Below, in pieces: positions 1-33,089 of a stretch of 33,089 bases of DNA. The notes beneath the pieces are model-generated. The model was not told where the DNA came from, ran no database searches, and saw only the letters and a list, made by a program, of their open reading frames with translations. The first letter of the stretch is position 1. Each line of letters opens with the position of its first letter. The position numbers were made by a program, and so were the translations under genes. This stretch comes from Planctomycetaceae bacterium. Its GTDB lineage: Bacteria; Planctomycetota; Planctomycetia; Pirellulales; UBA1268. The stretch covers positions 1 through 33,089 of the forward strand of contig CANFQO010000035.1 of assembly GCA_947449135.1 (NCBI GenBank), read 5' to 3'.

Positions 1-246
1 CACGTGTTCGGTGGCCCGGTCGATCCCAACGGCGCGCGGCACGCAATCCTGCCACGGGAGCGGGTGGCACTCACGGTGCTGCTGGCGACGCTCTTTCTGC
101 TGGGGCTCTGGCCGGGCCCGCTCGTGCGGGCGCTCGACCGGGCCACCGGCCGACTGCTCGGTGTGCCCGCGGAATCAACCGGCGAACACACCGCCGATGG
201 GGCGGATTCGTCCGAGGATTTGCAGCTTTTGTCGCCGGAACGTTGA
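1..246 (+). CDS. C-terminal end of a complex I-type proton-translocating subunit (NuoM/NuoL/NuoN-like), partial
   Basis: The reading frame is open from the first base and stops with TGA at 244-246, so only the last ~81 codons of a longer gene are present. The visible part has a short loop (GGPVDPNG), a conserved-looking polar stretch (LPRERVAL), a hydrophobic helix (LTVLLATLFLLGLWPGPLV) and a polar tail. The order 'PRE + hydrophobic helix + LGLWPGPL' resembles the end of antiporter-like subunits of complex I and related cation/proton transporters, where a GxxPxPL motif closes the last helix. That assignment is from family resemblance of a short fragment; subunit M, L or N, or an Mrp/Dab-type homologue, cannot be told apart. 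The stop is directly followed by an ATG at 247, so it may be co-transcribed with the ATPase gene downstream. Confidence 0.55.
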   Translation, partial: HVFGGPVDPNGARHAILPRERVALTVLLATLFLLGLWPGPLVRALDRATGRLLGVPAESTGEHTADGADSSEDLQLLSPER

Positions 247-312
247 ATGGTGGCCGGCGGTTCGGCAGCGTCACCCTTCCCAGCGGAGTTCCGTTTCGCA
301 GCGGACAGCATC

Positions 313-2799
313 ATGGCAGCCAAAAAGTCGGCAGGCAGCACCTTCGAAACGGCGGAGGACGTCGAAGGACTCGGGGTCTTCTATCTCGGTCGCAAGGTCG
401 ACCCGGATCAGGGCTCCACCGCATCACTGCCGCTCCTGATCGACGCCCGGCGGTTCACGACCCACGCCGTCTGTGTCGGCATGACCGGCAGCGGCAAGAC
501 GGGCCTGCTCATCGATCTCATCGAAGAGGCGGCGATCGATGGCATCCCCACGCTCGTCATCGACCCCAAGGGCGACCTCGCCAACGTGCTGCTGTCGTTT
601 CCCAACCTCGCGCCGGCCGACTTTCTGCCGTGGGTCGAGGCCGACGCCGCCAAACGAGACGGCATCACGCTCGAAGCACTGGCTGAGCGAACGGCGAAGA
701 AGTGGTCCGAGGGGCTGGCCGCAAGCGGGCAGTCGGGCGACCGGATCCGCCGCCTGCACGAGGCCGCCGAGATGGCGGTCTACACGCCTGGCAGCCGCAC
801 GGGCCGGCCACTCGCGATGCTCGAGAGCCTCGATCCGCCGGCGGAGCATCTACTCGACGATGCCGAGGCCCGCCGTGAGCGGATCGAGTCGCTGGTGTCG
901 GGCATTCTGGCCCTGGTTGGCATCGACACGGAGCCTGGCAAGAGCCGCGAACACGTGCTGCTCTCGACGATCATCGATTCGATGTGGCGGAGCGGGCAGA
1001 AGCTCGACTTTGGGGCGCTCGTCCGCGCGATCCCGGCGCCGCCGATCGAGCGGATCGGCTTTCTCGACCTCGAGAACTTCTATCCCGCCGGCGACCGCTT
1101 TCAACTGGCCAGCCGGCTCAACACCGTAGCGGCCGCTCCCGGTTTCGAGGCCTGGCTCGAAGGGGAGCCGCTCGATGTGGGCCGCCTCCTCTGGACGCCG
1201 GCCGGCAAGCCGCGGGTGGCCGTCGTCTCGATCGCCCACCTGAGCGACAGCCAGCGGATGGCGTTCGTGACGCTGCTCGCGGGGCAGACGGTGGCCTGGA
1301 TGCGATCGCAGGGCGGCACATCGTCGCTCAAGGCACTGTTTCTGATGGATGAGGTTTTTGGTTACGTGCCGCCGACGGCCAACCCGCCGAGCAAGACACC
1401 GATCCTCACGCTCATGAAGCAGGCGCGTGCCTACGGCCTCGGCGTCGTGCTCGCCACGCAGAACCCTGTCGACCTCGACTACAAGGGACTTTCCAACGCC
1501 GGCATCTGGTTCCTCGGCCGGCTGCAGACGGCCCGCGACAAGGCCCGTGTGCTCGATGGCCTCGAGGGCGCGGCGTCGACGGCGGGGCGGTCGTTCGACC
1601 GGGGCCGGGTCGATCGGCTCCTATCGGGTCTGGAGCAGCGGATGTTTCTGCTGCACAGCGTGCACGACGAAGAGGAGACGGTCTTTCAGTCACGATGGAC
1701 AATGGCCTATCTCCGTGGGCCACTCCTCCGCGAGGAAATCCGGCGGCTCACGCAGGGAACGACAGCGATGCCTGGAGCATCGCCTGCACAGACGGCTGGC
1801 TGCGCCGCGAGCTCGGCGACTGCCAGCCGTGAGGCCGCGGCCGGCGGTGCCCGACCGCTCCTGCCGCCCGGCATCCGCGAGGTGTTTCTGGCGCCGCGAC
1901 ACGCCGTTCCGCTGGATGGAGTGGTGCACTACCGGCCCGCGATCCTTGGTCGGGGGCGGGTGCGGTTCGCGAAGCCGGCGGCCCGCATCGACATCAACCG
2001 GGAAGTGATCTGCCTGGCGCCGGCAGGCGATTCGGTCGGCGAGTCCGCCTGGGAACAGGCCGATCAGTTCGCGGAAGCGCCGGAGATCGAGCCGGCGCCG
2101 CGGACAGGCACCTTCGCGTCACTTCCGTCGGCGCTCGCCGGCCCGAAGGGCTATGCATCGCTTGCCACGGCGCTCAAAAGCCATCTCGGCCGCACGTCGC
2201 GGCTGATGCTCTGGGCTGCACACGAGGTCGATGCGGTGTCGCGGCCGGACGAGACCGAGGCCGACTTCCGCGTGCGGATCGCGCAGAAGGTTCGTGAATG
2301 GCGCGACGCCGAAATCGACCGGGTCCGCGACCGTAATGCCGCCAAGCTCGCCACGCTCACAGACCGCATCGACCGGGCCCGGCAGAAGGTGGAACGGGAG
2401 CGGGCCGAGGCCAAAAACAAGTCGATGCAGACCTATGTCTCGATCGGTTCGGCGGTGCTTGGGGCACTCCTGGGACGGAAGACGGCGACGTCGACCAACA
2501 TCGGACGCGCGGCCACATCAATGCGGTCCGCGAGCCGTTCCGCGCGGCAGCAGGCCGACGTCGTGCATGCGGAGGAGAGTCTGACAACGCTCGAAGAGCG
2601 CCGGCAAGCGATCGAGGACGAGGTGGCGGCGGAATTGGAGCGGATCCGGCTCGAGTCGGGCCCGGAACGACTCCAACTGGAGCAGATCGAGATCCCGGCC
2701 CGGAAGACCGACATCGCGGTCGACGATGTCGTGCTCGCGTGGGTGCCACAGGAACCGCTGGCAAGCGAAAAGCGAAAAGCAGAAAGCGGGATCTGGTGA
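313..2799 (+). CDS. HerA/FtsK-superfamily P-loop ATPase with C-terminal coiled coil (DUF87-like)
   Basis: About 828 residues. The Walker A motif GMTGSGKT lies at residues 56-63 and a Walker B motif LFLMDE ends at about residue 347, followed by a sensor-like segment (VVLATQNPVDLDYKG) of the kind seen in HerA/VirB4/FtsK-type motor ATPases. After roughly residue 480 comes a linker, then a long charged region rich in Arg, Glu and Ala predicted as coiled coil (about 640-800). A short glycine-zipper-like stretch (IGSAVLGALLGRK) interrupts it. I chose the ATG at 313 (MAAKKSAG) because the 22 extra residues from the ATG at 247 look non-conserved; 247 abuts the previous stop and remains possible. The stop overlaps the start of purU (TGATG), indicating translational coupling. 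Family members are multimeric DNA- or protein-pumping ATPases, but the substrate here is unknown: no NurA nuclease or conjugation gene is nearby. Confidence 0.8.
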   Translation: MAAKKSAGSTFETAEDVEGLGVFYLGRKVDPDQGSTASLPLLIDARRFTTHAVCVGMTGSGKTGLLIDLIEEAAIDGIPTLVIDPKGDLANVLLSFPNLAPADFLPWVEADAAKRDGITLEALAERTAKKWSEGLAASGQSGDRIRRLHEAAEMAVYTPGSRTGRPLAMLESLDPPAEHLLDDAEARRERIESLVSGILALVGIDTEPGKSREHVLLSTIIDSMWRSGQKLDFGALVRAIPAPPIERIGFLDLENFYPAGDRFQLASRLNTVAAAPGFEAWLEGEPLDVGRLLWTPAGKPRVAVVSIAHLSDSQRMAFVTLLAGQTVAWMRSQGGTSSLKALFLMDEVFGYVPPTANPPSKTPILTLMKQARAYGLGVVLATQNPVDLDYKGLSNAGIWFLGRLQTARDKARVLDGLEGAASTAGRSFDRGRVDRLLSGLEQRMFLLHSVHDEEETVFQSRWTMAYLRGPLLREEIRRLTQGTTAMPGASPAQTAGCAASSATASREAAAGGARPLLPPGIREVFLAPRHAVPLDGVVHYRPAILGRGRVRFAKPAARIDINREVICLAPAGDSVGESAWEQADQFAEAPEIEPAPRTGTFASLPSALAGPKGYASLATALKSHLGRTSRLMLWAAHEVDAVSRPDETEADFRVRIAQKVREWRDAEIDRVRDRNAAKLATLTDRIDRARQKVERERAEAKNKSMQTYVSIGSAVLGALLGRKTATSTNIGRAATSMRSASRSARQQADVVHAEESLTTLEERRQAIEDEVAAELERIRLESGPERLQLEQIEIPARKTDIAVDDVVLAWVPQEPLASEKRKAESGIW

Positions 2800-3680
2800 T
2801 GGCGGGATCTACAGCGACCAAAGAGATCGTACTGGTCGACTGCCCCGACGAGGTGGGGCTGATCCACCGAATCACGGGCGTCCTCGGTACCCACCGGCTC
2901 AACATCGAGAGCAACCACGAGTTCGTCGACACGGAAGCCCGACATTTTTTCTTTCGGGCTGAGCTAATGCCGGCAGCTGGCGCATCGACGCCCGCGAGCG
3001 GTGCTCTCGCGGCTGAGCTGGCCCGCGTGCTTCCGCCGGCGGCCCGAGTACGGGTGACACGGGCGGAGCGACGGCCAATCGTGGTCTGTGCCACCCGCGA
3101 GCCGCACTGTCTCGGTGAACTACTGCTGCTCGACGCCGTGGGTGACCTGCCGGGCCAGATCGTGGCGGTGGTCAGCAACCACGACACGCTCCGCGGACTC
3201 GTCGAACGGTTCGGCCTGCCATTTCACCATGTCCCCCACCAGGCCCCGGCTGGTGACGACCTGCCGCGTGCGACGCACGAGGCGGCACTGGCCAGTGTGA
3301 TCGACGGCTATGCGCCGCACTCGATCGTTCTGGCCCGCTACATGCGGGTGCTCTCAGAGGACTTCGTAGGCCGGTATCCCGACCGCATCGTCAACATTCA
3401 TCACTCCTTCCTGCCGGCGTTTGCGGGGGCGAGTCCCTACCGGCAGGCGTTCGCGCGGGGCGTGAAGGTGATCGGCGCCACGGCGCATGTCGTCACAGCG
3501 GAACTCGACGACGGGCCGATCATTGCGCAGGACGTGATCCACGTCGACCATACGTTCACGCCGGAACGAATGGCCCAGGCTGGCCGCGACGTGGAGAAGC
3601 TCGTGCTCGCCAAGGCGGTGCGGCTCGTGTTGGAGGAGCGGGTCTTTCTGCACGGCCGCCGCACGGTGGTGTTCGAGTGA
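2799..3680 (+). CDS. purU: formyltetrahydrofolate deformylase
   Basis: 293 residues, a normal length for PurU. It hydrolyses 10-formyltetrahydrofolate to formate and tetrahydrofolate in the cytoplasm, balancing one-carbon pools and supplying formate for purine synthesis. An N-terminal ACT domain (about residues 8-90, with CPDEVGLIHRITGVL) is followed by a formyltransferase-fold domain. The catalytic triad expected for the PurN/PurU family is visible: Asn199 and His201 in VNIHHSFLP and Asp237 in ELDDGPII. I chose the ATG at 2799, which overlaps the stop of the ATPase gene, over an in-frame ATG at 2739 lying inside that gene; the protein then begins MAGSTATKEIVLVDCPDE as the family does. The pairing with a HerA-like ATPase is unusual and functionally unexplained. 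Confidence 0.93.
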   Translation: MAGSTATKEIVLVDCPDEVGLIHRITGVLGTHRLNIESNHEFVDTEARHFFFRAELMPAAGASTPASGALAAELARVLPPAARVRVTRAERRPIVVCATREPHCLGELLLLDAVGDLPGQIVAVVSNHDTLRGLVERFGLPFHHVPHQAPAGDDLPRATHEAALASVIDGYAPHSIVLARYMRVLSEDFVGRYPDRIVNIHHSFLPAFAGASPYRQAFARGVKVIGATAHVVTAELDDGPIIAQDVIHVDHTFTPERMAQAGRDVEKLVLAKAVRLVLEERVFLHGRRTVVFE

Positions 3681-3698
3681 CGCGTGCCATCAAGGCCC

Positions 3699-3722
3699 AA
3701 CGCTCCTCGAGCTTCCGCCGAC
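3699..3722 (+). repeat. dispersed 24-bp repeat, copy A (matches 26178-26201 inverted)
   Basis: This 24-base stretch just after the purU stop is identical to the reverse complement of bases 26178-26201. Similarity continues weakly for a few bases each side. It lies in the gap between two convergent genes (purU and the sigma-factor gene), as does the other copy. It contains a CTCGAG core. It is not part of any gene I call. Confidence 0.75.
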
Positions 3723-3767
3723 CCCCTCGCCTACGTCCTCTGGTTTGCCAAGCCGTCGCTACACCTA

Positions 3768-4631
3768 TCAGAGACGCTCTCTATCGCCCAAGCCGCCGGA
3801 TGTGGTGGCGGGCTCCGGCTCGCTAGGGCTTTTCGCCTGCGGACAGTCTGCGCACTCCGCCAACAGATCACGGAGCAGTGCGACAGCCCGCGTGCGAAGA
3901 CGGGATACGGTGCCTTCACAGCAGTCCAGGGCGTGGGAGATGATCGCCTGCGTCTTGCCCTCGAGCAATAACTCGACCACCAGTCGCTCGCGAGATGGCA
4001 GTTGAAGAATCGCGTCATGCAGATGGCACAGGAAATCGGCCGGCACCGTCCCTGGTGGGCCATTGGACGGGCGTGGGTCAACGCATCCCTCCACAAGGCT
4101 CGACGTCGATGTGTCGAGCTGTGAAAACATGATGACGCGTCGGCTCCGCCGGCGATTGGCTCGGGCCACGTCGGCCGCCCGCTCCCGCGTGAGCCAGAGC
4201 ACGTAGGTTCGACCCGAATCGATACGGCTGTGGTTGCAAGCGGCGTATGTTCGTGATGAGAACGGTGCCACTGATCGTTCTCCATTCGCCGAACCGGCCA
4301 AACGGCGAAGATGGTCGAACACGAGCGAGAGCGTATCGTCGACAGCGGACGGATCGCGGACGCCAAGTCTTCGCAGAGTGTCTTTGGCCATGCGGCTGGC
4401 CAGCAGCTCGATGGCGATGATCAGCCGTTCGAAATGGTCACGTTCTCCCGTTGCTTGCCAGCGAAGCAGCAGCGATTCGATCGGCATGGCGAGGTTCGAC
4501 TCAACCGCAGCCACCCGCGATTCCAATGAGTTTTGGGAACGCCCCATCAACGACCTCGCCCCTGTCACCCACCCCACCGAACCCCGTGAAGTGCCGTTCG
4601 TCGCACGACGCGTATCGTTTCGAAAACGCAC
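3768..4631 (-). CDS. ECF-like sigma-70 family RNA polymerase sigma factor
   Basis: Up to 287 residues. The middle part has a sigma region 2-like helix set (ERLIIAIELLASRMAKDTLRRLG, then VDDTLSLVFDHLRRL). The C-terminal part (about residues 205-265) reads as sigma region 4: LHDAILQLPSRERLVVELLL, then GKTQAIISHAL and a recognition-helix-like CCEGTVSRLRTRAVALLRDLL. This architecture suits a planctomycete ECF-type factor. The longest frame begins with GTG at 4631; ATGs at 4547 (MGRSQNS) and 4487 (MPIESLL) are in frame, and the first ~48 residues look non-conserved, so the true start may be one of those. No anti-sigma factor is adjacent. It is transcribed towards purU, so the two genes are convergent with the repeat at 3699 between them. 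Target promoters cannot be inferred. Confidence 0.72.
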   Translation of the reverse strand: MRFRNDTRRATNGTSRGSVGWVTGARSLMGRSQNSLESRVAAVESNLAMPIESLLLRWQATGERDHFERLIIAIELLASRMAKDTLRRLGVRDPSAVDDTLSLVFDHLRRLAGSANGERSVAPFSSRTYAACNHSRIDSGRTYVLWLTRERAADVARANRRRSRRVIMFSQLDTSTSSLVEGCVDPRPSNGPPGTVPADFLCHLHDAILQLPSRERLVVELLLEGKTQAIISHALDCCEGTVSRLRTRAVALLRDLLAECADCPQAKSPSEPEPATTSGGLGDRERL

Positions 4632-4669
4632 GGATCATAAAAACAAAGGCGGCACCGTTGGCCGACTCA

Positions 4670-4698
4670 ACCCCTCTCGGGTGGTGTTTTTCTTTTTT
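4670..4698 (+). other. small hairpin followed by T-rich tract in the gap upstream of the YbjN-like gene
   Basis: ACCC at 4670-4673 can pair with GGGT at 4679-4682 around a CTCTC loop, and T-rich sequence follows (4687-4691 and 4693-4698). It looks terminator-like on the + strand, but no + gene ends just upstream. It lies in the shared 5' region of the divergent sigma-factor gene and the gene at 4830, so it could instead be AT-rich promoter sequence or a leader element. The stem is only four pairs. Confidence 0.25.
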
Positions 4699-4829
4699 AT
4701 GGGTGAGGTGTCAAGGCGGTTTTTAAAACCAAGAATGTGAAATCGAGGACTTGCAGCGCAAGAGTTCGCCGACTGTGGCGTATTAACGTCGAGGGCGGGT
4801 GGCCGATTCTCTTCGCAATGGAGTGCGAT

Positions 4830-5312
4830 ATGGCAGCCAATCTGAGTTGCTGCGCGCAGCTTTTGTCACAGACACGTGTGCGTCATCATCTCGACGTTGA
4901 ACAGTCGCTGATTCGTATGGTGTTCGTCACGCAGCACTACCGCAACCTGCGGGGCGAAAAACTGGCGATCGCCCAGATCGCGACGCTTGACGACGGGCGG
5001 CGATGTCGGGTCACGATCGAACGGGCGTTCGCCCCCGGTCCCAATGCGGCCGCAACCTGCCTGGCACTCTGCAAGGCGGCGGCCAATACGCCGCTCGTCG
5101 GCGTGGAATTCGACGCGGATTGCGAAAATCTTCGCCTCGTAGTTGAAACCGTGGTCGAGGATGGTGGCCTGACCGGTCGTCAACTCCTGTCGATGGTCGA
5201 CTCGCTTGTTGAAGCTGCCGAGGCCTGGCAGGCGATCGTCGATGCAATCGACACCGCCACGGCAACGCCTGTGGGCCAGTCAGGGGCACAACCAAGTCAC
5301 ATGGCAGCCTGA
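4830..5312 (+). CDS. YbjN-like small cytoplasmic protein
   Basis: 160 residues from the ATG at 4830, which has GGAG seven bases upstream; ATGs at 4818 and 4737 are in frame. The C-terminal half has the pattern seen in YbjN and type III chaperone-like folds: a helix (AATCLALCKAAANT), a strand giving a value for 'one' state (LVGVEFDADCENLRLVVETVVEDG) and a long final helix (LTGRQLLSMVDSLVEAAEAW). No signal peptide or membrane segment is seen. YbjN-type proteins are small alpha/beta proteins with poorly defined regulatory or chaperone-like roles. I make the match by pattern only, so the family call is tentative and no specific function is claimed. The gene stands alone, divergent from the sigma-factor gene. 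Confidence 0.6.
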   Translation: MAANLSCCAQLLSQTRVRHHLDVEQSLIRMVFVTQHYRNLRGEKLAIAQIATLDDGRRCRVTIERAFAPGPNAAATCLALCKAAANTPLVGVEFDADCENLRLVVETVVEDGGLTGRQLLSMVDSLVEAAEAWQAIVDAIDTATATPVGQSGAQPSHMAA

Positions 5313-5347
5313 TTGCTGTTTTTTTGGGGAGTCTGCCAGCCCAAGAG

Positions 5348-5379
5348 GCCCCGCTCTCATGAGGGGCTCGCGGCTTTTT
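5348..5379 (+). terminator. possible intrinsic terminator after the YbjN-like gene
   Basis: GCCCC at 5348-5352 pairs with GGGGC at 5363-5367 around a ten-base loop, with one wobble pair possible outside. A TTTTT run follows at 5375-5379 after a short GC-rich spacer. It sits about 35 bases past the stop of the + gene. The distance from stem to T-run is longer than ideal, so the call is moderate at best. Confidence 0.4.
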
Positions 5380-5437
5380 GCAGTCTCACTACGGAATAAT
5401 TCCCAAGTGATTGGCTGCGGCGGTGTATTCTACCCCC

Positions 5438-5499
5438 CGTCGATGGGCGACTTCGTCGATGGGCGACTTCGTCGATGGGCGACTTCGTCGATGGGCGAC
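5438..5499 (+). repeat. 16-bp tandem repeat, 3.9 copies
   Basis: The unit CGTCGATGGGCGACTT occurs perfectly at 5438-5453, 5454-5469 and 5470-5485, with a fourth copy covering the first 14 bases at 5486-5499. The array lies in the ~340-base gap between the YbjN-like gene and the WYL-type regulator. Apart from this array and the weak hairpin at 5348, I see no gene in 5313-5655. The period is not a multiple of three, so an ORF through it would read the unit in shifting frames, which argues against coding. Confidence 0.9.
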
Positions 5500-5655
5500 C
5501 AAGGGTGCCGAACTGGAGGGGATATTCCTGAGCAATCCCTTTCCGTGGGCAGCCGTGCGCCAATCGACGAATCCGTCGTCGGCCTCGCCTTCTCGCTGTT
5601 GTGCCTTTCGGTTTGGTCGTGTGCGCGTGGTTCGATGCGTCTCGCGGCGGAGGAC

Positions 5656-6447
5656 ATGCCACCAAACATTCTGCCAAAGACTCGCACCACTGACATGACA
5701 CCGAACTTCTCCCGACACGAGCAATTTCTCCGCATCTTTGCTCTGCTCGAAATCCTCTCCACGACCCGTCAACCGCTCGATGACCAGGCCTTGATCGCTG
5801 CGCTCAAGGAGCGGCTTGGTCTCACTCGGCTCTCGGTCCGAACACTGCATCGAGACTGCGACTTCCTGCTCTCCTGCGGCTATCCCGTCGACCACACCCC
5901 GTTGCCGGGAGACCGCAAATACGGCTGGCAGCTCTCGAAGCTCGTAGCCTCCGAGAAGCAGATCCCGGCTGAGCCGCTGACGTTGCTCGAACTGGTCGCC
6001 TTCTCCATGGGCCGTGACCTGTTGCGGGCCTTCGAGGGCACGGTGCTCTGGACGGGGATCGAGTCGTTGCGGAATAAGATCGAGCGGGATGTGCCGCCCG
6101 CCATGCTCGACCAACTCAAGGAAGCCAGGCAGGTGTTTCACGTCGAGGGGGGCGATCCGTCCCGCTATGCCGCCAGGCCGCGGCTCATCTCGACGCTGAC
6201 AGACGCCATCTCCAAATGTCGAGAGTTGGAGATCGAAGTACGGACGGACAAGGATGGCCAGACCGTACAGCGTCGCCTCCAGCCCCAGCGGCTGGTGATC
6301 CGACCGCCACTGGTGCAGCTCGTTGGCTTTCCTTCCGACACGCCTGGTGATGAGAAACCGGTGCTGCTCGACATCGCGCACATAGAGAAGGTGACACCGC
6401 TTGACGTGACCTTCGTGCCCCGACCGCTCGATCTGGACCATCTTTAA
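5656..6447 (+). CDS. YafY/WYL-type transcriptional regulator
   Basis: About 263 residues from the ATG at 5656 (250 from the ATG at 5695). GGAGG sits immediately before 5656, at a spacing of only two bases, so either start is possible; the frame stays open further upstream, but through the tandem repeat. The N-terminal winged helix-turn-helix has the features of YafY-type regulators: RIFALLEILSTTRQPLDDQAL, then SVRTLHRDCDFL and an exposed YGWQL. The C-terminal domain (after about residue 170) has the alternating strands of WYL domains (LEIEVRTD, RLQPQRLVIRPPLVQLVGF, VLLDIAHIEKV), although the Trp-Tyr-Leu signature itself is not conserved. Such regulators usually sense a small ligand or nucleic acid through the WYL domain and repress or activate nearby genes. 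The target here is unknown; its gene is convergent with a hemerythrin gene. Confidence 0.75.
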   Translation: MPPNILPKTRTTDMTPNFSRHEQFLRIFALLEILSTTRQPLDDQALIAALKERLGLTRLSVRTLHRDCDFLLSCGYPVDHTPLPGDRKYGWQLSKLVASEKQIPAEPLTLLELVAFSMGRDLLRAFEGTVLWTGIESLRNKIERDVPPAMLDQLKEARQVFHVEGGDPSRYAARPRLISTLTDAISKCRELEIEVRTDKDGQTVQRRLQPQRLVIRPPLVQLVGFPSDTPGDEKPVLLDIAHIEKVTPLDVTFVPRPLDLDHL

Positions 6448-6507
6448 GTTCCGGCGATCCACCCCGCATCGCCCCAGGCCGCTCCTTCGCCTCAATGTCT
6501 CTCGCGC

Positions 6508-6969
6508 TCATTCCATGAGCCCGAGATCCTCGTTGTAGCCCGCCTGAACGACCGCGTTTTCGCTTCGCTCGTGGGCCGTCATGTGGGCAGAAAAAGACGC
6601 GAAGTTGCGATCGACCCGGGCCCACACCCCGGGGTCGGCGGGAGACGACTCGAGATCGCCAATCACGCGATCCAATTCCGCCAAGAGTCCCGGATGCTGG
6701 CCGAGAATCGACTGCACGGCAGCCGAGAGCCTCGGGATTCGTGTGACCGACTCCTCGAGAAAACCGCCCTGCTCCTCCTGGGTGAAGTGATCGCGGAGAT
6801 GATCCCGCAGTTCGTGCATGGCTGCGAGCACATCCTCGCGGCGTTCCAACGGCAGTGGGCCGGCTGCGGCAAGCGATGATCGGACGGCAAGCATAAGGTG
6901 AAAGAGATCGCGATGTTCGGCGAGCACGTGCCCGAGGATCACCGGGTCGGAACGGTCGATCGATGCCAT
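6508..6969 (-). CDS. hemerythrin HHE-domain protein
   Basis: 153 residues. A four-helix hemerythrin-like domain is indicated by metal-ligand candidates His19 (AEHRD), His57 and His61 with Glu65 (HELRDHLRDHFTQEE), His92 (GQHPG), and His129 and His133 (FSAHMTAHERSE). Family members bind a di-iron centre and act in oxygen or nitric-oxide binding, iron handling or repair. No signal peptide or membrane segment is visible, so it should be cytoplasmic. The ATG at 6967-6969 has a good Shine-Dalgarno sequence (AAGGAG) about nine bases upstream on the - strand. It is convergent with the WYL-type regulator, ~60 bases away, and divergent from the DUF155 gene. Confidence 0.85.
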   Translation of the reverse strand: MASIDRSDPVILGHVLAEHRDLFHLMLAVRSSLAAAGPLPLERREDVLAAMHELRDHLRDHFTQEEQGGFLEESVTRIPRLSAAVQSILGQHPGLLAELDRVIGDLESSPADPGVWARVDRNFASFSAHMTAHERSENAVVQAGYNEDLGLME

Positions 6970-7181
6970 GGCAGGGTACTCCTTGAAGACGAGCCGTGGG
7001 CCGCACCCCTGCGACGCGTGATCACGAGCGGGTCACGCTTTTTCCGTGGAGTTATTCGCCCCTCCGGCAACTAAAAAAGGATATGCTCGGAAGGTCTCGC
7101 GGGACGTCCACAAGGCTTCCGCGGCACACGCCAGCCCGCCACATCACGGCGACACTTGGGTGGAAAGGGGACGAGACCGGG

Positions 7182-8069
7182 ATGACAGATGCCAATACCC
7201 TCTCGGGCACGACCGCCGCGCGCTTGCCGGGCCGTTGGCCATCGAGCTTTCGGGCACAGGCTGTGCTCGCAGGCACGGGCATCGATCTGGCCTCGCTCGG
7301 ATCGACCGACCGGACTGGCGCAGCGCCGCTGGTGGTCGAACTCATCGGTTCGCTGACCGGTGGATCAATGGCGGCAAGTTCACCGGCCGGCGGCGGCGTG
7401 GCTTTTCTGTTTCGCTACGGCGCCGCCGTCTTCTTCGACGCCGCTCCCGCCGGCATCACCGAGTATCTCCGGCAGATCGGCCCACACATCCGGCAGCCGT
7501 TCCCGCAAGGGGACCGGGAAACCGAGGTGCTCGACATCCGCGTCGACCCCTCGGGCCGGGAGACGATCGAACACAACACGCTCGTGCTCGCCGATGGTTC
7601 GCTCGAGAAGCTGCAGCTCGTCGCTGACATCATGGCCAAGAGTGTGTCGCTGGCGCACCACGAGAAGGGCATCGAGCGGCAGTTCGAACGAATCGAGCCC
7701 TTTGCCGTGAATCTCGACGAGTGGGGCCGGGGAGGCCGGGCTGCCCGCGAACTGCTCCACAATCTTGGCGGGGCACTGCTGGCCGAGCACCGGGTCGTGG
7801 CCGGCACCCGCGTGGACGACTCTCCAGAACTGCTCTGGGACCATCCCGAGCTCGAACGACTCTGGGCGCGGCTCCGCGACGAGTTTGAGATTCGCGAGCG
7901 GTTCGCGGCATTGCACAGCAAGCTCAACCTCATCTCCCGGACCGCGGAGACGGCGCTTGAGCTGCTGCAGAATCGCCGCGCCCTGCGGGTGGAGTGGGCG
8001 ATCGTGGGACTGATCGTGTTCGAGATCGTCCTGACGCTCGTGCAGTGGGCGCTGGGTGTGGGTCGGTAG
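7182..8069 (+). CDS. RMD1/YagE-type DUF155 protein with C-terminal membrane anchor
   Basis: 295 residues from the ATG at 7182; an in-frame ATG-less extension to 6996 lacks conservation. The pattern matches DUF155 (RMD1/SIF2/SIF3) proteins: a beta-rich core around GVAFLFRYGAAVFFD with PFPQGDRETE, then a long helical part (LADIMAKSVSLAHHEKGIERQ... DHPELERLWARLRDEFEIRERF), and a single C-terminal transmembrane helix (about residues 272-292). In yeast, family members are mitochondrial membrane proteins linked to sporulation and translation support; the bacterial role is not known. The C-terminal anchor puts the bulk of the protein in the cytoplasm. About 210 bases separate it from the divergent hemerythrin gene; that gap holds its promoter presumably but I see no defined site. 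Confidence 0.8.
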   Translation: MTDANTLSGTTAARLPGRWPSSFRAQAVLAGTGIDLASLGSTDRTGAAPLVVELIGSLTGGSMAASSPAGGGVAFLFRYGAAVFFDAAPAGITEYLRQIGPHIRQPFPQGDRETEVLDIRVDPSGRETIEHNTLVLADGSLEKLQLVADIMAKSVSLAHHEKGIERQFERIEPFAVNLDEWGRGGRAARELLHNLGGALLAEHRVVAGTRVDDSPELLWDHPELERLWARLRDEFEIRERFAALHSKLNLISRTAETALELLQNRRALRVEWAIVGLIVFEIVLTLVQWALGVGR

Positions 8070-8157
8070 GTTGCTCCGCCGGGCGAACCGGAATGGTCAG
8101 TCCCAGCCAGTGGACGGTATAACGTGTCGTGTTCGATCCTCCGCACGGAGTCACTCC

Positions 8158-9738
8158 ATGTCCGCATGCCGCCCTGTCGTCTTCGCGATCATTTCCCTGG
8201 TGTTGGCAGGTGGGTTCCTGGCGGCTCCGCAGGCACAGGCGCAGCAGGTCGCCGTCGAGGAGTTTGCGCTCGACAACGGCATGCGGTTTCTGCTCGTGCC
8301 GCGGCGGGATCAGCCCAACGTCGTCAGCGCCGGCTGGGTGGCCCGCGTGGGGAGCGTCAACGAGCGGCCCGGCATCACCGGCATCAGCCACTTCTTCGAA
8401 CACATGATGTTCAAGGGGACCGACACGATCGGCACCCGCGATGCCGATCGTGACGCGAAGTATCGTGCCGAACAGAAGGCCATCCGTGACGAGATCAACA
8501 GGATCGTCTGGACGAAGCAGTATGACCGGCTCAAACGCGGCGAGATCGCCGATGCCTGGGATCCGGCCAATGACACGCAGGAGTTGCGGGTGCTGCGGGG
8601 CAAGCTCGACGCGTTGATCCGCGCCCAGCAGGGCCGCGGCGAGGGGGGCCCGGAGGCGGCCACGATCGTCAAGGATGAGTTTGATCAGGTCTACACGCGT
8701 GCCGGTGGCAGCGGCATGAACGCCTTCACGAGCCAGGACCTCACCTGCTACTTCATCACCGTGCCGGCCAACAAGCTGGAGCTCTGGGCCTGGATGGAGA
8801 GCGACCGGCTGCACAACAGCGTGTTTCGCGAGTTTTATTCCGAGCGGGATGTGGTGCATGAAGAGCGCCGGCTCCGCACCGATAGCACGCCCACGGGACG
8901 TTTTCAGGAGCAGTTCGACGCCATGTTCTGGGAGTCGTGCGGCTATTCGTGGCCTGTCATCGGCTGGCCCAGCGACTTGAACAGCTACACGTTCGAGCAG
9001 GCCATGGACTACTGGAACGTTTACTACCGCCCGGGCAATCTCTTCGGCATCGTGGTCGGCGACTTCGATCCCGTGGCAGCGAAGGCCTACATCACCCGAT
9101 ATTTTTCGCGGCTCGATCCGGGCACGAAGCCGCCACCGCCGGTGGTCACGCTTGAGGTCGACCAGATCGCCGAGCAACGGATGAACGCCGAGGGGGATGT
9201 GCCGCCGGCTGTCGAGGTTCGCTACCACACGGTGCCGGCTGGCCATGTCGACAGCTATCCGCTCGACATGCTTTCCGAACTGCTCAACGAGCGCACCGGC
9301 CGGCTCTATACGGGCCTCGTGGAAGGACGTGCCATCGCCGGGTCGGCGCGAACCGCCTCCGACACCCGCAAGTATGCCGGCCTCTTTTCCTTCGAGGCAG
9401 AGACCCGCGGTGATGCCACACCTGAGCAGCTCGAACAGGCCTGGTATGAGGAACTGGCGAAGCTGCAGTCGGCGGAGGTGCCGGAACGGGAGCTGCGGAA
9501 AGTGAAAAACCGGGTGGCTGCGGGCAACTACCGTCGGCTGGAAAACAACATGTCGCTCCTGATCCAGCTGGCCTTCTTCGAGACGCTGCTCGACTGGCAG
9601 GAGATCAACAACGGACCGAAGAAGTATGAGGCGGTCACGGCCGCCGACATCAAACGCGTGGCCAACACCTATTTCTCACCAGCCAACCGCAGCGTGGCGG
9701 TCTACCGTCGCACGGTGGCTGGGGCGGAAGCGAAGTAA
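8158..9738 (+). CDS. M16-family zinc metallopeptidase, catalytic subunit, secreted
   Basis: 526 residues. The ATG at 8158 is preceded by GGAG and gives a clear signal peptide (MSACRPVVFAIISLVLAGGFLA, ending APQAQAQ at about residue 29), so the protein is exported. The inverted zinc motif of M16 peptidases, HFFEH, is at residues 78-82, and the downstream acidic ligand region (ERDVVHEERRLR) is present. An insertion of about 80 charged residues between the zinc motif and the region MNAFTSQDLTCYF is longer than in the compact mitochondrial-processing-type enzymes. A second, non-catalytic M16 gene follows after 18 bases, the usual arrangement for two-subunit M16B enzymes in Gram-negative-type bacteria. 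The substrate is unknown. Confidence 0.92.
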   Translation: MSACRPVVFAIISLVLAGGFLAAPQAQAQQVAVEEFALDNGMRFLLVPRRDQPNVVSAGWVARVGSVNERPGITGISHFFEHMMFKGTDTIGTRDADRDAKYRAEQKAIRDEINRIVWTKQYDRLKRGEIADAWDPANDTQELRVLRGKLDALIRAQQGRGEGGPEAATIVKDEFDQVYTRAGGSGMNAFTSQDLTCYFITVPANKLELWAWMESDRLHNSVFREFYSERDVVHEERRLRTDSTPTGRFQEQFDAMFWESCGYSWPVIGWPSDLNSYTFEQAMDYWNVYYRPGNLFGIVVGDFDPVAAKAYITRYFSRLDPGTKPPPPVVTLEVDQIAEQRMNAEGDVPPAVEVRYHTVPAGHVDSYPLDMLSELLNERTGRLYTGLVEGRAIAGSARTASDTRKYAGLFSFEAETRGDATPEQLEQAWYEELAKLQSAEVPERELRKVKNRVAAGNYRRLENNMSLLIQLAFFETLLDWQEINNGPKKYEAVTAADIKRVANTYFSPANRSVAVYRRTVAGAEAK

Positions 9739-9756
9739 GGAACAGGCGGCATCGTC

Positions 9757-11289
9757 ATGAACATGTGGATCTCTCAACATCTGCTGCGGGCCCTTGTGGC
9801 ATCCGGTGCGGTCGGGCTGATGCTCTTCTCGCCGTGCCGGCTCTCCCATGCGGAGCCGCCAGCGGCAGGCATCCCCGCGCGACCCGAGCAGATCGTGTTC
9901 GCACCGCTCGCCTTTGAGCCGCCCGATGCAGCCGGGTTTCGCCGCGTGCTCCCTGACGGCACGGTGGTCTATCTGGCGCCCTCGCATGAATTTCCGCTGG
10001 TCAATCTCGTCGTCACCTTCAAGGGAGGCGTGTCGCTCGATCCGACCGACATGCCCGGCCTGGCCGCGATGACGGCCAGGATGGTGCGGGAAGGCGGCAC
10101 GACGACGATGGGGCCGACTGAGCTGGACGAGTCACTCGACTTTCTCGCCACCGACATCGGCGTTGCAGCCACCGACACGTTCACAGCCGCCACGATGAAC
10201 TGTCTCGCAAGCAACTTTGACGAGAGTCTGAAGCTCTTTGTCGCCATGCTCCGCACGCCAGCGTTCGACGAAAAGCGGCTCGAGACCTCACGGGCTCGCA
10301 TCCTCGAATCTCTCAAGCAGCGAAACGACGACGCCTCTTCGATCCTCGGCCGGGAGTGGAAGCGGCTCGTCTATGGCACCGATCACTTCGAGGCCACGGA
10401 GCCGACCGACCGCACCGTGGCCGCCGTCTCCCGGGCGCGCCTCGCCGAGATGCACCGCCGCATCTTTCATCCAGGGAACATGATCGTGTCGGTCTCCGGA
10501 GACTTCGACGAGAAGGAGATGCTGGCGGACCTCCAGAAGGCATTTTCTGGCTGGGAGCGCGGTAAGGCCGTGGCCGATCCCGTGGCGCCAACGGCCGTCC
10601 TGCAGCCGGGCCTCTACCATGTGCCAAAGGATATTCCGCAGGGGAAGGTGGTGATGGGGAGCCGGGCGATCACTCGCGACGACCCCGACACGATCCCATT
10701 TCTGCTCCTCAACGAGATTCTCGGTGCGGGCGGCTTCACCAGCCGTCTGATGCGGCAGGTTCGGAGCAACGAAGGGCTCGCCTACTCGGTGCGGTCGACG
10801 CTCACCCCGCGGGTGGCCTATCCCGGCGACTTCCGCGCCGGGTTCGAGAGCAAGAATGCGACCGTGGCACTGGCCGCCAAGATCGTGATGGAGCAGATCG
10901 CCAGGATGCGTGAGGAACTGGTCACCGACGATGAGTTGGAGACGGCCAAGGCGAGCCTGATCGAGACGTTTCCTCGACAGTTCGAAAGCCGACCGCAGAT
11001 GCTGCGGGTCTTCGTCAACGACGAGTGGACGAAGCGGCCAAAGGACTATTGGAAGACATTCCGCGACAAGGTTCGGGCGGTGACCCGGGAGGACCTCAAG
11101 CGGGTAGCGGTGAAACACCTCGATCCCGAGAAGATGGCGATTCTCGTGGTGGGCGACTGGGAGAACATCGCCCCTGGAGACCTCGAGAAGCGGGCCAGCA
11201 TGAAAGATTTCTTCGGCGGCACAGTAAAACACCTGCCGCTTCGCGATCCGCTGACGCTGGAGCCCTTGCCTGAGAAGGCAGGGAAATGA
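9757..11289 (+). CDS. M16-family peptidase homologue, non-catalytic subunit, secreted
   Basis: 510 residues with an N-terminal signal sequence (MNMWISQHLLRALVASGAVG, ending near SHAEP). The fold-level pattern of M16 is present: the strand LVNLVVTFKGGVSLDP, then GLAAMTARMVREGG at the place where HxxEH would stand, so no zinc ligands remain. The C-terminal half keeps the Arg/Tyr-containing substrate-binding segment typical of the inactive partner (SRLMRQVRSNEGLAYSVRS). It most likely pairs with the catalytic subunit encoded just upstream to form the closed peptidase chamber. The last four bases overlap the start of the next small gene (ATGATG), suggesting a three-gene operon. Confidence 0.92.
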   Translation: MNMWISQHLLRALVASGAVGLMLFSPCRLSHAEPPAAGIPARPEQIVFAPLAFEPPDAAGFRRVLPDGTVVYLAPSHEFPLVNLVVTFKGGVSLDPTDMPGLAAMTARMVREGGTTTMGPTELDESLDFLATDIGVAATDTFTAATMNCLASNFDESLKLFVAMLRTPAFDEKRLETSRARILESLKQRNDDASSILGREWKRLVYGTDHFEATEPTDRTVAAVSRARLAEMHRRIFHPGNMIVSVSGDFDEKEMLADLQKAFSGWERGKAVADPVAPTAVLQPGLYHVPKDIPQGKVVMGSRAITRDDPDTIPFLLLNEILGAGGFTSRLMRQVRSNEGLAYSVRSTLTPRVAYPGDFRAGFESKNATVALAAKIVMEQIARMREELVTDDELETAKASLIETFPRQFESRPQMLRVFVNDEWTKRPKDYWKTFRDKVRAVTREDLKRVAVKHLDPEKMAILVVGDWENIAPGDLEKRASMKDFFGGTVKHLPLRDPLTLEPLPEKAGK

Positions 11290-11606
11290 TGCACAGCGTG
11301 CGGGGAACGATTGCTGCCGCCCTCGTCGCGGGAATGCTGTCGGCCGCGACTGCGGCCGCCCAGCCGCCGGCACCGCGGGCTGATGTCCCGGCAGTGCCGA
11401 TGCCAGCGGCCGAAGCCGCACCGCAGCGGACGACGGTCCCGCCCCGCAACAGCGGGCCTGCCGCGCGGGCACATTCCCGGTATCGCCGTGGCCGTCACGG
11501 CACCACTCGGATCATCCGTCGCACACCCGAGGTGATGCGGGAAGATGCAGCCCGTGTGAAACGCGGCGATCTCTTCAGCACCTGGTCGAACGAATATCTG
11601 GAGTGA
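11286..11606 (+). CDS. small exported basic protein of unknown function
   Basis: 106 residues. It starts at the ATG at 11286 (or 11289), overlapping the stop of the inactive M16 gene. A signal peptide is evident (GTIAAALVAGMLSAATAAAQ), followed by a Pro/Ala-rich stretch, an Arg-rich patch (RYRRGRHGTTRIIRR) and an acidic end (WSNEYLE). No family is recognised. The overlap implies translational coupling with the M16 pair, so it may be a substrate, cofactor or processed product, but this is only inferred from position. Confidence 0.6.
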   Translation: MMHSVRGTIAAALVAGMLSAATAAAQPPAPRADVPAVPMPAAEAAPQRTTVPPRNSGPAARAHSRYRRGRHGTTRIIRRTPEVMREDAARVKRGDLFSTWSNEYLE

Positions 11607-11630
11607 AGCGGGGCACACCGTGCGGCTTGA

Positions 11631-11667
11631 AGTTCGCTTGTTTTAAGTTCGCCAGGTTTGAGTTCGC
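11631..11667 (+). repeat. three AGTTCGC direct repeats at exact 15-bp period
   Basis: AGTTCGC begins at 11631, 11646 and 11661, each preceded by a T-rich quartet and separated by eight less conserved bases. It lies between the small M16-linked gene and the PQQ-like propeller gene, 75-110 bases before the latter's start. The regular spacing is not quite a helical turn and a half; it may be an operator or a decayed short tandem duplication. Confidence 0.6.
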
Positions 11668-11742
11668 ATCGAGATCAGGCCGGTGGCGGCGACGTCACCC
11701 TCTGCCGGTATTAAGAGACACGACGTAGCGCGAGGGGGTGGC

Positions 11743-13086
11743 ATGAAGAACGCACTGCAGGGGCATGCGGTGGGGACTCACCGGTGGAAAGTGGCCCTGC
11801 TGTCGGCCGCCATCATCGCCGGCTGGTGGAGCGATGCCTCGGCCGCCGAGTGGCCGCAGTTTCGAGGCCCTGGCGGAGCCGGCGTCGGAGAATCCTCGGT
11901 GCCTGTCACCTGGAGCGACACGCAACAACTCCGCTGGAAAACCCCGCTGCCGGGCCCGGGTTCATCGAGCCCGATCGTCCAGGGCGACCATGTCTTCGTG
12001 ACCTGCTACTCAGGAGTTGGCGGCGCTGGGGAGCGGACAGCGGGACCTGCGAAACTCGTGCGACACCTCCTCTGCGTGCAGAAGGCCGACGGTGTCGTGC
12101 TCTGGCAGCGGGATCTGACCGCGGAACTCCCGGAGGATGCCTACGAGGGATTTCTCACCGAGCATGGCTATGCGAGCAGCACGCCGGTGACCGACGCCGG
12201 TGGCACGGTCTTCGCATTTTTTGGCAAGAGCGGCGTCGTCGCGTTTGACACCAGCGGGGAAAAGCTCTGGCAGACGGACGTCGGCAAGGAGTCGAGCAAT
12301 CGCCGCTGGGGCTCCGCCGCCAGCTTGGTGCTGCAGGGCGACAACGTGATCGTCAACGCTGCCGAGGAGAGCCAGTCGATTCGTGCGCTCGACCGAAAAA
12401 CAGGCCGCCAAGTCTGGAAGTCTGAGGCGGCATCTTTGGAGCTGGCCTACGGCACCCCAGGACTTGTGTCGCTCGAAGACGGTTCACAAGAACTCGTGAT
12501 CGCCGTGCCGGACGAGGTGTGGGGCATGGACCCAGCCAGCGGCAAACTGCTCTGGCATGCCGAAACGGCGCTGGCTGGCAATGTGTCGCCGAGCGTGGTG
12601 GTGAACGGCACCACGATCTATGTGTTCGGCGGCTTTCGATCCTCTGGTTCGTTGGCGATCCGGGCCGGCGGGAGGGGTGACGTCACCCGGTCGCACGTGC
12701 TCTGGACGAGTCGCAACAGTTCCTACGTGGCCACGCCGCTCTTGCACGAGGGCCATCTCTATTGGATCGACGACCGTGGGCAGGCATTCTGCGCGAATGC
12801 CGCAACGGGAGAACTCGTCTACCGCGAGCGGGTGGACGGGATGGCTCAGGGCGGGCGACCAGTCTATGCGTCACCGGTGCTCTCCGCCGGCCGGCTGTAT
12901 GTCGTGAGCCGGTGGAGCGGCACCTTCGTGTTGCCGGCGGCCCCGCGGTATGAGATTCTGGCCCAGAATCGATTCGAGTCGGACGACAGTGACTTTAGCG
13001 GCACGCCTGCCATCAGCGATGGTGAAATCTTCTTGCGGTCGGGACAGTTTCTCTACTGCGTAGGGACAGCAGACCAGCAGAAATAG
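11743..13086 (+). CDS. secreted PQQ-like beta-propeller repeat protein
   Basis: 447 residues from the ATG at 11743, which follows GAGGGGG; the frame is open upstream to 11683. A signal peptide (TM-like KVALLSAAIIAGWW, ending DASAAEW) precedes the WPQFRGPGGAG motif typical of planctomycete propeller proteins. Several blades carry the PQQ-repeat pattern of a Gly-Asp/Asn strand plus a Trp at the end: for example FDTSGEKLWQTD, LDRKTGRQVWKSE, MDPASGKLLWHAE and ANAATGELVYRE. I see no quinone-binding or catalytic dehydrogenase residues, so this is a structural or binding propeller, possibly periplasmic, and not a true PQQ enzyme. A related gene on the opposite strand (17158-18498) is a paralogue or distant relative. 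Confidence 0.88.
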   Translation: MKNALQGHAVGTHRWKVALLSAAIIAGWWSDASAAEWPQFRGPGGAGVGESSVPVTWSDTQQLRWKTPLPGPGSSSPIVQGDHVFVTCYSGVGGAGERTAGPAKLVRHLLCVQKADGVVLWQRDLTAELPEDAYEGFLTEHGYASSTPVTDAGGTVFAFFGKSGVVAFDTSGEKLWQTDVGKESSNRRWGSAASLVLQGDNVIVNAAEESQSIRALDRKTGRQVWKSEAASLELAYGTPGLVSLEDGSQELVIAVPDEVWGMDPASGKLLWHAETALAGNVSPSVVVNGTTIYVFGGFRSSGSLAIRAGGRGDVTRSHVLWTSRNSSYVATPLLHEGHLYWIDDRGQAFCANAATGELVYRERVDGMAQGGRPVYASPVLSAGRLYVVSRWSGTFVLPAAPRYEILAQNRFESDDSDFSGTPAISDGEIFLRSGQFLYCVGTADQQK

Positions 13087-13143
13087 TCGTGGCACTGATA
13101 GTGGTGGCGCTGGGTTCATTCTTTTTGACCAAAGGAGCCTGTG

Positions 13144-13665
13144 ATGAGACATACGCCGGAAATCGGATGGATGGCGGCCGCCGCGGTGATCATGCTGGTG
13201 CTGACGACGGTTTCCGTTGCCCAGCCGCCTGAGCGGCCGGATGGTCCTCCCGATCGTGGCGGGCCGAGTGTCGGCGGTCCGGGTGAAGATGCTGGCGGTG
13301 CCCGGGAAGGTCGTGGCGGCCCGGGAGGACCGGGTGGCTCCCGTGAGGGTCGTGGCGGTCCCGGTGGTGGTGGGCCCGGCGGGCCGCCATCAGCCGAGCG
13401 GTTTATCGAACACGCCATGAGCTTCGACGCCGATGGGGATGGGAAGCTCGACCGCAGCGAGCTCACGAAGTTCGCCGAGGAGATCCAGCGGATGCGGGGT
13501 GGTCCGGGCGGGGGGCCGGGCGGTAACCGAGGCGGCGCCAGTGGACGAAGCGGACGTGGGCCAGGCGGGCCTGGCGGGGCAGGTGGGGCCGGAGGGCCAG
13601 GAGGTGGTCCCCCGGGATCCTCCGAAGAGGGCGACAGGCCGGCACGGCCGCGCCGGCCGGAATAA
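13144..13665 (+). CDS. secreted EF-hand protein in Gly/Pro-rich low-complexity sequence
   Basis: 173 residues. A strong ribosome-binding site (AAAGGAG) six bases before the ATG at 13144 favours it over the GTG at 13141. An N-terminal signal peptide (WMAAAAVIMLVLTTVSVAQ) leads into a GGP/GRGG-rich region (about 35-82). One canonical EF-hand calcium loop follows, with Asp95, Asp97, Asp99 and the twelfth-position Glu106 (DADGDGKLDRSE). After it come a second Gly-rich stretch (119-160) and a basic Pro-rich end. A single EF-hand with low-complexity arms suggests calcium-dependent self-association or surface attachment, but no function is established. Confidence 0.85.
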   Translation: MRHTPEIGWMAAAAVIMLVLTTVSVAQPPERPDGPPDRGGPSVGGPGEDAGGAREGRGGPGGPGGSREGRGGPGGGGPGGPPSAERFIEHAMSFDADGDGKLDRSELTKFAEEIQRMRGGPGGGPGGNRGGASGRSGRGPGGPGGAGGAGGPGGGPPGSSEEGDRPARPRRPE

Positions 13666-13737
13666 CGTCTGCTCAGACTCAGCCATCCGTTGCCTTGAGA
13701 CTCGGGCTGTGATCCGCGTACGCGACGAAGACAATCT

Positions 13738-14697
13738 ATGCACCATGCCTCGCCTCCTGCACTCATCGCTCTCGACTGGGGAACGTCGTCGCTGCGTGCC
13801 TACCTGATGGGACGAGAAGGTGCTCTGCTCGAGCGTCGCACCCAGCCCTGGGGCATTCAGCACCTGCCGGAGGGCGGCTTCGTGGCTGCGTTCCGTGGCA
13901 TTGCCGGTGATTGGCGGGACAGGCTGCCAACACTGCCTGTCTTGGCCGCAGGCATGATCGGCAGTCGCCATGGCTGGCAGGAAGTGCCGTATGTCGAGTG
14001 CCCGGCCGACCCGGCGGCGATCGCTGCCGGAATCGTGGCCTTCGATGGTGGCTGCGGCACGGTGCACATCGTCCCCGGTCTCATCCAGGGAGGCGGGCTG
14101 CCAGATGTGATGCGCGGAGAGGAGACGCAGATCATCGGCGCACTCGCCATCGAACCTGAACTCGCCACGGCATCGCTCTTCGTACTCCCGGGCACGCACT
14201 GCAAGTGGGCCAACATCCGCGCTGGCCGCGTCGTCCGATTCACGACCTACATCACCGGTGAACTCTATGCCGTCCTCCGCGACCATTCGATCTTGGGCCG
14301 ACCGGCGAAAGAGGCTGTCGTCCAGCCCGTCGACAAAGCCTCTGCGGTGGCGGACGCCAGCTTTCACCGTGGACTGAAGACCGCCCTCGACAGCGGCGCT
14401 GAAGGCATGGCCGGCAGGCTGTTCACCACCAGGAGCCTGTTTCTCAACGGAGAGCTGTCGGCACCGCAGACGCTCGACTATCTTTCCGGCCTGCTCGTCG
14501 GCGAGGAAATCCGAAGTGTGACAGCGGGGCTGCACGTCAGTCCCTGTCCGCCCATCGTGCTGCTCGGCGATGCCGGGCTCTGCGACCGCTACCGCATGGC
14601 CCTCGCAGCATTCGGCATCAACACCGTTCGTACCCTCGATGAGACAGGCCCGGCAGGACTGTGGCAGATCGCTTCTGCCGCCCGACTCCTGGTGTAG
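13738..14697 (+). CDS. dgoK: 2-dehydro-3-deoxygalactonokinase family sugar-acid kinase
   Basis: 319 residues, the family length. It has the ASKHA-type phosphate-1 motif near the N-terminus (ALDWGTSSLRAYL, Asp13) and conserved DgoK blocks: LAAGMIGSRHGWQE, MRGEETQIIGAL, LPGTHCKWANI and a C-terminal LLGDAGLCDRY. The enzyme phosphorylates 2-dehydro-3-deoxy-galactonate (KDGal) with ATP in galactonate or related sugar-acid breakdown. Its usual partner aldolase (dgoA) and the dehydratase are not next to it here, so the physiological substrate could be a related keto-deoxy acid. The gene is alone between the EF-hand protein and two membrane proteins. Confidence 0.9.
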   Translation: MHHASPPALIALDWGTSSLRAYLMGREGALLERRTQPWGIQHLPEGGFVAAFRGIAGDWRDRLPTLPVLAAGMIGSRHGWQEVPYVECPADPAAIAAGIVAFDGGCGTVHIVPGLIQGGGLPDVMRGEETQIIGALAIEPELATASLFVLPGTHCKWANIRAGRVVRFTTYITGELYAVLRDHSILGRPAKEAVVQPVDKASAVADASFHRGLKTALDSGAEGMAGRLFTTRSLFLNGELSAPQTLDYLSGLLVGEEIRSVTAGLHVSPCPPIVLLGDAGLCDRYRMALAAFGINTVRTLDETGPAGLWQIASAARLLV

Positions 14698-14993
14698 CAA
14701 CTTCTGGATACCGTCATGCAGCGTCTGGAAACGGCGAGGCTCGCTCGCGAAAGCATCCTTGCTGCCCAGACACGGCTGATGCACACTTGACTGTTATGAA
14801 GCCGAATTCGGATCTGACCCCGATTTCCTCCGGCCTCGTCCCAGCCATGACGGGTGAGGGCGGCTATCCCGCCGCACCAACTCGCTCCATCGGGCATTCC
14901 CCCACCCCGGCAGGCTCGTTGGCCCGGCCCATGCTGCCGAAATCGACGATGCTCACGAGCGATCGGATCCACGCCGTGGATCTGGAGGAGCAG

Positions 14994-15932
14994 ATGGATC
15001 CGCTGGCCGTCGCGGAGTCCATGGCCGACACCACCCGCTCCATCGCTCGTGTGATCGGACAACTCGTCGTGATCGGCATCGCGGCAGCCGCCATCTGGTG
15101 GCTCCTGCCCAAGGGGATCTCAGCTCGTCCGCCACTGGAACTGCCGGAGCCCCTGCAGGCTGAGGTGGTCGCGATTCCTGTTGCCCAACGAGACGCAGAG
15201 ACTGCCGCAACTGAGCTTTTAAAACAGGCCGCTCCCACCAAGGCGCTGGCTGCATTTCGGCAGTGCGTCGACTCAAACGATCAGACGAGCGTGAACCTCT
15301 GGCGATACTACCTGCAGACGCTGGTCGATCTTGATGAACGGGCCGAACTCCGCGAGCGTGCCCGGCAGTTTCTGAGTCGTCATCCAGACCGGCTCGAAGC
15401 CCCCCACTTTCAGGCACACGCGATCTGCCGCGATGACATCGAGACCCACCGAGAGCGTGACGGAGCCTGGAACACAGTCTTGAATTCCGTCGGCTCGCCG
15501 CGGATCGCTCCGGCCTACGTCGCTGAAATCGAGCGGTGCCAAAACACGATCAGCGACGCCCTCAACCTGCTCCAGCAGCACGACAGCGACTGGTCGTCAG
15601 CCAGCCGTACCGCCTGGGCCGACCTGCTTCATCTTGATCGCGCCCGTCTCCACCAACACGCCTGGAAGTGCGGTGGCTTGGCATTCTCCGATCCGCACCG
15701 GGAGCAGGCGCTCGAGGCGCTGCGGCAGATGTCGTCGACCACCAGTGCCGATGCCCTGAGCCTGCGGCTGGAAATCTACCGTGGTGTGCGCGATGGCTGG
15801 CCCACGCGTCTCGGCTTTGGACCGCAGAAGCAGCTCGTGAACGGTTTTGATTGGTCGAAAGATGACCTGCAGAGGGCCATCGACGCTGATCGCATATCGC
15901 TCGAACGACTTCCACCCACGGGCCGCCGATGA
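14994..15932 (+). CDS. single-pass membrane protein of unknown function, coupled to the DUF1232 gene
   Basis: 312 residues from the ATG at 14994, which has a very good Shine-Dalgarno sequence (GGAGG five bases before). Longer in-frame starts exist at 14796, 14847 and 14949. The segment beginning at 14796 encodes a repeat-like leader, so I regard the earliest start as doubtful. One transmembrane helix is at about residues 19-38 (RVIGQLVVIGIAAAAIWWLL), and the rest is a soluble, helix-rich domain (AFRQCVDSNDQTSVNLWRYYLQ, RERARQFLSRHPDRLE). The helices have a loose TPR-like rhythm but no family is recognised. Its stop overlaps the start of the next gene (ATGA), so the two products are likely made together and may act in one complex. 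Confidence 0.65.
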   Translation: MDPLAVAESMADTTRSIARVIGQLVVIGIAAAAIWWLLPKGISARPPLELPEPLQAEVVAIPVAQRDAETAATELLKQAAPTKALAAFRQCVDSNDQTSVNLWRYYLQTLVDLDERAELRERARQFLSRHPDRLEAPHFQAHAICRDDIETHRERDGAWNTVLNSVGSPRIAPAYVAEIERCQNTISDALNLLQQHDSDWSSASRTAWADLLHLDRARLHQHAWKCGGLAFSDPHREQALEALRQMSSTTSADALSLRLEIYRGVRDGWPTRLGFGPQKQLVNGFDWSKDDLQRAIDADRISLERLPPTGRR

Positions 15933-17161
15933 GCGACACATCCCTGCGTCCCACCGAGCCCACGCCAGTGGGCCCCACACCGCCGGGGCCGTGGCCGCCC
16001 ATGTCGCAGCTCGCGAACTGGTCGCAGACACTCCCCGAATTGCTCGGGATGCCCGCCGGCGCCGGCTATCAGCCCTCGGCGCTCGCGAGGCAACTGCTCG
16101 TGATCGTGCTCTACGTGGCCGCCGCCCGGCTGATGATGCTCGATCCCTGGTTCACCAGTGACACCTTCACCTGGCGGCAGTCGAGCGTGATCACGCTGCT
16201 GGGCCTGCTGATGGTGTCGGCCATCGCCTTCGAGTGGCATCTGCTGGGAGTGTCGAAGGGGCTCAACCTCGTGGGGCAGATCGTGCTGGCCTATCCCTTC
16301 ACGCTGTTCACCGCCCGATTGCTGGGGCGTCCGTGGCATCAGGCCGACACCGGCGGTGTGATCGGTGCACTCTTCGCGGCGGTGCGGGCGGCGAGTGGCT
16401 TTCTGGGGGTGAACAGCTTCATTCCCACCTGGATTGCCGACGCACTTTCGAGCCCAGGCACGGCCATCGTGCTCTTGGCACTCTGTGTGGTCACGTCGGT
16501 CGGCGGCACCGCGGCCACGCGCATGGGGCTCACGGCCGGCCTCTTCTTCCTGCCGCTGGCCGTCGCGTTCAGCCAGACGCCGGTGCCGAGCCTGCCCTTC
16601 CTTGGTGGGCTGGCCACGATGCTGTTCGGCATGGCGTTGCAATACCGCGACGTCGACAAATACCACCGCGACAAGGAAATCCTTCGCCGGCTACGTCACG
16701 TCACCGACGAACTGGAGCGACGCAGTTGCCTGCGGCTCGTAACCCGCACCTGGGCCGATGGCCGCCTCGGCGAACAGACGGCAGAAGGACTCGTGCGGCA
16801 GACCTATGAACACGTCCCCGGCGTCGACGCTGCTGCCGTCCGCGAGATCACCCGGGCGATCACGCACGATCTCGTCACCACCCACGGTCTCTTGCAGGTG
16901 CGCCATGACTCGGAGGGGATCTTTCTCGTGCCACCGCCGGCCCTCGAATTCGAGGCCGACGTGCTTGAGCAGATCGCCCGACTGCCGCGGATGGTGATCG
17001 TGTTTCTGCTGGCGACGTGCTGGGTTTTGCTGCCCTTCGACTTCGTCCCTGATGCCATCCCACTGGTGGGTGCGGTGGACGACGTAATCGTGATGACACT
17101 GGCCGGCTGGCCGCTGGCCCGGCTGCTCGAACAGCGAATCGACCGCCGCCGCTATCGTTAG
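15929..17161 (+). CDS. polytopic membrane protein ending in a DUF1232/YkvA segment
   Basis: 410 residues, starting at the ATG at 15929 inside the stop of the previous gene. A Pro-rich N-terminus is followed by several hydrophobic helices (about residues 52-71, 86-103, 112-132, 145-160, 176-192, 202-216 and 224-238), then a soluble region of about 110 residues (240-350). The last ~50 residues carry the DUF1232 (YkvA) hallmark LLPFDFVPDAIPLVGAVDDVIV. The middle part, with an acidic helix pair and LTTHGLLQV, resembles the TerB-like/DUF533 soluble segments in having two acidic helices, but I do not assert that. Fusion of a multi-spanning part to DUF1232 is not the usual stand-alone YkvA form. The 3' end overlaps the convergent gene by four bases. 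Confidence 0.7.
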   Translation: MSDTSLRPTEPTPVGPTPPGPWPPMSQLANWSQTLPELLGMPAGAGYQPSALARQLLVIVLYVAAARLMMLDPWFTSDTFTWRQSSVITLLGLLMVSAIAFEWHLLGVSKGLNLVGQIVLAYPFTLFTARLLGRPWHQADTGGVIGALFAAVRAASGFLGVNSFIPTWIADALSSPGTAIVLLALCVVTSVGGTAATRMGLTAGLFFLPLAVAFSQTPVPSLPFLGGLATMLFGMALQYRDVDKYHRDKEILRRLRHVTDELERRSCLRLVTRTWADGRLGEQTAEGLVRQTYEHVPGVDAAAVREITRAITHDLVTTHGLLQVRHDSEGIFLVPPPALEFEADVLEQIARLPRMVIVFLLATCWVLLPFDFVPDAIPLVGAVDDVIVMTLAGWPLARLLEQRIDRRRYR

Positions 17162-18498
17162 CGCGGTGTCGATGAGTCCGTGGGACTTGCATCCAAGGCA
17201 AGGAGCCGGCCGACGCTGCGGAAAAACATCCGGCCGCCAGCGACGGCTGGCGTGGCACGACACGGCTCACCCAGTGGCGTTCGCCCCAGCACCTCGAAGG
17301 CATCGCCGTCGGCGATCACCACCACTTCCCCCTCGGCCGACACGTTGATCACGGTGCCGCCCACCACGATTGGCGACGCCGAAAAAACGCCCCCCACGCG
17401 GCCCCGCCAGAGCACCGTCCCGTCCGTCGCGTTGACGCAGGTCACCACGCCGCGATCGCCCCAGAGATAGAGCCGTTCTCCCGAACAGACCGGCGTGGGG
17501 ACGTAGGGGGCGACGCTCCGGTCGAGCTGGTAGACGATCTCGGGTTCAAAGGGAGGTCGAGCTGCACGGCCATCAGCCGGGCCGCCAGGAGCTCCGGCGG
17601 GGAGTTTCACCGCCACGAGCGTGTTGTCACCACCACCCTCGCCGCAGGTGCCGACCACATTCGGTCCTGCCATCACCGGCGACGACACGGTCCGCATGGG
17701 AAAACATTTCCGCTCCCACAGCACCAGGCCCGTGACTGGATCGACGCCCGTCAGACCGTGGGCATTGCTCGCCAGTACGACGACCGCATTGCCTCCCTGC
17801 ACCGGATCGGATGGCTCGATCACCAGCGGAGTCGAATAAGCCGTTCGCGCGGTGAGCCGCGGCAGCCGCCAGAGCTCGCGGCCGGTCTTCGTATCGAGCG
17901 CCACGACGAGGCTCATGCCGTCGTGGTCGATCGGGATGATCAGGCGATCGCGCCACACGGAGGCAGAGCCCCCGAAGCCGTGCTCACTCTCGAAGGGACC
18001 GAGATCGACATGCCAGAGCGGCTCACCGTCGTGGGAAAATGCCTCGGCCCGAAGTTGCTCACGGCTGCTCCAGAGCCAGTAGACGCCCGTCTCGTCGACG
18101 GTCACCGAGCCGGAAGCTGAACTATTCTGGACGTGGTGCGGATCGATCTGGCCGGGAATCTCCCGTTGCCAGAGCAGCCGGCCATCGTTCGTCGCATGGC
18201 AGGAGACAAATCGCTTCGCCGCCGACTCGTCGGCGCTGGCCGTATAGATCCCCTGGCGCCACACCACCGGAGAGGCATGCCCGTGTCCGGGAAGGGCCAC
18301 CGTCCATGCCCAGTCCTCATCGGTCCACTGGTGCGGAAACCGCTGCGTGCCTCCGGCACCGGCACACGCCTCTCCGCGCCACCGCGGCCAATCGGTCGGA
18401 CCTGTCACACCGCTTTCAGCGGCGGAGGACACGGTAAACACCAAGGCCGACAGGGCGATGCCCCATGGCAGACAACGGCGGCAGAATGGCAGGAGCAT
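17158..18498 (-). CDS. second secreted PQQ-like beta-propeller protein
   Basis: 446 residues from the ATG at 18496-18498; an upstream in-frame extension to 18588 lacks signal-like character. The N-terminus has a signal peptide (LPWGIALSALVFTVSSAAE) and then the WPRWRGEACAG motif. Propeller blades are visible as repeated 'strand-turn-strand, Trp' units: ATNDGRLLWQRE, ALDTKTGRELWRLP, DPVTGLVLWERK and NATDGTVLWRGR. No catalytic quinoprotein residues are seen. It is a relative of the protein at 11743-13086 but diverged, with an inserted Gly/Ala/Pro region near residue 300. The stop overlaps that of the + membrane-protein gene (TTAG), so the two genes are convergent with no room for a terminator. 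Confidence 0.85.
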   Translation of the reverse strand: MLLPFCRRCLPWGIALSALVFTVSSAAESGVTGPTDWPRWRGEACAGAGGTQRFPHQWTDEDWAWTVALPGHGHASPVVWRQGIYTASADESAAKRFVSCHATNDGRLLWQREIPGQIDPHHVQNSSASGSVTVDETGVYWLWSSREQLRAEAFSHDGEPLWHVDLGPFESEHGFGGSASVWRDRLIIPIDHDGMSLVVALDTKTGRELWRLPRLTARTAYSTPLVIEPSDPVQGGNAVVVLASNAHGLTGVDPVTGLVLWERKCFPMRTVSSPVMAGPNVVGTCGEGGGDNTLVAVKLPAGAPGGPADGRAARPPFEPEIVYQLDRSVAPYVPTPVCSGERLYLWGDRGVVTCVNATDGTVLWRGRVGGVFSASPIVVGGTVINVSAEGEVVVIADGDAFEVLGRTPLGEPCRATPAVAGGRMFFRSVGRLLALDASPTDSSTPR

Positions 18499-18519
18499 AA
18501 ACCGAATTATGGCATCTCT

Positions 18520-18540
18520 CTGCCAATCAAGCTGCCAATC
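18520..18540 (+). repeat. two CTGCCAATC direct repeats, 12-bp period
   Basis: CTGCCAATC occurs at 18520-18528 and 18532-18540 in the divergent gap between the propeller gene on - and cheA on +. It lies 22-42 bases upstream of the propeller start and could be an operator; this is positional inference only. Confidence 0.4.
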
Positions 18541-18652
18541 GTAGGCTCTTTCTGTCGATTTCCAGCCCCTCTGGCCCCCCGGTGGCACGAGAGGAATCGA
18601 CGCCGGCCCGGACCGTCAGGGGCCTATTTTGGGGTGTATGCTTCAGGGTGAG

Positions 18653-18698
18653 GGCCGCCTGTCCGGCGGCCGTTGCCGTCCCGTTGCCGGGCCCGGCA
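18653..18698 (+). promoter_or_regulatory. GC-rich hairpin and perfect 14-bp palindrome in the cheA leader
   Basis: GGCCGCC at 18653-18659 pairs perfectly with GGCGGCC at 18665-18671 around a five-base loop. At 18685-18698 TGCCGGGCCCGGCA is a perfect palindrome. Both lie 30-75 bases before the cheA start. They could be an operator for a dimeric regulator, a structured 5' leader, or both. No T-run follows, so an intrinsic terminator is unlikely. Confidence 0.5.
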
Positions 18699-18728
18699 TG
18701 AGATACGCCACGGCGAGGATGGCTGGGG

Positions 18729-21116
18729 ATGAGCGACAACCGCGAATTTGTCGAGGAATTTCTCGTCGAATCGGGCGAGTGCCTCGATCAGCTCGACCGC
18801 GACCTGATCGCGCTGGAGGAACACCCAGACGATCCACAGCGGCTGGCGAGCATTTTTCGCACGGTCCACACGATCAAGGGCAACAGCGGGTTCTTTGGCT
18901 TCTCCAAACTCGGTGCGCTGACGCATAGTGGTGAGCACCTGCTCGGCAAACTCCGGGACGGCAAGATCCGTCTCGACGATCGGGTTTCCGGGTCGCTTTA
19001 TTCCATGATCGATGCCGTGCGGTCGATTCTCCAGGCGATCGAGCAGACCGGTGTCGAGGGGGAGCAGGATTTCCGGGAACTCTCGCAGACCCTCACCGCC
19101 GTGGCTGCCCAAGACGCCGCGGAGGTGGAGTCGGAGTCGGAGCCAGTGGTAGTTCCAGAAGCGTCTGCCGTGACAGATCCGCTTCCGCCAGCGGCCACGC
19201 CACCCGCCCCGCAGCCATCCGCCCCAACTGCCGTCGCCCCCGCGAGCAGTATCGCGCCGGCGGTCGCACCAACGCCCGTTCCCACGCTGCCGATCGCAAC
19301 CGTGCCGAAGGCCTCCATTCCGGCCGTGGAATCGCCGAAGCCTGCCGCCCTGATGCCGTCATCGGAGACGTCCATCCGAGTCGACGTCGGACTGCTCGCC
19401 TCCATCCTCGATCTGGTAGGCGAACTCGTCCTCGCCCGCAACGAACTCCGCACCATCGAATCCACCAACCCCGCCCTTGAAGGCGTGATCCACCGGATCA
19501 ACACCGTCACCAACTCGCTGCAGGAAGCGGCGGTCAAGACACGGATGCAGCCGATCGAGCATGTCTTCAGCAAGTTTCCCCGGACCGTACGGGATCTGGC
19601 CGTCTCCTGCGGCCGGGAAGTTCAGCTCGTCATCGACGGTGCCGATACCGAACTCGACCGCACCCTGATCGAAAGCATTCGCGATCCACTCACCCATCTC
19701 GTGCGAAACGCCGTTGACCACGGCATTGAGCCGCCGGCTGAACGCGAGTCGAAGGGCAAGCCGCGTGCCGGGCGGCTCCTGCTGCGAGCCTTTCACGAGA
19801 GTGGACAGGTGACGATCGAGGTGAAGGACGACGGGGCTGGCATTCCCGTGGAGGCGGTGCGTGCCAAGGCCGTTGCCCGTGGGCTCGTCGATGCCGATAC
19901 CGCCGCCCTGCTCCCCGCCGACCGCGTGCTCCAGTTCATCTTTGAGCCCGGCTTCTCCACGGCCGCCCAGGTGACGAGCGTTTCGGGCCGTGGCGTCGGC
20001 ATGGACGTCGTGAAGACGAATATCGAGGCGATCGGCGGCACCGTCGACATCGCCAGCCAACCGGGCCTTGGCACGACAGTGCGGGTCCGCGTGCCGCTGA
20101 CGCTGGCCATCATCCCGGCGCTTGTCGTGCGGTGCGGATCAGAACGGTTCGCTCTCCCGCAGGCTGCTGTTGGCGAACTGGTCTCCCTGCGGACTGACGG
20201 CGGGCCACGAATTGAAGGCCTCGCCGGATCGGCTGTGATCCGGGTGCGTGGTCGCCTCGTGCCGGTGATCTTTCTGGACGAATTCCTGGGCTTGAGATCC
20301 ACCACTGCGGCCCGGGAGAACGGGACCGTCGTTCTCGTGCGGGTCGATGACCATGAGCTTGGGCTGGTCGTCGATGGCACACAGACCGGCAGCCTTCCCA
20401 CAGACGACGCCTCGCGGCAGCCAGGCACTTCCGTCATGATCACGGAGGCTGCCAGCCTCTCGACGATTGTCGTCAAGCCGATCGGCAGCCTGCTGGCACA
20501 ACTCGGCATCTATTCAGGCGCCACCGTGCTCGGCGATGGCGGCGTGGTGCTGATCCTTGACCTCCGCGGGATCCTGCGGGCCGCCGATCTGCCGGCCATT
20601 GAACGCCGCGTCGAATCAGTCGCGGAACAGACGATGGACGCCACGGACAGCTATCTCGTCTGCCGCACCGTCGCCGGTCGCCGGATCGCCGTGCCCATCG
20701 AACTTGTGGTACGTCTCGAAAAATTTGCCTCAGCGGACCTGCAGACAGCGGCTGGAAAACGCCTGGTGCGTCGGGGCGACGGCTACACTCCCGTGGTCGA
20801 TGCCGACAGCCTGCTCGGCGCGCCGTCAGCCCCCGTAGGGTCGGCCGGAGATGCGGACGACGGCACGATCAATCTGGTCGTGCTCGACGACCGCTGCGGC
20901 GGGATCGGTGTCGCGGTGCGGCAGATTCTCGATGTCGCAGCGGCGGAATCGATGCTGCAATCGACACTGGCTGCCGCTGGCGTGGCAGGCACGCTGGCCG
21001 TCGGCGGCCTCGCCACGGAAGTGCTTGATCTGACTGCACTGGCGGCAGCGCCCAAAACGCTCCCTGCCGTCGGTGGGTCCCACGCCTGGTATCCCTCCGC
21101 CGACTCCCTCTCGTGA
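18729..21116 (+). CDS. cheA: chemotaxis-type histidine kinase CheA, no P2 domain, two CheW-like domains
   Basis: 795 residues. Order of parts: HPt (1-105) with the phospho-accepting His47 in FRTVHTIKGNSGFF; a Pro/Ala-rich linker (about 130-212); dimerisation P3 (216-275); a HATPase_c domain (about 290-457) with N-box LTHLVRNAVDHGIEPP and G-boxes DDGAGIP and SGRGVGMDVV; a CheW-like regulatory domain (460-620); and a second, more diverged CheW-like domain (about 640-775, beginning SYLVCRTVAGRRIAVPI). No P2 response-regulator-binding domain is visible between HPt and P3. It autophosphorylates under receptor control and passes the phosphate to receivers. It is the first gene of the operon cheA-cheW-mcp-cheB-cheR, and its TGA overlaps the earliest start of cheW. 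Confidence 0.95.
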   Translation: MSDNREFVEEFLVESGECLDQLDRDLIALEEHPDDPQRLASIFRTVHTIKGNSGFFGFSKLGALTHSGEHLLGKLRDGKIRLDDRVSGSLYSMIDAVRSILQAIEQTGVEGEQDFRELSQTLTAVAAQDAAEVESESEPVVVPEASAVTDPLPPAATPPAPQPSAPTAVAPASSIAPAVAPTPVPTLPIATVPKASIPAVESPKPAALMPSSETSIRVDVGLLASILDLVGELVLARNELRTIESTNPALEGVIHRINTVTNSLQEAAVKTRMQPIEHVFSKFPRTVRDLAVSCGREVQLVIDGADTELDRTLIESIRDPLTHLVRNAVDHGIEPPAERESKGKPRAGRLLLRAFHESGQVTIEVKDDGAGIPVEAVRAKAVARGLVDADTAALLPADRVLQFIFEPGFSTAAQVTSVSGRGVGMDVVKTNIEAIGGTVDIASQPGLGTTVRVRVPLTLAIIPALVVRCGSERFALPQAAVGELVSLRTDGGPRIEGLAGSAVIRVRGRLVPVIFLDEFLGLRSTTAARENGTVVLVRVDDHELGLVVDGTQTGSLPTDDASRQPGTSVMITEAASLSTIVVKPIGSLLAQLGIYSGATVLGDGGVVLILDLRGILRAADLPAIERRVESVAEQTMDATDSYLVCRTVAGRRIAVPIELVVRLEKFASADLQTAAGKRLVRRGDGYTPVVDADSLLGAPSAPVGSAGDADDGTINLVVLDDRCGGIGVAVRQILDVAAAESMLQSTLAAAGVAGTLAVGGLATEVLDLTALAAAPKTLPAVGGSHAWYPSADSLS

Positions 21117-21127
21117 TCGCCCACGTC

Positions 21128-21619
21128 ATGGCCGACATCCAACGCGATACCCGCCACTGCTGTTTTCTCGTCGGTGGAGACTGCTTCGCCGTCTCGTCGA
21201 CGGGCGTGACGGAGGTGTTGCGTGACGGGAGAATCACCCGCGTGCCGCACGCGGCGGAGGCCGTGATCGGCCTCCTCCATCTCCGGGGCCGGATCGTGCC
21301 GGTGATTGACATGCGGCGACGGCTCGGTGTGATCGGCACGGCGTCGACTGCCAGCCGCACGCACCTCGTGATCCGCCTCCACGACGACTGGTACAGCCTG
21401 CTCGTCGACGAAATGCTCGATGTGATCGAGGTGGCGGAACATCAGATCGAACACCCATCCAAGCCATCCGCCGACACAGCAAACGATGCCGTCACCGGCG
21501 TATTCGCCGATGACGGCAGGCTCGTCTATTTTCTCGATCCGCAGCGGATCGTACAGCCACTAGCCCGACAGCGTGAGCAGTTTCTCCAACGACAGGGAGC
21601 CCCGCATGGCACCGTATGA
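21128..21619 (+). CDS. cheW: CheW coupling protein
   Basis: 163 residues from the ATG at 21128; a GTG at 21113 overlapping the cheA stop would add five residues. A single CheW domain is seen: strand [21 protein letters not shown], then the conserved block [22 protein letters not shown] and the second beta-barrel half [24 protein letters not shown]. It links CheA to the receptor in a signalling array. The C-terminal tail is slightly longer than the compact form. Its last 14 bases overlap the start of the receptor gene, implying coupled translation. Confidence 0.93.
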
Positions 21620-23777
21620 CATTGACTCCACGACCCTTGACGGCACACGGCGCGCGGCCGTTGGAGGCTGGCGTGCGCTGCTCAGCAACAGGCTGCTGCT
21701 GGCGCTGCTGGCCGTCTCGTTGATCCCGCTGGCATTGATGGGGATTGCCACCTATCGATCGGCGGCGAACGCGTTGACTGCCGAGGCGTTCGCAAAGCTG
21801 GAGACCGTCCGCACGATTACCGCCAAGTCTGTCGAACGCTATTTCCTGACGCTGCACAATGAAATTCGGGTGCTTTCCGAGGACCGCATGACGATCGATG
21901 CCTGCAAGCAATTCCAGGCCGCCTTCACCACCGTTCTTGCCGACAACACCGCCGACGACAAGGCGGTAGCCCGAGCCCGTCGGGAACTCGACTCGTATTA
22001 CGTCGGCGAATTTGCCACGGACTACCGGCAGCGATCTGGAAGCGATCCGGTGACCCAGCCATACGCCGAGGCTCTCGACGATACAGCCGCATACCTCCAG
22101 AACCTCTATATCCGCAACAACGAACACCCCATCGGCTCCAAGCTTCTGCTCGACGCGGCTGACGACCAGTCGGCCTACTCGAAGGTGCATGCGACCTTCC
22201 ACCCGCTGTTTCGTAGCATTCTCCAGAAATATGGCCTCGCCGACGTGTTTCTGATCGACGCCGAAACGGGCCGCATCCTGTATACGGTGCACAAGGAGCC
22301 CGACTTCGCCAACTCGCTCCGGACAGGTCCACTCGTGGGCACCAGCCTGTCGGCTGCCTTCCTCGAGGCAGTCGGCAGTGGTCGCCGGGATGCGGTGGCC
22401 TACGGGCCATTCGCCCGCTACTTCCCCTCCTGCATGCAGCCGGCCAGCTTCCTCGCAGTGCCGCTGTTCGACGGCCGACAATTGGTCGGTGTTGTCGCCT
22501 TCCAAATCCCGATCGATCGGGCCAACGAGATCATCGGCGAAACAACAGGCATGGGAACGACCGGTGAAACCTACGCCATCGGTCCCGACCGGATGTTTCG
22601 CAGCAACTCACGGTTTGCCAGTGAGCTGGGTGTCGCCACCACCATCATCGATCCAAAACTCAAGGTGAATACCGCGCCGGTCAAAAACGCCCTCGACGAG
22701 GGCGGGTCGGGAACAGCCCTCAATATCGACTACCGTAACAAGGCCGTGCTCTCCTCGTGGTGTCCGGTGACGATTCACCGGGACGAAGGTTCCGAACGGG
22801 GCACTGTTCGCTGGGCACTGATCTCTGAAATCGACGAGTCTGAGGTGATGGCCCCGATCCATCGGCTACGGAATTTCGCCCTCACCATCTTCGGCCTGAC
22901 GACAGCGGGCGTGCTGCTCGTGTCATCCGGCATCGCCCGCCGTCTCACGCGGGAATCAAACCGTCAGGCGGCCCTCGTCAGCGGCATCGTCGACAACACG
23001 CATGCGTTGGCCAGTTCCTCCGAAGAACTGACGAGCGTGAGCCAGCAGATGAGCGCGGCAGCGGAGGAGACCACGGCACAGGCAAACCTCGTCTCGGCCG
23101 CGGCGGAGCAGGTCAGCAGCAACGCCAGCACGGTGTCGGGATCGATCGAGAATCTCGTGTCGAGCATCCACGAAATCGCCAAGAGCGCTCAGGATGCCGC
23201 CTCGGTTGCGAAGCAGGCGGTCGATCTGGCGGGCACCGCATCGACAACGATGGACGCCCTTGGCCGTTCCAGCGCCGAGATCGGCAAGGTCGTGAAGGTG
23301 ATCACGTCGATCGCCGAGCAGACGAACCTCCTCGCCCTCAACGCCACGATCGAGGCCGCGCGGGCTGGGGAAGCCGGTCGTGGGTTCGCCGTGGTCGCCA
23401 ACGAGGTGAAGGATCTTGCCCGTGAAACCGCCCGTGCCACGGAGGACATCGGTGCCAAGATCGAGGCCATGCAGAGCGATACGCAGCGGGCCGTGTCGGA
23501 CATTGGCGGCATCCGCGACGTCATCGAGTCGATCGACGCGCTGCAGACGCGGATCGCGGCGGCCGTCGAGGAACAGTCGGTGACCACCAGCGAGATCAGC
23601 CGTAACATCGGCGAGGCGACCACGGGCTCGTCCGAAATCGCCGAAAACATCATGCAGGTGGCACAGGCCGCTCAGAGCACTGCCGAGGGAGCCTCCAATA
23701 CACAGGTTTCCTCACAGGAACTCTCCCGGATGGCGCAGGCGTTGCAGCGGCTGGTCGACGAATACCGGCGGTCCTGA
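21606..23777 (+). CDS. methyl-accepting chemotaxis-type receptor, dCache-like sensor, no HAMP domain
   Basis: 723 residues from the ATG at 21606, which has AGGGAG eight bases upstream. Transmembrane helix 1 is at about 29-48 and helix 2 near 430-450 ([21 protein letters not shown]). About 380 residues between them look like a double Cache sensor (including [20 protein letters not shown] and [15 protein letters not shown]). After helix 2 only ~10 residues ([10 protein letters not shown]) precede the signalling coiled coil. The two arms of that coiled coil, ~130 residues before and ~138 after the tip ([19 protein letters not shown]), are nearly equal, so no HAMP domain fits. The C-terminus (DEYRRS) lacks an NWETF-type CheR/CheB tether. 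It should detect a small periplasmic ligand and control CheA. Confidence 0.93.
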
Positions 23778-23781
23778 CGGG

Positions 23782-23821
23782 CTGACGGTCACACTGGCCG
23801 TCATACTGACGGTCACACTGG
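23782..23821 (+). repeat. direct repeat of 16 bases at 24-bp period before cheB
   Basis: CTGACGGTCACACTGG occurs at 23782-23797 and again at 23806-23821, with CCGTCATA between. The second copy runs into the Shine-Dalgarno GGAGG (23821-23825) of the CheB-fusion gene. The gap between mcp and cheB is thus almost wholly repeat, and looks like a short recent duplication or a paired regulatory site. Confidence 0.7.
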
Positions 23822-23833
23822 GAGGTTGCGGAC

Positions 23834-25279
23834 GTGCGTGCGCTGGTCGTCGATGACTCGAAGCCGAGCCGCAGCATCCTTGCGCGGGTGCTCCGCGATC
23901 TCAGGTTTGACTGTACTGAGGCAACCAATGGCCTCGAGGCGATCGCGGCACTCGCGACTCAGGGGCGGCCCGACCTGGTGACCATCAACTGGCACATGCC
24001 GGTGATGGACGGCATCGAACTGCTTCGCAAACTGCGAGCAAACCCGGCCCACCGCACCCTCAAGCTGCTGATGGTCTCCACCGAAAACGACAAGGACCAG
24101 ATCGCCACCGCGATCGCCGCGGGTGCCGATGATTTTCTGGCCAAGCCGTTCACCCCCGAGGCGCTCGCTCGCAAGCTCGTGAGTCTCGGCGTCTGCACAT
24201 CGGCCGAGGCGGCGGCAGCCGGCACACGCGGCCCGATCCGCGTGCTCGTCGTCGATGATTCGGCCACGATCCGCAACGTGCTCTCAGCCACCCTGGGAGC
24301 CGATCCCGATCTGAAGGTCGTTGGTACGGCCATCAACGGACAGGTAGCGCTGACGAGCATCGCCGCCAGTCCGCCCGATATCGTGCTGCTCGACGTCGAA
24401 ATGCCGGTGCTCGACGGGATCTCGACCCTGCGGGCGATTCGCCGTACACACCCAAAACTGCCGGTGCTGATGTTTTCGAGCCTCACCGAGCGAGGATCGC
24501 GGGCTACGCTCGACGCGTTGCTGGCGGGGGCCAACGACTATGCCGCCAAGCCCGCTGCCCAGACGCCCGAAGAGGTAGCTGCCCGCATCCGCGAAGAAGT
24601 GATCGTGAAGATCAAGCAACTGGTGCCCCGGGGTGGGCCGGCCGTGCGGTCGGCGGCCGCGGTCGTGGCCCGTCATCCAGCGACGGCCCGACGAGAACCG
24701 ATCCGGGGCGTCGTTATTGGGGTGTCGACCGGTGGACCGACGGCGCTTGCCGAGGTGCTTCCGGCATTCGCTGCCTCGGTCGGCGTGCCGGTGCTGATCG
24801 TGCAGCACATGCCGGCGTTCTTCACGGCCCAGCTGGCCGAGCGGCTTTCCAAGCTCTGTAACGCCAGCGTGCGAGAGGCTCAGGCCGGTCAGGAGATCCG
24901 TCCAGGCGACATTCTCCTCGCGCCGGGCGGCCGCCATCTCGAAATCGTCGGCGACGCGGGGACGACGCGTGCGCGGCTCACCGACGATCCGCCGGAAAAC
25001 TCCTGCCGACCAGCGGCGGATGTGCTGTTTCGATCCGCGGCACGGCTCTGGGGCGCCGGTACGCTCGGCGTGGTGCTCACCGGGATGGGCCGCGACGGCC
25101 TGCAGGGCTCGCGGATGATCGTCGAGGCCGGCGGAACGGTGATCGCACAGGATGAATTCACGAGCGTCGTCTGGGGGATGCCGGGGGAGATCGCCCGCGC
25201 CGGCCTGGCCGATGCCGTCCTGCCGCTGCAACAGATCGGCGTCGAGGTGGCCCTGCGACTGAAGCGGCGTGGCGGCTAA
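23834..25279 (+). CDS. cheB: REC-REC-CheB: receptor methylesterase with an added pseudo-receiver domain
   Basis: 481 residues, starting with GTG at 23834 and GGAGG eight bases upstream. Receiver 1 (1-120) keeps Asp7-Asp8 and Lys104 but has Asn52 where the phospho-acceptor Asp is expected (VTINWHMPVMDG; codon AAC at 23987-23989). Receiver 2 (about 134-255) is standard: Asp141-Asp142, phospho-acceptor Asp187 (LLDVEMPVLDG) and Lys239. The methylesterase domain (288-478) has the catalytic set Ser298 (GVSTGGP), His325 (QHMP) and Asp421 (GMGRDG). CheB removes methyl groups from receptor glutamates when its receiver is phosphorylated by CheA. The extra receiver cannot be phosphorylated in the normal way and may be a docking or allosteric module. 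Length is about 130 residues above the usual CheB. Confidence 0.93.
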   Translation: MRALVVDDSKPSRSILARVLRDLRFDCTEATNGLEAIAALATQGRPDLVTINWHMPVMDGIELLRKLRANPAHRTLKLLMVSTENDKDQIATAIAAGADDFLAKPFTPEALARKLVSLGVCTSAEAAAAGTRGPIRVLVVDDSATIRNVLSATLGADPDLKVVGTAINGQVALTSIAASPPDIVLLDVEMPVLDGISTLRAIRRTHPKLPVLMFSSLTERGSRATLDALLAGANDYAAKPAAQTPEEVAARIREEVIVKIKQLVPRGGPAVRSAAAVVARHPATARREPIRGVVIGVSTGGPTALAEVLPAFAASVGVPVLIVQHMPAFFTAQLAERLSKLCNASVREAQAGQEIRPGDILLAPGGRHLEIVGDAGTTRARLTDDPPENSCRPAADVLFRSAARLWGAGTLGVVLTGMGRDGLQGSRMIVEAGGTVIAQDEFTSVVWGMPGEIARAGLADAVLPLQQIGVEVALRLKRRGG

Positions 25280-25297
25280 GCCGCGAGGAACACACGC

Positions 25298-26125
25298 ATG
25301 AAGGTCGGCACGCCACAGTTCACCTTTCTCTGCGAGCTGCTTCGCAAGAAAACCGGTGTCGTCATCGACATCTCGAAGGAATACCTCGTTGTGGCACGGC
25401 TGATGCCGATCGTCCGGCAGCGGGCAATCCCCAGCCTCGACACGCTCATCGATCGGATTCGCAAGGGAGTCGACCCGACGCTCGAACGTGACGTTCTCAG
25501 CGCGATGATGACCCACGAGACGTCGTTCTTCCGCGATAAGAGCCCGTTTGAAACGCTCCGTCAAAAGCTGCTTCCCGAACTGATTGAGCGGCGAGCCGTC
25601 CAGCGGCAGCTCACGATCTGGTCGGCCGCCTGCTCCACCGGCCAGGAGCCCTACAGCATTGCCATCCTGCTAAACGAGCACTTCCGCGACCTGCTCGGAT
25701 CGTGGCAGGTGCGGATTCTCGCCACCGACTTCTCCGAGACCGTGCTGACTCAGGCCCGCGAGGGGGTCTTCAACAATCTCGAGACAGCTCGGGGCATGCC
25801 TCCCGAGTTGCTCCAGAGGTATTTTCGGCCGCTGCAGGGAAAGTGGAGCATCTCGCAGGACTGCCGAAGGCTGGTGGAATTCCGCTCGCTTAATCTCAAC
25901 GCCACCTGGCCGATGATGCCCCCCTGCGACATCATTTTTCTTCGCAACGTGATGATCTATTTCGACGTCGCCACCCGTGCGGCACTGATCAAGAAGATGC
26001 GAACCGTCCTGCGGCCCGACGGAGCACTCTTCCTGGGTGGTGCGGAGTCACTGATCGGCACCGACACGGGCTACGACCGACTCGCCGGAGTGGGATGCAG
26101 CTACTACCGCCCGAAGCCGCACTAA
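25298..26125 (+). CDS. cheR: CheR-type chemoreceptor glutamate methyltransferase
   Basis: 275 residues, the family size, starting at the ATG at 25298 after GAGGA. The N-terminal helical domain (with LMPIVRQRAI) is followed by the conserved block THETSFFRDKSPFETL and the S-adenosylmethionine-binding Rossmann domain: WSAACSTGQEPYSIA, ILATDFSETVLTQAREG and CDIIFLRNVMIYFD. It methylates glutamates in the receptor signalling domain using S-adenosylmethionine, opposing CheB. No TPR or other C-terminal extension is present. It is the last gene of the operon and is convergent with the phosphatase gene. Confidence 0.94.
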   Translation: MKVGTPQFTFLCELLRKKTGVVIDISKEYLVVARLMPIVRQRAIPSLDTLIDRIRKGVDPTLERDVLSAMMTHETSFFRDKSPFETLRQKLLPELIERRAVQRQLTIWSAACSTGQEPYSIAILLNEHFRDLLGSWQVRILATDFSETVLTQAREGVFNNLETARGMPPELLQRYFRPLQGKWSISQDCRRLVEFRSLNLNATWPMMPPCDIIFLRNVMIYFDVATRAALIKKMRTVLRPDGALFLGGAESLIGTDTGYDRLAGVGCSYYRPKPH

Positions 26126-26177
26126 AGCGAATGACGCCGACAACCACGGCCTTCTTTCACTGTCGCGGGAGACGGGA

Positions 26178-26201
26178 GTCGGCGGAAGCTCGAGGAGCGT
26201 T
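26178..26201 (-). repeat. dispersed 24-bp repeat, copy B (matches 3699-3722 inverted)
   Basis: Read on the - strand these 24 bases are identical to 3699-3722. This copy also lies in a convergent gap, downstream of cheR and downstream of the phosphatase gene on the other strand. It is followed on the + strand by TAGGGTTTTT and then the hairpin at 26211-26242. Confidence 0.75.
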
Positions 26202-26210
26202 AGGGTTTTT

Positions 26211-26242
26211 CGACCTGATAGGCAATGCACTGCCGCAGGTCG
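26211..26242 (+). other. imperfect hairpin in the cheR/phosphatase convergent gap
   Basis: CGACCTG at 26211-26217 pairs with CAGGTCG at 26236-26242, and inside it GGCA (26221-26224) pairs with TGCC (26231-26234) around six bases. No T-run follows on either strand, so it is not a standard intrinsic terminator. It could still cap transcripts arriving from both sides. The rest of the 210-base gap shows only the 24-bp repeat and no gene. Confidence 0.5.
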
Positions 26243-26335
26243 TGGAAGGAGAAAAAACCTCCGCGACGAGACTTCTGCCGATTCCCGGCGGCTTGGGCCG
26301 CTAGACGTATGACGTTTGCGCTGTCGATCGCAGCG

Positions 26336-27778
26336 TTACGGCCGCCACTCAACGCCGAGGATCGAGACGTCATCGAGCGGGCCGATGGGCTGACACCAGT
26401 CCTCGACCCGTTGCAGCAACGCCTTCACGCTCTCATCGAGCGACTGCGACCGAGTGGCCGCCAGCACGCCGGCCAGCGCCTCGTCGCCGAGCTGCTGGCG
26501 ATCCTTGTCCATCGCCTCCGGCACGCCGTCTGAATAGAGGTAGATCCGATCGCCGGGAGACAATTGCAGCGAGTGCTGCTCGTAGTCCACGTCCGGCACG
26601 AAGGCGATCGGAAAGCCCTCCACAGGATGAAACTCTGGCGTTCCGCCGGCCGGCACCCGCACGAGCGCCGGATGGCCGCCCGACACGTAATCGAGCCTGC
26701 CAGTCGGCATGTGCAGCACGCCGTAGAGGATCGTGAAATAGAGGCCCGAGAATTCGTCCGCCTGAAAGAGCCGATTGAGCTGCGTGGCCACTTCCGCAGG
26801 CCGCGCGACCGCGATCCGGCCATCGGCCCCCTGCCGCACGAGCAGCGACTGGTCGGACACTTTCGGCGTCAGGAACCGGCCCACGGTTACCGCCATCAGC
26901 GACGAGGGCACTCCATGGCCGCTGACGTCGACGACGAACAGCCCCACATGCTCTTCGTCGAGCATAAAAATATTGAGGAAGTCGCCGGCGAGGCTGTGGC
27001 ACGGCACATACCTCCAGGCCACTTGCGTGGCTGGAATCGTCACGTCTTGAGCGGGCAGGAGCGACTGCTGCACCTTGGCCGCGGCCTCCAGATCGCGAAC
27101 CATCTGCGCATTGTTGCGGGAGATCTGCTCGTTGAGATCGGTCAGTTCGCTGTTGGTCCGCTGCAGGTTGTCGCGGGCCACGGAGAGATCCTGGTTGGCG
27201 ACGACCAGTTCCTGGTTCTTGGCAACGGCGTTTTCGAAGGTCGAGACGAGCAGGTTGAGCACCTGCTGACGGCCGGCTTTGACGCGAAACTGCTGCCCCG
27301 CGAGCGTCACCTCCAGCATGGCCGCCTCGGCCCCGGCGCTGTCTTCTTCGAGCGGCGAAGCGAGGAGCGACTGAATGCGGCCGAGCAGGAAGTCTGCCTC
27401 GTAGGGCTTGGTGACGTAATTGTCGGCGCCCGCATCGAGACCGCGGATGATGTCGATCGGGTCGGCCAGCGTCGACAGAAGAATGAACGGTAAGGTCTTG
27501 AGCGCGGGATCGGTCTTGACCGCCTTGCAGAACTCATACCCCGTCATCACCGGCATCTCGATGTCAGAGACGATGATGTCGGGCCGCCGCTCACGGACAA
27601 GCGCCAGCGCCTCAGCACCGGTCTCACCCCAGCGAACCGTATGCCCGGCCTCGGTGAGCCGACGCTGGAGCATCTTCGCCTGGATGCGGCTGTCCTCGGC
27701 GATCACCACGTCGACACCGCCACCGGCAGCGGCACTGCCGGCTGATGCTGTCGGCTGAGCCGAGGCGTCTGAGTTCAT
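26336..27778 (-). CDS. REC-SpoIIE/PP2C-type serine phosphatase (RsbU-like)
   Basis: 480 residues from the ATG at 27776-27778; a longer start at 27841 would overlap the preceding gene's end. An N-terminal receiver (about residues 20-145) has the acidic pair (AEDSR), phospho-acceptor Asp72 in SDIEMPVMTGYE and the conserved Lys in TKPYEADF. A coiled-coil linker (about 180-240) leads to a SpoIIE-type PP2C domain with LAGDFLNIF, DVSGHGVPSSL, VSGGHPALV, YSDGVPEA and DDVSILGVEW. The position after GDF reads LN rather than YD, a change I believe is common in this REC-linked subgroup. Such enzymes dephosphorylate STAS-domain antagonists; the candidate substrate is encoded 28 bases upstream on the same strand. 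The receiver could take phosphate from the convergent operon's CheA. Confidence 0.9.
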   Translation of the reverse strand: MNSDASAQPTASAGSAAAGGGVDVVIAEDSRIQAKMLQRRLTEAGHTVRWGETGAEALALVRERRPDIIVSDIEMPVMTGYEFCKAVKTDPALKTLPFILLSTLADPIDIIRGLDAGADNYVTKPYEADFLLGRIQSLLASPLEEDSAGAEAAMLEVTLAGQQFRVKAGRQQVLNLLVSTFENAVAKNQELVVANQDLSVARDNLQRTNSELTDLNEQISRNNAQMVRDLEAAAKVQQSLLPAQDVTIPATQVAWRYVPCHSLAGDFLNIFMLDEEHVGLFVVDVSGHGVPSSLMAVTVGRFLTPKVSDQSLLVRQGADGRIAVARPAEVATQLNRLFQADEFSGLYFTILYGVLHMPTGRLDYVSGGHPALVRVPAGGTPEFHPVEGFPIAFVPDVDYEQHSLQLSPGDRIYLYSDGVPEAMDKDRQQLGDEALAGVLAATRSQSLDESVKALLQRVEDWCQPIGPLDDVSILGVEWRP

Positions 27779-27806
27779 CGCGGTCTTTCCCGAGTGCGTG
27801 CGATGC

Positions 27807-28166
27807 TCAGGCTTCAAACGCTGCCAGGCCGGCAGGCGCATCGGGGAAGATCTTGAAGAGCTTGTCGAGGTTCGTGAGCTTGAAGACCTGGAAGATCTCG
27901 GGCCGGATGCCGCACATCTTCAGCCGCCCTTGGCCTTGGCTGATTTTGCGATGCAGCTGTCCAAGCAGGCCGAGCATGGCGCTCGACATGAACTCGACGT
28001 TGGCGAAATCGAGGAGCATGTCCGGCCCGGCTGCGTTGCCGATCAGCCGGTTGATCTCGGTCTTGATCTCATCGAGCACCGTGTCGTCGAGGATCTTCTT
28101 GTCCTTGAACAGCACGATGTGGATGTTGTCCTTCTTGCCGGTCTGGATACGACGGTACTGGTCCAT
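27807..28166 (-). CDS. STAS-domain anti-sigma factor antagonist-like protein
   Basis: 119 residues. The protein has the STAS pattern: an N-terminal strand (IHIVLFKDKKILDD), helix, strand LLDFANVEFMSSAMLG with candidate phospho-serines 61/62, then helices and a second strand (GRLKMCGIRPEIFQVF). In the partner-switch model the unphosphorylated protein binds and sequesters a serine kinase/anti-sigma factor, and a PP2C phosphatase reactivates it. The phosphatase gene follows directly, 28 bases away. No anti-sigma kinase (RsbW/BldN-type) is in the window, so the third partner must be elsewhere. Confidence 0.88.
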   Translation of the reverse strand: MDQYRRIQTGKKDNIHIVLFKDKKILDDTVLDEIKTEINRLIGNAAGPDMLLDFANVEFMSSAMLGLLGQLHRKISQGQGRLKMCGIRPEIFQVFKLTNLDKLFKIFPDAPAGLAAFEA

Positions 28167-28292
28167 GCGTGGTTGATTCCCAGAGGAAACTATCGAGGCG
28201 GAGCGAGCCGGATGCGGAACGAGCCGCGACCATCCCCTCAGCCTAACCGGTCGGGTGATGAGGTGCCAGCGGCGGCCGATCTCTCGTCCTCA

Positions 28293-28315
28293 AATCCTCG
28301 CGAAAACCGAGGATT
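28293..28315 (+). promoter_or_regulatory. perfect 8-bp inverted repeat in the STAS/porin divergent gap
   Basis: AATCCTCG at 28293-28300 and CGAGGATT at 28308-28315 are perfectly complementary, around the seven bases CGAAAAC. The gap of about 318 bases (28167-28484) separates divergent genes, so this is a candidate operator for a dimeric regulator or a leader hairpin. No T-run follows. I saw no other gene in the gap. Confidence 0.45.
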
Positions 28316-28435
28316 CTACCCCCTGAAGGCGGTCAATCCGTCGAAACAAACCTCCCAGATTATGCGAGCCGAACTACGGTCGTGCCGGCTATGCCTGCCC
28401 TGCTCCGGAAGACGATTGTCCTCTGGGGGCCGGGC

Positions 28436-28450
28436 CCGGGCGTAGCCCGG
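28436..28450 (+). other. GC-rich hairpin just upstream of the porin start
   Basis: CCGGGC at 28436-28441 pairs with GCCCGG at 28445-28450 around GTA, and a GGGCCC palindrome overlaps its left side. It lies 35 bases before the BBP7 ATG, so it may shape the leader of that message. The compact three-base loop is stable enough to be worth noting, but function is unknown. Confidence 0.35.
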
Positions 28451-28484
28451 TCGCACCGGAGGAGCGTTCTTGGCGGGGGGCTGC

Positions 28485-29648
28485 ATGACTATGGGTTTAG
28501 CGCATCGGCAGGTCTGGAGCGTCGCCAGCCTGGCAGTCTTGGCGATGTACGGGCTGGCAGGGATGTCCCACGCCGATGGCACCGGGAGTCCGTTGCTCGA
28601 CGAGGCAGCAGAGGCCTCGGCTGTCGCGATCAACGAACCACTTCCGGCCGACCCGTTCGACCAACTGCCTGCCGCCGACGACGCCTGCATGCAGGAACTG
28701 CGGCGGAGTTGCTGCTGTCCTGGCTGGACACACTATGCTATTTTCGACCTGCTCTTCCTGCAACGGAACAATCAGGCCGGTAACCAGCCACTCGTGGTGA
28801 CCGCCGGAGGAGCGCCGCTCATGAGTGTCCAGGATCTGCAGCCATCCACGGCCATGGGCGTGCGGGTCTTCTATGGGGAACTGTTCACCGACACTCTCGG
28901 CTGGGAGGTGGGCTATCTCGGCGTCTATGGCATGTTTGGCAGCACGACAGTCACCGGACCGGGTACCCTCAACACTCCGCCACAACTCGACACCGCGGTG
29001 AACAACTTCAACGATGCCGACTCGGCGCGGGCCACCTACTTCTCCACCCTGAACATGGCGGAGATCAACATCTTCCGCTACGACTGCTGTCAGGAATGCG
29101 GGCCGACCCGCTGCCGGCTCACGAACTGCCAGCCCAACTGTCATTGCATCAATTACCTGGCCGGCTTCGTCTGGGCAGGGCTCGACGAGCAGGCCAATCT
29201 CTCCATGGCCTGCTGCAATCCGCCTGAGGCCGCCAGCTACAACGTGCGGTCGTCCACCAACTACTTCGGTCCGCAGATCGGTATGCGCGGCCGCCGTGAG
29301 TGGCAACGCTGGGCCGTGGAGGGCTGGTGGAAGACGGCCGTCTGCGGCACGAGCGGCTACCAGGCTGCCGATCCGATCGTGGGCACGATCTCCGGTCAGG
29401 CACGCGGCCCCGTCTCCGCGAGCGAGACCGGGGTCGGCTTCATCGGCAACTTAAACGGCACATTGATCTACCGTCTCACCGAGGTCTGGGGCCTGCGGGC
29501 CGGCTACAACCTCATCTGGCTGACCAATTCCACCCTCGCCCCCACGCAATACGACTTCAGCAATGTGGCGTCGAGCGGCACCGGCATCAACGACAACGGC
29601 GGCATCTTCTTGCAGGGTGCCAACCTGGGCGTCGAGGCCCGCTGGTAG
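28485..29648 (+). CDS. BBP7-family planctomycete outer-membrane beta-barrel protein
   Basis: 387 residues from the ATG at 28485, with a G-rich ribosome-binding stretch six bases upstream. A signal sequence (AHRQVWSVASLAVLAMYGLAGMSHAD) is followed by a Cys-rich segment (RRSCCCPGWTHYAIFDLLFL) that is typical of these proteins. The rest is a series of amphipathic strands with Gly/Thr/Asn-rich turns and ends in the aromatic EARW, as beta-barrel outer-membrane proteins do. Other Cys clusters (YDCCQECG, CNPPEA) suggest disulphides. BBP7 proteins are largely restricted to Planctomycetes and presumed to form barrels in the outer membrane; transport specificity is unknown. The stop is seven bases from that of the convergent DUF11 gene. 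Confidence 0.85.
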   Translation: MTMGLAHRQVWSVASLAVLAMYGLAGMSHADGTGSPLLDEAAEASAVAINEPLPADPFDQLPAADDACMQELRRSCCCPGWTHYAIFDLLFLQRNNQAGNQPLVVTAGGAPLMSVQDLQPSTAMGVRVFYGELFTDTLGWEVGYLGVYGMFGSTTVTGPGTLNTPPQLDTAVNNFNDADSARATYFSTLNMAEINIFRYDCCQECGPTRCRLTNCQPNCHCINYLAGFVWAGLDEQANLSMACCNPPEAASYNVRSSTNYFGPQIGMRGRREWQRWAVEGWWKTAVCGTSGYQAADPIVGTISGQARGPVSASETGVGFIGNLNGTLIYRLTEVWGLRAGYNLIWLTNSTLAPTQYDFSNVASSGTGINDNGGIFLQGANLGVEARW

Positions 29649-29655
29649 GCGACGA

Positions 29656-32600
29656 CTACTTCCGCAGCACACCGATCCGCAGCGGCGGCAGGATGCCCGT
29701 CGAACCGGGCAGCGTCGACGACGTGCCGCCCGACGGGTCGGTGTTCTTCTTCACACCCCCTGTCTTGCCAAACTGTCCCTGCACGCTGTAGATCTCCGTC
29801 TCGCTGATCGCCGCGGTCCAGACGTCGGCCCGCTGGCCGCTTGCGCCACCGAAGGCCGCGAAGGACGCTGTCGGGATCTTGCTGATACCGCGGTAGGTCT
29901 CGACCTTCGAACCGCCGTTCACGCCCGCCGACACGAGGACACCCGCAGCGGCCCCGTTGACACCCGGTAGTGCCGCCACCGAGACGCCACCTGAGTATCC
30001 CTTGCCGATCGGCTTGACGGTGTTGACCACCACAGGGGGTGCCGACACGGCGTTGTAGCTCTTCACGGTGGCGGGGATCCCCGGACCACTGCCGACGATC
30101 ACCTCCGTGATCCCATCCGGGTCCGGCGACGTCCGCGTGCTGCCCGAGAAGGTGCCGATGTCGGCGGTAGCCACCGTCACGCCGCCGCGGAATGCCGGAC
30201 CGAAGGGCTGCATCTGCCGGATCGGCGTGCTGGAGATGCCACTGCCCGGCATCACGTCGAACACGCGGACGAGACTCGTCCCTCGCTGCTGGCCAGCGAC
30301 CAGCTGCGTTGTGCCGACGCCCGTCACGGCCCCGACCGCCACCTCGACACCGCCGGTATATCCCGATCCGAACGGGGACATGCGGTACTGAGGCAGTTCA
30401 ACGCCATTCTGCGTGAAGACCCGGACTTCACCGGGACGGCCCGGCCCCGGCGCGGTGATGATCTCGTCGATCCCGTCGCCGGTCATGTCGTAGCCGTAGA
30501 CATGCACACCACCGCGGAATCCAGGCTCGTAGGCGAAGAACTGCGTCAACGGCAGGCCCGTCACGGGATTGATGACCTGCACCAGCGGCGTGCTCGTGCA
30601 GCCAAGATCGGTGCCGAGAATCAACGCCGGCGAGAAGTTCGGCGTGTCGGTGTCGGTGGCCGAGTCAGTCGTACCGTCGGGAGCGTTCACGGTGGCGGTA
30701 TTGACCAGCGTCGTCGTAGCCGTGGAGAGCGTCTGAGCGATGACCGTGTAGGTGACCGTGCCACCCACGGCGAGGTCGATCGTCTCGTTGATCGAGCCGG
30801 TGCCGATCGTCTGCGCTGAGGAGTTGGAGCCAGTGAAGACCGCCGTCCAGGTGGAGGCGGCCACGTCGATCACCGTGGGATCGAGGACGTCGATCACTTT
30901 CGCTGACTGTGCAAAACTCACTCCTGAGTTCGTGACCACAATCGTGTAGGTCACCGACTGCCCAGGCTTGTAGATCGCCGTGCCGTCGGTCTTCGTGATC
31001 GTCATCGCCGTCACGGGCAGCGGCGTGCTGATCACCGTCGACGTGTTGTCATCAGGGTTCGGGTCTGGGAAACCAGCGGGGGCCGTCACCGTCGCGGTGT
31101 TCGTCAGCGGCGAGAGGGCGTTGGCCGCCACAGCGGCCGTGATCGTGAATGCCGCCGTGCCGCCGACCGGCAGGTCCGTCAGCACCGCATTGATATCGCC
31201 CGAACCGCTCGCCGGACCCGCGGCTCCTCCGGCATACGACACCGTCCACGTCACCCCGGAAAGCTCCGCCGGCAGCGTGTCGGCCACAGTGGTGTTCGTG
31301 ACGTTGCTTGGACCGAGGTTCGTGACGACGAGCGTATACGTGAGCGGACCGCCGGGCGTGAATGTCGCCGGACCGGCCTTCACGATCGTGAGGTCGGCGC
31401 CCGGTGGCGTAACGACACCGACGCTGTCCGCGGCCGCAAGCGGCAGGCGGGTCGTCGCCCCCGTGCCCGAGGCCGACGCGGAATTGCTGATCACGGTCGA
31501 ATCGGGCGTGAGGGCGTTGACCGTGACATCAAACGAGATCGTCACCGACCCGCCGCCAGCAATATTGCCGAGAAAGCCCGTCACACCGCCTCCCTGACTG
31601 CCTGTCAGGGAGCCCTGGCTGGACGAGAGGTTGCCTGCGTAGGTCGTGTTGGCCGGAATCTGGTCGTTGAAGAACACGTCCGCGGCGATGTCGGTCGGCA
31701 GCGTTGCCCCACTATTGTTTGTGACGACGATCGTGTAGCGGAGCGTGTCGCCATCCTGCACGAACCCGCCGTTCACATCGACGACCGTCTTCGTGAGGGC
31801 CAGTTTTGCGGCCAGCAAAACCGTGTCGGTATCGGTTGATGTGTTGTTCGCCGGCGTCGGATCGGTAGTACCGACCGGGGCCGTGACCGTGGCCGTGTTC
31901 ACGAGCGACGTCGTGGCGGTCGGGCTCGTCTCGGCGATGACCGTGTAGACGGCCGTACCACCCACGGCCAGGTCGATCACCTCGTTGATCGAACCGGTGC
32001 CTGCGGGATCGCCGACCGAGCCCGTGCCGGTGAACACAGCACTCCAGGCCGCCGCGGTGATCGTGGCCGGGAAGGCGTCGGCCACCCTTGCCCCGCGGAC
32101 GAAGCTCGGGCCGGCGTTGGTGACCGTGATCGTGTAGGTGACCGGCAGACCCGGCGTGTAGGTCGCGCTCGAATCGGTCTTCACGATCTGCAGGTCGGCC
32201 ACCGGGGCCACGCTGCTCCTGCCGGTCGAGGTGTTGTTGTCGGGGTTGGGGTCGGGGTCGCCGTCGGTCGGCTGGACCGTGGCGATGTTCGTCAGCACGC
32301 CGTTGAGCGTTGCGTCGGCCGTGGCTCGCACCGTGTAGGTAGCCCGACCGCCCTTCGGCACGGTGACGTTCGTATTCACGTTGCCCGAGCCCGATGCCGT
32401 GCCGCTCGCGCCGCCGGTAAACACAGCCGTCCAAGTGGCACCAGTCAGCCCGGCGGGCAGAACGTCTTCCACGAGGGCGTTCGTCGACGTACTCGGACCT
32501 GCGTTGGTCACCACGAGCGTGTAGGTGAGCGGTTGGCCCGGCGTGTAGGTGGCAGGGGCTGTCTTCACGATCGCGAGATCGGCACCGCCCGCCATCGAAA

Positions 32601-33089
32601 TCCCGACCGTGTCCGTAGCCTGAAGCGGCACGCCCGTGACCGAGGCGGTGGCCGTGACGAGGGCCGTGTTGATGATGGCCGAGCCGAGCGGCGTGCCGGC
32701 ATTCACCGTCACGTCGAAGGTCACGGTCGTCGACTGACCGGCAGCGAGCGTGCCCCCCACTGGCACGCCGGTGCCGGCTCCGGCTCCGGCGCCTAACTGG
32801 AAGTACACCGTGTTGAAGAAGCTGCTGTACTCAGCCTGATCGCGATCCACGGCGTCGGTCTTCGCGCCAGCATTGGCCCCGGCCGTGATCCGCAGCGTGC
32901 CGCGCTTGTAGGTGGTGTTGGCCGGGATCACGTCGCTGAGGATCACGTTCGTCGCCGCCTCGGCCGGCAGCGGCGTCGCCAGATTCGAGACGACGATCGT
33001 GTACCGCAGCGTGTCGCCACTCACGAGCACGCCGCCATTGAGATCCCGCACGGTCTTCACGACGGTGAGGTTCGCCGGATGGGTGACAG
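29656..33089 (-). CDS. large surface protein with duplicated DUF11 block and FG-GAP-like repeats, partial
   Basis: The frame is open at the window edge, so the true start and signal peptide lie beyond 33089; a GTG at 33058-33060 is only an internal codon (residue 1 of the counting used here). About 1,144 residues are visible. Six DUF11-like beta-sandwich domains occur: A1 (to ~155), B1 (158-284), C1 (287-413), A2 (417-550), B2 (553-680) and C2 (683-806). Then comes an FG-GAP/integrin-like beta-propeller region (about 812-1090) with DMTGDGIDEIITAPGPG and RGGVTVATADIGT, and a short Gly/Ser/Thr-rich tail. Such proteins are exported and form cell-surface or adhesin structures. The tail shows no LPXTG or PEP-CTERM signature. 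Stop TAG is at 29656-29658. Confidence 0.88.
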   Translation of the reverse strand, partial: VTHPANLTVVKTVRDLNGGVLVSGDTLRYTIVVSNLATPLPAEAATNVILSDVIPANTTYKRGTLRITAGANAGAKTDAVDRDQAEYSSFFNTVYFQLGAGAGAGTGVPVGGTLAAGQSTTVTFDVTVNAGTPLGSAIINTALVTATASVTGVPLQATDTVGISMAGGADLAIVKTAPATYTPGQPLTYTLVVTNAGPSTSTNALVEDVLPAGLTGATWTAVFTGGASGTASGSGNVNTNVTVPKGGRATYTVRATADATLNGVLTNIATVQPTDGDPDPNPDNNTSTGRSSVAPVADLQIVKTDSSATYTPGLPVTYTITVTNAGPSFVRGARVADAFPATITAAAWSAVFTGTGSVGDPAGTGSINEVIDLAVGGTAVYTVIAETSPTATTSLVNTATVTAPVGTTDPTPANNTSTDTDTVLLAAKLALTKTVVDVNGGFVQDGDTLRYTIVVTNNSGATLPTDIAADVFFNDQIPANTTYAGNLSSSQGSLTGSQGGGVTGFLGNIAGGGSVTISFDVTVNALTPDSTVISNSASASGTGATTRLPLAAADSVGVVTPPGADLTIVKAGPATFTPGGPLTYTLVVTNLGPSNVTNTTVADTLPAELSGVTWTVSYAGGAAGPASGSGDINAVLTDLPVGGTAAFTITAAVAANALSPLTNTATVTAPAGFPDPNPDDNTSTVISTPLPVTAMTITKTDGTAIYKPGQSVTYTIVVTNSGVSFAQSAKVIDVLDPTVIDVAASTWTAVFTGSNSSAQTIGTGSINETIDLAVGGTVTYTVIAQTLSTATTTLVNTATVNAPDGTTDSATDTDTPNFSPALILGTDLGCTSTPLVQVINPVTGLPLTQFFAYEPGFRGGVHVYGYDMTGDGIDEIITAPGPGRPGEVRVFTQNGVELPQYRMSPFGSGYTGGVEVAVGAVTGVGTTQLVAGQQRGTSLVRVFDVMPGSGISSTPIRQMQPFGPAFRGGVTVATADIGTFSGSTRTSPDPDGITEVIVGSGPGIPATVKSYNAVSAPPVVVNTVKPIGKGYSGGVSVAALPGVNGAAAGVLVSAGVNGGSKVETYRGISKIPTASFAAFGGASGQRADVWTAAISETEIYSVQGQFGKTGGVKKNTDPSGGTSSTLPGSTGILPPLRIGVLRK

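Follow-up and report, generated by a model that had tools for sequence, protein, structure and literature searches.

A chemotaxis-type operon in the window, by which we mean the whole 33,089-nucleotide stretch of DNA that was analysed, has probably been turned into a non-motility signalling pathway. Judging from sequence comparisons, it would run from CheA to a phosphatase consisting of a receiver (REC) and a PP2C domain and from there to a STAS protein. A pathway of this kind, from a chemosensory array to a partner switch, had been proposed in a preliminary description of the locus, and comparative genomics argues for it. The linkage of phosphatase and operon, the absence of FliG, the loss of the phospho-acceptor Asp from the former CheY and the relatedness of the phosphatase receiver to receivers of che operons were, like the genes and their active-site residues, observed directly, and REC-PP2C genes lie near che operons elsewhere in the order.

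The Locus

The window corresponds to contig C35 of a 3.69-Mb planctomycete bin (G000), 96% complete. The family sample consists of 60 genomes from 12 genera, the window's own included; 38 genomes from other families of the same order were used for comparison. The che genes, in the order cheA-cheW-mcp-cheB-cheR, occupy positions 18729-26125, all on the + strand, and are convergent with the PP2C and STAS genes on the - strand, the stop codons of cheR and the phosphatase gene being 210 bp apart. Coordinates and Pfam domains placed every gene where the preliminary description had put it:

18729..21116, + strand, CheA (Pfam; His47 and the ATP-site motifs conserved; second CheW-like stretch read from the sequence)
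21113..21619, + strand, CheW (Pfam, 102 bits)
21606..23777, + strand, methyl-accepting receptor (MCP) with a predicted periplasmic dCACHE-type sensor fold (MCPsignal; AlphaFold model; dCACHE matches with Z of about 17-19)
23834..25279, + strand, CheB, consisting of REC1 (CheY-derived, Asn52), REC2 (Asp187) and methylesterase (Pfam, alignment, tree)
23834..24187, + strand, REC1, the fused former CheY with Asp changed to Asn and with acid pair, Ser and Lys retained (alignment, tree)
25298..26125, + strand, CheR methyltransferase without a TPR domain (Pfam)
26336..27778, - strand, phosphatase with REC (Asp72), hairpin, helix of about 70 residues and SpoIIE/PP2C domain (Pfam; residues; model; fold matches)
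27807..28166, - strand, STAS protein resembling anti-sigma-factor antagonists, Ser62 at the position of SpoIIAA Ser58 (Pfam; alignment to SpoIIAA; Ser62 in 42/42)

The chemosensory set is complete and its active sites are intact. CheA has an Hpt domain with His47, which is kept in all 27 family sequences having that column, followed by dimerisation, HATPase and CheW-like domains and a second CheW-like stretch at the C-terminus; a P2 domain was not found by Pfam. The periplasmic part of the receptor has no Pfam match, and the AlphaFold model predicts that it is a dCACHE sensor (against 2p7j: Z 18.9, rmsd 2.6 over 241 aligned residues).

The STAS gene lies upstream of the PP2C gene on the same strand, and from this arrangement the two are read as a putative STAS-PP2C operon converging on the che operon. 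Neither a sigma-70-like promoter nor a terminator was found at the che/phosphatase junction, and no convincing conserved promoter motif was seen upstream of the STAS gene. Further along, at 29656-33060 of the window, is a gene for a large protein with repeated surface-adhesin-like stretches, adjoining a BBP7-like gene; the same two genes are also found near STAS-PP2C in some other genera.

The Former CheY

The preliminary description stated that the operon has no cheY. This is correct in so far as there is no separate cheY gene. A CheY-like receiver is nevertheless present, as an extra N-terminal domain (REC1) of CheB with Asn52 at the acceptor position. Orthologous operons in five other families (f2, f10, f12, f16 and f20) have a separate cheY between mcp and cheB, coding for a protein of about 120 residues with its Asp within LVDWNMP or LLDWNMP, and the homology of REC1 with these CheY proteins has a support of 99/97 in the tree. 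The better explanation for the "missing" gene would thus appear, from the alignments and the tree, to be that CheY is present but disabled, fused to the front of CheB. With the phospho-acceptor lost, the usual way of carrying the output is closed to REC1, and the operon does not provide a phosphorylatable CheY of the flagellar type.

The acceptor position is Asn in 44 of 45 family sequences, the exception (G010) having Asp; the acid pair and the Lys are invariant and the Ser nearly so. Since a single base change would restore the Asp, this constancy may be taken to mean that the Asn receiver on CheB is itself the real output or a gate, which works independently of phosphorylation, binds CheA or CheB and sets the methylation level, the PP2C phosphatase being a parallel branch. 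We regard this as unlikely: no separate effector is attached to REC1, one genome has the Asp, and a plain remnant which only helps CheB to fold would look the same.

Flagella and Other che Clusters

FliG was found in none of the 60 family genomes; it is present in 37 of the 38 genomes from other families. A flagellar role for the operon was rejected on this ground. Divergent FlhA/FHIPEP remains in most of the family genomes; it may be a remnant or another export gene and was not taken as evidence of flagella. In G000 it is found on contig C20 (L164:4675-8763) together with a FliA-like sigma factor and an FlgM-like protein, possibly as a repurposed remnant of an export/sigma system.

The preliminary description had regarded a cheY accompanied by flagellar genes elsewhere in the genome as evidence against its reading. 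The whole-genome search gave a divided answer, in that a cheY was found and fliG was not. The reading is not refuted, because a cheY in a genome without fliG gives no pointer to a flagellar motor. This true, phosphorylatable CheY is encoded on contig C64 next to CheD, a CheC-like gene and a receiver-cyclase. It belongs to a second che cluster, comprising CheB, receptor, CheR, CheA, CheC-like protein, CheY, CheD and receiver-cyclase, which extends over C59 and C64; we infer that these contigs join because CheA is broken between them and the corresponding clusters are unbroken in G001-G003. The receiver-adenylate/guanylate cyclase at the end of this cluster (L168:1143-2441) has a receiver about 50% identical to that of the window phosphatase. 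G000 also carries a Wsp-like operon on C34 (L069:3321-11502) with receptor, CheW, CheR-TPR, CheW, CheA-REC and CheB.

The Phosphatase and Its Linkage to the Operon

The reading frame of the phosphatase is open to 27841 (26336-27841), and the receiver Asp is residue 93 of this longest ORF and Asp72 when counted from the Met at 27778, which is the favoured start. The phospho-acceptor Asp72, described earlier as intact, is indeed so, and Asp is found in all 46 family sequences with that column. The output domain is a PP2C of the SpoIIE type (Pfam 136 bits) with all metal-binding aspartates, and the metal motifs are invariant across the 45 to 47 family sequences. In the model the receiver is followed by a hairpin, a helix of about 70 residues and the PP2C domain, with which the protein ends. 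The PP2C part matches the folds of RsbU of Rv1364c (Z 26.6), SiaA (Z 25.3) and SpoIIE (Z 23.6). RssB matches both domains with a Z of 25.7, but the rmsd of 16 means that the placement of the domains differs.

The phosphatase receiver clusters at 100/98 with the receivers of cyclases from che clusters and with a receiver of Pirellula sp. Prado161, whose gene comes next after cheB, in the same direction, in a che operon. In sequence, then, it groups with a clade of che-operon receivers. It should be noted that the Prado161 gene, coding for a receiver and linker (L217:3847-4488), is cut by the contig end.

Linkage was scored from the positions of CheB, CheR and PP2C obtained by protein-to-DNA alignment, and the tally is a reading of the resulting tables. 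The phosphatase is adjacent to the operon (cheR to phosphatase at most about 500 bp) in 41 of the 60 family genomes and linked to it with an insert of 2-4 kb in another three (G022, G035, G039), these genomes together spanning 10 of the 12 genera. Both are present but apart in six (G007, G015, G021, G034, G042, G055), PP2C-STAS is found with the operon absent in three (G017, G038, G058), both are absent in four (G013, G025, G036, G051), and three (G004, G012, G047) are undecidable due to contig ends. Apparent gaps of about 1 kb in G007, G015, G021, G034 and G042 were rejected as cross-matches of the receiver domain and represent no real linkage. The genomes with PP2C-STAS and without this operon form two distinct branches in the phosphatase tree, one with G017, in which the operon's CheA was also looked for and was absent, the other with G038 and G058.

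The genes flanking the two sets turn over almost completely between genera: the ORF upstream of cheA is common to 3 of 143 cross-genus pairs and the ORF upstream of STAS to 35 of 565. Linkage throughout the family against such a turnover rules out that phosphatase and operon are neighbours by chance, and the conservation of the neighbourhood, on which the preliminary description had made its proposal depend, proved to be strong for the pair and not for its flanks. The 38 genomes from other families yielded no full-length ortholog of the phosphatase and a single partial PP2C match (G096); the phosphatase and the fused CheB have the same phyletic limits. The relatives that the phosphatase sequence brought up come from metagenome bins with the names Planctomycetaceae, Planctomycetia or Pirellulales, according to the record names many from lakes and some of marine origin.

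Against the proposed pathway it can be said that che and STAS-PP2C are convergent and not one operon, and that other CheA proteins and histidine kinases in the genome could phosphorylate the receiver. The STAS-PP2C pair might then serve the pathway of another kinase and be merely a stable convergent neighbour, with the che output lying elsewhere, in the true CheY or in the receiver-cyclase of the second cluster. Since two lineages retain the pair in the absence of the operon and six genomes have the two unlinked, the phosphatase must be of some value without adjacency, and other CheA genes and a CheY do exist. We nevertheless consider this explanation improbable, as the linkage is far above the turnover of the flanks, the phyletic limits coincide with those of the fused CheB, the receiver falls in the clade of che-operon receivers and the second cluster has a CheA of its own.

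Other Links between che Operons and Phosphatases in the Order

Several flagellate families have another type of REC-PP2C, distinct in its receiver, within their che operons or next to them. It is co-directional with the che genes in f13, f15, f3 and f19, and divergent at the head of the operon in f14, f17 and f15 (genomes G072, G125 and G257). In G107, G272, G223 and G169 it immediately follows cheB of a Wsp-like operon, in G103 it follows cheR, and in G077 and G101 it immediately precedes the receptor gene; in G000 it is on C11, away from the Wsp-like operon. From gene order, a link between chemosensory operons and REC-PP2C appears to be recurrent in the order.

In G072 (f14) a STAS gene follows about 97 bp after cheR. 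No STAS gene was found after cheR in the operon fragment of its congener G088, and the arrangement in f14 is therefore that of one genome. G072 also has an Hpt-STAS fusion directly upstream of cheA (L235:4379-5098), with a partial homolog in G125; in this fusion phosphorelay and STAS parts are physically joined.

The STAS Protein and Its Possible Partners

In the alignment to SpoIIAA, Ser62 of the STAS protein falls on Ser58; this Ser62 is kept in 42 of 42 family sequences. In partner-switching modules a cognate kinase/anti-sigma factor gene is usually, although not universally, found in the same locus. Pfam scanning of the locus genes revealed no cognate HATPase_c_2 or RsbW-like kinase. The genome of G000 has one clear RsbW-like kinase, encoded on C13 beside another STAS gene, which may be the kinase of the STAS protein; most genomes of the order have a kinase of this type. 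A second, diverged STAS gene (36-43% identical) stands in tandem upstream of the STAS gene in several genomes of genus g8 and in G028, as seen in stretches L109, L112-L115, L107, L108 and L102.

A version of the main explanation with a named target can be formulated from HsbA of Pseudomonas aeruginosa, which in its unphosphorylated form binds FlgM and frees FliA (PMC6482189): the unphosphorylated STAS protein would bind the FlgM-like protein and release the FliA-like sigma factor for transcription of non-flagellar genes. This candidate is speculative and has little chance of being right, for although the genes for FlhA, FliA-like and FlgM-like proteins are together on C20 in a genome without FliG, that locus is unlinked to che and phosphatase, the FlgM match is weak (29 bits against a cut-off of 25) and the STAS gene has no convincing conserved promoter motif upstream.

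The Proposed Pathway

The pathway from CheA through REC-PP2C to STAS would work as follows. The dCACHE receptor, CheW and CheA would make up an array in which CheB and CheR perform adaptation. CheA would phosphorylate the receiver of the convergent REC-PP2C instead of a CheY, and phosphorylation would act on the PP2C domain via the long helical linker. The phosphatase would then take the phosphate off Ser62 of the STAS protein, which in its dephosphorylated form would bind or release a partner, be it a kinase/anti-sigma factor, the FlgM-like protein or an enzyme, and this exchange would change gene expression or an enzyme activity. The phosphotransfer, the direction of PP2C control and STAS as the substrate are deduced from the established roles of the protein families.

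A more specific history may be put forward tentatively, at somewhat less than even chances: within the fliG-less family CheY became joined to CheB and persisted as a conserved, non-phosphorylatable Asn receiver with a positive role, and the phosphate of CheA was redirected to the phosphatase feeding the partner switch.

Relation to Known Systems

It is not settled what chemosensory arrays control in bacteria that lack flagella. Related families keep an apparently older arrangement, with a separate cheY having its Asp and with FliG, as against the changed one, in which CheY is fused and has Asn, REC-PP2C and STAS are present and FliG is absent. As both arrangements are preserved, one can follow gene by gene how a chemotaxis output was replaced, and test this with a small number of purified proteins. 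The pseudo-receiver with Asn conserved at its phosphorylation site is a natural experiment.

The general idea of a PP2C output from chemosensory clusters is already known. A survey of CheR-TPR (ACF-type) clusters lists both REC-PP2C and REC-nucleotide cyclase response regulators (PMC3447774), and the window operon resembles these clusters in having a CheA-based array and, probably, a receiver protein carrying an output domain. ACF-type clusters have a multidomain response regulator as their output; here a REC-PP2C is conserved beside the operon, though on the opposite strand. The survey deals with CheR-TPR, however, whereas CheR has no TPR domain here, the effector is convergent rather than within the operon, and relatives from the order have an orthologous operon whose cheY is a separate gene. 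In the openly accessible literature we found no account of a lineage lacking FliG in which a disabled, CheB-fused CheY occurs along with a conserved neighbouring REC-PP2C/STAS pair.

In the HptB-HsbR-HsbA system of P. aeruginosa and the CrsR-CrsA system of Shewanella (PMC6482189) an Hpt protein passes phosphate to a receiver-PP2C whose target is a STAS antagonist, as is proposed here. HsbR differs in receiving its phosphate from HptB, which is fed by hybrid kinases and not by a chemoreceptor array, and the C-terminal kinase/anti-sigma domain of HsbR and CrsR is absent from the window phosphatase.

The Wsp system is similar in that a chemoreceptor array drives a multidomain response regulator, and several genomes of the order have a REC-PP2C adjoining a Wsp-like operon. 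In contrast to the Wsp system, CheA of the window operon is not a hybrid, CheR is plain, a single CheW gene is present and there is no GGDEF regulator; by Pfam the operon contains none of the Wsp hallmarks (CheA-REC hybrid, CheR-TPR, two CheW, WspR).

With RsbU, SpoIIE and SiaA the window phosphatase shares the PP2C fold, a helical linker before the PP2C domain and a STAS partner; it differs from them in having a receiver domain as its input and in being encoded beside a chemosensory operon.

Follow-up and report, generated by a model that had tools for sequence, protein, structure and literature searches.

Is a receiver domain that has asparagine in place of its phospho-acceptor aspartate an accident of sequencing, a remnant on its way out, or a part that its pathway still uses? 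The question is raised by a cheB gene in the window, as we call the whole stretch of 33,089 nucleotides analyzed here (contig CANFQO010000035.1). The gene codes for two receivers in a row, REC1 and REC2, ahead of the methylesterase domain, and it is REC1 that has the asparagine. The host belongs to a family of uncultured planctomycetes in which no flagellar motor is detected and in which REC1 has nevertheless been preserved by evolution. The coordinates of the gene, its coding parts and its neighbors are given in Table 1; beyond them, at 29656-33060 on the minus strand, the window encodes a 1134-residue protein with repeated DUF11 domains.

Table 1. Chemotaxis cluster of the window, with adjoining genes, and the basis of each assignment.
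Feature	Position	Strand	Basis
cheA: Hpt, dimerization, ATPase and CheW domains; no P2 domain recognized	18729..21116	+	Pfam
cheW	21113..21619	+	Pfam
Methyl-accepting chemotaxis protein	21573..23777	+	Pfam
cheB gene, REC1-REC2-CheB methylesterase, 481 aa, GTG start	23834..25279	+	Pfam and NCBIfam PRK00742
REC1, CheY-type receiver, captured, acceptor replaced	23834..24190	+	Nearest solved structures are CheY chains; operon place of the relatives' separate cheY
AAC codon, Asn52, phospho-acceptor position	23987..23989	+	Translation; Asn in 58/60 family members
REC2, canonical CheB receiver with Asp187	24233..24565	+	Second PF00072 match; D187 invariant in 20-row alignment
CheB methylesterase domain	24710..25243	+	Pfam; S298, H325, D421 invariant in 20-row alignment
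cheR methyltransferase	25298..26125	+	Pfam
REC-PP2C (SpoIIE-type) phosphatase, normal receiver Asp, proposed output	26336..27841	-	Pfam
STAS-domain protein, anti-sigma factor antagonist type; 35-base overlap with the REC-PP2C gene	27807..28166	-	Pfam and NCBIfam

The acceptor site and the conservation of REC1

By domain content and score, the gene product is a CheB methylesterase response regulator: a receiver is joined to a CheB_methylest domain (residues 293-470 of the 481-residue reading frame; PF01339, 206.7 bits), and the protein scores 449 bits against the NCBIfam model PRK00742, for which the cut-off is 293. Pfam finds two Response_reg matches in the frame, the best stretch covering residues 4-114, and REC1 reaches 90.5 bits against PF00072 (cut-off 30.2). 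We take S298, H325 and D421 to be the Ser-His-Asp catalytic triad known from the CheB literature, and with Asp187 retained in REC2, the methylesterase would be controlled through REC2 phosphorylation as in ordinary CheB. The initial annotation, made from the letters of the window, had described a first receiver with Asp7/8, Lys104 and an MPVMDG loop, in which the expected phospho-Asp is Asn52 (AAC), followed by a normal receiver. On re-reading the bases, all of this was found as described: Asn52 sits in the stretch DLVTINWHMPVMDG, where receivers have their phospho-acceptor Asp, and REC2 has Asp187 within LLDVEMP. REC1 is thus a PF00072 match without an acceptor Asp, and among the 26 receiver matches in the genome, most of the others having Asp, it is the only one with Asn at this site.

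The same annotation had left room for a mutation or a read error, and the genome is a draft of 169 contigs. We therefore turn to the orthologs, for which 72 genomes of the window's family, the window included, were searched. A REC1 segment was obtained from 60 of them; the remaining 12 comprise incomplete genomes and some that apparently do not have the system, and one (G058) has a C-terminal piece only. When these REC-REC-CheB proteins are aligned, 58 of 60 have Asn at the acceptor site; the two exceptions are G016 with Asp (GAC) and G047 with Thr (ACG). The Asn codon is AAC in 40 genomes and AAT in 18, and the residue has thus been kept through synonymous changes. An asparagine found in 58 of 60 genomes and spelled with two codons excludes a sequencing error or a private mutation, to which we leave virtually no probability, and the reading of REC1 as a pseudo-receiver fixed in the family is, judging from these sequences, well supported. 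Nor did a near-identical ortholog with Asp turn up. The sole Asp-bearing ortholog, G016, is 62-63% identical and groups with two Asn-bearing genomes in the CheB tree, and being nested among them, its Asp is a probable reversion, with an assembly error as the alternative. G016 (L140/L225) keeps the family-specific Thr50, His54 and Ser82, which makes it a natural revertant useful for experimental tests.

REC1 is under purifying selection, which, together with the fixed Asn, sustains the designation as a pseudo-receiver. We estimated dN/dS by a simple counting method for 78 pairs of family members with REC1 identities of 80% or more; the medians are 0.12 (REC1), 0.09 (REC2) and 0.11 (catalytic domain). 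The pocket around the lost acceptor is preserved, with D7 in 60/60, D8 in 58/60 (Glu in the other two), K104 in 60/60, S82 in 59/60 and an aromatic residue at 101 in 60/60. On the tree, for which the 55 of 60 family rows with enough CheB were used, a REC1 site changes 8.0 times on average, compared with no change at D7, T50 and K104, one at S82, two at N52 and D8, and seven at position 54. A decaying CheY remnant without function might be suspected from the loss of the acceptor and, it seems, of the target too, but this is very improbable for a domain whose dN/dS is close to those of REC2 and the catalytic domain, whose pocket residues change 0-2 times against a mean of 8 per site, and which is retained in all 59 family loci that could be tested for the fusion.

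Preservation of the pocket goes together with a partial remodeling. T50 is present in 60/60 family members (relatives have Leu, Met, Val or Ile), position 54, two residues after the acceptor, has shifted from Asn (25/26 relatives) to His or Gln (His in 52/60), and position 82 from Thr (25/26 relatives) to Ser (59/60); C27 is found in 59/60, and Asn52 is followed by Trp, Leu or Arg. Residues 50, 54 and 82 set the family apart from its relatives, and the old phosphorylation pocket could now bind another ligand or a metal through Thr50, Asn52, His54 and Ser82 beside Asp7, Asp8 and Lys104. The high counts at these positions and at C27 would suit such a site. However, seven changes at position 54 are loose for a catalytic or metal-binding residue, and we consider such a putative site rather unlikely. 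Another way to give the pocket a purpose is to treat Asn52 as a latent acceptor, which would be deamidated to Asp, spontaneously or enzymatically, and so activate REC1 as a timer or an irreversible switch. The remaining phosphorylation machinery (the acidic pair, Ser, Lys and the aromatic switch residue) is intact, and one lineage, G016, has returned to Asp genetically. Peptide chemistry speaks on the other side, as Trp, Leu or Arg after Asn slows spontaneous deamidation, and the D+2 position has changed from Asn to His or Gln. A receiver with Asn at the acceptor has been reported to revert to Asp, according to the parts of Maule (2015; PMC4395418) available to us. Our literature search for CheY D57N with deamidation found no paper, and we regard the switch as improbable. 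For the reversion, Maule cites Wolanin 2003, on CheY.

The faces of the domain differ in how they have fared. Mean entropy over beta1-alpha1 is 0.45 in family REC1 vs 1.17 in Asp-type CheY at similar diversity, and the relation is turned around over beta5 (1.50 vs 0.53). Glu, Met and Lys at positions 100, 103 and 114, which do not vary among the 26 relatives, are drifting in the family. A permutation contrast between output face and kinase face is marginal (p = 0.048), the residue lists for the two faces being based in part on general knowledge of CheY complexes. We take these patterns to suggest that the old motor-facing output face was released, while the pocket and the alpha1 face were retained.

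Capture of a neighboring cheY and the apparent lack of a flagellar switch

Where did the additional receiver come from? In relatives from the same order, cheB codes for an ordinary REC-CheB protein, and a separate cheY-like gene lies directly upstream in 18 of the 20 loci examined, the two without an adjacent CheY being L109 and L118. The gene order cheA-cheW-mcp-cheY-cheB-cheR of most relatives corresponds to cheA-cheW-mcp-[REC1-CheB]-cheR in the family. All 26 separate CheY proteins in our alignment have Asp at the acceptor site; 18 come from the order, and the other eight, from other phyla, were hand-picked for strong matches and also entered the REC1 tree and the entropy comparison. Upstream receivers that match less well or are more distant, at L151, L160, L166, L170, L174, L178 and L192, likewise have Asp; these seven loci are not part of the alignment. 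Since a separate, Asp-bearing cheY occupies the same place in relatives, REC1 is a captured cheY. Its identity to the CheY of flagellated order relatives is 36-44%, family REC1 forms one clade (support 93, in a tree built on few columns) whose nearest neighbors by tree distance are the CheYs adjacent to cheB, and family CheB also forms one clade (support 97). Synteny and tree distance thus agree on descent from the cheY beside cheB. A free-standing, Asp-bearing protein that acts on FliM is not what is found here: REC1 is fused, it has Asn, and the family has no full FliM. REC1 is built on a CheY frame without being a CheY.

REC1 and CheB are fused in one frame in 59/59 testable family loci and in none of the loci compared from outside the family. 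Our searches beyond the family used strict E-values (1e-85 and 1e-90), and the scan of named genomes covered 80 of 384 relatives, so more distant fusions could be missed; every full-length match that was returned (three from the order search, three from the phylum search) has a stop between REC1 and REC2. L147 and L158 had been considered as independent CheY-CheB fusions, and a frame check shows that neither is fused. Synteny and sequence establish the in-frame fusion to cheB and the replacement of Asp, and the simplest account would be a single fusion and a single Asp-to-Asn change before the family diversified. This origin from a captured cheY, like the apparent absence of the flagellar switch to which we now turn, is an addition to the initial annotation.

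The classical target of CheY is FliM. Only one of the 72 family genomes has FliM above the cut-off, and there the match spans 52 positions at the end of a contig; this genome is 73% complete. No family genome passes for the FliMN_C domain (0/72) or has flagellin (Flagellin_N) above the cut-off (0/72). Among 35 relatives searched, FliM is matched in 32 and lies above the cut-off in 31, including all 18 order relatives with an adjacent Asp-bearing CheY. FliM absence and an Asn-bearing REC1 go together by lineage, in what amounts to a single event for the family, and their coincidence is no statistical test. Within the limits of the family models and of incomplete genomes, the usual target of CheY thus appears to have been lost, as the family has no full FliM, FliN-type domain or flagellin. 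The available text of Andrei (2019; PMC6461901) reports flagella in only some freshwater planctomycete lineages.

Loss of the entire flagellar export apparatus is ruled out by an FlhA-like protein (FHIPEP) in 65/72 family genomes. The window's own genome has an FlhA/SctV-family protein on another contig (C20, L237:10356-13763), scoring 621 bits for FHIPEP and 597 against an FlhA cut-off of 772; its gene adjoins a FliA/WhiG sigma factor, and the genome has no FliM, FliMN_C or flagellin match. Could this be a lone export gate kept after the flagellum was lost? One family member, G062, stands apart from the others with an FlhA of 881 bits and a piece of FliM (contigs C272 and C326), which are probably contamination of the bin.

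A proposed docking arm on CheB and a probable new output

The initial annotation had proposed docking, dimerization or fixed-state regulation as uses for a pseudo-receiver. All three are plausible proposals, and the conservation pattern would favor docking through the alpha1/pocket face. We suggest the following course of events. A cheY just upstream of cheB was fused to it in frame in the family ancestor, and its Asp was replaced by Asn. REC1 would have been retained for the continued binding of a partner by its alpha1/pocket face. The likeliest partners are the CheA Hpt domain and the receptor array; CheB would thereby be tethered and phosphate directed to REC2, which would regulate the methylesterase as in ordinary CheB. 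The output of the pathway would have moved to a neighboring REC-PP2C phosphatase and its STAS partner. Our confidence in this account as a whole, in which a captured CheY is now a non-phosphorylatable docking or coupling arm of CheB, is about equal to our doubt, and its steps differ in strength. Asn cannot be converted to the usual acyl phosphate. On these chemical grounds we consider it very likely that REC1 is deaf to phosphate from CheA. The face conserved in REC1 is the one that meets the phosphorylated histidine domain in histidine kinase complexes, and docking to CheA or the array, with phosphate left to REC2, is therefore favored; that REC1 binds CheA Hpt or the array in this way, tethers CheB and directs phosphate to REC2 is a suggestion that we make tentatively.

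We had also considered that REC1 replaces a P2 domain lost from CheA in the family. No P2 match is found in three further family CheA proteins or in the window CheA, but six CheA proteins of relatives have no recognizable P2 either, so REC1 fills no gap peculiar to the family.

A different use of the extra domain would be within CheB itself. As in PleD, REC1 might serve as an intramolecular adaptor, with phosphorylated REC2 packing on it or two REC1 domains pairing, which would dimerize CheB or free its active site. The linker between REC1 and REC2 is short, at about 15 residues, which speaks for such a role, and the available parts of Bourret (2025; PMC12632262) give PleD as an example of a REC-PsR-effector architecture with such a mechanism. 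The AlphaFold2 model of the window protein has good receiver folds and a pTM of 0.61, and domain contacts are not readable from it. A fold search, in which domains are aligned one at a time, ranks CheB at the top, with CheY as the match of a single receiver, and a sequence search against solved structures returns CheY chains for REC1. PleD chains match at a TM of about 0.24 with an rmsd of 15-17 over two domains, so PleD-like packing is not reproduced in this model, and beta5, a part of the usual alpha4-beta5-alpha5 pairing face, has lost its conservation in the family. An adaptor of this kind is possible though unlikely, and we return to docking as the preferred function: REC1 is probably a non-phosphorylatable docking or coupling part.

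If the motor is gone, where does the signal go? Downstream sequence of 3.6 kb or more is available for 21 family loci. A convergent REC-PP2C gene lies beside the cluster in at least 18 of them by script (19 by gene-order listing, the script's distance limit having missed L221 although the gene is present), and a STAS gene in 18; neither is found beside the cluster in any of 16 relatives. L218 and L127 are family loci with enough flank in which the REC-PP2C gene is absent. The receiver of REC-PP2C keeps its Asp in 27/27 family rows with a true match, duplicate loci included. From this conserved adjacency we lean, by a small measure, toward the output having moved to the phosphatase and its STAS partner, with CheA presumably feeding phosphate to the REC-PP2C receiver. 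Elsewhere in the window's genome (contig C64:14087-14926; L010, L012), a receiver adjoins a frame whose N-terminal receiver resembles that of the window REC-PP2C. A more far-reaching scheme has the remodeled pocket (Thr50, Asn52, His54 and Ser82, with the metal-binding acids and Lys kept) sense a ligand, a metal or the deamidation of Asn instead of CheA phosphate and feed adaptation through CheB, in arrays that steer gene expression via REC-PP2C and STAS with no motor involved; we think this unlikely.

Whichever function is right, the family offers a series with a clear direction: the parent has Asp and sits at its original place in the operon, the fused descendant has Asn and is kept family-wide, and there are also a natural Asp revertant and a Thr variant. 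The pocket is nearly intact in all of them. The series also points to a way in which motor loss may reshape a chemotaxis operon, with CheY retired into CheB and a phosphatase/STAS pair moving in alongside.

Comparison with known systems

Our literature searches for CheB with two receiver domains in Planctomycetes, for tandem receiver domains with CheB, and for pseudo-receiver, asparagine, phosphoacceptor and response regulator combined returned no paper, and in the available main text of Maule (2015; PMC4395418) and Bourret (2025; PMC12632262), CheB is not mentioned. Three papers that contain both CheB and the word pseudo-receiver seem unrelated, judging from their titles. The solved CheB structures 1A2O and 6YMZ align with REC2 and the methylesterase over their full length; they have one receiver, and the window protein has an extra one in front. 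The window's genome also encodes a second CheB, downstream of a CheA-type frame that ends in a receiver (contig C34, L096:4081-5466). The receiver of this second CheB has Asn-Asp for its acidic pair and no clear conserved Lys, and we presume it to be somewhat like WspF.

The closest counterparts of REC1 are the CheY proteins of flagellated order relatives, which share its operon position and its pocket save for the acceptor and a few sites, but are encoded by a separate gene, have Asp and a conserved beta5 face, and occur in genomes with FliM. PleD (REC-pseudoREC-GGDEF), like the window CheB, is a response regulator that pairs a normal receiver with a pseudo-receiver; in the window protein, however, the order is reversed, with the pseudo-receiver first, the output is another one, and the model, from which domain contacts are not readable, shows no PleD-like packing. 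An Asn at the acceptor is in itself ordinary, since it makes up 16% of acceptor substitutions in the survey of aspartate-less receivers (ALRs), as given in the available text of Maule (2015; PMC4395418). As described there, RitR likewise has a receiver fold with Asn (Asn53) at the phospho-acceptor position, but it has also lost Lys10 and Asp81 (RitR numbering) and is a DNA-binding regulator, whereas REC1 keeps the acidic pair, the Ser and the Lys, and its protein has a methylesterase as output and a second, normal receiver. The pseudo-receivers surveyed by Bourret (2025; PMC12632262) are, like REC1, without a residue needed for phosphotransfer. In the parts of that survey available to us, the second residue of the acidic pair is non-acidic in about 80% of cases, and only 47% of pseudo-receivers keep both coupling residues; in REC1, by comparison, position 8 is acidic in 60/60, the Ser is present in 59/60 and the aromatic residue in 60/60. 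What is unusual in REC1 is the completeness of the remaining pocket and not the Asn itself.
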